Assembly (NCBI GenBank): GCA_021299355.1
Contig: JAJTGG010000006.1
Location: 1-47,969 of the forward strand
Length of the DNA: 47,969 bases
DNA from: Lysobacteraceae bacterium
GTDB taxonomy: Bacteria > Pseudomonadota > Gammaproteobacteria > Xanthomonadales > Xanthomonadaceae
Direction of reading: 5' to 3'
The notes under the pieces were generated by a model, which saw only the letters and a program-made list of their open reading frames with translations, did not search any database and was not told the origin of the DNA. Below are positions 1 through 47,969 of the stretch, piece by piece. Positions within the stretch are counted from its first letter, which is position 1, and the number at the start of each line of letters is the position of its first letter. Made by a program: the position numbers and the translations under genes.

Positions 1-35
1 AGCGCCTGCATGCGGCACGCCTGAAACCCGCACAA

Positions 36-62
36 TAAAAAAGCCACCTGTGCAGGTGGCTG
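36..62 (-). terminator. Rho-independent terminator of tRNA-Val
   Basis: Perfect 9-bp stem (AGCCACCTG paired with CAGGTGGCT) around a 2-nt TG turn. On the minus strand it is followed by six T residues. It lies directly after the 3' CCA of the leftward tRNA-Val. Confidence 0.85.
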
Positions 63-65
63 TTT

Positions 66-140
66 TGGTGGGCGATACAGGGTTCGAACCTGTGACCCCT
101 ACCATGTCAAGGTAGTGCTCTACCGCTGAGCTAATCGCCC
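66..140 (-). tRNA. tRNA-Val (GAC anticodon)
   Basis: Read on the minus strand, this folds as a standard cloverleaf. The acceptor stem is GGGCGAT/ATCGCCC, the D arm contains AGCTCAGCGGTAGAGC, and the anticodon loop TTGACAT carries GAC at 108-106. The T arm contains GGTTCGAACC, and the 3' ACCA is encoded. GAC decodes the valine codons GUC and GUU. The gene has its own promoter and terminator, so it is a single-gene transcription unit. Confidence 0.95.
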
Positions 141-155
141 GAATCCGGGATAGAC

Positions 156-185
156 ATTATACGATAAAGTCCCGCTTTCCGGCAA
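156..185 (-). promoter_or_regulatory. Sigma-70 promoter of tRNA-Val
   Basis: On the minus strand a perfect TATAAT (-10) lies at 161-156. TTGCCG (-35) lies at 185-180, an 18-bp spacer. The predicted start is a few bases upstream of the mature tRNA 5' end, which fits a short tRNA leader. Confidence 0.7.
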
Positions 186-188
186 ATC

Positions 189-2106
189 TCAGCGCAGCAG
201 GGCTTGCTGCTTGAGCTTGGCGATGGTATCCCGGCAGGCCGCGGCCTGCTCGAACTCCAAATTCTGGGCGTGCTTGAACATCTTAGCCTCGAGCTCGTTC
301 AGACGCTTGGCCAGCTGCTGGGCGGTCAGCACCGAGACCCCTGTTTCCGGAGTGGCCGCGGCCTGCTCAGGTTCGCTGCGGGCGCCCTCCATCACATCCA
401 TGATCTCGCGCTTGATTGAGGTCGGCACGATACCGTGCTGGCGGTTGTACTGCTCCTGCTTGGCGCGACGCCGATCGGTTTCGCCGATGGCGGCCTTCAT
501 CGAATCGGTCATGCGATCGGCATACAGGATGGCCTTACCGCGCAGATTGCGGGCGGCCCGGCCGATGGTCTGGATCAGCGACCGGGTCGAGCGCAGGAAG
601 CCTTCCTTGTCGGCATCGAGAATGGCTACCAGCGAGACCTCGGGCATATCCAGACCTTCGCGCAACAGGTTGATGCCGACCAGCACATCGAACACGCCCG
701 TGCTCGGCGAGGTAATCGGTCAGGTTCTCGGCCATGCGTTTGGTGAGCGTGGTAATCAGCACGCGATCGCCGAGTTTGACGCGCTCATGGATCTCGGAAA
801 GCACGTCATCGACCTGCGTGGCCACCGGCCGGATTTCAATCTGCGGATCGACCAGCCCGGTCGGCCGCACCACCAATTCGACCACCTGCCCCTTCGAATG
901 CTCGAGCTCGTAAGGTCCGGGCGTGGCCGACACATACACGCTGCGCGGCGCGCGGCGCTCCCATTCCTCGAACTTCAGCGGCCGGTTGTCGAGCGCCGAA
1001 GGCAGCCGGAAGCCGAAGTTGACCAGGGTTTCCTTGCGCGAACGGTCGCCTTTGTACATGGCGCCCAGCTGCGGCACGGTCACGTGCGATTCATCGACCA
1101 CCAACAATGCATCCGGGGGCAGGTAATCGTAAAGGCACGGCGGCGGTTCGCCGGGCATGTGGCCGGTGAGATGTCGGGAATAGTTTTCGATGCCACTGCA
1201 GAAGCCGACCTCGAGCATCATCTCGATATCGAACTGGGTGCGCTGCGCCAAACGCTGCGCCTCGACCAGCTTGTTCTCGCGGTAGAAGTATTCGAGCCGG
1301 TCTTTCAGCTCGGCCTTGATGGTTTCGACCGCATCCAGGATGGTCCGGCGCGTGGTCACGTAATGCGATTTCGGATACAGGGTATAGCGCGGCAGCTTGC
1401 GGCGCACCTCGCCGGTCAGCGGATCGAACACCGCGATGTTCTCGATGTCGCCGTCGAACAGCTCGACCCGGATCGCCTCGTAATCGCTCTCGGCCGGATG
1501 GATGTCGATGACCTCGCCGCGCACGCGGTAGGTGGCGCGCTTGAGCTCGATATCGTTGCGGGTGTATTGCATCTCGGTCAGACGCCGGATCAGTTCGCGC
1601 TGGTCGATGCGGTCGCCGCGCACCAGATGCAGCACCATGCGGAAATATTCGTTGGGATCGCCCAGGCCGTAGATCGAGGACACCGATGCCACGATGATGG
1701 CATCGCGCCGCTCGAGCAGGGCCTTGGTCGCCGACAGCCGCATCTGCTCGATGTGTTCGTTGATCGAGCTGTCCTTGTCGATGAAGGTGTCGGAAGCCGG
1801 AATATAGGCCTCGGGCTGGTAGTAGTCGTAATAGCTGACGAAGTACTCGACCGCGTTGTCCGGAAAGAAACTCTTGAATTCGCCGTACAGCTGCGCGGCC
1901 AGGGTTTTGTTCGGAGCCAGCACCAGGGTCGGCTTCTGGATGGACTGGATGACGTTGGCGATGGTGAAGGTCTTGCCGGAGCCGGTCACGCCCAGCAGGG
2001 TCTGCGCGGCAATGCCGGATTCGAAGCCGGCAATCAGCTTTTCGATGGCCTGCGGCTGGTCGCCGGCGGGCGAAAACGGGGAAACCAGACGGAAGGGGGT
2101 GTCCAT
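189..2106 (-). pseudogene. uvrB: UvrB excinuclease subunit, disrupted by an internal deletion and frameshift
   Basis: UvrB is the damage-verifying helicase-like subunit of nucleotide excision repair and works with UvrA and UvrC. The N-terminal part reads in one frame from ATG 2106 (start [11 protein letters not shown]), with Walker A GVTGSGKT at residues 39-46 and the [10 protein letters not shown] region. It continues normally to [12 protein letters not shown], ending at base 697. The C-terminal part then resumes in another frame near 695 with [20 protein letters not shown]. It goes on through QTIGRAARN and ends with a normal C-terminal UVR motif, stop at 189. Between EHG and FDVLVG the family has about 26 residues, including the conserved YLHSDIDTVER block; here only 4 nt remain. 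That is a loss of roughly 74 bp, which also shifts the frame. A single-base sequencing error cannot explain it. Both ends are otherwise well conserved, so the lesion is recent or an assembly collapse. An upstream TTG at 2127 is an alternative start. Confidence 0.9.
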
Positions 2107-2220
2107 GCAGACTTTTTTCAGGGCCAATTGGGGATTTTCGCACAGCGCGGCCCCGCTTTCACCTACTTCCGCGCTTTCGGCGTTTATTCAGACTGGAATT
2201 CCCAGCTCCGGAGGATCCCC

Positions 2221-2757
2221 ATGTCCCGTCCTATCCACGGTTTTACCCTGATTGAACTCATCCTCGGTCTGGCCACCGCCGGTATTCTGGCCGGCATAGC
2301 CCTACCGGCTTTTCTTTCAGCGCGCTACGCCGGGGATTCTGCGGCGATGCAGGCCGCCCTGCTGTCCAGTCTGATGCAGTCTTCCCACAAAGCGGCACTA
2401 CACGGCACCCGCACCACCCTGTGCCCGAGCCACGACGGCATCCGCTGCACCCCCAGCTTCGACTGGAGCAAAGGCTGGATCGGGTTCCTGGATAGCAACG
2501 CCAACCGCGAGCGCGAGCCGGATGAAGGGGTCATCCTGCGGCAGACCGAAGTGGAAAACGCCCGCCTGATCAGCAGCAGCGGACGAACCCGGATCGTATT
2601 CCAGGGCAACGGCGGCAATGCCGGCAGTAATGCCACCTTCACCCTGTGCGACCGGCGCGGCGCGGATAAGGCGCAGACCCTGGTGGTCAGCAATACCGGC
2701 AATCTGCGCCGGGGCGTGCCGGATGCCGAACGCACGGCGTTGGCCTGCGTCTTCTGA
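2221..2757 (+). CDS. GspH/FimT-like type IV pilus pseudopilin (orphan)
   Basis: A 178-residue prepilin-like protein. A very short leader (MSRPIHG) precedes the cleavage motif G|FTLIEL, with the conserved Glu at mature position 5 and a single hydrophobic N-terminal helix. The C-terminal half has the loop pattern of FimT/GspH minor pilins (DWSKGWIGFLDSN and FQGNGGNAGSNATFTLCD) and paired cysteines that could form a disulfide. ATG 2221 is chosen because GGAGG lies at 2210-2214 and the start sits just before the pilin leader; the open frame upstream of it is antisense to uvrB. It would be processed by PilD and inserted in the inner membrane as a minor pilin. It is separated from the main minor-pilin cluster by tRNA-Asn and points the other way, so it is a second, separately expressed FimT-type protein. 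Confidence 0.88.
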   Translation: MSRPIHGFTLIELILGLATAGILAGIALPAFLSARYAGDSAAMQAALLSSLMQSSHKAALHGTRTTLCPSHDGIRCTPSFDWSKGWIGFLDSNANREREPDEGVILRQTEVENARLISSSGRTRIVFQGNGGNAGSNATFTLCDRRGADKAQTLVVSNTGNLRRGVPDAERTALACVF

Positions 2758-2775
2758 ACCCGGAGCCCGCGGTTA

Positions 2776-2804
2776 TTGACGCCAAGGGCGGTCTGGGCGA
2801 AAAT
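2776..2804 (+). promoter_or_regulatory. Candidate promoter of tRNA-Asn
   Basis: TTGACG (-35) at 2776-2781 is followed after 17 bp by GAAAAT (-10) at 2799-2804. The predicted start near 2811 is only a few bases before the tRNA. Confidence 0.5.
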
Positions 2805-2813
2805 AGACCCCTT

Positions 2814-2890
2814 GCCCGAATAGCTCAGCCGGTTAGAGCACTTGACTGTTAATCAGGGGGTCGTTGGTTCGAGTCCAACTTCGGGCGCCA
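2814..2890 (+). tRNA. tRNA-Asn (GTT anticodon)
   Basis: 77-nt cloverleaf. The acceptor stem is GCCCGAA/TTCGGGC, the D arm contains AGCTCAGCCGGTTAGAGC, and the anticodon loop CTGTTAA carries GTT at 2848-2850. The T arm contains GGTTCGAGTCC, and the 3' GCCA is encoded. It decodes AAC and AAU. A terminator follows directly. Confidence 0.95.
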
Positions 2891-2900
2891 AACTTAATAA

Positions 2901-2925
2901 AAACCCGCCTTTCGGCGGGGTTTTT
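2901..2925 (+). terminator. Terminator after tRNA-Asn
   Basis: CCCGCC-TTTC-GGCGGG hairpin followed by T5 on the plus strand. An A-run on the 5' side may let it act also on leftward-moving polymerase leaving pilV. Confidence 0.8.
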
Positions 2926-2961
2926 ATGAGCAAAACCAGCCCCGCCAGAGCAGCGTTTGGG

Positions 2962-5283
2962 TTAATTGCAGGGGTCCTGATCCCAGGTCAAACTGACATC
3001 CGCAATGTCATTAACCTCATTCGCATTCTTGGTGAAGGTGCAGATATATTCGGTGGCAGGCACCGCCGCCTCTTCTGTCACTGCAATTTGCAGCACATCA
3101 TCCTGATTGACAATTCCGGTGAACCTTGTGGTTTCCAGCCCGGTGCCATGGCCAAGCACGAGCGAGGTGAATCCGGAATTTACCATCGCCGGACCGAAAT
3201 TACGGCAAATCGGTCGGGCATTTGCAGTGCCGGGGGCAATACTCACTGAAATCGTCTTCGATTCCGTGCTACCTGCTTGTGTCTTGGTGCAGGTAATGTT
3301 TCCGGAAAAACCAGCACGCCGCGCGAGCGTGGTGTCGGGATAATTGTATTTACCAATAGATACCGTCGTTTCCAAACCTACTTTCGAAACGGTGCAGTTA
3401 TAAGGATTGACTGTAGACGGGCTCGGATTGCAATCCGTGAAGGAGTATTGCGTACTGATGACCGGATTGCCCGATGAAGCAATACCAAAGGAATAGCCCG
3501 TAATATTGACTTTAAACGAACCGGATCCACCGGGGTCACTGCCGCCGATCCTAAACAATTGAGAATCCGTCGCTAAAATCTCTTCATTATCAATCGGCAA
3601 CTGCAATACAGCCACCCCCGAATTCGATGCATAAATTGTACTATTCGCAGTCTCTGTTGCTTTAACCGGCCGGCTACCGGGAGTCACCTTGCCACGCACC
3701 GGGGCGCCACTACCACCGCCGGAGAAGTCATTATTGGTTACCGCGATATCCGGCCCGGATACCGGCGTCCAATTACTGAGTTCGGAGAGATTGATGGAGG
3801 TAAACGGGACAAAGGGCAGCACACAGCTTTGCAAGGAGGTTTTGCAATCGGCCTTGATCGTTGTAATTTTATCCACGGCTTCGGGCTCAAGATAGTCAAT
3901 AAAAAGACCCCGGCTATGCAGCCATTTGAAGTCATTGCCGAGCTGGATGGGTATTTCACTGGGGTTATTGATGTCCCAAGCAAACTCGAGAGCAGCAAGC
4001 GCATTGGCATTAAGCAGCATATTGTATCTAGTTGCATTTCCCTCGTTGACGATACGACTGCCGAGATAGTCCAAGACCAAGGATTCATAGTTTGATGCCG
4101 CGGTACTGGTTGGTGCATAGGCAGCCGCAGTACCGTCATTTCGGGCCCGAAGCAGATTAAAATAATCGTTGCTCAGGTCTGTGGCAACGCGGAAAATACC
4201 GTCCACCCGAATCAGGCGGCAGGCCTCGATATAGTCATCATCGGCTCCAGCGACCTGTAGCGCACCATTTACAATCTTATAGTGCACATGCGAGGTTCGG
4301 CGCGGATCGAATTTGGGCCCCGCTTCGCCGGAAGGGTCGTGGTGATCACGGCAGCAGGTGTTGCAATACTGGCTTTGTGGCGGTGCATCCTGAGCCAAGG
4401 TGGCGGCACGTGCTTTAGGATTCGTGTAGGTAGCGACGCGTGGAACGGTATAACGGAATCCGTTCCAGTAGGTCGGGCGATAGCTAACATCCGTACCCGG
4501 ATTGTTTGTCGTACACGTGCAGCCGACCACTACTGTTTCAACGCGGGATTGCGCCTGGGCCACGCCATTGTTCAAACCGGCATAGGTCAATACATCGTAA
4601 CGTGTTTCAACGACGCGTTGATTATTATTGTTTCCGGCCACCTCTGGCCTCGGATTGGTCGCAGCCGTATCCGTTCCGTTTCCAATGGCAATGGGGATGA
4701 CGCCAGGCGTCAAGCTTGGATCACGAATCAACACCCGCGGATAGCGCGGCTCGGAAGAAGCCGTATTGTTCAGCACCACTTTAGCGCCGTCTCCCGGGGA
4801 TACCGCACCAATGGCATCCTCGATGGCGATACTCTGGGAAACGCCACCGGCATCAGTCCAAGACACCCTTACTGCAACGCGTTTGTATTCATTGTTCGCG
4901 CTAAACGCAATGCCACCGACATCGGCAGCCGGTGTCGCGCCGGTCAGCGTGGCGATGGCCGTGAACACACCCGCACTGGGCTGATAACCAAAACGTGTCA
5001 CCGTCCAGGTGCGTGCGTAAGTCACGGCACTTTCAGTGGCTGTGTCATTGCCGGAGGTCAGTGCCTGGTAGCCGGCAAGTTGCTGGAACGAGCGCAGATC
5101 TTCGACTTTGTCCTTGGCCAATTGCAATGCAACCGTCTGCGCCTTGGTTTCCGCTGAAGAACGTATGATGCTGGTCTGCAAGGCAGCCAAGGCCATCAGA
5201 CCGAATCCGAGCACGACTACGGCGATCAGCACCTCGATCATGCTGAAGCCCCGCGACGTCCTGCTCATAATATGGCTATTCAT
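2962..5283 (-). CDS. Very large PilV-like minor pilin (773 aa)
   Basis: The N terminus is a class III prepilin. A short basic leader precedes G|FSMIEVLIAVVVLGFGL, with Glu at mature position 5, then the AALQTSIIRSSAETKAQTVA helix typical of PilV. Family members are usually under 200 residues. This one continues for about 600 more, with no second membrane segment. The extension is rich in Asn, Ser, Thr and Gly and holds many cysteines, including a dense CNTCCRDHHD stretch. Near the C terminus it has beta-sandwich-like segments. This suggests a secreted multidomain adhesin carried on a pilin anchor (inference). ATG 5283 has an SD-like AGGGG overlapping the pilX stop codon; ATG 5268 is an alternative. 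It is the last gene of the fimT-pilW-pilX-pilV operon, in the place where pilY1 often lies. The DNA is AT-richer than its surroundings: bases 3541-3600 hold 26 G+C of 60. Confidence 0.85.
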   Translation of the reverse strand: MNSHIMSRTSRGFSMIEVLIAVVVLGFGLMALAALQTSIIRSSAETKAQTVALQLAKDKVEDLRSFQQLAGYQALTSGNDTATESAVTYARTWTVTRFGYQPSAGVFTAIATLTGATPAADVGGIAFSANNEYKRVAVRVSWTDAGGVSQSIAIEDAIGAVSPGDGAKVVLNNTASSEPRYPRVLIRDPSLTPGVIPIAIGNGTDTAATNPRPEVAGNNNNQRVVETRYDVLTYAGLNNGVAQAQSRVETVVVGCTCTTNNPGTDVSYRPTYWNGFRYTVPRVATYTNPKARAATLAQDAPPQSQYCNTCCRDHHDPSGEAGPKFDPRRTSHVHYKIVNGALQVAGADDDYIEACRLIRVDGIFRVATDLSNDYFNLLRARNDGTAAAYAPTSTAASNYESLVLDYLGSRIVNEGNATRYNMLLNANALAALEFAWDINNPSEIPIQLGNDFKWLHSRGLFIDYLEPEAVDKITTIKADCKTSLQSCVLPFVPFTSINLSELSNWTPVSGPDIAVTNNDFSGGGSGAPVRGKVTPGSRPVKATETANSTIYASNSGVAVLQLPIDNEEILATDSQLFRIGGSDPGGSGSFKVNITGYSFGIASSGNPVISTQYSFTDCNPSPSTVNPYNCTVSKVGLETTVSIGKYNYPDTTLARRAGFSGNITCTKTQAGSTESKTISVSIAPGTANARPICRNFGPAMVNSGFTSLVLGHGTGLETTRFTGIVNQDDVLQIAVTEEAAVPATEYICTFTKNANEVNDIADVSLTWDQDPCN

Positions 5284-5295
5284 GACGGTATCCCC

Positions 5296-7104
5296 CTAAA
5301 ATCCTTCGACGGCATCGAGCCAGCTGCCCGGTACCCGGGCGAATTTGGCGTTGGCAGGCAGTGTATTCGGGTCGGAGTTGATGGCGGTATTGTCGTAGAT
5401 GATGTCGATGGTGCCGGTGATGTCAATATTGCCTTCGACCACCAATGAACCGATGATTTTGGAATTACCCGTCCCCTTGAATTCGGCGGTATTGGTGTTA
5501 CTGCGCACGAATAGCATGCCGAAGAAATCAGTATTATTGACCTTGGCTTCGCCTTCGACCACGACGATGGCCGGATTATTTGGCGAACCGACCTTTGCAG
5601 GAAGGTCGCAGGTTCCCTTGATATAGTAAAGACCGGAGGCGGCAGCACCCAGCGTATTCAACGTGGCGCAGCTGATCACCTGCGCACCCAGTTCTTCTTC
5701 CAGAACATAGGATGCACAGTTGCTGATGCCATTGGCGCCGCAGTTGGTTTTTACGATACCCAATCCTTCATCGACAACGATGCCGGTATTGAAAACCCAT
5801 TCGAATAGCGAATCGTCTGTGGCCACACTCAAATCACTCTTGTTATTGCCATTGCAATCAAGGCCCGGAAAGAAAGTGATATCGGCAAGCGTGCCATGAC
5901 CGCCGTCGATATCGAGGATGTCAATTCCTTCTTTTTTGATGTCTTGGGAATGACCGGACAGGAAGTTATTGGTGGAACTACTGATTGCCGGGCAGGCGCA
6001 GGCATTCATGACGTCGACGCAGGTCGTTTTCAGATCCGATGCCGGGGTGTTTTTCAGATACTCCCCGAGATAGCAGGTCGATACGCTACCGACACCCCCC
6101 GAGCCCCCTGAAGACGCAGCAATCTCTCTGGTACAGACATAACTCCAGGTCCCAACCGGTGCGTCATTTAAGAAATTGCAGTCACTAAATGAAAAGCCTT
6201 GTGCATTTGCAGCATTGATTGCATCCCTTTGATTCGGGAACCCGGAATCGGATATGGTTTCTGTTCGATTAGGCATATTTGTACAGACATTATTGGCAAC
6301 GCCGTCGAAATCAACATCATTGGGTGACCAAATCGATACCGGAATACCATAGCCTGCAGCATTGGCATTGGTCACAATCTGCGCATTACCCAATCCTTTC
6401 ACGAACCCAGAGCCGATGATCGGCACAGAGGAGGACTGGCTGGCCTCGGTATAAGATGCCCAGGTTTCCTTGATGACGGCGGTACTGCCTTCATTGGTAA
6501 GGGTGGCCTGGGAGATGAAGGTAATGGCAATGCGGTTGCCTTTGGCCGGATTCTGGGCGCAGGCTGGAGTTTGCAAGGAGGAATCGATGCGACAGAGCAC
6601 GGCCTGCACATTGACCACTGACGGGAAAGCCGAGACGCCACCGACATTGCCGACAGCGCCATATGGCAACAGCGTTGCCGCCAGACTTGCGCCGGTGCCG
6701 TCGGTGGTAAAAAACCAGAGCTCGTTTCGGCGCGTGATGTCCGGCTCGGAACGACATGGATGCGGTCCGCCGCCGATGGTGGCGCTGTTACTTACGCCGT
6801 TGCAACTGACCCAGCCATGACCGCCGGCAACAGTATCCAGCCAACCGCCTTGCGCATTACTAATAACCAGAGCCCGGTTGGCTTTGATGTATTCACCGGA
6901 CATATTAATTCCGGTTTCCGCCGCCTGCTCGGCGATGCGTGCGCGGTTTTCATTGAGTGCAGTACGCTGCTCGAAAAAACCAATACTGGTCGAGAATAGA
7001 ACCACGATGCTGAGAATCAGCAGCAGCATCATGGTGATGGCCAGCGTTGAAATGCCACGCTGGCGACCCGGTCCGGCAAAGGCATTCATCATGTGTATTG
7101 TCAT
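5296..7104 (-). CDS. PilX-like minor pilin with a long C-terminal extension (602 aa)
   Basis: The N terminus has a basic leader ending QRG, then a hydrophobic helix (ISTLAITMMLLLILSIVVLF) and the RTALNENRARIAEQAAETG region. This is the PilX pattern, in which the position-5 Glu of ordinary pilins is lacking. PilX proteins are usually near 200 residues; this one is three times that. The last 120 residues alternate short hydrophobic strands with N, T and G turns (AIVVVEGEAKVNNTDF, GSLVVEGNIDITG), which suggests a beta-helix-like surface. The middle contains several Cys pairs. A purine-rich SD precedes ATG 7104. It lies between pilW and pilV in a leftward operon with 12-15 nt gaps. In the minor-pilin complex PilX helps prime pilus assembly with PilV, PilW and FimT/FimU; the extension's role is unknown. 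Confidence 0.85.
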   Translation of the reverse strand: MTIHMMNAFAGPGRQRGISTLAITMMLLLILSIVVLFSTSIGFFEQRTALNENRARIAEQAAETGINMSGEYIKANRALVISNAQGGWLDTVAGGHGWVSCNGVSNSATIGGGPHPCRSEPDITRRNELWFFTTDGTGASLAATLLPYGAVGNVGGVSAFPSVVNVQAVLCRIDSSLQTPACAQNPAKGNRIAITFISQATLTNEGSTAVIKETWASYTEASQSSSVPIIGSGFVKGLGNAQIVTNANAAGYGIPVSIWSPNDVDFDGVANNVCTNMPNRTETISDSGFPNQRDAINAANAQGFSFSDCNFLNDAPVGTWSYVCTREIAASSGGSGGVGSVSTCYLGEYLKNTPASDLKTTCVDVMNACACPAISSSTNNFLSGHSQDIKKEGIDILDIDGGHGTLADITFFPGLDCNGNNKSDLSVATDDSLFEWVFNTGIVVDEGLGIVKTNCGANGISNCASYVLEEELGAQVISCATLNTLGAAASGLYYIKGTCDLPAKVGSPNNPAIVVVEGEAKVNNTDFFGMLFVRSNTNTAEFKGTGNSKIIGSLVVEGNIDITGTIDIIYDNTAINSDPNTLPANAKFARVPGSWLDAVEGF

Positions 7105-7119
7105 TGGTGTCCCCTTCCC

Positions 7120-7917
7120 TTAGGTTCCAGTCGGTGGCAAAGCGCAGTTCGCGGAGGCTTCCAGACAGTCGGCACGCACTCTTATACTGCTGCTGATGCC
7201 GCGGGTGACTGTGCCGTCGGCTGACTGACGAAGCTGGCCCTGCAAACCGACGCCGATCTGACGGATGGTCATGGGAGTGGAGGTGGCCGTAGCGGCCTGC
7301 ACGATGTAGCCGCTGGTATCTAATGTAAAACTGCTGATATTAATGATCCGTGGATCGGTCAATGCGCACCACCCTGAAGCGGTATTGCACGTTGTCGGAT
7401 AATTGCTATAGCTCGGCGCGCCGCCGGCACAGGCTGGCGTGAGACCGGGGGCGCTTTCGCCGATTTCAAGCACGCCGACGGTCTGGCCATCGAAGGAATA
7501 GAAGGCAAGGCGCAACGCACGAATTTCACCCTGAGTCCGCTCAACGGTGCCTGGAGTTCCACCGGTACGGTCGTAGGCATAAATGACGCAGCCATCATTT
7601 TTGAGGCCATCGTTATTGACATCATCATCCACAAAAATTCGGGCGAAGGGCGATATCGTCAACGCATTCATAGTCGATGCCGCGGTATAGCGGTTCATGT
7701 TCTCGTCGTAACCGGCACGGCGCAACTCGCGCGAAACGAAGTCCATGGTGTTGCGCAGCTCCTGACTCAAGCGGGTGGACTGTACATATTCGGAGTTGGC
7801 GGTCAGGCTGGACAGGGTAAACGCAAGCACGGCCGAAACAACAATCAGACCGATGGCCAAAGAAATCATCAATTCAACCAGACTGAAGCCCTGTGATTGT
7901 CGTTGATAGGCGGCCAT
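7120..7917 (-). CDS. pilW: PilW-like minor pilin
   Basis: 265 residues from ATG 7917. The leader MAAYQRQSQG precedes FSLVELMISLAIGLIVVSAVLAF, a canonical prepilin helix with Glu at position 5. The downstream RLSQELRNTMDFVSRELRRAGY segment is characteristic of the PilW family, and the length is close to family norms. A GTG at 7962 would extend the frame into fimT. ATG 7917 is preferred because GAGGA lies just upstream, overlapping the fimT stop, which implies translational coupling. PilW is an inner-membrane minor pilin that joins the priming complex for type IV pilus assembly. Confidence 0.9.
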   Translation of the reverse strand: MAAYQRQSQGFSLVELMISLAIGLIVVSAVLAFTLSSLTANSEYVQSTRLSQELRNTMDFVSRELRRAGYDENMNRYTAASTMNALTISPFARIFVDDDVNNDGLKNDGCVIYAYDRTGGTPGTVERTQGEIRALRLAFYSFDGQTVGVLEIGESAPGLTPACAGGAPSYSNYPTTCNTASGWCALTDPRIINISSFTLDTSGYIVQAATATSTPMTIRQIGVGLQGQLRQSADGTVTRGISSSIRVRADCLEASANCALPPTGT

Positions 7918-7924
7918 GGCGTCC

Positions 7925-8533
7925 TCAGTTGCAGCGTCGGTTGGTGTATTGCGGCATATCACTAGCTACATCTGGCTCGCAGACCACGGCGCGCCCGAAC
8001 AGATCGATATTCACTCGCAGGCGGTAGTCGGTGCTGCCGGCAGGACTGGCCAACTCCCAATAACCGGCACTGGTCGGCAGGGCCAGCCCGCCACGTTTAG
8101 GATCGATGACCACCACCCCATTTTTACTTTTTCCGATCCAGTCGCTAGGCGTTCCTGAATATCGAATTCCCTTCCATTCAACCTGATCGACTGGATAGCG
8201 TCCGACATCACAGAAATTGGCGTTACCGGGATTGGTCTCAAAACAATTGCACTGACTATTATCGGCAGCTGTATTGGTGACCGCCGCACCCATACAATAC
8301 TGGGTACTGTTGGTGCTCATCGACACTTTGACCAGAGAATTCCGCTTGAGGGATTCAAAACGGGCATTGGCCCAGAAGCCGATGATTTGATCAGTCGCTC
8401 CACGCAAAGCGCTGCGATGCCGAAATTCATTGAAGGACGGCACGGCTGCCATGAGAATAATCGACAGCAGCGCGATGGTGACTATCAGCTCAATCAGGGT
8501 AAACCCCTGGACGCAAGGCTTTTTTTCGGACAT
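7925..8533 (-). CDS. fimT: FimT/FimU-like minor pilin
   Basis: 202 residues with the leader MSEKKPCVQG followed by FTLIELIVTIALLSIILMAAVPSF (Glu5 present) and the downstream region seen in FimT/GspH proteins (RHRSALRGATDQIIGFWANARFES would be the exposed helix, 24 residues at about 38-61). The C-terminal half has several cysteines (CNCFE, FCDVG) and ends VCEPDVASDMPQYTNRRCN. It is the first gene of the leftward minor-pilin operon, facing away from pilE. FimT-type pilins have been linked to DNA binding during natural transformation in related bacteria; whether this one binds DNA cannot be read from the sequence. Confidence 0.88.
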   Translation of the reverse strand: MSEKKPCVQGFTLIELIVTIALLSIILMAAVPSFNEFRHRSALRGATDQIIGFWANARFESLKRNSLVKVSMSTNSTQYCMGAAVTNTAADNSQCNCFETNPGNANFCDVGRYPVDQVEWKGIRYSGTPSDWIGKSKNGVVVIDPKRGGLALPTSAGYWELASPAGSTDYRLRVNIDLFGRAVVCEPDVASDMPQYTNRRCN

Positions 8534-8660
8534 GCACGATTCCCCGCTCTAGGCACATCCTACTATGCCTGCTGATACCGAGCATGGCAACGGACAGCAC
8601 GATGAACGGCCGGTTTTTCCGATGAGCGACGCCGTCTGTATTGCATTCAGCGCAGGAAGT

Positions 8661-8676
8661 TGGCATGCTTATTGCA
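8661..8676 (+). promoter_or_regulatory. Sigma-54 (-24/-12) promoter of pilE
   Basis: TGGCATGCTTATTGCA matches the RpoN consensus TGGCAYG-N4-TTGCA, with TGGC at 8661-8664 and TGC at 8673-8675 separated by 8 bp. Pilin genes of gammaproteobacteria are commonly driven by RpoN with PilR. The predicted start is about 8687, only about 9 nt before the ATG at 8696 and inside the GGGAG SD (8685-8689). The transcript would therefore be nearly leaderless. Confidence 0.6.
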
Positions 8677-8695
8677 TATCCGGCGGGAGCAGCAC

Positions 8696-9109
8696 ATGCG
8701 CAGCAAAGGTTTTACCCTCATCGAGCTCATGGTCACCCTGGCTATTGTCGGCATTCTGGCCATCATCGCCATTCCCAGCTTCACCGAGCAGATCGCCAAA
8801 AGCCGGCGCGCGGAAGCCATGCGCATCCTCGGCGACATGCAGCTTAGGCAGGAGCGCTGGCGCTCGAACCACACTGAGTACGGCACATGCGATGAATTGG
8901 TTGCTCCGTCAACATGTACCGCATACAACGCGACAATACCCCATTACTCGATCAGCATTACGGGCATAACCCCTACAGGCCACACGCTAACGGCAACCCG
9001 CAAGGGCGCTCAAAGCGATGACCGTTGTGGCGATTTTGTGCTGACTGTAAGCAATGGAGTCGCTTCCAAATCAACCAGCACCGGCGCCGCCAACTGCAAC
9101 TGGCCTTAA
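8696..9109 (+). CDS. pilE: PilE-like type IV pilin
   Basis: 137 residues. The six-residue leader MRSKG|FTLIEL is a textbook type IVa prepilin start, followed by MVTLAIVGILAIIAIPSF and a polar helix (EQIAKSRRAEAMRILGDMQL). The small C-terminal domain contains CDELVAPSTC and RCGDF...ANCNWP cysteines consistent with disulfide-bonded loops. Length and pattern fit the PilE family of minor pilins found in xanthomonad pil clusters. ATG 8696 is chosen for its GGGAG SD and because it starts the leader; upstream in-frame codons would add unsuitable residues before it. It runs divergently from fimT, under its own sigma-54-like promoter. Its TAA shares bases with the ppnN stop codon on the other strand. 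Confidence 0.9.
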   Translation: MRSKGFTLIELMVTLAIVGILAIIAIPSFTEQIAKSRRAEAMRILGDMQLRQERWRSNHTEYGTCDELVAPSTCTAYNATIPHYSISITGITPTGHTLTATRKGAQSDDRCGDFVLTVSNGVASKSTSTGAANCNWP

Positions 9110-10503
9110 CGGACCACCCGGTAGCAGGGGTGATAGACCCCGGAGATCTTCATCCGGCGTTGCTCGACGAAGGATTCCAGCAATTCATCCATGGCCTGCA
9201 TGATGTCGGCATCGCCGGAAATCGTGAACGGTCCGTGCTGCTCGATGGCCTGCATGGCCGGTTCCTTGACATTGCCGGCCACGATACCCGAAAACGCCCG
9301 ACGCAGATTGGCGGCCAATTCATGCAGGGGCTGGTCGCGCTGCAGTTTCAGTGCCGCCATGGCCTCATGGGTCGGCTGGAACGGCTTCTGGAACTCCAAA
9401 GGCACATTGAGCGACCAGTTGAAGAAGAAGGAATCCTTTTCCTTGATACGCTGCTCGCGCACCAGATGGATGCCGCGGCTCATCAGTTTGCCGACGCGCT
9501 CGGCATCATCGACCACGATAGTGTAATGCGCGGCCGCGAGTTCGCCGAGGGTCAGCTTGATGAATCGGTCGATATGCTCGAAATACGCCGCCGAGGCGCG
9601 CGGACCGGTCAACACCAGCGGCATGCAGATCTCGCTGTTGTCGGGATGCAGTAGCAGGCCGAGCAGATACAAGATTTCTTCGGCGGTCCCTACCCCGCCC
9701 GGGAAGGCGATGATGCCGTGTCCGAGCCGTACGAAGGCTTCCAGCCGCTTCTCGATGTCCGGCATGATGACCAGCTCGTTGACGATCGGATTCGGCGATT
9801 CGGCGGCGATGATGCCCGGCTCGGTGATGCCGATGTAGCGGTTGTGGATGCGGCGCTGTTTGGCGTGCGCGATGGTCGCGCCCTTCATCGGTCCTTTCAT
9901 CGCACCCGGTCCGCAGCCGGTGCAGATGTCGAGCGCACGCAGGCCCAGCTCGTAGCCGACCTTCTTGGTGTACATGTACTCATCGCGGCCAATCGAGTGG
10001 CCGCCCCAGCACACCACCAGATTCGGGTCGGTGTTGGGATGCAGCACCGAGGCGTTGCGCAGGATTTCGAACACCGCGCTGGTGATACCGGCATTGGTTT
10101 CCAGATTGAACTTGCCACTGGTCCGGATTTCACTGGAGGTATAGGCGATATCGCGCACCACGGTGAACAGCAGATCGGCCACGCCGCGGATCAGAATGCC
10201 GTCGACGAAGGCAGTGGCCGGCGCATTTTTCAGGTCAAGGCGGATGCCGCGGTCAAGCTGCAGCACTTCGATATCGAAATCCGGATAGCGCACCTGCGCC
10301 GCACGCGGATCGTCGGATTCGGTGCCGGTGGTCAACACCGCCAGGGCACAACGGCGCAGGGTCTCATGCAGGCCGCCCTGGCTGATATCGCGCAGACGGG
10401 TCAGCTCTTCGCGCGACAGCACGTCCATGCCCGAGGGTGTATCGTTGAAGCGGCGCTGTGGTGGAAAAATCTGGGTGCTGATAGTGGGGCTTTCTTTGTT
10501 CAT
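9106..10503 (-). CDS. ppnN: Nucleotide 5'-monophosphate nucleosidase PpnN (LOG family)
   Basis: 465 residues, the usual PpnN (YgdH) length. The core is a Rossmann-like LOG domain with GCGPGAMKGPMKGA at 197-210 and the signature PGGVGTAEE at 268-276. These are flanked by the N- and C-terminal domains found in PpnN but not in short LOG proteins. The enzyme cleaves purine and pyrimidine nucleoside monophosphates to free base and ribose 5-phosphate. In E. coli it is stimulated by (p)ppGpp and supports nucleotide balance during stress. It stands alone between convergent pilE (4-nt overlap, with stop codons interleaved and no terminator seen) and the TonB receptor upstream. Confidence 0.92.
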   Translation of the reverse strand: MNKESPTISTQIFPPQRRFNDTPSGMDVLSREELTRLRDISQGGLHETLRRCALAVLTTGTESDDPRAAQVRYPDFDIEVLQLDRGIRLDLKNAPATAFVDGILIRGVADLLFTVVRDIAYTSSEIRTSGKFNLETNAGITSAVFEILRNASVLHPNTDPNLVVCWGGHSIGRDEYMYTKKVGYELGLRALDICTGCGPGAMKGPMKGATIAHAKQRRIHNRYIGITEPGIIAAESPNPIVNELVIMPDIEKRLEAFVRLGHGIIAFPGGVGTAEEILYLLGLLLHPDNSEICMPLVLTGPRASAAYFEHIDRFIKLTLGELAAAHYTIVVDDAERVGKLMSRGIHLVREQRIKEKDSFFFNWSLNVPLEFQKPFQPTHEAMAALKLQRDQPLHELAANLRRAFSGIVAGNVKEPAMQAIEQHGPFTISGDADIMQAMDELLESFVEQRRMKISGVYHPCYRVVR

Positions 10504-10557
10504 TGCATTCGATTGTGATGTGATAACTTCAGGATAAGGCTTTGCGGTGCATTAGGC

Positions 10558-10584
10558 AAAAAAAACCGGCCTTTCGGCCGGTTT
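10558..10584 (-). terminator. Terminator of the TonB-dependent receptor gene
   Basis: AACCGGCC-TTTC-GGCCGGTT hairpin followed on the minus strand by about eight T residues, 20 nt beyond the receptor stop codon. Confidence 0.85.
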
Positions 10585-10602
10585 TCAGGGATAAAGCCTG
10601 GA

Positions 10603-13600
10603 TCAGAATTCGTATTTCAGGGTAACTTGCGCGGCCCATGCAGACTCGCCGCTGTTGTTGCGGGTAACGAAATCTTCAACAGTACCGTTCACGCCGTAGA
10701 TGTAACGGCCGCTGGCATCCAGACCCATGTAGTCAACGAAGCTGCGCGACAGACCGCCGCCGGAGCTGAAGGCGATTTCATCGATACGGCCCCAGTCCTT
10801 GTTCAGCAGGTTGCCGAAGTTCAGGATGTCGAAAATCAGCGTGGCCTTGTTGCCCTTGAAGAAGCCCGGCAGTTCCTGGCTGATGCGCACGTCGAAGGTG
10901 TTGGTCCACGGTGCGAACGAGGAGTTGCGGTCAACCGAGCCGCCGGCAAAACCACTCAATCCCTGGGCTTCGATGACTGACCAGAAGGTGGCTTCGGCTT
11001 GTGCAGCGGTTACGGTTCCTGGGCCTTTGAATACCACCTCGCCCGAACCCAGCGCGGTCGGGATGTACATCAGGTCGTTGACCGTGCCGTCACCGTTCAG
11101 GTCGTTGTTGTAGATCCAGCTGTAGGGCTTGCCTTTGCGGCCTTCATAGAACACGCCGAAACGGGTCGCGTAGTCGCTGAAGAAGTTATGCTTCCAGTTC
11201 AGCGAACCGGTGAAACGATCCTTGACCAGATAGGCCGAGTTGGCAGCCACTTCTTCGTTGGCATTGAAGATCGAGACCGAGTTCCAGTTCGAGTTGGACA
11301 CCGACGAGGTCAGCGGGCTGACTTCGGTGGCGTTGGTGGTGGTGAAGCCCAGGCTCCAATCCAGTTCCTCGAAAGCACGGCCTGAGAAGGCCACGGTGAA
11401 GGCACCGCCGCCGCCCTTGCCGGTACGCTCAGCCAAGAGCACGTTGTTGAAGCTGCGGTTACTGAGCGCACGGGTGCGGGACATGTTGGTCGGGGCACCG
11501 CAGGCACCACTGGTACTGGTCACCAACCCGCCGGAGCTGTTGTAGCTATAGCAGCTGGCACTGAAGCCGACCGGATGGTAGAACAGATCGCGGCCGTCGA
11601 TGCCCTGACGGGTGGCTTGACCCAGATTCAAGTGCTTGTAGTAGATGCCGTCTTCCACAATGGTGCGTACGTATTCCAGCGACATGACCACGCCTGCAGC
11701 CAGTTCTTTCTCAAAAGCCAGATTGGCTTTCCAGACCGAGGGCTGTTCCAGATTGGCCGAGAGGAAGTCAACGTTCGGGGCCGGCGGGCTGCCAGCGATA
11801 CCCGGCTGGCTGTCCGGATTCGGACTGAAGAAACCATTGTTACGCGGGCAGGCCGAAGAGCCGGTACCCGAGCAGCTGATGATGCCGGTGGTGATCCCGG
11901 TGTTGGAGTACGGGTTGGACAGCCAGACGTTGGCGGCCGCACCCTCGAACAGACCGAAACCGCCACGGACCTGCATCGGTTTTTCGCTGTCAAAGGTATA
12001 GTTGAAGCCGACGCGCGGCTGGAACAGGCTGTTGCCGTCCAGGGTGTTGGTGTTGTCGTAACCGTAACCGCCGGTGGCACGGGTGGTGGTGCCGGTACCT
12101 GGGGTGGTCTGACCGGTGACAAAGCCGTTCACGGCTGCAGCTGCCGCGGCGGCGTTGAATTCCGGGCTGACGCCCATGGATTTGCGGTCGATACGCACGC
12201 CATAGGAAAGGGTCAGATTGGTATTGACCGCCCAGGTGTCCTGCAGGAACAGGCCGAGGTTCTGGTAATCCCAGTTGGCGACGCCGTCATTCAAATCAAA
12301 GCCGTTGATGCCGACCTGGACTGCATAGCTGGTCGGACGGCCGCGGCTGAAGTTTTCCAGCATGGCGGCGGTGTACTGGGCGCGGGTCAGCGCACTGCAG
12401 CTGAAGTTGCCCAGACCGGTCAGGGTCGGGTCGGTATACACCACCGTACCGCTGGCATTGATGCAGTCGAAGGTGTAGTTGCCGCGGGTATCCTGCAAGA
12501 AGGCGTTGTAGACGTCATTGTCATCGTAGTCGAAACCGAACTTCAGCTCGTGGTCGCCCAGGAACCAGTTGGCGCCACCGTAGTAGTTCCAGGTTTCGGT
12601 CGCCAAATCATTGAAGTGGCGGCTGCGCTCGGTACCGGCCAGCAAGCCGGCGGAGGTGCCGGTCACGTCCGGCACGGCGCCCGAGAAGTTCAAACGGATC
12701 TGCGGCAGATTGGAGTTGTTGACCGGCTCACTGGCGTAATCGCGGTAGGACACCTTGAATTCGGTCGAGAAGTTTTCGCTCCAATCGGAGAAGAACTGGC
12801 CAACCCAGGTTTCAATGCTTTTGGCTTGGGTGTACCAATGCGAATCCAGCGACATGGCCAAGCCGCCGCTGGTGAAGTTGCTCGGGTACAAGGGCTCGTC
12901 CTGCTCGGTTTTGCTCCAACGCAGGCTGGCGCGGTGATTGTCACCGATGTTGGCATCCAGCTTGATCAGGGCGTCCTTGACCTTCAGTTCGGCGGCGGCG
13001 GCATCGGCGCTACCGATATCGATGCCCCAGACGTTGGTGGCGATGTTCTGGGCGGCGGTGATGTCACCCGTGGTGATCGGCACGTTGAAACGGTCGCTGC
13101 CGGCCGGGCCGGCGGCCGGACCGCCGCGGGTACTGGTCAGCTCTTCATAAGCGGCGAAGAAGAACAGATTGTCCTTGATGATCGGACCGCCCAAGGTGAA
13201 GCCGATGGTTTCTTCCTTGAAATCCGGCGGATCGGAATAGGTATCGGTGCTGCGATTGTAGCGGTCACCGGCCATGGAGTCCGAACGGTACACGTAGGAC
13301 AGCGAACCGTGGAAGTCGTTGGTACCGGACTTGGTCACGGCATTGATGTTGGCGCCGGTGTAACCCTTCTGGGTCACGTCGTAGTTCGAGATATTGATCT
13401 GCACCGATTCAATGGCATCGATGGAAATCGGCTGCTTGGCGGTCGGCAGGTTGTTGGATTCCAGACCGAAGGTGTCGTTGGTCGCGACCGAGTCGATGGT
13501 GATCGAGTTGAAGCGGGAGTTCTGACCACCGACCGAGATTTCACCACGCTCTTTGTCGGTCTGCGACAGACGCGGATCGAGACGGGCGTAATCCTGCAGG

Positions 13601-14070
13601 TTGCGCTGGATGGAGGCGAAGGACTTCAGCTGTTCCGGACTGATGTTGGTGCCGGCACCCATGTTGGTGGCGCTGAACACTTCCGAGCCGGCGGCGACGC
13701 CGGTCACGGTCACCGAATCCAGAACCTTCTGGCCCAGCGAGGCGTCCAGCGATTTGGTTTCAGCCAGTTGCAGATAGACGTTATCGCGGGTTTCGGTGAC
13801 GCCGTCTTTGGTGATGGTGACGGTGTACGGACCGCCGACGCGCAGGCCGCGCGAGGAATAACGGCCTTCGGCATCGGTGACGGCCGAGCTGACGGAACCG
13901 GATTGGTTGTGCTTGATTGACACGGTGGCGCCAGCGACCGGTTTGCCATCGTTGCTGGTGATGCGGCCGCCGATGGCGGACGAGGTGTTCTGCGCCATGA
14001 CCGGCGCGGTCAGTGCGACTGCAAGCGCCATGGAGAGCTGCGAAATCCGGATGCGTTTCGATGAATTCAT
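10603..14070 (-). CDS. Oar-like TonB-dependent receptor with carboxypeptidase-regulatory-like domain
   Basis: 1155 residues. The Sec signal peptide ends near VMAQ (about residue 27). Residues 30-110 form a CarboxypepD_reg-like beta-sandwich (GGRITSNDGKPVAGATVSI, DAEGRYSSRGL). A plug domain follows (SVTVTG..., VGGQNSRFNSITIDSVATND, GANINAVTKSGTNDFHG). The rest is a long beta-barrel ending in a strand with C-terminal Phe (VTLKYEF), as expected for outer-membrane barrels. This architecture matches Oar-type receptors, which are abundant in Xanthomonadales and Myxococcales. Some of them export or import peptides or help protein secretion through TonB/ExbBD. The substrate cannot be inferred here. 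It is monocistronic, with its own terminator and a 131-nt upstream gap to yhgN. Its presence supports a xanthomonad origin. Confidence 0.88.
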   Translation of the reverse strand: MNSSKRIRISQLSMALAVALTAPVMAQNTSSAIGGRITSNDGKPVAGATVSIKHNQSGSVSSAVTDAEGRYSSRGLRVGGPYTVTITKDGVTETRDNVYLQLAETKSLDASLGQKVLDSVTVTGVAAGSEVFSATNMGAGTNISPEQLKSFASIQRNLQDYARLDPRLSQTDKERGEISVGGQNSRFNSITIDSVATNDTFGLESNNLPTAKQPISIDAIESVQINISNYDVTQKGYTGANINAVTKSGTNDFHGSLSYVYRSDSMAGDRYNRSTDTYSDPPDFKEETIGFTLGGPIIKDNLFFFAAYEELTSTRGGPAAGPAGSDRFNVPITTGDITAAQNIATNVWGIDIGSADAAAAELKVKDALIKLDANIGDNHRASLRWSKTEQDEPLYPSNFTSGGLAMSLDSHWYTQAKSIETWVGQFFSDWSENFSTEFKVSYRDYASEPVNNSNLPQIRLNFSGAVPDVTGTSAGLLAGTERSRHFNDLATETWNYYGGANWFLGDHELKFGFDYDDNDVYNAFLQDTRGNYTFDCINASGTVVYTDPTLTGLGNFSCSALTRAQYTAAMLENFSRGRPTSYAVQVGINGFDLNDGVANWDYQNLGLFLQDTWAVNTNLTLSYGVRIDRKSMGVSPEFNAAAAAAAVNGFVTGQTTPGTGTTTRATGGYGYDNTNTLDGNSLFQPRVGFNYTFDSEKPMQVRGGFGLFEGAAANVWLSNPYSNTGITTGIISCSGTGSSACPRNNGFFSPNPDSQPGIAGSPPAPNVDFLSANLEQPSVWKANLAFEKELAAGVVMSLEYVRTIVEDGIYYKHLNLGQATRQGIDGRDLFYHPVGFSASCYSYNSSGGLVTSTSGACGAPTNMSRTRALSNRSFNNVLLAERTGKGGGGAFTVAFSGRAFEELDWSLGFTTTNATEVSPLTSSVSNSNWNSVSIFNANEEVAANSAYLVKDRFTGSLNWKHNFFSDYATRFGVFYEGRKGKPYSWIYNNDLNGDGTVNDLMYIPTALGSGEVVFKGPGTVTAAQAEATFWSVIEAQGLSGFAGGSVDRNSSFAPWTNTFDVRISQELPGFFKGNKATLIFDILNFGNLLNKDWGRIDEIAFSSGGGLSRSFVDYMGLDASGRYIYGVNGTVEDFVTRNNSGESAWAAQVTLKYEF

Positions 14071-14201
14071 GATGATGAGACCTGTTGTGAGATTGGGGAG
14101 TCGATCGGTGCCGCCTGAAAAAGGTAAAGCCCAGCTGAACTACGACGAAAATTTTACCACCTAAAGTTAATTTTATGTATGTTTGATGACGGAAATATGA
14201 C

Positions 14202-14795
14202 TTAGGCCGGACTGTTCAGGTAGGCCTGAATACCGTCCATGAGCATCTGGACCGAAATGGCCACCAGGAGCATGCCCATGAGGCGCTCCAAGGCCACCAA
14301 AACACGGGTTCCGAGGATTTTGTAGAGGTAGGTGGACGAAAACAGGATGACCGCCGTCCCGAACCAGGCGATGGCCAGGGCCATGGTCCAATCCCCCATC
14401 CGGCTGGGATCTTGGCTGCCGAACAGCATCACGGCGGCCATGCCGGAGGGTCCAGCCACCAAGGGGATGGCCATCGGCACGATGAAGGGCTCGCCGACCT
14501 CGCCATCGCCGAACATGCCCTCTGGGCTGGGGAAGATCATTTTCAGGCCAATCAGGAACAGAATGATGCCGCCGGCAATGGACACCGACTCCTGGCGCAG
14601 GTGCATGGCCTCCAGCACATACTTGCCGCCCCACAGGAAGGCGAGCAGCACGAAAAAGGCAATCAGCAACTCGCGGATCAGCACGATGCGCTGACGATGT
14701 TTGGGCAAGGGCTTGAGCAGGCTCAGAAAAACGGGGATGTTGCCCAAAGGATCCATGATCAGGAACAGCAACAGGGCGGCGGATACCATTTCCAT
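14202..14795 (-). CDS. yhgN: MarC-family inner membrane protein YhgN
   Basis: 197 residues with six hydrophobic segments. Family hallmarks are LIMDPLGNIPVFLSLLKPL near the N terminus, RELLIAFFVLLAFLWGGKYVL, SIAGGIILFLIGLKMIFPS, FIVPMAIPLVAGPSG, and ALERLMGMLLVAISVQMLMDG (21 residues at the C-terminal helix). It closely resembles E. coli YhgN (UPF0056/MarC). The biochemical role of MarC proteins is not established, and the old antibiotic-resistance link is not supported. It is the last gene of the leftward grxD-SDR-yhgN operon, 3 nt after the SDR gene. Confidence 0.88.
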   Translation of the reverse strand: MEMVSAALLLFLIMDPLGNIPVFLSLLKPLPKHRQRIVLIRELLIAFFVLLAFLWGGKYVLEAMHLRQESVSIAGGIILFLIGLKMIFPSPEGMFGDGEVGEPFIVPMAIPLVAGPSGMAAVMLFGSQDPSRMGDWTMALAIAWFGTAVILFSSTYLYKILGTRVLVALERLMGMLLVAISVQMLMDGIQAYLNSPA

Positions 14796-14798
14796 CGG

Positions 14799-15542
14799 TC
14801 AACTCCATTCTGGCCGCAGGATCCGACCGCGGTGGCTGGCTCCTTCGGCAGACAGCAGATAGACACAGGCCGGCGCATAGATGCCGGGCTCGGGACAATC
14901 GGTGGCGGCCTCTTCAACATAGGCCCGTGCCCGGATGCTGGTCCGCATCGGACCGGGTTGCAGCGCACTCACGCGGACGGGGCCATCATCGGTTTCATCA
15001 TGCAGAATGCCCACCAGCCCCTCCAGGCCGGCTTTGGCGATACCGTAGGCGCCCCAGTAGGCCTTATTGACGCGCTCCCGGTTCTCGGTCACGAACACCA
15101 CGGCGGCATCTTCGGCGCGGCGCAGGGCCGGCATACAGGCCTGGGTCAACAGCCACGGCGCGGTCAGATTGACATGGATTTGGGTCACGAACTCTTCCGG
15201 ATCGGTGGACTCCAGGGGGCGCAGACCGGAAAAGTCAGCGGCGCAATGCAGGATGCCATTCAGGCCCCCGAGTTCGGCACAGATTTTGTCGGCCATGGCG
15301 TCGTAGTCGGCCGGATCGGCACCGCGCATATCCAGCGGATACAGGGCCGGCTCCGGACCCAGCTTGCCGATGGCGTCATAAACACGGTTGAGTTTGGGGA
15401 CTTTTTTGCCGAGCAGGACCACGGTGGCGCCGGCAACCGCAGCAGCCTTGGCCGCCGCTTCACCGAGACCGCCGTATGCGCCGGTGACCAGAATGACCCG
15501 GCCGACCAGACTGTTCGGCGCCGGCACCGGCGATGCCATCAT
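14799..15542 (-). CDS. YciK-like short-chain dehydrogenase/reductase family protein
   Basis: 247 residues with a Rossmann fold. The nucleotide-binding TGAYGGLG lies at 20-27, HVNLTAPW near 123-130, and the catalytic pair YGIAK (Tyr166, Lys170) after AYWGA, as in YciK. The catalytic serine expected 13 residues before the Tyr is Glu153 here (sequence VTENRERV). The NNAG-type motif reads HCAAD. So redox activity may be altered or lost, unless this is a lineage-typical variant. The substrate is unknown. The start ATG overlaps the grxD stop by 4 nt (ATGA), which implies coupled translation, and yhgN follows after 3 nt. Confidence 0.82.
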   Translation of the reverse strand: MMASPVPAPNSLVGRVILVTGAYGGLGEAAAKAAAVAGATVVLLGKKVPKLNRVYDAIGKLGPEPALYPLDMRGADPADYDAMADKICAELGGLNGILHCAADFSGLRPLESTDPEEFVTQIHVNLTAPWLLTQACMPALRRAEDAAVVFVTENRERVNKAYWGAYGIAKAGLEGLVGILHDETDDGPVRVSALQPGPMRTSIRARAYVEEAATDCPEPGIYAPACVYLLSAEGASHRGRILRPEWS

Positions 15543-15868
15543 GCAGCTTTCTGGGCCTCGGCGACCATGGTGGCCAGATCACCGCTTTCGTAAAGTTCCA
15601 TGGTGATGTCGCAGCCACCGACCAGTTCGCCGTTGATGAACAATTGCGGAAAGGTCGGCCAATCGGAATAACGCGGCAGGTTGGCGCGGATTTCCGGCTC
15701 TTCCAATACATTCACGGTATGCATTTGGGCGCCGACGGCTTTCAGCGCCTGCACGGTGCGCGAGGAGAAACCGCACATCGGGAACTGCGGCGTGCCTTTC
15801 ATGAACAGCACAATCGGGGCGCTGGTGATTTCGGCTTTGATACGGTCGTTGATCGGACTATTCGACAT
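15539..15868 (-). CDS. grxD: Monothiol glutaredoxin GrxD (Grx4)
   Basis: 109 residues, the size of bacterial single-domain CGFS glutaredoxins. The active-site CGFS is at 32-35 ([10 protein letters not shown]), followed by the glutathione-binding [17 protein letters not shown] and CDI segments. These proteins carry or transfer [2Fe-2S] clusters with glutathione and BolA partners rather than reducing disulfides. ATG 15868 is preferred over the longer in-frame start (15898) because GGAG lies just upstream and the protein then starts as in E. coli. It is the first gene of the grxD-SDR-yhgN operon and is divergent from sodB, which makes biological sense for Fe-S and oxidative stress functions. Confidence 0.93.
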
Positions 15869-15966
15869 TTGACGCTCCAGATGGATTGGGGGAAACACAT
15901 CACATTCACTTCCAAGGTAGAATTATAAAGCTTATTCCCCCCTTACGCCCGCCGGAGACTTCCCCC

Positions 15967-16545
15967 ATGGCCATCGAACTGCCTGCCCTGCCCTATGACC
16001 GCACCGCACTGGAACCGCATATTTCGGCGGAAACCATTGATTACCATTATTCCAAGCACCACCAGACCTACGTCACCAATCTGAACAACCTGATTGCCGG
16101 CACCGAATTCGAATCCGCCGACCTGGAAACCATCGTGCGCAAATCGCAGGGCGGCCTGTTCAACAACGCCGCGCAGGTCTGGAACCATACGTTTTACTGG
16201 AACTGTCTGAAGCCCAACGGCGGCGGCGCCCCGACCGGCAAGCTGGCCGAGGCCATCGACGACGCCTTCGGCAGTTTCGATGCCTTCAAAGCCGAATTCA
16301 GCAAGACCGCCATCGGCACCTTCGGCTCCGGCTGGGCCTGGCTGGTGCAGCGCGCCGACGGCAGTCTTGCGCTGGTCAGCACCTCCAATGCCGCCACCCC
16401 GCTGACCGGCACCGACAAACCGCTGCTGACCTGCGATGTCTGGGAACACGCCTATTACGTGGATTACCGCAACGCCCGTCCGAAATACGTGGAAGCGTTC
16501 TGGAATCTGGTCAACTGGGATTTCGTATCGGCCCAAATGACCTGA
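15967..16545 (+). CDS. sodB: Iron superoxide dismutase SodB
   Basis: 192 residues, standard for cytosolic Fe-SOD. Metal ligands are visible as His27 (DYHYSKHH), His74 (WNHTFYW), Asp157 and His161 (CDVWEHAYY). [20 protein letters not shown] and the [19 protein letters not shown] ending are typical of the iron type. The enzyme converts superoxide to oxygen and peroxide in the cytoplasm. ATG 15967 has GGAG at 15953-15956. It is monocistronic, with a strong terminator after it, and is transcribed away from grxD. Confidence 0.95.
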
Positions 16546-16565
16546 ACCCGGTCGTTCCGGCATTA

Positions 16566-16593
16566 AAAAAACGCGCCTTCGGGCGCGTTTTTC
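16566..16593. terminator. Bidirectional terminator between sodB and purK
   Basis: AAACGCGCC-TTCG-GGCGCGTTT hairpin with T-runs on both strands. It serves rightward sodB and leftward purEK. Confidence 0.88.
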
Positions 16594-16614
16594 TTTGGCA
16601 GATGTCCGCCTAAA

Positions 16615-17754
16615 TCAACGCAGTCGGGACAGTACCTGCGCCACCTGCGCCTCGCGCAGCAGGGCTTCTCCGACACGGGCCAGCGTTTCGGCCAAAGCGA
16701 CGGCAGATTCCTCACGCAGGGTGGCATGACCGACTTTCCGGCCCGCACGCGGCGATTTGCCGTAATCGTGCCAATGGCCGCCGGTTTCATTCAAGACCGG
16801 CCCGGCATCCGGCAGCGCGCCGATCCAATTCAGCATGCAGCTGACACCGACCGAGCGGGTGCTGCCAAGCGGCAGACCGAGCACGGCCCGCAGATGATTC
16901 TGGAACTGCGAAGTTTCCGCGCCCTCGATGGTCCAGTGCCCGGAGTTGTGCACACGCGGCGCCATTTCATTGGCCATCAAACGGCCATCGCACAGGAACA
17001 GTTCGAGCGCGAACACGCCCACATAATCGAGTGCTTCCGCCACTTTCCGGGCACAGGCAATGGCCTCGGCCTCGAAAGCGGCGGTATCGGTGGCCGGGGC
17101 CAGACTGGCGGACAGCACGCCCTGCTCATGCCAGTTTTCAGTCAGCGCCCAATGCCGGAATTCGCCGTCGCGGCCGCGCACGGCGACCACCGAAATCTCC
17201 CGCTCGAACGGAACGAAAGCTTCCAGAATCAGGCCGACGGTCAAGGTCTGCGCGCCGAGTGCGGTCCAGGCCGCTGCGATATCGGCCTCGGTCTTGATGC
17301 GGTACTGGCCTTTGCCGTCATAGCCGAGGCGGCGGGTCTTCAAAATGCAGGGCATGCCGATTTCAGCAATGGCCGACTGAAGATTTTCAAAATCGGGAAT
17401 GTCGCGGAATTCGGGAACGCCGATACCGAGTTGGCGGAACAGATTCTTTTCCGCAAGCCGGTCCTGCGACACCGCCAGCGCGTTCGGATTCGGAAATACC
17501 GCGACTTTACTGCTCAGCCAATGTGCGCTCTCGGCCGGTACATTTTCGAAATCAAAGGTGGCGACATCCACTTTGTCGGCGAACTCCGCGAGGATACTTT
17601 CGTCACGGTAATCGCCGACCAGCATCGGCGCGAATTGTCCGGCGCAGGCATCGGCGACATTATCGAGCAGCAGAAAGCGCAGGCCCAGCGGCGCGCCGGA
17701 AATGGCCATCATCCGGGCCAATTGCCCGCCGCCAAGAATGCCGACCGTGGTCAT
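16615..17754 (-). CDS. purK: N5-carboxyaminoimidazole ribonucleotide synthase PurK
   Basis: 379 residues with the ATP-grasp fold. The N-terminal [13 protein letters not shown] is followed by ATFDFENVP, then [12 protein letters not shown] in the ATP-binding loop. The metal-binding [25 protein letters not shown] stretch contains the signature [12 protein letters not shown]. The enzyme carboxylates AIR with ATP and bicarbonate to N5-CAIR in de novo purine synthesis. It overlaps purE by 4 nt and is translated with it; PurE consumes its product. A terminator follows the gene. Confidence 0.96.
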
Positions 17755-18251
17755 CGACGCGGATCGTCCGCCGCCATCACTGCTTCGGTCTGGTCCCGAC
17801 GGAAGGCAGCCAGCCTGGCAGCGACATCAGGGAAATCATGAGCCAGCATGGCCGCGGCGAACAGGCCGGCATTGGCAGCTCCCGCATTGCCGATGGCGAA
17901 GGTTGCAACCGGGATACCGGCCGGCATCTGCGCAATCGACAGCAGGGAATCCATGCCGCTCAAGGCCTTGCTCTGCACCGGAACGCCCAGCACCGGCACG
18001 GCGGTTTTGGCGGCCAACATGCCCGGCAGATGGGCGGCACCGCCGGCACCGGCGATGATCACCCGCAGGCCACGTGCGGTGGCCTGCTCGGCATAGTCAA
18101 AAAGGACGTCGGGGGTTCGGTGCGCAGACACCACCCGGACTTCGTGGGGGATGCCGAAGCTTTCGAGATGCTTGACCGCATGCTGCATGGTTTCCCAATC
18201 GCTGCGGGAGCCCATGACGACGCCGACCAGTACCGGATTTGAATCAGCCAT
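17751..18251 (-). CDS. purE: N5-CAIR mutase PurE
   Basis: 166 residues, class I Pur[14 protein letters not shown] near the N terminus binds the phosphate, followed by [32 protein letters not shown] and the [19 protein letters not shown] loop. It moves the carboxylate of N5-CAIR to C4, giving CAIR. It is the first gene of the purEK operon and is divergent from the Trm112-like gene 58 bp away. Confidence 0.96.
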
Positions 18252-18309
18252 AGCGCTAACCCCATCTAAAGGCGTATTCTATGCGGATATTGGCAAAAAC
18301 TCCACGGTC

Positions 18310-18576
18310 ATGGACAAAAAACTGCTCGACATCCTGTGCTGCCCGGCCAGCAAGCAATCCCTGCTCCTGCTGTCCTCGGACCAGCTTGATCGCATGAACG
18401 CGGCCATTACCGCCGGCAAAGCCGTGCAGCTCGACGGCCAAGCGGTCAACAAACCGTTGAAGGAAGCGCTGATCACCCGTGACGGTAAACTGCTGTACCG
18501 CATTGATGACGGTATTCCGGTACTGCTGGCCGAGGAAGCCATCGCCGCCGCCTCCATCGACGGCCTCGCCGCCTAA
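18310..18576 (+). CDS. Trm112 family protein (YcaR-like)
   Basis: 88 residues starting MDKKLLDILCCPASKQSLLL, with LLYRIDDGIPVLL near the end; both are hallmarks of the bacterial Trm112/YcaR family. The family zinc ribbon is partial here, since only the N-terminal CC pair is seen. The middle has an insertion (MNAAITAGKAVQLDGQAVN), making the protein longer than the 60-residue E. coli YcaR. The bacterial function is not settled; in eukaryotes Trm112 activates methyltransferases. ATG 18310 starts the conserved motif; a longer in-frame start would run back through the purE promoter. nadC begins 2 nt after its stop. Confidence 0.85.
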   Translation: MDKKLLDILCCPASKQSLLLLSSDQLDRMNAAITAGKAVQLDGQAVNKPLKEALITRDGKLLYRIDDGIPVLLAEEAIAAASIDGLAA

Positions 18577-18578
18577 GC

Positions 18579-19427
18579 ATGGCCGTGCGGGAAACGCCGG
18601 ACACCACCATGGTTTCTGCCGATGCCGCGCGCAGCCTGGCCGAGGACATTCAAACCGGCGATGTTACCGCCGCCTTGTTGGAAAACGATCTGGAATCCGG
18701 ATACGTCATCGCCAAGGAAGCCGCGGTCGTCTGCGGCAGGCCCTGGTTCGATGCCTGCTTCCGTCAACTCGATCCCGACATCGACATCGACTGGCTGGTG
18801 GATGAAGGGCAACCCGTCAGCGCAGACACGGTGGTGGTGCGCTTCCGCGGCAAGACACGCGCCGTGGTCGGCGCTGAACGCAGCGCGCTGAACTTCCTGC
18901 AGACCCTGTCGGCCACCGCAACCCAGACCGCGGCCTTCGCCCAAGCGCTCGCCGGCAGCCGGACGCGGGTGCTGGACACCCGGAAAACCCTTCCCGGACT
19001 GCGCCTTGCCCAGAAATACGCGGTACGCATCGGCGGCGGTTTGAATCACCGGATGGGTCTTTACGATGCGGTCATGTTGAAGGAAAACCACATCATCGCC
19101 GAAGGTTCGATTACCGCCGCGGTGAAAAAAGCACGCAGCCTGTATCCGGATATTGCGGTGATCGTGGAAGTCGAAAATCTCACGGAGCTGCGCGAAGCGC
19201 TGGATACCGACTGCACGCGGATTCTCATTGACGATTTCAATGATGACGACATGTTCGCCGCGGTGCGCATCGCCGATGGCCGCAAGCCGCTGGAAGTATC
19301 GGGCAGCGTCAGCATGGAGCGCCTCGCGGTGATCCGCGAATCCGGGGTGGATTTCATCTCGGTCGGCGCCATCACCAAGAACATCCGCGCCATCGATTTT
19401 TCGATGCGTCTGGGCAATCCGCCATGA
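18579..19427 (+). CDS. nadC: Quinolinate phosphoribosyltransferase NadC (decarboxylating)
   Basis: 282 residues, the normal length. It has the N-terminal EDIQTGDVTAALL, then ALNFLQTLSATAT, the substrate-binding RVLDTRKTLPGLRLAQKYAV (20 residues), GGGLNHRMGLYDAVMLKENH in the active site, and a C-terminal SGSVSMERL and SVGAITKN phosphate loop. It makes nicotinate mononucleotide from quinolinate and PRPP in NAD synthesis. It sits between the Trm112-like gene and the DUF3301 gene (4-nt overlap). ATG 18609 (MVSADAARS) is a possible shorter start; neither start has a strong SD. Confidence 0.95.
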   Translation: MAVRETPDTTMVSADAARSLAEDIQTGDVTAALLENDLESGYVIAKEAAVVCGRPWFDACFRQLDPDIDIDWLVDEGQPVSADTVVVRFRGKTRAVVGAERSALNFLQTLSATATQTAAFAQALAGSRTRVLDTRKTLPGLRLAQKYAVRIGGGLNHRMGLYDAVMLKENHIIAEGSITAAVKKARSLYPDIAVIVEVENLTELREALDTDCTRILIDDFNDDDMFAAVRIADGRKPLEVSGSVSMERLAVIRESGVDFISVGAITKNIRAIDFSMRLGNPP

Positions 19428-19744
19428 CCGCGATCATTCTGATGCTGCTGGCCTTTCCGGCCGTGCTGTTCTGGTCATCCGGACGCGCGGCGGCCGAACA
19501 GGCCGGGCATTTTGGGCGCCAGCTGTGCATGCGCGCCGGTGTGCAATGGCTCGATCAGAGCGTGCATCAGGTCAAGCTCGGCATCCAGCGCGACGACAGC
19601 GGCAGATTGTGCTGGAAGCGGATTTACCAGTACGAATATTCGCACGACGGACACGACCGTTACGCCGCCACCATCACACTGGTCGGCGGTCGTGCGGTTT
19701 CATGGGTCGAACCGGTGGCGAAATCGCCGGATCCGTTTACTTGA
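19424..19744 (+). CDS. DUF3301 family small membrane-anchored protein
   Basis: 106 residues with one N-terminal hydrophobic segment (about 3-18). This is followed by a conserved domain of DUF3301 type: FGRQLCMRAGVQWLDQSV, then RRDDSGRLCWKRIYQYEYS-like text (here IQRDDSGRLCWKRIYQYEYS), and a final GGRAVSWVEP. Function is unknown; the single N-terminal helix suggests anchoring to the inner membrane with a small soluble domain. Its start overlaps the nadC stop by 4 nt, so it is co-translated. Its last 8 nt overlap the sspB gene on the other strand. Confidence 0.8.
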   Translation: MTAIILMLLAFPAVLFWSSGRAAAEQAGHFGRQLCMRAGVQWLDQSVHQVKLGIQRDDSGRLCWKRIYQYEYSHDGHDRYAATITLVGGRAVSWVEPVAKSPDPFT

Positions 19745-20195
19745 CGATTCGCAGATGACCGCCCTTGCCCGGAGCCGGTGGCTTCGGCGGGTCTTCGGGG
19801 TCGCCATCAAGGGCGCCGCTGTGCGGATCGGGCTCATAGGCATCCAATCCCTCCTCCTCCGCAGCCGCCTCGTCGGCCGGCAACATCATGCCCTGCCCGG
19901 TTTCCTGGGCGTAGATTGCCAATACTGCGGCAACCGGCACATACAGGAACTGGCTGACACCGCCGAAACGGGCCTTGAAGCTGAGCGCTTCATTGCCGAG
20001 CTCGAGGGCCTCCACGGCACGCATGGCGATATTCAGCACCACTTTGCCGTCTTTGACGGTCGAAGCCGGCACCACCACGTCGGGCTGGGTGGCGTCGACC
20101 AGAATATAGGGGGTCAGATTGTTATCGTTGATCCACTCATAAAGCGCCCGCAACAGATACGGGCGGTTCGAGGTCATGGCAGCAGGTCCGGACAT
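19737..20195 (-). CDS. sspB: ClpXP adaptor / stringent starvation protein SspB
   Basis: 152 residues. The N-terminal half (RPYLLRALYEWINDNNLTPY, VVLNIAMRAVEALELGNEAL, FKARFGGVSQFLYVPVAAVL) is the substrate-binding domain that grips ssrA-tagged peptides. It is followed by an acidic, Pro-rich flexible linker and the C-terminal GGHLRIVK tail that docks onto ClpX. ATG 20195 shares one base with the sspA stop (TGATG), giving coupling. ATG 20177 (MTSNRPY) is an alternative start. The long upstream open frame is only the sspA region read in another frame. The sspA-sspB order is as in E. coli. Confidence 0.94.
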   Translation of the reverse strand: MSGPAAMTSNRPYLLRALYEWINDNNLTPYILVDATQPDVVVPASTVKDGKVVLNIAMRAVEALELGNEALSFKARFGGVSQFLYVPVAAVLAIYAQETGQGMMLPADEAAAEEEGLDAYEPDPHSGALDGDPEDPPKPPAPGKGGHLRIVK

Positions 20196-20833
20196 CAGCT
20201 GAAAGCGAGATCGCGCAGGACCTTTTCTTCGGGGGTCATGCTGCGCATGAAGGCCGGATTGCGGAAAATCCGCAGGCCGTAATCCTCCACGCACTTGGCG
20301 TCTTTCGGCAGCTGGATGCCCAGCGCCGGCAAGCGCCAGATAATGGGAGTGATCGCGCAGTCGACCAGACTCATTTCATTGCCGAAGAAGAACTTGTTGC
20401 TTTTGAAGAACGGCAAGGACTCCAGAATCAGTTCCTTCAGGCGTTTGCGGGCAGGCTCCACGTTCTTGCCGCCGGCCATGATGGCCTGTACCTGCGGCAC
20501 CCAGTCCTGTTCGACCTGGCGCACGGCGATGCGGTGCATGGCACGGAAAATCGGTTCGGCCGGCATCAGCGCCGGATGCGGATAGCGCTCGTCGAGATAT
20601 TCGGAAATCACGTTGGAAATATAGATGGCGTTGTCGCGCTCGACCAAGGTCGGCACTGAATGGTAATGCGGCGCCAGCATCAGCAGATCTTCCGGCGGAT
20701 TGGCGGTATCGACCGCGATCAGGTCGTAAGTGATGCCTTTGGCCGCCATGACCATCCGGACTTTATGGCAGACCACACAGTTCTTGGCCGAGTACAGGGT
20801 TAAGGTATTGCGCGAACGAGGGGTGGTGGCCAT
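20195..20833 (-). CDS. sspA: Stringent starvation protein SspA
   Basis: 212 residues with a glutathione S-transferase fold: an N-terminal thioredoxin-like domain (LTLYSAKNCVVCHKVR, HSVPTLVERDNAIY, ISEYLDERYPHPALMP) and an all-helical C-terminal domain. SspA binds RNA polymerase and alters transcription in starvation and acid stress. An unusual detail is Cys19-Val-Val-Cys22 at the place where the thioredoxin CXXC would be; E. coli SspA has no cysteines there. It is the first gene of the sspAB operon. Confidence 0.94.
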   Translation of the reverse strand: MATTPRSRNTLTLYSAKNCVVCHKVRMVMAAKGITYDLIAVDTANPPEDLLMLAPHYHSVPTLVERDNAIYISNVISEYLDERYPHPALMPAEPIFRAMHRIAVRQVEQDWVPQVQAIMAGGKNVEPARKRLKELILESLPFFKSNKFFFGNEMSLVDCAITPIIWRLPALGIQLPKDAKCVEDYGLRIFRNPAFMRSMTPEEKVLRDLAFS

Positions 20834-20934
20834 TCCTTGTACCTATCTTGTCAGAAGTTGAGCAGCTGTTTTTTATGATTTATGCCACTTTCCTTAACAT
20901 GGCGAATTTCGCCGATTTTTGCAAGCCTTTCATG

Positions 20935-20961
20935 AAAAAAGGCCGCTTAGCGGCCTTTTTT
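20935..20961. terminator. Terminator downstream of petC
   Basis: GGCCGC-TTA-GCGGCC hairpin with A-run and T-run flanks, active on the minus strand beyond the petC stop. Confidence 0.85.
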
Positions 20962-20979
20962 CCCAACAAAATCCGATAA

Positions 20980-21762
20980 TTAGTGGACATCGCGCCAGTA
21001 TTCCTGTTTCAGGAAGTAGGCCAAAAGGGTGAACAGGGCCAGGAACAGCACCGCCCAGACACCGATCGACTCGCGCTTGAGGGCCGAGGGCTCGCCGACA
21101 TAGGCCAGGAAGGCGGTCAGGTCACGGGCGACTTGGTCGTATTCTTCCGGACTCAGGCTGCCTTTTTTGTGCTCCGGGATGCTGTAGCCGGTGATGCACT
21201 GGCCGAAGGCTTCGCCTTTCGGACAATGACCGTCTTTAGGCTTGGGTTCGGTCAAAACGTGCTGGCTGCCCTGAAGCTCCCACATTACATGCGGCATGGA
21301 CGCACCCGGGAACACGGCATTGTTCCAGCCCATCGGGCGGGATTCGTCGACATAAAAGTTCTTCATGTAGTTGTAAACCCAATCGGCGCCTTCGGCTTTA
21401 CGGCGGGCGATCAGGCTCAGATCCGGCGGCGCTTTGCCGAACCAGGCGGTTGCCTGTTTCGGATCGAGGCCGGTATTCATGGACTCACCGAATTTGGCGT
21501 CGGTGAACATCAGGTTCTTGGTCACTTCCTCTTCGGTCAGACCGAGATCCTCAGCCATGCGCGAGTAGCGCATGTAACCAAGCGAATGGCAGGCCGAGCA
21601 GTAGCTCATGTACAGGCCGGCACCGCGCTGTAGGGAACCTTTGTTGCCCAGATCGATCTGGGCCGATTCCATCTCGATGCCGGCACCGGCGGCCGACACA
21701 TTGCCTGCGGCAAATACCGCGGCGGCAACCAGGGCACGGAAAATAATGGCGGTCTTAGTCAT
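20980..21762 (-). CDS. petC: Cytochrome c1 of the bc1 complex
   Basis: 260 residues. A signal peptide lies at 1-25. The heme c site CSACH has Cys55, Cys58 and His59. A C-terminal membrane anchor lies at about 232-252, followed by KQEYWRDVH. The likely axial Met is in GASMPHVMWEL. It passes electrons from the Rieske protein to soluble or membrane-bound cytochrome c. It is the last gene of petABC and overlaps petB by 8 nt; a terminator follows. Confidence 0.95.
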   Translation of the reverse strand: MTKTAIIFRALVAAAVFAAGNVSAAGAGIEMESAQIDLGNKGSLQRGAGLYMSYCSACHSLGYMRYSRMAEDLGLTEEEVTKNLMFTDAKFGESMNTGLDPKQATAWFGKAPPDLSLIARRKAEGADWVYNYMKNFYVDESRPMGWNNAVFPGASMPHVMWELQGSQHVLTEPKPKDGHCPKGEAFGQCITGYSIPEHKKGSLSPEEYDQVARDLTAFLAYVGEPSALKRESIGVWAVLFLALFTLLAYFLKQEYWRDVH

Positions 21763-22996
21763 GGTCGGGCACCCGGGCTGGCACTTCTTTGGTCTGGCCC
21801 ATGGCCGACCAAATTGGCATGGTTAAAAAGAATGCGAAATAGAATACGGTCAGGATGCGTGCGGTCCAGGTCTGCAGGGTGCTGCCGGCCTGCATGCCGA
21901 GGTAGGCCAACACCACAAAAGCGATCACGAACAGGGTAATCAGCACCTTGTGCAGGGTCGGACGGTAACGGATGGACTTGACCTTGCACCGATCGAACCA
22001 CGGCAGTCCGAACAGGATCAAGACCGCACCGCCCATGACCAGCACACCGGCCAGCTTGTCGGGCACGGCACGCAGCATGGCGTAAAACGGGGTGAAGTAC
22101 CAGACCGGCTTGATGTGTGCCGGGGTGACCATCGGATCGGCCGGGATGAAGTTGTCATACTCCAGGAACAGGCCGCCGAAGGTCGGCGCGAAGAACAGGA
22201 TGAAGGCGGCGATGGTCAGGAAGAATGCGGCGCCGAACAGATCCTTGACCGTGTAGTAAGGGTGGAACGGAATGCCGTCTTTCGGCTTGCCGTGTTCATC
22301 CTTCACTTTCTTGATGTCGACGCCTTCCGGGTTGTTCGAGCCGACCTCGTGCAGGGCACCGAGGTGCAGCACCACCAGCAGCAGGATCACCAGCGGCAAA
22401 GCGATGACGTGCAGGGCGAAGAAGCGGTTGATGGTGGCATCCGAGACCAGGTAATCACCACGGATCCACTCGGTCAGTTCCGGCCCGATAATCGGCACGG
22501 CACCGAACAGATTGATGATCACCTGCGCGCCCCAGTAGGACATCTGGCCCCAGGGCAGCACGTAACCCAGGAAGGCTTCCGCCATCAGGGTCAGGAAGAT
22601 CAGCATGCCGAGAATCCAAACCAGTTCACGCGGCTTTTGATAGGAGCCGTAAAGCATGGCGCGGAACATGTGCAGATAGACCACCACGAAGAACAGCGAG
22701 GCGCCGGTCGAGTGCATATAGCGGATCAGCCAGCCACCCTCGACGTCGCGCATGATGTATTCGACCGAGGCGAAGGCTTCGGCCGCGCTCGGTTTGAAGT
22801 TCATGGTCAGGAAAATGCCGGTGACGATCTGATTGATTAGCACCAGCATGGCCAGCGAGCCGAAGTAGTACCAAAGATTGAAGTTCTTCGGCGCATAGTA
22901 TTCGGATATGTGCTTTTTGTAGGCCGGCATCAGACCCGGCGTGCGTTCGTTGACCCACGCGGTGACGCTGGAGACGGTACGTTCGATGACGCTCAT
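21755..22996 (-). CDS. petB: Cytochrome b of the bc1 complex
   Basis: 413 residues with eight predicted membrane helices. Heme ligands are visible as His95 and His109 in the second helix (RYMHSTGASLFFVVVYLH), with His196 and His211 in the fourth. The quinol-site motif is PVWY at 297-300 instead of PEWY, a replacement I recall from other beta- and gammaproteobacterial cytochromes b. It oxidises ubiquinol at Qo and reduces quinone at Qi. Its ATG shares one base with the petA stop (TGATG). Confidence 0.96.
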   Translation of the reverse strand: MSVIERTVSSVTAWVNERTPGLMPAYKKHISEYYAPKNFNLWYYFGSLAMLVLINQIVTGIFLTMNFKPSAAEAFASVEYIMRDVEGGWLIRYMHSTGASLFFVVVYLHMFRAMLYGSYQKPRELVWILGMLIFLTLMAEAFLGYVLPWGQMSYWGAQVIINLFGAVPIIGPELTEWIRGDYLVSDATINRFFALHVIALPLVILLLVVLHLGALHEVGSNNPEGVDIKKVKDEHGKPKDGIPFHPYYTVKDLFGAAFFLTIAAFILFFAPTFGGLFLEYDNFIPADPMVTPAHIKPVWYFTPFYAMLRAVPDKLAGVLVMGGAVLILFGLPWFDRCKVKSIRYRPTLHKVLITLFVIAFVVLAYLGMQAGSTLQTWTARILTVFYFAFFLTMPIWSAMGQTKEVPARVPDHD

Positions 22997-23607
22997 CAGA
23001 CGGCTCCTTCAGGGGCGACGCCGATTACGATGGTGCTGTCATCGGAGTAATGATAGGGCGGAATTTCAAGATTGGACGGTGCCGGAACGCCTTGATAAAC
23101 ACGGCCAGCCAGATCGAAACGGGATTGATGGCAGGGGCAGTAGAAACCGCCCTTCCAGTCGGCATCGAAGGGCTGCGGCAGCATTTCCGGCACATAGCTC
23201 GGCGAACAGCCCAGGTGAGTGCAGATGCCTACGATGACGGCAATGTTTTCCTTTCCCTTGATGGTCCGGGCTTCGTTCTTGGCGAAGGCCGGGGTCTGGT
23301 CGATGTTGTCCGATTTCGGATCGCGCAGATTGCCGTCCAGGGATTTCAACGCGGCCAACTGCTCGGGAGTGCGCTTGAACACCCAAACCGGCTTGCCGCG
23401 CCACTGCTGGATGAGGCGCATGCCCGGCTCATTGTCGATTTTGCTGATATTGACGGTGACCGGGGCGCCGGCGGTCTGTGCGCGGGCCGAGGGCTTGAAG
23501 GAGGTAACGAACGGAACGGCGGCGAAACCGGCACCGATGGCACCGACCACGGCCGTGGTGGTGGTCAGGAAACGGCGACGGCCGGTATTGACTTCGTGGT
23601 TAGCCAT
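22996..23607 (-). CDS. petA: Rieske iron-sulfur subunit of the bc1 complex
   Basis: 203 residues. A twin-arginine signal/anchor (GRRRFLTTTTAVVGAIGAGF) is followed by the Rieske domain, with [2Fe-2S] motifs CTHLGC at 129-134 and CPCH at 157-160. The two inner cysteines can form the family disulfide. It carries electrons from quinol to cytochrome c1. ATG 23607 has GGAGAG upstream; an earlier in-frame TTG (23619) is less likely. It is the first gene of the petABC operon. Confidence 0.95.
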   Translation of the reverse strand: MANHEVNTGRRRFLTTTTAVVGAIGAGFAAVPFVTSFKPSARAQTAGAPVTVNISKIDNEPGMRLIQQWRGKPVWVFKRTPEQLAALKSLDGNLRDPKSDNIDQTPAFAKNEARTIKGKENIAVIVGICTHLGCSPSYVPEMLPQPFDADWKGGFYCPCHQSRFDLAGRVYQGVPAPSNLEIPPYHYSDDSTIVIGVAPEGAV

Positions 23608-23712
23608 TCGGCTCTCCAAATCAGTGAAATGAAAGGAACTGGCCCGGACTGCTCCGGACTTATCGACATATTGTAATAGATTAAGCCCCTGTTCAACAAC
23701 GCCTGAACGGGC

Positions 23713-24543
23713 TCAGCCGGATTTCAGGACTTTCCGGTAGCGATCGGCCAGTTGCCCGACTCGGACCACGTAATTACGGGTTTCTTTATAAGGCGGTACA
23801 CCTTTGAAGCGGTCCACGGCACCCTCACCGGCGTTATAGGCGGCGGCGGCCAGGGTCAGATCGTTTTGATAGCGTTTGAGCAAAAAAGCCAGATACTGCA
23901 CGCCGCCATCGATGTTCTGTGCCGGATCGAAAGCATCACGGACGCCGAAACGTTTGGCCGTGGCCGGAATCAGTTGCATTAGGCCTTGGGCATTTTTGGG
24001 CGACACCACATGCGGGCGGTAGGCCGACTCGGCATGGATGATGGCGCGCACGACGGCCTCCTCGACACCGTAGCGCCGACTGGCGGCGCGGATTTCAGCG
24101 GCATAGGCTTGGGTATTGAGCCGGACATTGCCGAAGTTGACCGTCGTGCCTGCGTTACAGGCATAGCAGGCGGCAATCGAAAAAATCGGATATTCAGTGC
24201 GCTTGACCTGGACGTTGGCCACGCCTTTGGGACGGGTGCTGGCGTAATGCTTGACGCCGTCGGCATCAACCCAGACATAGGACATGGAGTAGCCCATGCG
24301 CAGGAATTTGGCTTCACCGGCGCTCTTGGCCGCAGCCGTCTGCGCAGTGGCCTCCGCGGTAGCCGGCTTGGGCGCCGTGAACGAACTTTTCTGGTGGTTA
24401 TAGTTGACCGTTTTGCAGAATGCGCCCGGAATTTTCTTCTGCACGAACTGTGGAACGCCATCGGCTCCTTCGCAACGGTAAAGCTCGTCGGCTTTGACAG
24501 CCGGCGAGAGAAGCAGAAGCACTACGATGGTAAGGACCGGCAA
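23713..24543 (-). CDS. Lytic transglycosylase with DUF4124-like N-terminal segments
   Basis: 276 residues. The protein has a signal peptide (about 1-18) and two short segments resembling DUF4124 ([13 protein letters not shown] and [17 protein letters not shown]). A C-terminal family-1 lytic transglycosylase domain follows: [11 protein letters not shown] with catalytic Glu172, [18 protein letters not shown], and [12 protein letters not shown]. It would cleave peptidoglycan to 1,6-anhydromuropeptides in the periplasm. The first possible start in frame is a TTG at 24543. No in-frame ATG or GTG fits, and an AGGGGA SD (about 24556-24561) is spaced well for the preceding ATT or ATC, so the true start is uncertain. 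It is divergent from miaB. Confidence 0.88.
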
Positions 24544-24679
24544 AATGATGGCACTTCCCCTGAAACAATGCAGTCAGCCTAGGGAATTTAACACAGCGCG
24601 GTTCAAAGATTCACCTGCCGTCGGCCGTATTAGCCATCTCTTGCTACAATGGGCGCCCCTCCCGACCGGAATAAGCGCC

Positions 24680-26026
24680 ATGACCGGGAAATTCCCCGCC
24701 AAGAAGCTGTACATCAAAACCCACGGCTGCCAGATGAACGAGTACGACTCGGACAAAATGGCAGACGTACTCAATGCCGGCCACGGCCTGGAACTGACCC
24801 AGGACGAAAACGAGGCTGACGTCATCCTGATCAACACCTGCTCCATCCGTGAGAAGGCCCAGGAAAAAGTATTCTCCCAGCTCGGCCGCTGGCGCGAGCT
24901 GAAAGCCCGCAACCCCGATCTGGTCATCGGCGTCGGCGGCTGCGTTGCCTCGCAGGAAGGCGAAGCCATCCTCAAGCGCGCGCCCTATGTGGATTTGGTG
25001 TTTGGCCCACAGACCCTGCACCGCCTGCCGGAAATGATCGATGCCAAACGCGGCAGCGGCAAGCCGCAGGTCGATATCAGTTTCCCGGAAATCGAAAAAT
25101 TCGATCATCTTCCCAAACCGCGTGCCGAAGGCCCGACTGCTTTCGTGTCGATCATGGAAGGCTGCTCGAAATACTGCAGTTTCTGCGTGGTGCCCTACAC
25201 GCGTGGCGAGGAAGTTTCACGCCCGTTCGATGATGTGCTTCTTGAAGTGTTGCAGTTGGCGCAACAGGGGGTGCGTGAAGTCAACCTGCTTGGCCAGAAC
25301 GTCAATGCCTACCGCGGCGCCATCGACGGCAGCGACGAAACCGCGGATCTGGCCATGTTGATCCGCGCCATCGCCCAGATCGAAGCCATCGGCCGGATCC
25401 GCTATACGACCTCGCATCCGCTGGAATTTTCGGATGCGCTGATCGAAGCGCACCGCGATGTCGACAAGCTGGCGTCTTATCTGCATCTGCCGGTGCAATC
25501 GGGTTCGGATCGGATTCTCAGCGCGATGAAGCGTAACCATACCGCGCTGGAATACAAAGCCAAGATCCGCAAATTGAAAGCCGCCAAACCGGGCATCGCG
25601 ATCAGTTCCGATTTCATCGTCGGCTTTCCCGGCGAGACCGAGCGCGATTTCGAGGCCACCATGAAACTGATCGATGATGTCGGGTTCGACCAGAGCTTTT
25701 CCTTCATCTACTCGAAACGTCCGGGCACCCCGGCGGCGAATCTGCCGGATGAAGTCACCGAGTCGGTTAAGAGCGAACGCCTGCGTCGCCTGCAGGATGC
25801 CATCAACAAAAATGCGCATGCCATTTCCGAGGCCATGATCGGCAGCGTGCAGCGGGTGCTGGTGGAACGGCCGAGCACGCGCAACGCCAGCGAACTGACC
25901 GGCCGTACGGAAAACATGCGCTATGTGAATTTCGAAGGCCATCCGCGTCTGATTGGCCAGTTCATCGATATCCGCATCACCGAAGTCCGCGTCAATACCC
26001 TGCGCGGCGAGGTGCTGACAGCATGA
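24680..26026 (+). CDS. miaB: tRNA-2-methylthio-N6-dimethylallyladenosine synthase MiaB
   Basis: 448 residues, a complete radical-SAM methylthiotransferase. The N-terminal auxiliary cluster cysteines are Cys17 (THGCQMN), Cys54 and Cys88. The SAM-cluster motif CSKYCSFC uses Cys162, Cys166 and Cys169. A TRAM-type domain occupies the C-terminal 65 residues and ends [10 protein letters not shown]. It adds a methylthio group to i6A37 in tRNAs reading UNN codons. ATG 24680 begins the conserved [18 protein letters not shown] region; the open frame upstream is antisense to the transglycosylase start. ybeY overlaps its stop by 4 nt. Confidence 0.96.
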
Positions 26027-26493
26027 CCCGCGGACCGGTGCAATGCGATGTCGGTGTCAGTTACGGTCTCTCGCGTAAGTGCATTCCGGCGCCAGCCAGT
26101 TTCAAACGCTGGGCCGAGGCCGCCTGCCAGGGGCGAATCAAGCGCGCCGATATCGCCATCCGCATTGTCGATGCCCCCGAGGGCCGTCGCCTGAACCATC
26201 ACTACCGCGGCAAGGATTATGCGACCAATGTGCTGAGCTTCCCGGCCAAACTGCCGGAGGGCGTAAAGCTGCCCGTGCTCGGAGATCTGGTCATCTGCGC
26301 ACCAGTGGTGGCCAAAGAGGCCGCGGATCAAGGCAAGTCTCTCGCTGCACATTATGCCCATCTGACGATACACGGCGTTCTGCACCTTTTAGGCCTGGAT
26401 CACGAAAACCCACGCGAGGCCGAGGCCATGGAAGCCATCGAGCGCGGCCTATTGGCGGATCTGGGTTTCTCCGATCCCTACCTCGTGAACTGA
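26023..26493 (+). CDS. ybeY: Endoribonuclease YbeY
   Basis: 156 residues. The zinc site H-x3-H-x5-H reads [11 protein letters not shown] (His117, His121, His127), preceded by [17 protein letters not shown], the other family signature. YbeY acts in 16S rRNA 3' maturation and ribosome quality control. It overlaps miaB by 4 nt (ATGA). In many proteobacteria phoH (ybeZ) lies between miaB and ybeY and corC follows. Here phoH is missing from this spot, and the gene ends against a convergent YeeE-type gene 6 nt away. Confidence 0.95.
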
Positions 26494-26498
26494 ACGCA

Positions 26499-26936
26499 TC
26501 AGCGCGATCGGTCAAACCATTCAAATAAGACAAAGCCAAGCAGCATGAAGGCGAAAAAGACCATGCCCTTGGAGCTGCCGGAACCGAGCAGCACGAAAGC
26601 CGGCCCCGGACAAATACCGGCCAAACCCCAGCCGATGCCGAAGCTTGCGCTACCGAGTACAAGTCGCTTGTCCAGGGTTTGCTTGGTCGGCTTATCAATC
26701 GGAAGCTCCAAAAAGCTCCTGCCCCTGAAACTGGCGAGGGCATAAGCCGGCGCACCGATCGCGAGGGCACCCGCCATCACCAGCGCCAGCGAAGGATCCC
26801 ATAATCCGGCAATGTCGAGAAAACCAAGGACTTTTTCCGGATTGGCCATGCCGCCAAGCAACAGGCCGAAACCGAACAGCAAGCCTGCGCAGCCTGCCGA
26901 CAGCAACGTCACGATGTGCGATTTCCGACCCGCCAT
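26499..26936 (-). CDS. YeeE/YedE half-transporter, DUF6691 type
   Basis: 145 residues with four hydrophobic segments. It contains SAGCAGLLFGFGLLLGGMANP and, near the C terminus, GIGWGLAGICPGPAF with Cys109, a conserved thiol of the second half of split YeeE/YedE transporters. Such pairs are linked to uptake of thiosulfate or other reduced sulfur. ATG 26936 lies one base after the stop of the partner gene, with a G-run SD inside it; an earlier ATG (26966) would overlap the partner. With the upstream gene it forms a two-gene operon. Confidence 0.85.
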   Translation of the reverse strand: MAGRKSHIVTLLSAGCAGLLFGFGLLLGGMANPEKVLGFLDIAGLWDPSLALVMAGALAIGAPAYALASFRGRSFLELPIDKPTKQTLDKRLVLGSASFGIGWGLAGICPGPAFVLLGSGSSKGMVFFAFMLLGFVLFEWFDRSR

Positions 26937-26937
26937 C

Positions 26938-27369
26938 TCAAGCCCCCCAGACATGACGCACGACATACACCGTCAGAAAACCGGTCAACATGAACATCGC
27001 CGTGGCCACAAGGGATCGGACCGAAAACCGGGATAGGCCACACACACCGTGACCGCTGGTACAGCCCGCGCCATAGCGGGTACCCAGACCCACCACCAAC
27101 CCTGCCACAGCCAAGGTGGTCATATCGGCATCGATTTGGATATCCGGGGTACCGAACAGCGGAATCGCCAGAATCGGCGCCGCCACCAAGCCCGCAAGAA
27201 AAGCCAATCGCCAGGCGACATCACTGCGTTTCTGGAAAAGACCGCCGGCTATTCCGCTGATACCGGCGATGCGGCCATTCAAGAGCAGAAGAATGGCGGT
27301 AGCGGCGCCAATCAGTGCGCCGCCGGCGAGAGCTGTTACGGGAGTGAACTGCGTCCAGTCAATCGACAT
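26938..27369 (-). CDS. YeeE/YedE half-transporter, sulfur-transport domain
   Basis: 143 residues, four hydrophobic segments. The signature GAGCTSGHGVCGLSRFSVRS carries Cys103 and Cys110, the conserved thiols of this family (sulf_transp). It pairs with the DUF6691 gene directly downstream; the two halves together equal one full-length YeeE. Such pairs are often controlled by persulfide-sensing ArsR regulators and accompanied by persulfide dioxygenase, but neither is found in this window. Its promoter has a striking inverted repeat (27383-27403). Confidence 0.87.
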   Translation of the reverse strand: MSIDWTQFTPVTALAGGALIGAATAILLLLNGRIAGISGIAGGLFQKRSDVAWRLAFLAGLVAAPILAIPLFGTPDIQIDADMTTLAVAGLVVGLGTRYGAGCTSGHGVCGLSRFSVRSLVATAMFMLTGFLTVYVVRHVWGA

Positions 27370-27382
27370 ATCTGGAAAATCC

Positions 27383-27442
27383 GATGATTAAATTACGATC
27401 ATCCATTATAGCCTCCTAAAAATAGGTAGTGCTAATTTAATC
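27383..27442 (-). promoter_or_regulatory. Promoter and candidate operators of the YeeE/YedE operon
   Basis: On the minus strand a perfect TATAAT lies at 27410-27405; the -35 is weak. The dyad GATGAT-N9-ATCATC at 27383-27403 overlaps the predicted start. In addition GATTAAATTA (27386-27395) is repeated inverted as TAATTTAATC (27433-27442), 37 bp apart, flanking the promoter. This arrangement fits a dimeric repressor with two sites, by inference. Confidence 0.5.
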
Positions 27443-27443
27443 G

Positions 27444-27476
27444 CCCGCCAAAAAACCCCCGGAAGGCGGGTTTTTT
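27444..27476 (-). terminator. Terminator of the secreted hypothetical gene
   Basis: On the minus strand an A6CCC ... GGG...T6 hairpin (27450-27476) follows the stop of the gene at 27495. A CCCGCC/GGCGGG pairing is also possible on the plus strand. Confidence 0.65.
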
Positions 27477-27494
27477 AAAGCATGAAGCAGGATT

Positions 27495-27986
27495 TTACAG
27501 CGTGACGGTGGTGGTCTGATCAACAACTGCCGGCAAGACGATACCGGGATTGACCTCGATGTCATGGCCACGTTTCAACAAGCCGATGGGTCCAAAAAGA
27601 ACCGTCAGTGCAACCGTCGTACCCACTTTGCTCTCCCCTTCACGGCCCTGTGAAGCGCGCAGTGGAATGCGCTGATCACCCAACAATACATAGTTGATTT
27701 GGATGTTGAGCTCACCTGCTTTGCCCATGAATCCTTTCTTGCGCGCCGTGATGACGGTACCGACTGCCTTGGCTCCACGGGGCACAACCACTTCGCCATC
27801 GACACGGATATCGTCATCCAGAATCAAATCGAAGCGCTGGCCTTCGGTGGCCGTCGCCGAGGTTAATTTTTCCAAGACCTGTAAGCTTACGCTGGTGCCC
27901 TCGGGGATTTTCACATCTTTGGCGAATGCCAGATTTGAGGCTGTGACGAGCATAAAAGCAGCTACGACAATTCCTTTGTATTTCAT
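27495..27986 (-). CDS. Secreted protein of unknown function
   Basis: 163 residues. A clear signal peptide (MKYKGIVVAAFMLVTASNLAFA) ends about residue 22. The mature part begins KDVKIPEGTSVSLQVLEKL and includes DIRVDGEVVVPRGAKAVGTV and a short hydrophobic stretch (VALTVLFGPIGLL). The pattern of beta strands with 'evVVPrGakavGtV' looks like small periplasmic beta-rich proteins distantly similar to the C-terminal region of TrbI/VirB10, but I do not recognise a named family with certainty. It stands alone between the YeeE operon and corC, with its own terminator. Confidence 0.75.
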   Translation of the reverse strand: MKYKGIVVAAFMLVTASNLAFAKDVKIPEGTSVSLQVLEKLTSATATEGQRFDLILDDDIRVDGEVVVPRGAKAVGTVITARKKGFMGKAGELNIQINYVLLGDQRIPLRASQGREGESKVGTTVALTVLFGPIGLLKRGHDIEVNPGIVLPAVVDQTTTVTL

Positions 27987-28079
27987 GAAGTTCTCCTAAT
28001 TGGTCGTTGGCAGTGGGTAAACGAAGCCTTGCCCCCATTGATTGAATCATAGCACCGGGAGCGCCAGATAGCCCAGCCC

Positions 28080-28108
28080 ATGACCCATTCTACTCTTTTT
28101 GCTAGAAT
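28080..28108 (+). promoter_or_regulatory. Candidate promoter of corC
   Basis: ATGACC (-35) at 28080-28085 and TAGAAT (-10) at 28103-28108 with a 17-bp spacer, about 40 bp before the corC ATG. Confidence 0.5.
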
Positions 28109-28148
28109 GTGAGCAACGCTCGCTTCGTCGGGCTCCGAACAAGCCCCC

Positions 28149-28994
28149 ATGTCAGACGACCCGGACAGTAATACCCCCCCTAAACGCTCCTGGCTGGAGA
28201 AACTCAGCCAAGCCTTCTCGGGCGAACCCGAATCCCTCGACGACCTGCGCGAGATCCTGGATTCCGCCGCCAAACACGGCCTGATCGATACCGACACCCT
28301 GAAACGCCTGCAAGGTGCTTTGGCCGTATCCGAAATGACCGTCTCCGACGTGATGGTGCCGCGCGGCCAGATGGTCTCGCTCTCGGCCACCGACAGCTTC
28401 CTCGATTTGATGCGGCAGGTGGTCGAGTCCGGCCATTCGCGGTTCCCGGTGCACGGCGAGGACAAGGACGAAATCGTCGGCATCCTGTTGGCCAAGGACC
28501 TGCTTCGCGGCGTGGTGGTCGATAACGGTCCCGGCAACATCCATGGCCTGATCCGGCCGGCGGTACTGATTCCTGAATCGAAAAAGCTCAGCGTGCTGCT
28601 CAAGGAGTTCCGTCAGTCGCGCAATCATATGGCCATTGTGATTGATGAGCACGGTGGGGTATCCGGCCTAATCACCATTGAAGATGTGCTGGAGGAAATC
28701 GTCGGAGAAATCGATGACGAGCACGATGATGCCAATCAGGCGGTCATGATCGCGGCCCAGGCCGACGGCCAGTTCTTCGTGGACGCGCTGACCCCGATTA
28801 CCGAATTCAACCAGCAGTTCGGCGCCGATTTTCCGGACGATGAATATGACACCATTGCCGGCTACATCGCCGCTGCCATCGGCCATCTTCCGGAAACCGG
28901 CGAAGAGCTGACCCTCGGCCGCTTCCATTTCCGGGTCGGCCATGCCGACTCGCGCCGGATCCACCGCTTCATCGTCAATATCCATGGGGAATAA
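28149..28994 (+). CDS. corC: CorC/YbeX family transporter-associated protein
   Basis: 281 residues: an N-terminal segment (PPKRSWLEKLSQAFSGEPES, DLREILDSAAKHGLID), two CBS domains (VSDVMVPRGQMVSL; SGLITIEDVLEEIVGEIDDEHD is at about 174-195), and a C-terminal CorC_HlyC domain (DALTPITEFNQQFGADFPDD, then YDTIAGYIAAAIGHLPETGE). The family is tied to magnesium and cobalt efflux and to ribosome-associated phenotypes. It normally follows ybeY; here it is 1.65 kb away, behind leftward genes. The next gene overlaps it by 11 nt. Confidence 0.92.
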   Translation: MSDDPDSNTPPKRSWLEKLSQAFSGEPESLDDLREILDSAAKHGLIDTDTLKRLQGALAVSEMTVSDVMVPRGQMVSLSATDSFLDLMRQVVESGHSRFPVHGEDKDEIVGILLAKDLLRGVVVDNGPGNIHGLIRPAVLIPESKKLSVLLKEFRQSRNHMAIVIDEHGGVSGLITIEDVLEEIVGEIDDEHDDANQAVMIAAQADGQFFVDALTPITEFNQQFGADFPDDEYDTIAGYIAAAIGHLPETGEELTLGRFHFRVGHADSRRIHRFIVNIHGE

Positions 28995-30159
28995 AGCCGT
29001 GCGCTGGTGGTGCACGCTGCTGCTGGGCCTTTTGCTAACCGGTCAGACCTTGGCTGAATTCCGGGTCGGTGTCATGACCATGCAGCCGGGCGCTATTTTC
29101 TGGGAGCGCTTCGGCCACAACGCCATCGTCATCGATGATGGAAATCGTCCGATGTCCTATAACTTCGGCTTTTTCGATCCGACTGAATCGGGCTTCGCCG
29201 GCAATTTCGTCAAAGGCCGGATGAACTATGTCTTGGCGGCATTGCCGCTGGAACAGGACCTGGACTATTACCGCCGCGCCGGGCGCGGCGTCAGCATCCA
29301 ATGGCTGGATTTGGATCAGACCCAGAAACAGAACATCCGGACACGGCTTGAATTTCTGGCCAAGCCGGAAAATGCCCGGTATCGCTACGATTATTTCACC
29401 AACAACTGCGCGACCCAGGTCCGTGATGTGCTCGATGGGGCGCTCGAAGGCCAACTGAAACGCCAGATGGTGGCCAGCTCGCTGGGCAATACCTACCGCT
29501 CGGAATCCGTGCGACTGGCCTGGCCGGCGAAATGGATGGCTCTCGGCTTCGATCTGGCAATGGGCCGGGCCGGCGACAAACCGCTCAACCGCTGGCAGGA
29601 CGCGTTCATTCCGATGCGCCTGCAGCAGAGTCTGCGCGAAGCCAAGGGGGAAAATGGTGAACCGCTGGTTCTAGCCGAGCAGCCCATCCTGCGCGACACC
29701 CTGGCGCCACCGCCGGCCGAACTGCCGCCATGGACTTTGTCGGCCACAACCATCGGATTGGCCTTGGCAACGGCATTCTTTCTCCTATCACGGCGCGCGC
29801 CGCGATGCGCCACGGTGCTGCAACTGGGATTCTGGATGAGTTGCGGTCTAATCGGCACGACACTGCTGCTGATCTGGGCATTGACCGAGCACCGCTTTAT
29901 CTACAACAACGAAAACCTGCTGCTGTTCAGCCCGCTGGCCTGGCTTGTCCTGATTTTGTATTTCGGTCGCAAGCGCTGGGAATGGTGCCGCAAGGTCTAT
30001 CTGCTTGCGGTCAAAGCGGTGGCTTTGTCGGCGGTACTCGCCGTAGTGCTGAAGTTCGGATCCACCGGCGGACAAAGCAACATGGTTTGGATTTTGATGG
30101 CCCTGCCCCTGCATTGGTTGGTGGCCAAAACGGCATTGCATGCCGAAGTACGGAAATAA
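28984..30159 (+). CDS. DUF4105 / Lnb-type N-terminal domain membrane protein
   Basis: 391 residues. A signal or anchor helix (about 8-24) is followed by a periplasmic DUF4105 domain with RFGHNAIVI (His45) and YFTNNCATQVRD (Cys142), which look like an NlpC/P60-like Cys-His pair. After residue 250 there are about four membrane helices. DUF4105 is the domain of the Gram-positive lipoprotein transacylase Lnb; the function in proteobacteria is unproven. ATG 28984 overlaps the corC stop, so the two are coupled. In E. coli the gene after corC is lnt, the lipoprotein N-acyltransferase. A Lnb-like domain in the same slot suggests a role in lipoprotein or envelope acyl chemistry (inference). Confidence 0.8.
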   Translation: MGNKAVRWWCTLLLGLLLTGQTLAEFRVGVMTMQPGAIFWERFGHNAIVIDDGNRPMSYNFGFFDPTESGFAGNFVKGRMNYVLAALPLEQDLDYYRRAGRGVSIQWLDLDQTQKQNIRTRLEFLAKPENARYRYDYFTNNCATQVRDVLDGALEGQLKRQMVASSLGNTYRSESVRLAWPAKWMALGFDLAMGRAGDKPLNRWQDAFIPMRLQQSLREAKGENGEPLVLAEQPILRDTLAPPPAELPPWTLSATTIGLALATAFFLLSRRAPRCATVLQLGFWMSCGLIGTTLLLIWALTEHRFIYNNENLLLFSPLAWLVLILYFGRKRWEWCRKVYLLAVKAVALSAVLAVVLKFGSTGGQSNMVWILMALPLHWLVAKTALHAEVRK

Positions 30160-30194
30160 CTTGCAGTCCTGAACAGGCTGTTTATCATGGTGCC

Positions 30195-31196
30195 ATGGAT
30201 GCACCCAGCCTACTCGAAAGCCGCAGCGAGCAGATTCGCTTCATCGCCCGCTACGATCGCGACGGGAATGCCCACGAATTGAGCCTCGACCGCATCTCTG
30301 ACGCGCTCGGCGATGAGGGCGGTCTGATCTGGGTCGGCCTGTTCGAACCGGATGAAACCCTGCTGTTCAAGATGCAGGTGGAATTCGACCTGCATCCGTT
30401 GGCCGTCGAAGACGCCCACAAAGCCCACCAGCGCTCGAAAATCGAGCGTTTCGGCAATAGCCTGTTCATCGTCGTCAATACCGCGCAGATGCTGGACGGC
30501 GGTATCGTCTACGGTGAATCCCACTTGTTCCTCGGCACTGATTTCATTCTGACCGTGCGCCATGGCGGGACGCTCTCGTTCAGCGCCGCCCGCGAGCGCT
30601 GCGCCAAAAACCCGGATTATCTGGGCAATGGCACCGGCATGGCCCTGTATACCGTGCTCGACCAGATTGTTGACAATTTCTTCCCGATCATCGCCGACCA
30701 CGAACAGGCGCTGGACGAACTGGAAGAAGCCATTCTGTCCTCCAGTTTCCAGAAAGACACCATCATCCGCTTGTACCGGCTCCGCAACGACCTGACCAAG
30801 CTGCGGCTAGCGGTCTCGCCATTGCAGGACATCATGACTACGCTGTTGGAGTTCCACGGCGATCTGGTGCGTGAAGAAGTCCGGGTCTATCTGCGTGATG
30901 TCCATGACCACGTCATACGCCTGAACGAATCCATCGATACCATGCGGGACACCCTGTCCTCGGCCATGGCGACCAACCTGTCGCTGGTCACGGTCAGCCA
31001 AGGTGACACCATGAAGCGCCTGGCCGGCTGGGCCGCGCTATTGGCAGCACCGACCCTGATCACCAGCTGGTACGGCATGAACTTTGCCGATATGCCTGAG
31101 CTGGAATGGCAATTGGGCTATCCGCTGGTCGGGCTCACCATTTTCATCATCTGTTTCATGCTGTATCGGGGGCTGAAGAAGGCCGGCTGGCTGTAA
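30195..31196 (+). CDS. corA: Magnesium/cobalt transporter CorA
   Basis: 333 residues. There is a large cytoplasmic N-terminal domain, a long helix region, and two C-terminal membrane helices. The first helix ends in the selectivity motif YGMNFADMPELEW and the protein ends in a basic tail (GLKKAGWL). This is the pentameric CorA channel for Mg2+. ATG 30195 is chosen because conserved residues begin there; the longer upstream frame overlaps the previous gene in another frame. It lies 35 nt after the DUF4105 gene and in the same direction, so may belong to the corC unit. Confidence 0.94.
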   Translation: MDAPSLLESRSEQIRFIARYDRDGNAHELSLDRISDALGDEGGLIWVGLFEPDETLLFKMQVEFDLHPLAVEDAHKAHQRSKIERFGNSLFIVVNTAQMLDGGIVYGESHLFLGTDFILTVRHGGTLSFSAARERCAKNPDYLGNGTGMALYTVLDQIVDNFFPIIADHEQALDELEEAILSSSFQKDTIIRLYRLRNDLTKLRLAVSPLQDIMTTLLEFHGDLVREEVRVYLRDVHDHVIRLNESIDTMRDTLSSAMATNLSLVTVSQGDTMKRLAGWAALLAAPTLITSWYGMNFADMPELEWQLGYPLVGLTIFIICFMLYRGLKKAGWL

Positions 31197-31331
31197 GTTC
31201 CGGCGCTTTTTGATTCAGGTCAAATAAAAGAAGCCGTGGTCAGGCACTATGGTCGGAATTCCACTCTAGAGGCGTTATGCCACAATCGTTCCGGTTGCCT
31301 TTCAGGCCCTTGAACGCATCTGCAGCTGCAG

Positions 31332-33404
31332 TCATTGCGGCTGTTCTCCTGATGTCCAGCGCTTCAGCCAATAATTGACGGTATCGTGCCATTGAATGCT
31401 GTTCTGCGGTTTGAGCACCCAGTGGTTTTCATCCGGAAACAGCAGCAGCTGGCTTTCGATGCCCTTGCGCTGCAGCGCGGTGAAGGTGGCGATGCCCTGC
31501 TCCGGCGGAATCCGGTAATCCAGTTCACCCTGCACCACCAGCATCGGAACGCGCCACTTGGCGACATGGTTGACCGGATTGAATTTTTCGTAGTTCTGCG
31601 GCACATCGAACGGCGTACCGCCGTTTTCCCACTCGGTGAACCACAGCTCTTCGGTGGCATAGCCCATCATGCGGGTGTCGAACACGCCATCATGGTTGAC
31701 CAGGCACTTCCAGGGCTCGGGCCAGTTGCCGGCGATCCAGTTGACCATGTAACCGCCATAGCTGGCGCCGAGCGCGCAGGCGCGACTGCTATCGAGGAAG
31801 CGGTATTTCTTGAGGGCATACGCATAGCCTTTCTGCAGATCTTCCAGAGGACGGTCACCCCAGTGTCCGGAAATGGAATCGGTGAAGGCCTGGCCATAGC
31901 CGGTGGATCCGTGGAAGTCGATCATGATCACGGCGAAGCCCTGGCCGGCGTAGGTCTGCGGATTCCAGCGGTAACTCCAGCCATTGCCGAAGCTGCCCTG
32001 CGGACCGCCGTGGATCAGGAAAGCGATGGGGTACTTCCGGCCTTCGACGTAATTGGCCGGTTTGACCACATAGCCGTGCACCGTTTCGTTGTTCCAGCCG
32101 ATGAATTGGAATTGCTCGAACGCACCCCAGGCGGTCTTGGCGATGGCATCGCGGTTATTGACACTGACCTGACGTTCGCTGCGTGCGCCGGCATCGGTCA
32201 GGAACAGCTGCGCCGGCGAATCGAGGCGGTCTCGGGTGAACAGCACCTGGTTGCCGGACACGGCGAATTCGCGCACGCTGCCGTCGCGCGCGACCAATGC
32301 AGCTTCGCCATTGGCGATGTCGATAGCAAACAGCGGCATTTCGCCGGTGTCCTGGGTGGTGGTGAACAGGGTCTTGCCGTCAGCGCTGATGGCCAGCGAC
32401 TCGGCCGAGTTGTCCAGTCGCGGGGCGACTTCACGGGTTTTTCCGCTGGCCAAGTCCATGGCCATGATGGCGAAACGGTCGGCCTCGAAGCCCGGACGCT
32501 TCATGGCGCGGTAGTACAGGGTTTTGCCATCGGGGCTGAACACCGGCGAGGTGTCCCAGGCTTTGTTGGCGGCGGTCAGATTATCGACCAGATGCATGTT
32601 GTGGTCGCCGATGATGACGCGGTACAGATCGAAGTTGGTCGACCATGCTTCGGTTTTGCCGGCGATGCGTACCGAAAATACCAGCGACTTGCCATCCGGG
32701 GCCCAGGCATATTCACCGGCGTCACCGAAGGGTTTGGAGGGAATATCACCATTGACATTGGCCAGACGCACGGCGGCGCCGAGCTTGCCATTCTGCAACG
32801 GGGCGAGGAACAATTGATTGCGGCGGCCATCGGCGTAGGTATCCCAGTGCCGGATGAACAGTTTGTCGAACAGCATGCCGCTGGCGTTATTGGCCGCTTT
32901 GGCATCCAGTCGCTGTTTGTTACAGGCGATATCCGCACAATCGGTAAACACTTCCAGACTGAACGCAACGTGCTTGCCATCCGGGGACAGTTTGTAGGAG
33001 CCGATGTCGAGCGGCAGATCCGAAATCTGCACAGCCGTTTGGCTGCCCACGGCCTGCGACCACAATTGCATGCTGCCGGATTTGGCGCTCAGGAAATACA
33101 CGTTCTGACCGTCGGGTGAAAAACTTGGCGAATTGACGTTCAGGCCTTCGGTGGTGAAACGCACTGGCGGGGCGGCATCCCGGGCGAACAGATCCTCGAT
33201 CCACAGTCCGGTTTTGCCGCGATTGGCGGCCAGATCGGTCTGCCGCACGGCGAACAGCGCCAAACGGCCATTCGGCGACAAAGTCGGTGAAGAAACTCGC
33301 TCGTAAGCGACCAGATCACGGATGGTCAGCGGGGCCTTGACGGCATCCGCGCCAACGGCGGCAAAGGGGGCCAAAAGGGCCAGAAGGAGCAGTCGCGCTT
33401 TCAT
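31332..33404 (-). CDS. Secreted S9 family prolyl oligopeptidase-like peptidase
   Basis: 690 residues. A signal peptide lies at about 1-19. The middle is a beta-propeller of WD40-like PD40 repeats (SPTLSPNGRLALF, SPSFSPDGQNVYFLS, DTSPVFSPDGKTLYYRA, SAESLAISADGKTLFTT). The C-terminal alpha/beta-hydrolase domain has the triad Ser548 (GASYGGY), Asp629 (GELDYRIP) and His661 (DENHW). It resembles dipeptidyl or acylaminoacyl peptidases exported to the periplasm or outside. ATG 33404 starts the signal peptide; the frame upstream would place residues before it. It is divergent from the POT peptide transporter, suggesting joint use of peptides. Confidence 0.93.
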   Translation of the reverse strand: MKARLLLLALLAPFAAVGADAVKAPLTIRDLVAYERVSSPTLSPNGRLALFAVRQTDLAANRGKTGLWIEDLFARDAAPPVRFTTEGLNVNSPSFSPDGQNVYFLSAKSGSMQLWSQAVGSQTAVQISDLPLDIGSYKLSPDGKHVAFSLEVFTDCADIACNKQRLDAKAANNASGMLFDKLFIRHWDTYADGRRNQLFLAPLQNGKLGAAVRLANVNGDIPSKPFGDAGEYAWAPDGKSLVFSVRIAGKTEAWSTNFDLYRVIIGDHNMHLVDNLTAANKAWDTSPVFSPDGKTLYYRAMKRPGFEADRFAIMAMDLASGKTREVAPRLDNSAESLAISADGKTLFTTTQDTGEMPLFAIDIANGEAALVARDGSVREFAVSGNQVLFTRDRLDSPAQLFLTDAGARSERQVSVNNRDAIAKTAWGAFEQFQFIGWNNETVHGYVVKPANYVEGRKYPIAFLIHGGPQGSFGNGWSYRWNPQTYAGQGFAVIMIDFHGSTGYGQAFTDSISGHWGDRPLEDLQKGYAYALKKYRFLDSSRACALGASYGGYMVNWIAGNWPEPWKCLVNHDGVFDTRMMGYATEELWFTEWENGGTPFDVPQNYEKFNPVNHVAKWRVPMLVVQGELDYRIPPEQGIATFTALQRKGIESQLLLFPDENHWVLKPQNSIQWHDTVNYWLKRWTSGEQPQ

Positions 33405-33485
33405 CAATAAACCTCGCAGGAACACCCGGTTATGGTACTCCATCCGGCGCTATACTGGCGACTGACCACTGTCAGGATCCGCCCC

Positions 33486-35072
33486 ATGACCGACACCGCC
33501 CTCGCCCAGCAATCCCAGATTTTCGGCCATCCCAAAGGCCTTTTCGTCTGTTTCATGACGGAAATGTGGGAGCGTTTTTCCTTCTACGGCATGAAGGCCC
33601 TGTTGTTCCTGTATCTGACCAAGTACCACCTGTTTACCGATGACAACGGCTATCTGCTATTGGGTACCTACGCCGGCCTGGCCTATGCTCTGCCGCTGCT
33701 CGGCGGCGCCTTGGCCGACCGCTGGCTCGGTATGCGCAAAGCGGTGGTTTTCGGCGGAATGCTGCTCGTGCTCGGACAGTTGGGCATGGCCTATACCGGC
33801 ACGCCGGCGCAGGGCATTGCCGGTCAAGCCAACCAGGACGCCTTTGCCATTCAGATCATGTACGCCTCGCTGGCGCTGATCGCGGTTGGCGTGGGCTTTC
33901 TCAAACCGAATATTTCCACCATCGTCGGCCGGCTTTATGCTGACAATGATCCGCGCCGCGACTCGGGCTTCACCATTTTTTACATGGGCATCAACATCGG
34001 TGCCGCGCTGTCCTCGCTGATCGTGGCCTATATCGGCGAAAAAATCGGCTGGGGTTACGGCTTCGGTCTGGCCGGCGTGATGATGGCGCTGGGACTGGTG
34101 CAGTTCGTGCTCGGCCAGAAACATCTGGCCGGACAAGCCGAGCCGCCGAATCCGGCCGCCTTGTCGGCTCCCTGGTTTGCCGGCATCAGCCGCGAATGGT
34201 GGATCTATCTGGCTGGCAGCTTCTCGGTGCTGGTGGTCTGGCAGGTCCTGCAGATGAAGGTCGACTTCAGCTTCCTCGGCCCCATCGCCGGCGGCCATGA
34301 AGTGACCATGACCGAAGTGGTCGCCGTGGTCATGGGCCTGGGTCTGTTCGTCTGGTTCTTCAAGTTCCTGTTCTCCGGCATCACTGCCGCCGAACGAGGC
34401 CGCATGATCGTGTTGATGACCTTGATCGTCATCAGCGCCCTGTTCTGGGGTCTGTATGAACAGAGCTACGGCAGCTGGGTCGCCTTCGCCGAGCGGGTCA
34501 TGGACCGCCGCACCTTCGGTGTGGAGTGGACAGCCGGACAGACCACCTCCATCGGCGCCATTTTCGTCATCGCCTTCAGCCCACTATTTGCCTGGCTTTG
34601 GCCGAAACTCGACCGCTATGGCCTGAATCCGAGTCTGCCGGCCAAATTCGGCTGGGCACTGGTGTTTCTGGGCTTGGCCTTCGGCGTGCTGATGATGGCC
34701 AGCCGCGCTCCCGGCGCGGAGGGTTTGGTCAGTCTGTGGTGGCTGGTGCTGGCCTACGCGCTGATGGTCATCGGCGAGATGATGCTGTCACCGATCGGCC
34801 TGTCGGCAGTCACCACCCTGTCCGTGCCACGCGTGGTCGGACTGATGATGGGCGCCTGGTTCCTTTTTTCCGCCTTCGGCGAAATGATCGCCGGCCGCCT
34901 CGGCACCTGGGCATCGATCGATCCCAACCCGGACGGCAGCTTCGACAAAGTCAAGGCGCTCGGCGTTTACGGCGATGTGTTCGGCGACATGATGTGGATC
35001 GGCGTCATTGCCGGCGCAGCACTGCTGGTGCTGTCACCCCTGTTGACGCGCTTGACCCGCGAGAAAGCGTGA
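33486..35072 (+). CDS. POT/PTR family proton-coupled di-/tripeptide transporter
   Basis: 528 residues with about 14 membrane helices. The family motif ExxER appears as EMWERFSFYGMKALL, with FLKPNISTIVGRLY and the FTIFYMGINIGAALSSLI signature (PTR2 motif). Gln- and Tyr-rich EQSYGSWVAFAERVMD is in the central region. It imports small peptides driven by protons. ATG 33486 is chosen on the conserved N terminus. It is divergent from the S9 peptidase (81 bp between the two start codons), so products of extracellular or periplasmic peptide cleavage could be taken up here. Confidence 0.93.
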   Translation: MTDTALAQQSQIFGHPKGLFVCFMTEMWERFSFYGMKALLFLYLTKYHLFTDDNGYLLLGTYAGLAYALPLLGGALADRWLGMRKAVVFGGMLLVLGQLGMAYTGTPAQGIAGQANQDAFAIQIMYASLALIAVGVGFLKPNISTIVGRLYADNDPRRDSGFTIFYMGINIGAALSSLIVAYIGEKIGWGYGFGLAGVMMALGLVQFVLGQKHLAGQAEPPNPAALSAPWFAGISREWWIYLAGSFSVLVVWQVLQMKVDFSFLGPIAGGHEVTMTEVVAVVMGLGLFVWFFKFLFSGITAAERGRMIVLMTLIVISALFWGLYEQSYGSWVAFAERVMDRRTFGVEWTAGQTTSIGAIFVIAFSPLFAWLWPKLDRYGLNPSLPAKFGWALVFLGLAFGVLMMASRAPGAEGLVSLWWLVLAYALMVIGEMMLSPIGLSAVTTLSVPRVVGLMMGAWFLFSAFGEMIAGRLGTWASIDPNPDGSFDKVKALGVYGDVFGDMMWIGVIAGAALLVLSPLLTRLTREKA

Positions 35073-35085
35073 GAAATTGCATGCC

Positions 35086-35115
35086 AAAAAAAACCGCCTG
35101 ATGGGCGGTTTTTTG
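35086..35115. terminator. Bidirectional terminator between POT transporter and ssb
   Basis: A6-CCGCC-TGATG-GGCGG-T6 hairpin between convergent genes, with runs suited to both strands. Confidence 0.85.
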
Positions 35116-35131
35116 GTGCTATTCGCGCGAA

Positions 35132-35620
35132 TCAGAACGGCACATCATCACCGAATGGATCATTGTCGGTCGGCGCGGCAACCGCTGCCGATGCCGAACG
35201 CGCCGCAGCTTTCGGGGTGCTGAATTTATCTCCGCCGCTGGACCAGCCGCTGTCTTCCCGGCTGCCGCCGCGATCGCCGCCTTCTTTCTTGCCGCCGAGC
35301 ATCTGCATCTCGTTGGCCACGACATCGGTGCTGTAACGTTCGATACCCTGCTTGTCGGTGTACTTCTGCGTTTCCAGCTTGCCTTCGACATAGATCATCT
35401 GGCCCTTGCGCACGTATTCACCGACGATTTCAGCCAGCTTGCGGGTGAACTTGACCCGGTGCCATTCGGTCTTTTCCTGCTTCTCGCCGGCTTTGTCCTT
35501 CCATTGTTCGGTCGTCGCCACCGACAGCGTGCAATAGGCATCGCCGGACTGGAAATAACGGACTTCCGGGTCTTTGCCAACGGTGCCGACGAGGATGACT
35601 TTGTTGATGCCACGAGCCAT
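35132..35620 (-). CDS. ssb: Single-stranded DNA-binding protein
   Basis: 162 residues. The OB-fold N-terminal domain (MARGINKVILVGTVGKDPEV; SVATTEQWKDKAGEKQEKTE; EWHRVKF; YVEGKLETQKYTD) is followed by a Gly/Ser-rich linker. The acidic C-terminal tip reads DPFGDDVPF, which recruits repair and replication proteins; the usual E. coli tip is DDDIPF. It is monocistronic, with a terminator after it, and divergent from ispB. Confidence 0.96.
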   Translation of the reverse strand: MARGINKVILVGTVGKDPEVRYFQSGDAYCTLSVATTEQWKDKAGEKQEKTEWHRVKFTRKLAEIVGEYVRKGQMIYVEGKLETQKYTDKQGIERYSTDVVANEMQMLGGKKEGGDRGGSREDSGWSSGGDKFSTPKAAARSASAAVAAPTDNDPFGDDVPF

Positions 35621-35736
35621 GGCGGGTTCCTTTCAAAAGTGGGTGTAGAGACAGATTAAGTATAGCTTTCAACCGGCAATATCCCAAAGCATTTCTGCCG
35701 GTGTCCGAATTTCCCCCTTAGACGGGTCGGAAGTCC

Positions 35737-35742
35737 TATAAT
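35737..35742 (+). promoter_or_regulatory. Candidate -10 element of ispB
   Basis: Perfect TATAAT about 35 bp before the ispB ATG. The matching -35 is poor, so it may be an activated promoter. Confidence 0.4.
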
Positions 35743-35776
35743 CGGACGGGACTCCTGAAACTTAAGTAGTTGATTT

Positions 35777-36745
35777 ATGAGCATTGAATCCATCCAGACT
35801 CTGGCCCAGGACGAAATGGACGCGGTTGACGTCCTGATTCGGGCCGAACTGCGTTCGGACGTTCTGCTGATCAACCAGATTTCCGAACACATCATCGCCG
35901 CCGGCGGCAAGCGTCTGCGTCCGATGCTGACCGTAGTGGCCGCGCGCGCTGCCGGTTACACCGGGCAGGACCACACCGCTTTGGCCGCCATCATTGAATT
36001 CATCCATACCGCCACCTTGCTGCATGACGATGTCGTCGATGAATCCGACCTGCGGCGCGGGCGCAAGACCGCCAACGCTCTCTGGGGCAATGCCCCGAGC
36101 GTTTTGGTCGGCGATTTCCTGTATTCGCGTGCCTTCCAATTGATGGTCGGTCTGGATTCGATGGCCATCCAGAAGCGCCTAGCCAACACCACCAACCGCA
36201 TCGCCGAGGGCGAAGTCCTGCAGTTGCTGCATGTGCACAATCCGGACACCGATGAAGCGGCTTACCTGGACGTCATCGAGCGCAAGACCGCTGAGCTGTT
36301 CAGTGCCGCTACCGGGCTGGCCGTGCATTTAGCCGGCGCCGACGCTTCGACCTGTGCCGCCATGGATGCTTACGGCCTGCATCTGGGCATGGCCTTCCAG
36401 ATTGCCGATGATGTGCTGGATTACATCGGTGATGCGGAAACCTTGGGCAAGAATCTCGGCGATGATCTGGCCGAGGGCAAAGCCACCCTGCCGCTCATCC
36501 ATGCCCTGGGATTGGCCAAAGACGATGTGCGCGCACGCCTGCGTCTGATCATCGCCAGCGGCGACGCGACGGCCATGCCGGAAGTCCTTTCGGCCATCAC
36601 CCGCAGTGAAAGCCTGCGCTATTGCACGGACAAGGCCTGCTTCCATGCCGAATCGGCAAAGATGGCTTTGCAGGTGCTGCCGGCCAGCCCCTGGAAACAG
36701 GCGATGGCGGATCTGGCCGACTATTCGGTTGCGCGGAACCATTAA
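35777..36745 (+). CDS. ispB: Octaprenyl diphosphate synthase-like polyprenyl synthetase
   Basis: 322 residues. The first Asp-rich motif is LLHDDVVDESDLRRGR and the second is QIADDVLDYIGDAETLGKN, with GGKRLRPML upstream. Both aspartate motifs match trans-polyprenyl synthases, and the length fits IspB. It makes the side chain of ubiquinone from farnesyl-PP and isopentenyl-PP. The chain length (C40 in most gammaproteobacteria) is inferred, not read. It is in a single-gene unit. Confidence 0.93.
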   Translation: MSIESIQTLAQDEMDAVDVLIRAELRSDVLLINQISEHIIAAGGKRLRPMLTVVAARAAGYTGQDHTALAAIIEFIHTATLLHDDVVDESDLRRGRKTANALWGNAPSVLVGDFLYSRAFQLMVGLDSMAIQKRLANTTNRIAEGEVLQLLHVHNPDTDEAAYLDVIERKTAELFSAATGLAVHLAGADASTCAAMDAYGLHLGMAFQIADDVLDYIGDAETLGKNLGDDLAEGKATLPLIHALGLAKDDVRARLRLIIASGDATAMPEVLSAITRSESLRYCTDKACFHAESAKMALQVLPASPWKQAMADLADYSVARNH

Positions 36746-36765
36746 GGCAGTGCCAGATCAATCCG

Positions 36766-36930
36766 ATAAAAACTAAAATACCAGCCGGAACCGGAATTGG
36801 AATCGGTGCAGCACTAAGTGTGGCGTTCGGTGCGCTGTAGTGTCAGATCGCACTCGGGCTCGCATTGGGCGTGGCGTTCGGAGTAGCCTTCGATGTCGTG
36901 TCGCATGTGCGACACAAGAAGAAGGATTAA
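36766..36930 (+). pseudogene. Decayed small glycine-zipper protein gene
   Basis: Reading on from ATA 36766, the frame gives KTKIPAGTGIGIGAALSVAF-GAL, then an in-frame TAG at 36838-36840. Beyond it, IALGLALGVAFGVAFDVVSH and a basic end RHKKKD lead to TAA at 36928-36930. The GxxxG-rich pattern resembles small glycine-zipper membrane proteins found in many proteobacteria. The lack of an ATG at the expected start (ATA) and the amber stop suggest recent inactivation. The TAA overlaps the murD2 stop on the other strand. Confidence 0.5.
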
Positions 36931-38303
36931 CCCAAACCCAATCCGGGAATTTTGCTGATGGCATTCGGGTCAAACCCGGCCAGCTCGGCGAAGTGACGGC
37001 CACGCGCCACATAATCGGCATAGACGCCGAAACTCGGTGCGCCGGGCGATAACAACACCACTCCGCCTTCCGGTAAAGCCTGTTGCGCCTGCTGCACGGC
37101 ATCGGACAGATCCGCGGCTTCTGACAGATGGAACCCGGGTGTATTGATACCGCGCAGGCACTCGGCGATGCGGGCGCCGTTCTGACCCATGGCGATGATG
37201 GCTTTCGGCGGATGTACGGCCACATACTCGGCGAACGCGTCCCAGTCCAGACCGCGGTCGTAACCACCGACCAGAATCGCCACCGGCTGCGCCGTGAAGC
37301 ATCCCAGCGCCGCGATGCTGGCGAACGGCGTGGTGCTGATGGAATCGTTGACATAGCGGATGCCGTTTTTCTCACCCAGGCTCTGCAGCCGGTGCGGCAA
37401 GGGCCGGAAGTGTTTTGCCGCCGGCGCAAGTGCCACCGCATCCAAACCAAGGGCATCGATGGCGGTCAAGGCCGCGCAGACATTGCCGGCGTTGTGCTGG
37501 CCCGGCATCGGCAACTCGCGCAGATCCAGAACTGCAGTATCGCCACGGCACAGCGTGTGGCCCTTGGCGTGCCAGCCGTCATTGGTGTTGAACCAGTGCA
37601 CCTCGGCTTCCAAACCGTCCGCCAGCGCCGCAACCCGAGGCGCTTCATCGTTGAGCACCACATGGCGGGCCTGCGATTTTGTAATCAGCGCCGATTTATC
37701 CTCGAAATAGGCCTGAAGACTGCCATGCCAGTCGAGATGTTCCGGGTAGAAATTCAACATCATCGCCACTTCCGGCCGAACCGCTTCGAAAGTCTGGTAG
37801 CTCGACATCTCGATGACCCAGAATTCCGGCTGCTCGGTCCAGTCCATGGTTTCCAGCAAAGGCGTGCCGATGTTGCCGACCAGGGCCGTGCGTTTGCCGG
37901 CGCTGCGCAGCAGATGCGCGATCAGCGCGCTGACCGTGCTCTTGCCTTTGGTGGCGGTCACGCACACGGTGCGCGCATCGGGATGGGCGGCGAACCAGAG
38001 GGCGGTACCGCCGATGAAGCGCGTTCCTTTGGCCTGCGCCGTCAGGGCTTCCGGCCGGTATTTGCTGATGCCCGGTGATTTCACCACCACATCGAAGGCG
38101 GCCAGATCATCGCCGCCGGGCTCGCTACGGCAGACGATGCCGGCATCGCCGAGCGCGGCGATTTCATCGGCTTCGCTCGCGTTGCAGAAAACGGTGAGCG
38201 GCTGTCCGGGCAGACGCGTGCGCAGATACTGCAAAGCGGCGCGGCCTTCGCGGCCGTAGCCCCAGATGGCGATGGACTGGCCCTTAAGCGCCGAAGGATT
38301 CAC
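36927..38303 (-). CDS. murD2: UDP-N-acetylmuramoyl-L-alanine-L-glutamate ligase MurD2
   Basis: 458 residues from GTG 38303. A Mur ligase architecture is seen: an N-terminal Rossmann-like domain (SIAIWGYGREGRAALQYL), the ATP-binding CVTATKGKSTVSALIAHLL (TKGKST), the central domain with MMLNFYPEHLDWHG, and a C-terminal domain (ILVGGYDRGLDW, LLSPGAPSFGVYADY). MurD2 attaches L-Glu instead of D-Glu to UDP-MurNAc-L-Ala; MurL next door then epimerises it. This pair is known from Xanthomonas oryzae. The GTG start overlaps murL by 20 nt; ATG 38336 is an alternative start, still inside murL. It is the last gene of the lysAC-murL-murD2 operon. Confidence 0.88.
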   Translation of the reverse strand: MNPSALKGQSIAIWGYGREGRAALQYLRTRLPGQPLTVFCNASEADEIAALGDAGIVCRSEPGGDDLAAFDVVVKSPGISKYRPEALTAQAKGTRFIGGTALWFAAHPDARTVCVTATKGKSTVSALIAHLLRSAGKRTALVGNIGTPLLETMDWTEQPEFWVIEMSSYQTFEAVRPEVAMMLNFYPEHLDWHGSLQAYFEDKSALITKSQARHVVLNDEAPRVAALADGLEAEVHWFNTNDGWHAKGHTLCRGDTAVLDLRELPMPGQHNAGNVCAALTAIDALGLDAVALAPAAKHFRPLPHRLQSLGEKNGIRYVNDSISTTPFASIAALGCFTAQPVAILVGGYDRGLDWDAFAEYVAVHPPKAIIAMGQNGARIAECLRGINTPGFHLSEAADLSDAVQQAQQALPEGGVVLLSPGAPSFGVYADYVARGRHFAELAGFDPNAISKIPGLGLG

Positions 38304-39645
38304 GCAATGCGGTCCACAGGGCTTTGGGAATGGCATGTTCTTCGACCGGCACCAGCAAGGGAGCAATCGGCAATTCGGAAGCGTCCAGTTGCGGCAGGAT
38401 TTCGTCGGCGAAACGCCGGACGATGGCATCCTCGCGCCAGCTCGGCGACTGCGCCAACGCCGCCATGGCGGCACGGGATTCGCGGCCCTCGCCTACACAC
38501 TCGAAGGGCTTGTGGTCCTGATATTCCAGCAGGGCATCGAAGCCGGGAATCTGCGCCGGTTCATCCAGCAGATTGCGGCCGAAGATGGTCATCAGTCGCG
38601 GCTTGGACATGAACGGCGCCAGTGCCAGGAACACGAAATGGCATTTCGGACAGACCCCGCACCAACGCTGGGCCGGACGCTCGCCGAGGATGTGGAAATT
38701 GCGGTTGCAGCTGGAGAAATGTGCGTCGTAGAAATCGGTTTTGGCAAATTGGCGTGCCACCGCCAGCTCCGAGAACGGGCGCAGCAGCGAGTAGTAGTTC
38801 AGATCGGCGGCGATATGGCTGCGCACCTGCGCGGCGAACGCGCGCTCGAAATCCCAGCCTTTCGACCATTGGTGATTGACCTCGCCGGTGCCTTCGATCA
38901 GGCTGCCGTAACTGGCCGAACGTTCATTCGAGAACACCACCTGGTCGGCGCCGTGCAGCAGTGCGGCCAGAGCCAGGATGGCGGAATTGACTGCCGTGAC
39001 CGGGATGTGGCCATTGAGTGCGCCCTGCTTGTTCATGGCGAACAGCTCCGGCGGTAACTGCCGGCTGATATTCAGCAGCGGCAATCCAGTACGTTCGGCG
39101 CAGGAGCGGATCAACGGCGCCGAGCCGATCCAGGTCACCGTCTGTGCGATACCGGCGCGGCGCAGGGCTTCGATTGACACCAGGGAATCCTTGCCGCCAC
39201 CGATGGCAACCAGCGCCTGCGTGGGAAGCCCAGCCGCCGGCGCTTTTGCCGGCGTCGGGGCGTCGGCAGGAAAGACGATTTTGCCGCGCAGATTCAGTCC
39301 GTTGCGATAGGCGAATTCACCCAGACCGTTTTCATAGACCTCGGTCAGGAAAGCGGCGGTGCCGGCATCGATGGCGTAGGCATCGAGCACGATGGTTTTC
39401 GGCACAGCGGCTTTGTAATAGCTGACGCCGGCGATCAGATGCAGGGCGCGCAGCGCCGACTGCACGGCCGCGGTACGCGCGGCATCCAGTGTGAACGGCG
39501 CGCCGGGGAAGGTAATGGTTTCGGAGAACATACCGCCGGTATCGAAGGCGTAGTCCAGGCGTGCGATGCCGGTGGCGGCATCGAAGGCGCAATCGGTGAA
39601 ATGGAAGCGGCGCACCGCGTCGCGGTTGAACACATACTCAGACAT
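38284..39645 (-). CDS. murL: UDP-MurNAc-L-Ala-L-Glu epimerase MurL
   Basis: 453 residues. The MurL family hallmark VAIGGGKDSLVSIEALRRAG contains a PP-loop-like IGGGKDS at 148-154. Further signatures are FSNERSASYGSLIEGTGEVN, NQWSKGWDFE-type text (HQWSKGWDFERAF here) and the Cys-rich RWCGVCPKCHFVFL. MurL inverts the terminal L-Glu of UDP-MurNAc-L-Ala-L-Glu to D-Glu using ATP. Together with MurD2 this replaces the MurI-MurD route. It overlaps lysAC by 8 nt and murD2 by about 20 nt, which points to one translationally coupled operon. Confidence 0.92.
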   Translation of the reverse strand: MSEYVFNRDAVRRFHFTDCAFDAATGIARLDYAFDTGGMFSETITFPGAPFTLDAARTAAVQSALRALHLIAGVSYYKAAVPKTIVLDAYAIDAGTAAFLTEVYENGLGEFAYRNGLNLRGKIVFPADAPTPAKAPAAGLPTQALVAIGGGKDSLVSIEALRRAGIAQTVTWIGSAPLIRSCAERTGLPLLNISRQLPPELFAMNKQGALNGHIPVTAVNSAILALAALLHGADQVVFSNERSASYGSLIEGTGEVNHQWSKGWDFERAFAAQVRSHIAADLNYYSLLRPFSELAVARQFAKTDFYDAHFSSCNRNFHILGERPAQRWCGVCPKCHFVFLALAPFMSKPRLMTIFGRNLLDEPAQIPGFDALLEYQDHKPFECVGEGRESRAAMAALAQSPSWREDAIVRRFADEILPQLDASELPIAPLLVPVEEHAIPKALWTALRESFGA

Positions 39646-42241
39646 CGAGAATCACCTCACGCGGCAGGGCGCGCTGATTGTATTGGTTGGCCATCACATA
39701 GCCGTAAGCGCCGGCGGTGTCGATCAGCAGCACATCGCCTTCGGCGGTGGCCTTCGGCAGTGTGATGGCGTGTGCCAGCACATCGGTCGACTCGCAGATC
39801 GGACCGACCACATCCACGCGCTGGGTGGGCGCATCGGGTGCCTGACTGAGATTGGCCATGCGGTGTTTGGATTGATACAGCGCCGGACGCATCAGCGCGT
39901 TCATGCCGGCATCCAGGCCGACGCGACGCACGCCGAGTTTATCGACCACCTGGCTGACGGTGGCCAGCAACACGCCGGCCTGCGCCACCAGATAGCGGCC
40001 GGGTTCCAGCCAGATGGCGTACTGCGGCCATTGCGCGGCATGCTCGGCAAGGGTCGCCGACAGGGCTTCCAGATCGAACTCGGCCTCGCTGTCGGAATAC
40101 GGCACGGCCAATCCGCCGCCGACATTGATGGCCTTGACCGAACCGATGTCCTCGGACAATTGCGCCAGTTGCGCAAACAGCTGCGCCCAATGACGGCAGT
40201 CACTCACCCCGCTGCCGACATGCGCATGCAGCACGGCGATCTCGGCCTTGATCTTTGCGGCAGCGGCACGGAAGGCCGGCAGATCGGCCAGGGCCAAACC
40301 GAACTTGGCGTCTTCGCCGCCGGTACGGACATGGGCATGATGGCCCAGGCCGTAACCCGGATCGATGCGTAGCACCAGCTTGCGGCCGGAAAACAATTCC
40401 GGCCAATGCTGCAGCGGATAGAGGCTGTCGACGGTGATCCATTCGGCCAATTCACGGGCCTCGGCATACTCGGCGCGGGCGGCGAAACTGGGCGTGAACA
40501 GCAGGCGCTCGGGCGGCAGCTCGGGAAACACCGCTTTGACATGGCGCAGCTCGGCCGCCGAGACGCACTCGAATCCGAAACCGCGCATTTCCAGTTCGCG
40601 CAGAATCGCCGGATGGGCATTGGCCTTGATGGCGAAGAAACGGCGTTCGAGCGAAGTGATACCGCACAGCGCATTGGCCTGTTTGCGGACACTCGGCAGA
40701 TGATAAACATAGGCCGGAGAGCCCGCGGCGGCGATGTCACACAGCGCCTCGCGTCGCGACTGCCACCAGTGCGCGGGCGGCGCAGCCCGGCCATGCGCGA
40801 TGTCGCGCCAGCTCGGTCCGAAAATGTCGGACTCGGCGATCGGCATGGCGCCGGAATCGATCAGCAGCGCATGCAGGGTCGGCAACAGATCCTGTGCGAT
40901 GTCTTCATCGACCACGAAGGTCAGGTTCAGATCGTTGGAGCTCTGCGAAATCAAATGCACGCGCTCGCGGCCGAACTCGGCCCAGATGTCGGTGAGCTGG
41001 TCGAGCATCGAACGCATGCCGCGGCCGACCAGGGTGACCGCGCTGCAGGGCGTGATGACCTTGACCCGGCAGACCTTGGCCAGATCGGTACAGAGCGCAT
41101 CGAGCACATTGGAGTTGACCAGATTGTCGGAAGGATCCAGCGATACGGTGACGTTGGTTTCCGAGGTCGAAATCATGTCGACCGACAGGCCGTGCGTTTT
41201 GAAGCAGGCGAACAGATCGGCCAGGAAGCCGACCTGCTGCCACATGCCGATGGATTCCATCGACACCAGCACGATGCCGCTGCGGGTGCTGATGGCCTTG
41301 ACGCCCGGATGCGGCTCGGCACTGCGGCTGATGCAGGTCCCGGCCATCTGCGGACGTTCGGTATCGCGGATCCACAGCGGTACGCCCAGATCGCGGCAGG
41401 GATGGATGCAGCGCGGATGCAGAACCTTGGCGCCGGTGGTGGCGATTTCCTGCGCCTCCTGGTACTCGAGGCGGCTGAGCAGCCGGGCCTCGGGCACCGC
41501 GCGGGGGTTGGCGCTGAACATGCCGGGCACATCGGTCCAGATTTCGACCCGGCGCGCACGCAACAGGGCCCCGAAGTACGCGGCCGACGTATCCGAGCCG
41601 CCACGGCCGAGAATCGCGGTACCGCCATCGTTGGCGCGGGCGATAAAGCCTTGGGTAATCAATAACGGAGCGTTGCCGGAAAAACGCGAGCGCCAGTCGG
41701 CATCGCCCTGATAATCGCAGGACACCGACAGACGCGCGGCCCAGGCGCTTTGGTTCGGCAGGCTGACCGCGTGCAGCCAGTCGCGCGCATCCAGCCAGGC
41801 GACTGGCAGGGTTTGCGTCTGCAGATAGGCGACACCCAGCGTGGAAGACAGCAACTCGCCCTGCGCCAGCACGTCCGCCTGCCAGTCGAAGGCGCGGGCC
41901 AGGCGACGCGGATCGGCAAATAAGGCATGTAGGGAATTCAGGCGTTCGGCCAATACCGCCTCGGCATTCAGGCCCAATTCGCGCGCGAAACCCAGATGGC
42001 GTTCGCGCAGCTGGTGTTCGAGATCGGCCAGAAAGGCGTCATTGTCGGCACGGTCGATGGCACTTTGCAGTTGGTTGGTGACGCCGGACAGAGCGGATAC
42101 CACCACCAGCACTTTGGCGTTTTCGCCGTCGGCGCGTTCGCGCATCAGGTGCCCGATGGTGTCCCAGCGATGGCGCTGCGACACCGAGGTCCCGCCGAAT
42201 TTCAGCACGATCCAATCGGAAGCAGGGGCGGATTCGGGCAT
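39638..42241 (-). CDS. lysAC: Bifunctional aspartate kinase / diaminopimelate decarboxylase (LysC-LysA fusion)
   Basis: 867 residues. Residues 1-300 are aspartate kinase (KFGGTSV at 14-20, ITQGFIARANDGGTAILGRG, YQEAQEIATTGAKVLHPR). Two ACT domains lie at about 315-465 and sense lysine (SGIVLVSMES, FKTHGLSVDMISTSETNVTV). The C-terminal part is PLP-dependent DAP decarboxylase with FFAIKAN (Lys539), HAHVGSG, INVGGGLAVPY, GPICESTDVL (catalytic Cys) and AGAYGYVMANQYN. It thus joins the first and last steps of the lysine pathway. This fusion is typical of Xanthomonadaceae. ATG 42241 is chosen from the conserved N terminus; the SD is weak. It overlaps murL by 8 nt, linking lysine/DAP supply with D-Glu formation. 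Confidence 0.95.
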   Translation of the reverse strand: MPESAPASDWIVLKFGGTSVSQRHRWDTIGHLMRERADGENAKVLVVVSALSGVTNQLQSAIDRADNDAFLADLEHQLRERHLGFARELGLNAEAVLAERLNSLHALFADPRRLARAFDWQADVLAQGELLSSTLGVAYLQTQTLPVAWLDARDWLHAVSLPNQSAWAARLSVSCDYQGDADWRSRFSGNAPLLITQGFIARANDGGTAILGRGGSDTSAAYFGALLRARRVEIWTDVPGMFSANPRAVPEARLLSRLEYQEAQEIATTGAKVLHPRCIHPCRDLGVPLWIRDTERPQMAGTCISRSAEPHPGVKAISTRSGIVLVSMESIGMWQQVGFLADLFACFKTHGLSVDMISTSETNVTVSLDPSDNLVNSNVLDALCTDLAKVCRVKVITPCSAVTLVGRGMRSMLDQLTDIWAEFGRERVHLISQSSNDLNLTFVVDEDIAQDLLPTLHALLIDSGAMPIAESDIFGPSWRDIAHGRAAPPAHWWQSRREALCDIAAAGSPAYVYHLPSVRKQANALCGITSLERRFFAIKANAHPAILRELEMRGFGFECVSAAELRHVKAVFPELPPERLLFTPSFAARAEYAEARELAEWITVDSLYPLQHWPELFSGRKLVLRIDPGYGLGHHAHVRTGGEDAKFGLALADLPAFRAAAAKIKAEIAVLHAHVGSGVSDCRHWAQLFAQLAQLSEDIGSVKAINVGGGLAVPYSDSEAEFDLEALSATLAEHAAQWPQYAIWLEPGRYLVAQAGVLLATVSQVVDKLGVRRVGLDAGMNALMRPALYQSKHRMANLSQAPDAPTQRVDVVGPICESTDVLAHAITLPKATAEGDVLLIDTAGAYGYVMANQYNQRALPREVILDV

Positions 42242-42432
42242 GGCGGCAGGCAATCGGCATCGAAAGACGGGTTTGTATATGATAAGGCATGACCCATGGC
42301 TTGGGTGCCGGAATCTGTGCAAACAGGACGCCGTTGGCTTGAACGGGGCCGCAACCCGGTCATCGCCATGACCAACCTGATTGCCGATGACAACGCTAAT
42401 GACGGCAGTGACCGCATTAGCCGATCTAGCGC

Positions 42433-42903
42433 TTACCCGCGCTTCGGCTGCAGCATGGTTCCGGTGCATTTCGGGCTGCCGCACAGGCAGGCCCAGAGCT
42501 TCTTAAGCTTCGGCGTGTGACGCTCGCCCAAACGAATGCCGTAGTTATAGGACAACTCTTCACCGGCCTTGATGTCGCGGAGGGCCTTGATTTCAATCCG
42601 GTCTTTGGATTTGTCGCCGTCTACGGCATCGACATGTTCGGAATCACAGTTCGGATCGCAGCTGTGGTTGATCCAGCGGGCCTCATTGCCCTTGATATTG
42701 GCATCGACCACGAAGTCTTCATTCAGGGTGAACAGGAAGGTGTGGCCGGTTTCATTTTCGCCGTCATAGGCGGCATCGACTTCCTGGTGGCTACGCAGCA
42801 GACCTTTATATTCGATGATGAACTCGCCTTTTTTGATGTTTTTCGCGGCAAATACGCCGCTGCCATGGATTTTGGAACGACGGACTTCGAATTTGCTGGA
42901 CAT
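42433..42903 (-). CDS. SET domain protein (putative protein lysine methyltransferase)
   Basis: 156 residues, nearly all SET domain. It has KIHGSGVFAAKNIKKGEFI, then RWINHSCDPNCDSEH, ELSYNYG, and a post-SET CLCGSPKCTGT. The NHS and YNYG motifs bind SAM and form the pseudoknot, and the Cys residues can bind zinc. Bacterial SET proteins methylate host or own proteins, or are of unknown role; nothing nearby tells the substrate. ATG 42903 begins directly with MSSKFEVRRS; the longer frame has no support. It is divergent from the suf operon. The 191-nt gap to lysAC holds only its promoter region, with a TATACA-like -10 for lysAC near 42275. Confidence 0.88.
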   Translation of the reverse strand: MSSKFEVRRSKIHGSGVFAAKNIKKGEFIIEYKGLLRSHQEVDAAYDGENETGHTFLFTLNEDFVVDANIKGNEARWINHSCDPNCDSEHVDAVDGDKSKDRIEIKALRDIKAGEELSYNYGIRLGERHTPKLKKLWACLCGSPKCTGTMLQPKRG

Positions 42904-42961
42904 AGAATTTCCCGAGTGAGCCGCTATTGTGGCGAAGATTGCCGGCCTTGCCAAGCGCGGA

Positions 42962-42998
42962 TTGCCTCTCGGCGCCGAATACAGTACAATTTTGGTAC
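42962..42998 (+). promoter_or_regulatory. Candidate promoter of the suf operon with a GTAC-N7-GTAC dyad
   Basis: TTGCCT (-35) at 42962-42967, a 17-bp spacer and TACAAT (-10) at 42985-42990. GTAC at 42984-42987 is repeated at 42995-42998 as an inverted pair covering the -10 and start. This is a plausible site for the Rrf2-family regulator encoded downstream. Confidence 0.5.
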
Positions 42999-43013
42999 AC
43001 TTTGGAGAACGCC

Positions 43014-43151
43014 ATGCGCCTAACATCCGATGCCTTTTTCGACGGCCAGCCGATTCCCGGTGAATCCGCATTCGCGGTGATGGCCGGACACGTGCTGGCC
43101 AGCGCCAGTCTGACCGTGCGCTACACGCTGAATCCGGCCGTGGCGTACTGA
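43014..43151 (+). pseudogene. Internally deleted YbhB/YbcL-like (PEBP) gene, 45 codons left
   Basis: The frame begins MRLTSDAFFDGQPIPGESAF, the N terminus of the YbhB/YbcL (phosphatidylethanolamine-binding) proteins of xanthomonads. It jumps straight into MAGHVLASASLTVRYTLNP, their C terminus. The whole core (usually well over 100 residues, including the DPD/HW ligand-binding motifs) is missing, in frame. The start keeps a good GGAG SD at 43004-43007 and a promoter, and the stop is 2 nt before the iscR-like gene, so the remnant may still be translated and serve as an operon leader. It is not a functional PEBP. Confidence 0.7.
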
Positions 43152-43152
43152 C

Positions 43153-43590
43153 ATGCTGCGGGTCACCAAACTCACCGACTACGCGACCGTGCTGCTGGCC
43201 TGTCTGGCCAAAGCGCCGCAGCGCGTGCTTAGCGCCAGCGAACTGGCGGAAATGGCCAAGCTGGAGTTGCCGACGGTGAGTAAAGTACTCAAGCCGCTGT
43301 CACGCGCCGGGTTGGTGGAAGCCTTCCGCGGCAGCCAGGGCGGTTACCGTCTGGCGCAACCGGCGGCGCAGATCTCGCTGTTCGCGGTGGTGGAAGCGAT
43401 GGAAGGCCGGCTCGGCATGACCGAATGCAGCGGCGAACACAGCCAGTGCGAACACGAACCGCACTGCGGCATCCAGGGCCAATGGCAGAAAGTGAACGAT
43501 GTCATCGCCGATGCCCTGCGCAGCGTCAGCATTGCCGAACTCGGCCGTGATAGCCGCAAATCGATTCCCCTGAAACTGGCGAAGGCATGA
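43153..43590 (+). CDS. Rrf2-family SUF operon regulator (IscR/SufR-like)
   Basis: 145 residues. The N-terminal winged helix ([58 protein letters not shown]) is followed by Cys92, Cys99 and Cys105 ([16 protein letters not shown]), which would bind a [2Fe-2S] cluster. This matches the SUF-associated Rrf2 regulators of gammaproteobacteria. It senses iron-sulfur status and probably represses its own operon. sufB overlaps its stop by 4 nt. Confidence 0.93.
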
Positions 43591-45032
43591 GCATGGCCGC
43601 CGAACGCACTGAAATCGAACGCCAGCTCGAACGTCGCTACGAGGCCGGTTTCGTCACCGACATCGAATCCGACACCCTGCCGCCGGGTCTGGATGAAGAC
43701 GTGGTGCGCTTTATTTCGAAAAAGAAAGAAGAGCCCGAATGGCTGACCGAATGGCGCCTGAAGGCCTACCGGCATTGGCTGACCATGACCCCGCCGCAAT
43801 GGGCCCAGCTCGACATCGCGCCGATCGATTTCCAGGCGGTGAGTTATTTCGCGGCGCCGAAAAAGAAATACGCCTCGCTCGATGAGGTTCCGCAGGAACT
43901 GCTCGACACCTACGAAAAACTCGGTGTACCCCTGCACGAGCGCGCCCGTCTGGCCGGCGTGGCGGTCGATGCCGTGTTCGACTCGGTCTCGGTCGGTACT
44001 ACCTACCAGAAAGAGCTGGCCGAGAAAGGCATCATTTTCTGTTCGTTCTCGGAAGCGGTCAAGGAACATCCCGAGCTGATCAAGAAATACCTGGGCTCGG
44101 TGGTGCCGCCGGGCGACAACTACTTCGCCGCGCTGAATTCGGCGGTATTCTCCGACGGTAGTTTCGTGTTCATTCCCAAAGGCGTGCGCAGTCCGATGGA
44201 ACTGTCGACCTATTTCCGCATCAACGCCCGTGACACCGGGCAGTTCGAGCGCACCCTGATCGTGTGCGAGGACGATGCCTACGTGTCCTATCTGGAAGGC
44301 TGCACCGCGCCGATGCGCGACGAGAACCAGCTGCATGCGGCGGTGGTCGAGCTGGTCTGTCTGGAACGCGCCGAAATAAAATACTCCACGGTGCAGAACT
44401 GGTACCCGGGCGATGAGAACGGCGTCGGCGGCATCTACAACTTCGTCACCAAACGCGGCGAATGCCGCGGTGCCAGCAGCAAGATCAGCTGGACCCAGGT
44501 CGAAACCGGTTCGGCCATCACCTGGAAATACCCGAGCTGCGTGCTGCTGGGCGAGAACTCGGTCGGCGAATTCTATTCAGTCGCGCTCACCCACCACCGC
44601 CAGCAGGCCGATACCGGCACCAAGATGATCCACATCGGGCGCGGCAGCAAATCCAAGATCATCAGCAAGGGTATCAGCGCCGGGCGCGGGCAGAACACCT
44701 ACCGCGGTCTGGTCAAGGTCGAGGCCTCGGCCGAAGGTGCCCGCAATTACACCCAATGCGATTCGCTGCTGATCGGCAAACGCTGCGGCGCGCATACCTT
44801 CCCTTACATCGACGTCAAGAACCCGAGCGCCGTGCTCGAGCACGAAGCCACCACCTCGAAGATTTCCGACGACCAGCTGTTCTACTGCCGGGCGCGCGGC
44901 ATCGGCGCCGAAGACGCGGTGTCGATGATCGTGGATGGCTTCTGTAAGCAGGTGTTCAAGGAACTGCCGATGGAATTCGCGGTGGAAGCCAAAAAACTGC
45001 TGGAAGTGAGCCTGGAAGGCTCGGTCGGTTAA
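43587..45032 (+). CDS. sufB: Fe-S cluster assembly scaffold SufB
   Basis: 481 residues. Conserved text includes [76 protein letters not shown], and the C-terminal [40 protein letters not shown]. SufB with SufC and SufD forms the SufBC2D scaffold that builds Fe-S clusters from sulfur supplied by SufS. It is coupled to the regulator by an ATGA overlap; sufC follows after 24 nt. Confidence 0.97.
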
Positions 45033-45056
45033 CCCTTTTTCTGGAACGAGAACCCC

Positions 45057-45806
45057 ATGTTAGAAATCATCGATCTGCACGCCACCGTCGGCGGCAAGGA
45101 AATCCTGAAAGGCTTCACGCTCACCCTCGTCCCGGGCCAAGTGCACGCCATCATGGGCCCGAACGGCGCCGGCAAGTCCACGCTCGGCTACGTGCTGTCC
45201 GGCCGGGAAGGCTATGACATCACTTCCGGCACGGTGCGCTTCAACGGCACCGATCTTGGCGAACTGACTCCGGAACAGCGCGCCGCGCTCGGCATCTTCC
45301 TGGCCTTCCAGTACCCGGTGGAAATCCCCGGCGTGAACAACACCTACTTCCTGCGCACCGCGCTCAATGCCCAGCGCAAGGCCCGCGGCGAAGCCGAACT
45401 GGATTCCATGGCGTTTCTGAAACTGGTGCGGCAGAAACTGTCGGTGCTGCATCTGAAAGACGAACTGCTGCACCGTGCGGTCAACACCGGCTTTTCCGGC
45501 GGCGAAAAGAAACGCAATGAAATTTTCCAGCTGGCGCTGCTGGAACCCAAACTGGCGATTCTGGACGAGACCGATTCGGGTCTGGACATCGACGCCCTGA
45601 AAGCGGTGGCCGATGGCGTCAACCACATGCGCAGCCCGGAACGGGCGTTCCTGATCATCACCCACTACCAACGCCTGCTCGATTACATCACACCCGACGT
45701 GGTGCATGTGATGAGCGAAGGCCGCATCGTGGCCAGCGGCGGCCCGGAACTGGCCCTGCAGCTCGAACGCGACGGCTATGCCAGCGTGCAGGCGGGCGCG
45801 GCCTGA
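45057..45806 (+). CDS. sufC: Fe-S assembly ATPase SufC
   Basis: 249 residues, an ABC-type ATPase without membrane part. Walker A GPNGAGKST is at 34-42, the signature GFSGGEKKRNE lies in the middle, Walker B LAILDETDSGLDIDAL follows, and the H-loop is in FLIITHYQRLL. It drives the conformational change of SufBCD. The sufD start shares one base with its stop (TGATG). Confidence 0.97.
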   Translation: MLEIIDLHATVGGKEILKGFTLTLVPGQVHAIMGPNGAGKSTLGYVLSGREGYDITSGTVRFNGTDLGELTPEQRAALGIFLAFQYPVEIPGVNNTYFLRTALNAQRKARGEAELDSMAFLKLVRQKLSVLHLKDELLHRAVNTGFSGGEKKRNEIFQLALLEPKLAILDETDSGLDIDALKAVADGVNHMRSPERAFLIITHYQRLLDYITPDVVHVMSEGRIVASGGPELALQLERDGYASVQAGAA

Positions 45807-47077
45807 TGTCGGCTTTCCTCGACAGCCAGAGCGCGCTGTTCGCCACGCGGGCACCGGCACGCCAGCGGCAGGTCCAGGCCTGGCGGGAAGACGCATTGGC
45901 GCAGGCGCTGCGCGTGGGTTTTCCGCACAACAAACTCGAGCGCTGGAAATACGCGCCCCTGCGCGCCTTGGCCGGCAAAGCCTTTGCAGGCAGTCTGCCA
46001 GCCAGCGGCATGGACACCGCCCTGCCACCGGCCCCGCGCCTGGTATTCGTGGACGGCCGCCATGATGCCGCCTTGAGCAATACGCGTGGCGCCGAAATCT
46101 TGTCCATCGGCACCCTGGCCGAGGCGCTGCGTGGCGATGACGAACGCGCCGTAGCCGTGCTCGGCCGCAGCTTCGCCGAAGCCGAAGCCCCGTTCGCGCC
46201 GCTCAATACCGCGCTGGCCGAAGACGGTCTACTGATCGAAGCGCCGGAAGGCGCGGTGCTGGATGCGCCGCTGCATCTGGTGTTCGTGCATAGCGCGGGC
46301 AACACCGGCAGCAGCTACCTGCGCCACAAAATCGAATGCCGCGAAAATAGCCGGCTGACCGTCATCGAACACCATCGTGGCGGCGGCAACGGCCTGAGCA
46401 ATGATCTATGGCATGTGCACGTGAAACCGAATGCGCAGCTGCGTCACCTGCGGGTGCAGAATGCCGGCAGTGCGCATACCGCATTCAGCCGTTGCGATGC
46501 GGTGATTGCCGGCGACGCCCTCTACACCCGGCTGGATATCGACACCGGCGGCCACTACCAGCGCTTGGAACTCAATCTGGCCCTGCAGGGCCGCAACGCC
46601 CTGGCCCGCTCCGGCGGCGTGCTGTGGGCCGAAGGCAGCGGCACGCTGGATGCCCGGCTGAGCGCCCGCCATCAGGCCCCGGACACCGCCTGCGAACTAC
46701 TCTGGCGCGGCCTGGCCGAAGACAAAGGCAAGGTGCATTTCTACGGCGGCATCACCATCGATGCCGGCGCTGACGGCAGCAATGCCGCGCTGTCGAATAA
46801 AAACCTGCTGCTCGGCACCAAGGCCCATATCACCACCCAGCCGGCGCTGGAAATCCACGCCGATGAAGTCAAAGCCGCGCACGGCGCCACCGTCGGCCAG
46901 CTCGACGCCACCGCGCTGTTCTATCTGCGCACCCGTGGCGTGCCGGAAGCCGAAGCGCTCGCGCTGCTGACCCGCGCCTTTTACGCCGAAGCACTGGCAA
47001 TCATCGACGATGAAACACTGCGCGAAACCCTGAAAGCCTTCCTGCCGGCGCGGCTGGTGCAGGACGGTGTGGCATGA
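45806..47077 (+). CDS. sufD: Fe-S assembly protein SufD
   Basis: 423 residues with the SufBD core: NKLERWKYAPLRALAGKAF, then LHLVFVHSAGNTGSSYLRHK, and the C-terminal ITTQPALEIHADEVKAAHGA, TVGQLDATALFYLRTRGVPE, EAEALALLTRAFYAEALAII motifs. It is the SufB partner in the SufBC2D complex, with a role in iron entry. It overlaps sufS by 4 nt. Confidence 0.95.
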   Translation: MSAFLDSQSALFATRAPARQRQVQAWREDALAQALRVGFPHNKLERWKYAPLRALAGKAFAGSLPASGMDTALPPAPRLVFVDGRHDAALSNTRGAEILSIGTLAEALRGDDERAVAVLGRSFAEAEAPFAPLNTALAEDGLLIEAPEGAVLDAPLHLVFVHSAGNTGSSYLRHKIECRENSRLTVIEHHRGGGNGLSNDLWHVHVKPNAQLRHLRVQNAGSAHTAFSRCDAVIAGDALYTRLDIDTGGHYQRLELNLALQGRNALARSGGVLWAEGSGTLDARLSARHQAPDTACELLWRGLAEDKGKVHFYGGITIDAGADGSNAALSNKNLLLGTKAHITTQPALEIHADEVKAAHGATVGQLDATALFYLRTRGVPEAEALALLTRAFYAEALAIIDDETLRETLKAFLPARLVQDGVA

Positions 47078-47969
47078 GCACCATCGACTGGCAGTCAGTG
47101 CGCCATGATTTTCCGATCCTGCGCCGCGAAGTGCATGGCAAGCCGCTGGTGTATCTGGACTCGGCCAATACCGCGCAGAAACCCGAGGCAGTGATCCAGG
47201 CTGTTGATGATTTCTACCGCAGGCACAATGCCAACGTGTCGCGCGCCGTGCACCAGCTCGGCAACGAGGCCACCGAAGCCTATGAAGGTGCACGCAAGGC
47301 CATCGCAGCCTTCGTCAAGGTGCAGCCCAATGATCTGGTGCTGACTTCGGGCACCACCCAGGCCCTGAATCTGGTGGCGTATTCCTTCGCGCTGCCGCGC
47401 CTGCAGCCCGGCGATGTGATTCTGGTCACGCGCATGGAGCACCATGCCAATTTCGTGCCCTGGCAGCTGATCGCCGAACGCTGCGGTGCCCGCATCGCGC
47501 CGGTGGAAATCACCGCGGCCGGCGAGATCGATCTGCCGGCGCTGAAGGCGCAGCTGAAAGCGCCGGTGAAAATCCTGGCGCTGACCCATGTGTCCAATGT
47601 GCTCGGCACGGTCAACCCGGTCGCCGAGATCTGTGCGTGGGCGCGCAAGGCCGGAATCACTACCGTCATCGATGGTTCGCAGGCGGTGCCGCATATGCCG
47701 GTCGATATTCCGGCGCTGGGCTGCGACTTCTACGCCTTCACCGGCCACAAGCTGTGCGGACCGACCGGCACCGGCGCGCTGTGGGCCAAGCGCGAACACT
47801 GGCAGAGCATGCCGCCGTTTTTCGGCGGCGGCGAAATGATCCGGGAAGTGCGTTTCGAGAAAACCACCTTCAACGATCCGCCGCACAAATTCGAAGCCGG
47901 CACGCCCAATATCGCCGGCTTTATCGGACTGGGCGCGGCCGTCAGCTATCTGGATGGCATCGGCATGAC
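47074..47969 (+). CDS. sufS: Cysteine desulfurase SufS, cut by window end
   Basis: The first 298 residues are visible, starting MSTIDWQSVRHDFPILRREV. The group II desulfurase layout is clear: YLDSANTAQKP, NANVSRAVHQLG, TSGTTQALNLVA, EHHANFVPWQ, IDGSQAVPHMPVDI, and the PLP-lysine motif FYAFTGHKLCGPTGTGALW (Lys226). The catalytic Cys and the C terminus lie beyond the window. It takes sulfur from L-cysteine and passes it to SufBCD. Its ATG overlaps the sufD stop (ATGA). Confidence 0.95.
   Translation, partial: MSTIDWQSVRHDFPILRREVHGKPLVYLDSANTAQKPEAVIQAVDDFYRRHNANVSRAVHQLGNEATEAYEGARKAIAAFVKVQPNDLVLTSGTTQALNLVAYSFALPRLQPGDVILVTRMEHHANFVPWQLIAERCGARIAPVEITAAGEIDLPALKAQLKAPVKILALTHVSNVLGTVNPVAEICAWARKAGITTVIDGSQAVPHMPVDIPALGCDFYAFTGHKLCGPTGTGALWAKREHWQSMPPFFGGGEMIREVRFEKTTFNDPPHKFEAGTPNIAGFIGLGAAVSYLDGIGM

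Follow-up and report, generated by a model that had tools for sequence, protein, structure and literature searches.

The window analysed here, the whole stretch of 47,969 nucleotides, is contig 27 of the 74 that make up a 1.66 Mb draft genome of an uncultured Arenimonas-like bacterium, 85.2% complete and with 0.7% contamination. Its uvrB gene is divided between two reading frames, which raises the question of whether an Arenimonas lineage has lost its sole uvrB or whether the break belongs to the assembly. The initial annotation had reported the gene as out of frame after loss of an internal block of about 74 bp. This is confirmed by the frames, the N-terminal one running to position 697 and the C-terminal one starting at 695 (Table 1), and by BLASTN of window positions 1-2300 against the nearest relatives used for comparison, G001 (uvrB locus L038), G014 (L024) and G006 (L019). 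The alignment extends to 699 (698 for L019), restarts at 697 and lacks exactly 74 bp each time. The flanks of the junction are gap-free against G001 and G014, with a few gaps against G006. In the relatives, 25 residues lie between LAEHG and VFDVLVG, where the draft uvrB has its junction. Both breakpoints have three bases in common (CCC on the plus strand, GGG on the coding strand); the short repeat noted earlier is therefore present, but it is 3 bp long and not a four-base, GGGC-like one. The 74 bp would have been deleted between these 3-bp repeats. A hairpin-driven loss of the block was rejected, as the region in the nearest relative has no folding advantage over shuffled sequences (z +2.05; 199/200 shuffles fold at least as well).

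Table 1. Features at the uvrB end of the window (window coordinates)
Feature	Position	Strand	Description and evidence
tRNA-Val	66-140		Adjoins uvrB
uvrB, whole locus	189-2106	minus	
uvrB C-terminal part	189-695	minus	Other frame, 14 residues / VFDVLVG... onward; end of Helicase_C, UvrB domain, UVR motif
Out-of-frame tail past the junction	535-696	minus	53 foreign residues and a stop; frame reading
Deletion junction	697-699		74 bp of relatives missing, exact point ambiguous owing to 3 shared bases; BLASTN against relatives
uvrB N-terminal part	697-2106	minus	470 native residues, ATG at 2106, MDTPFRLV...TDYLAEHG; UvrB_inter and ResIII domains; solved UvrB structures match, E down to 4.4e-188

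Against TIGR00631 (UvrABC system protein B, cut-off 750.1 bits) the N-terminal part scores 774 bits and the C-terminal part 222.9 bits. The former holds the UvrB interaction domain (PF17757) and the first helicase part; the latter, in a different frame, carries PF12344 (UvrB domain) and PF02151 (UVR motif). Owing to the frame break and the 74-bp loss, no one open frame of the draft uvrB spans the two helicase domains together with the UVR motif. The truncated product of this gene would comprise ~523 residues, without the UVR motif and the last part of the second helicase domain. A UvrB deprived of that domain and motif should be non-functional, and nucleotide excision repair would fail at the UvrB step despite the UvrA, UvrC and UvrD-like helicase that are left. 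Open genes were found for UvrA (955 codons), UvrC (612 codons), a member of the photolyase/cryptochrome family (504 codons) and the UvrD-like helicase (739 codons), which scores below the curated cut-off in the draft and likewise in the three relatives to which this search was extended. A putative Mfd, judged by its length and a weak match to UvrB, is encoded by a frame of 1152 codons. The excision-repair defect proposed in the initial annotation is a prediction.

The comparison with uvrB of close relatives, proposed in the initial annotation, shows the block to be kept throughout: it is present with a constant residue count in 118/118 fetched uvrB loci (117 by pattern, L059 by eye), of which 38 came from relatives and 80 were named, with some genomes counted twice. 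A uvrB match at an E value of 1e-17 or better was obtained for 26 of the 27 genus genomes searched; G020 gave none at this threshold. Among these genomes the source draft is the only one with a broken uvrB inside a contig, while uvrB of G001, G007, G009 and G011 is cut or split by contig ends. As expected of a pseudogene, the disruption is thus missing from close relatives. The search for a second intact uvrB, also proposed, found none in the 85%-complete draft. Nor was a copy of the block found there with the G001 block as query, which matched G001, G006 and G014 as positive controls (3/3). A working UvrB might still be made by frameshifted translation or from two separate fragments, or another protein might substitute, in line with the conservation of both halves and the domains kept in each. 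We consider this very improbable, since the missing residues, constant in number in all 118 loci, cannot be restored by a change of frame and no further uvrB or block came to light.

The alternative named in the initial annotation, a simple assembly collapse, is unlikely with only 3 bp shared. In a k-mer graph, collapse over a repeat requires the repeat to approach the k-mer in length, and no direct repeat spans the junction. Given how assemblers join reads, a junction with three shared bases argues for the existence of reads that carry it. Other routes may have led to the loss, namely a false join, chimeric reads or a minority allele taken as consensus. An artefact of this wider kind is quite possible, if short of probable: the cells would have an intact uvrB, the 74 bp would have been lost in gap closing, through chimeric reads or by a local misjoin, and the other intragenic gaps of 13-235 bp described below would have arisen alike, the large gene losses being real. 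Consistent with an artefact are the intact UvrA, UvrC and UvrD-like genes and the one N gap of the draft, a run of 28 N at position 11808 of L243 (G000:C65:1-20000) and the sole one in the 584 kb of draft read. This run may be a scaffold gap or a withheld stretch; in the former case the draft may have been scaffolded. In a survey of assembly errors, many purported pseudogenes are attributed to such errors (PMC11017572). A genome-contig scan, which may omit records of the source genome itself, returned no near-identical record.

The age of the break was assessed from codons private to the draft. In the C-terminal half of uvrB (sister G001, outgroup G014) 17 of these are synonymous and 3 nonsynonymous; in the N-terminal half, where the sister was G014 and the outgroup G006 and the branch is hence longer, the counts are 42 and 2. 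Both halves carry the signature of purifying selection, and the pooled counts of 5 nonsynonymous and 59 synonymous codons limit the neutral share of the branch to about 5% at most, at a neutral ratio near 3.07. Hence, the break is either very young or absent from the cells. Relaxed selection after the break was not detected, and a very recent break would look alike.

To place the lesion in its genomic context, orthologous stretches were compared with the two closest relatives, ~199 kb of the draft aligning with G001 (93.1% identity over called ORFs) and ~201 kb with G014 (87.0%). Private deletions of at least 20 bp number 14 in the draft as against a single one in each of G001 and G014, with about 180-205 kb of alignment per genome pair; the listing holds 15 pairs for the draft, one of them entered twice. 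In this sample, which is not the whole genome, the draft thus exceeds its sister lineages in gene-removing deletions. Seven of the 14 are larger than 480 bp, and 6 of these 7 each remove one gene or two, entirely or almost so, among the losses an agmatinase, a PotF-like binding protein and a HerA-like ATPase. The genes next to the six gene-removing junctions are open on both sides in L190, L195, L199 and L202 and on one side in L191, with none in view in L198. Random loss in assembly would be expected to disregard gene ends. At the seventh large deletion, at window position 43085, 489 bp of both G001 and G014 are missing and with them most of a 237-codon YbhB/YbcL-like gene. Length differences also occur elsewhere in the window: positions 24611-24639 hold 27 bp opposite 766 bp in G001, with one gene that we take to be TonB-like from its appearance, and opposite ~2.2 kb in G014, and at 36754 the draft has 921 bp fewer than G001, where a small ORF and a portion of a second one are missing.

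The other seven private deletions measure less than 250 bp, every one of them inside a gene: uvrB (74 bp), alanine dehydrogenase (29 bp), a sulfurtransferase (227 bp), a PuuR-like regulator (100 bp), a YbbP-like permease (117 and 111 bp) and a lysine/alanine-rich protein (48 bp). The reading frame is disrupted in the first four of these genes. Further frame-breaking gaps, seen against G001 alone, affect a DadA-like gene (235 bp), an EamA transporter (130 bp), rhlB near its end (13 bp) and a DeaD-like gene near its start (86 bp), the last lying ahead of the helicase domain and perhaps harmless. In L195 (G000:C46:20000-39000) the missing agmatinase and the frame-breaking gaps in the alanine dehydrogenase (29 bp) and PuuR-like (100 bp) genes fall within 4.3 kb, at 14104, 16542 and 18359. 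Both deletions in the YbbP-like permease, at 9896 and 11052 of L202 (G000:C58:2000-21000), are in frame and leave the gene open at 754 versus 830 codons.

When the relatives' genes were tested one by one, 15 deletion rows, 8 of them frame-breaking, were obtained for the draft against 186 G001 genes (the 489-bp deletion counting twice), and 9 rows against 210 G014 genes, 6 of them frame-breaking and one of these six a 14-bp gap common to G001. The controls gave 1/146 spanned genes of G014 in G001 and 0/163 of G001 in G014. That these two drafts are almost free of such gaps in the same test, in spite of being in more contigs (190 and 90 versus 74), speaks against an artefact. So does the nature of the genes with small gaps, since those that could be named are, from what we know of their families, presumably dispensable. 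The gap lengths show no visible selective filtering, as a length divisible by three is found for 6 of the 14 distinct intragenic gaps against G001, where ~5 are expected by chance.

Among the genes with lesions, the picture of decay is mixed. It is absent from the alanine dehydrogenase (0 nonsynonymous and 30 synonymous private codons despite its frame-breaking gap), PuuR-like, EamA, uvrB and YbbP-like genes, which favours an artefact. Pairwise dN/dS is high in the MPST, DadA-like and rpoN genes; the DadA-like, EamA and rpoN measures are pairwise and unpolarised, and for MPST the polarised counts (3/13 private codons in the draft, 4/12 in the sister) reveal no excess. Across 147 called ORFs, some of them in a wrong frame, private nonsynonymous and synonymous codons stand at 724:3216 in the draft versus 388:2686 in the sister (p about 7e-11), a raised share as expected under weaker selection. 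Together, the whole-gene losses and the additional nonsynonymous change suggest that the lineage is really shedding genes.

Small lesions were searched for in two ways. From the draft's own open frames, 40 of the 42 other window ORFs aligned to at least one relative, and the three ORF-relative pairs whose net shift was no multiple of three were each contradicted by the other relative. These alignments argue against a generally error-ridden window, in a test that is weak because only frames already open in the draft enter it. Starting from the relatives' genes, rows were obtained for 15/175 and 15/194 genes in the draft, and in the controls for 7/134 (G014 genes in G001) and 4/152 (G001 genes in G014). 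Among 19 re-examined rows, gaps already listed being set aside, rpoN is the sole clear frameshift. Several of the others have more nonsynonymous than synonymous changes and look like wrong-frame ORFs, while others have a stop ahead of the domain and look like over-long starts; a DUF2066 gene (L228:15523) has gaps of 1 and 18 bp ahead of its domain. The rpoN gene (sigma-54; L201, G000:C26:1-19000, 7868-9251) carries 4 bases more than in G001, which shifts its frame. Its pairwise dN/dS ranks 169 of 178, and the two features together resemble a decaying gene, which speaks against an artefact. Real pseudogenes have small frameshifts more commonly than mid-size gaps, and the draft has the opposite balance, one clear frameshift as against mid-size gaps that break at least six genes, which again favours an artefact. 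The lack of decay in several genes with small gaps and the scarcity of small frameshifts fit either very fresh events or assembly error.

On balance, we lean towards a real and recent deletion that inactivated the sole uvrB of this Arenimonas lineage, or towards a deletion allele in part of the sampled population. We infer that the deletion is present in cells and that it may be fixed. The loss of uvrB would then be part of a lineage-specific wave of deletions that removes or breaks dispensable genes, with uvrB as a very recent casualty. Only tentatively do we extend this to a lineage now undergoing rapid reductive evolution, whose private deletions in the sample exceed those of its sister by an order of magnitude and which has just lost nucleotide excision repair through a deletion in its only uvrB, the other components of the pathway being still in place. 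Judging by titles, no published account of genome reduction or streamlining in Arenimonas was found. A real deletion would offer an early snapshot of repair-gene loss in genome shrinkage, with UvrA and UvrC left without their partner and uvrB kept in close relatives, and one could follow at an early stage in which order repair genes are lost and how this affects the deletion rate. If the break is an artefact, it is a warning of several false breaks in conserved genes of the draft.

Compared with uvrB as defined by NCBIfam TIGR00631, the draft copy is the same gene and differs from all 118 loci by the 74-bp loss and the frame break. The survey of assembly errors, which deals with frameshifts and internal stops in general, resembles the present case in that frame breaks occur in the genes of one draft; as far as its description goes, the errors it covers do not include a clean loss of 74 bp with three shared bases at the junction (PMC11017572). 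The closest biological parallel is found in the clade I symbionts of vesicomyid clams, for which a published account describes degraded uvrB and uvrC, uvrB being broken by deletions, with uvrA and mfd intact, in the course of reductive genome evolution (PMC5310779). The draft shares with them a uvrB broken by deletion and a retained uvrA. According to the same account, the symbionts are intracellular and their uvrB is highly fragmented and was seen in PCR products, whereas the draft has one fresh lesion, seen in the assembly alone, and an intact uvrC (PMC5310779). In kind, the uvrB loss of the draft would match that of the clam symbionts, at an earlier stage and in a different group.
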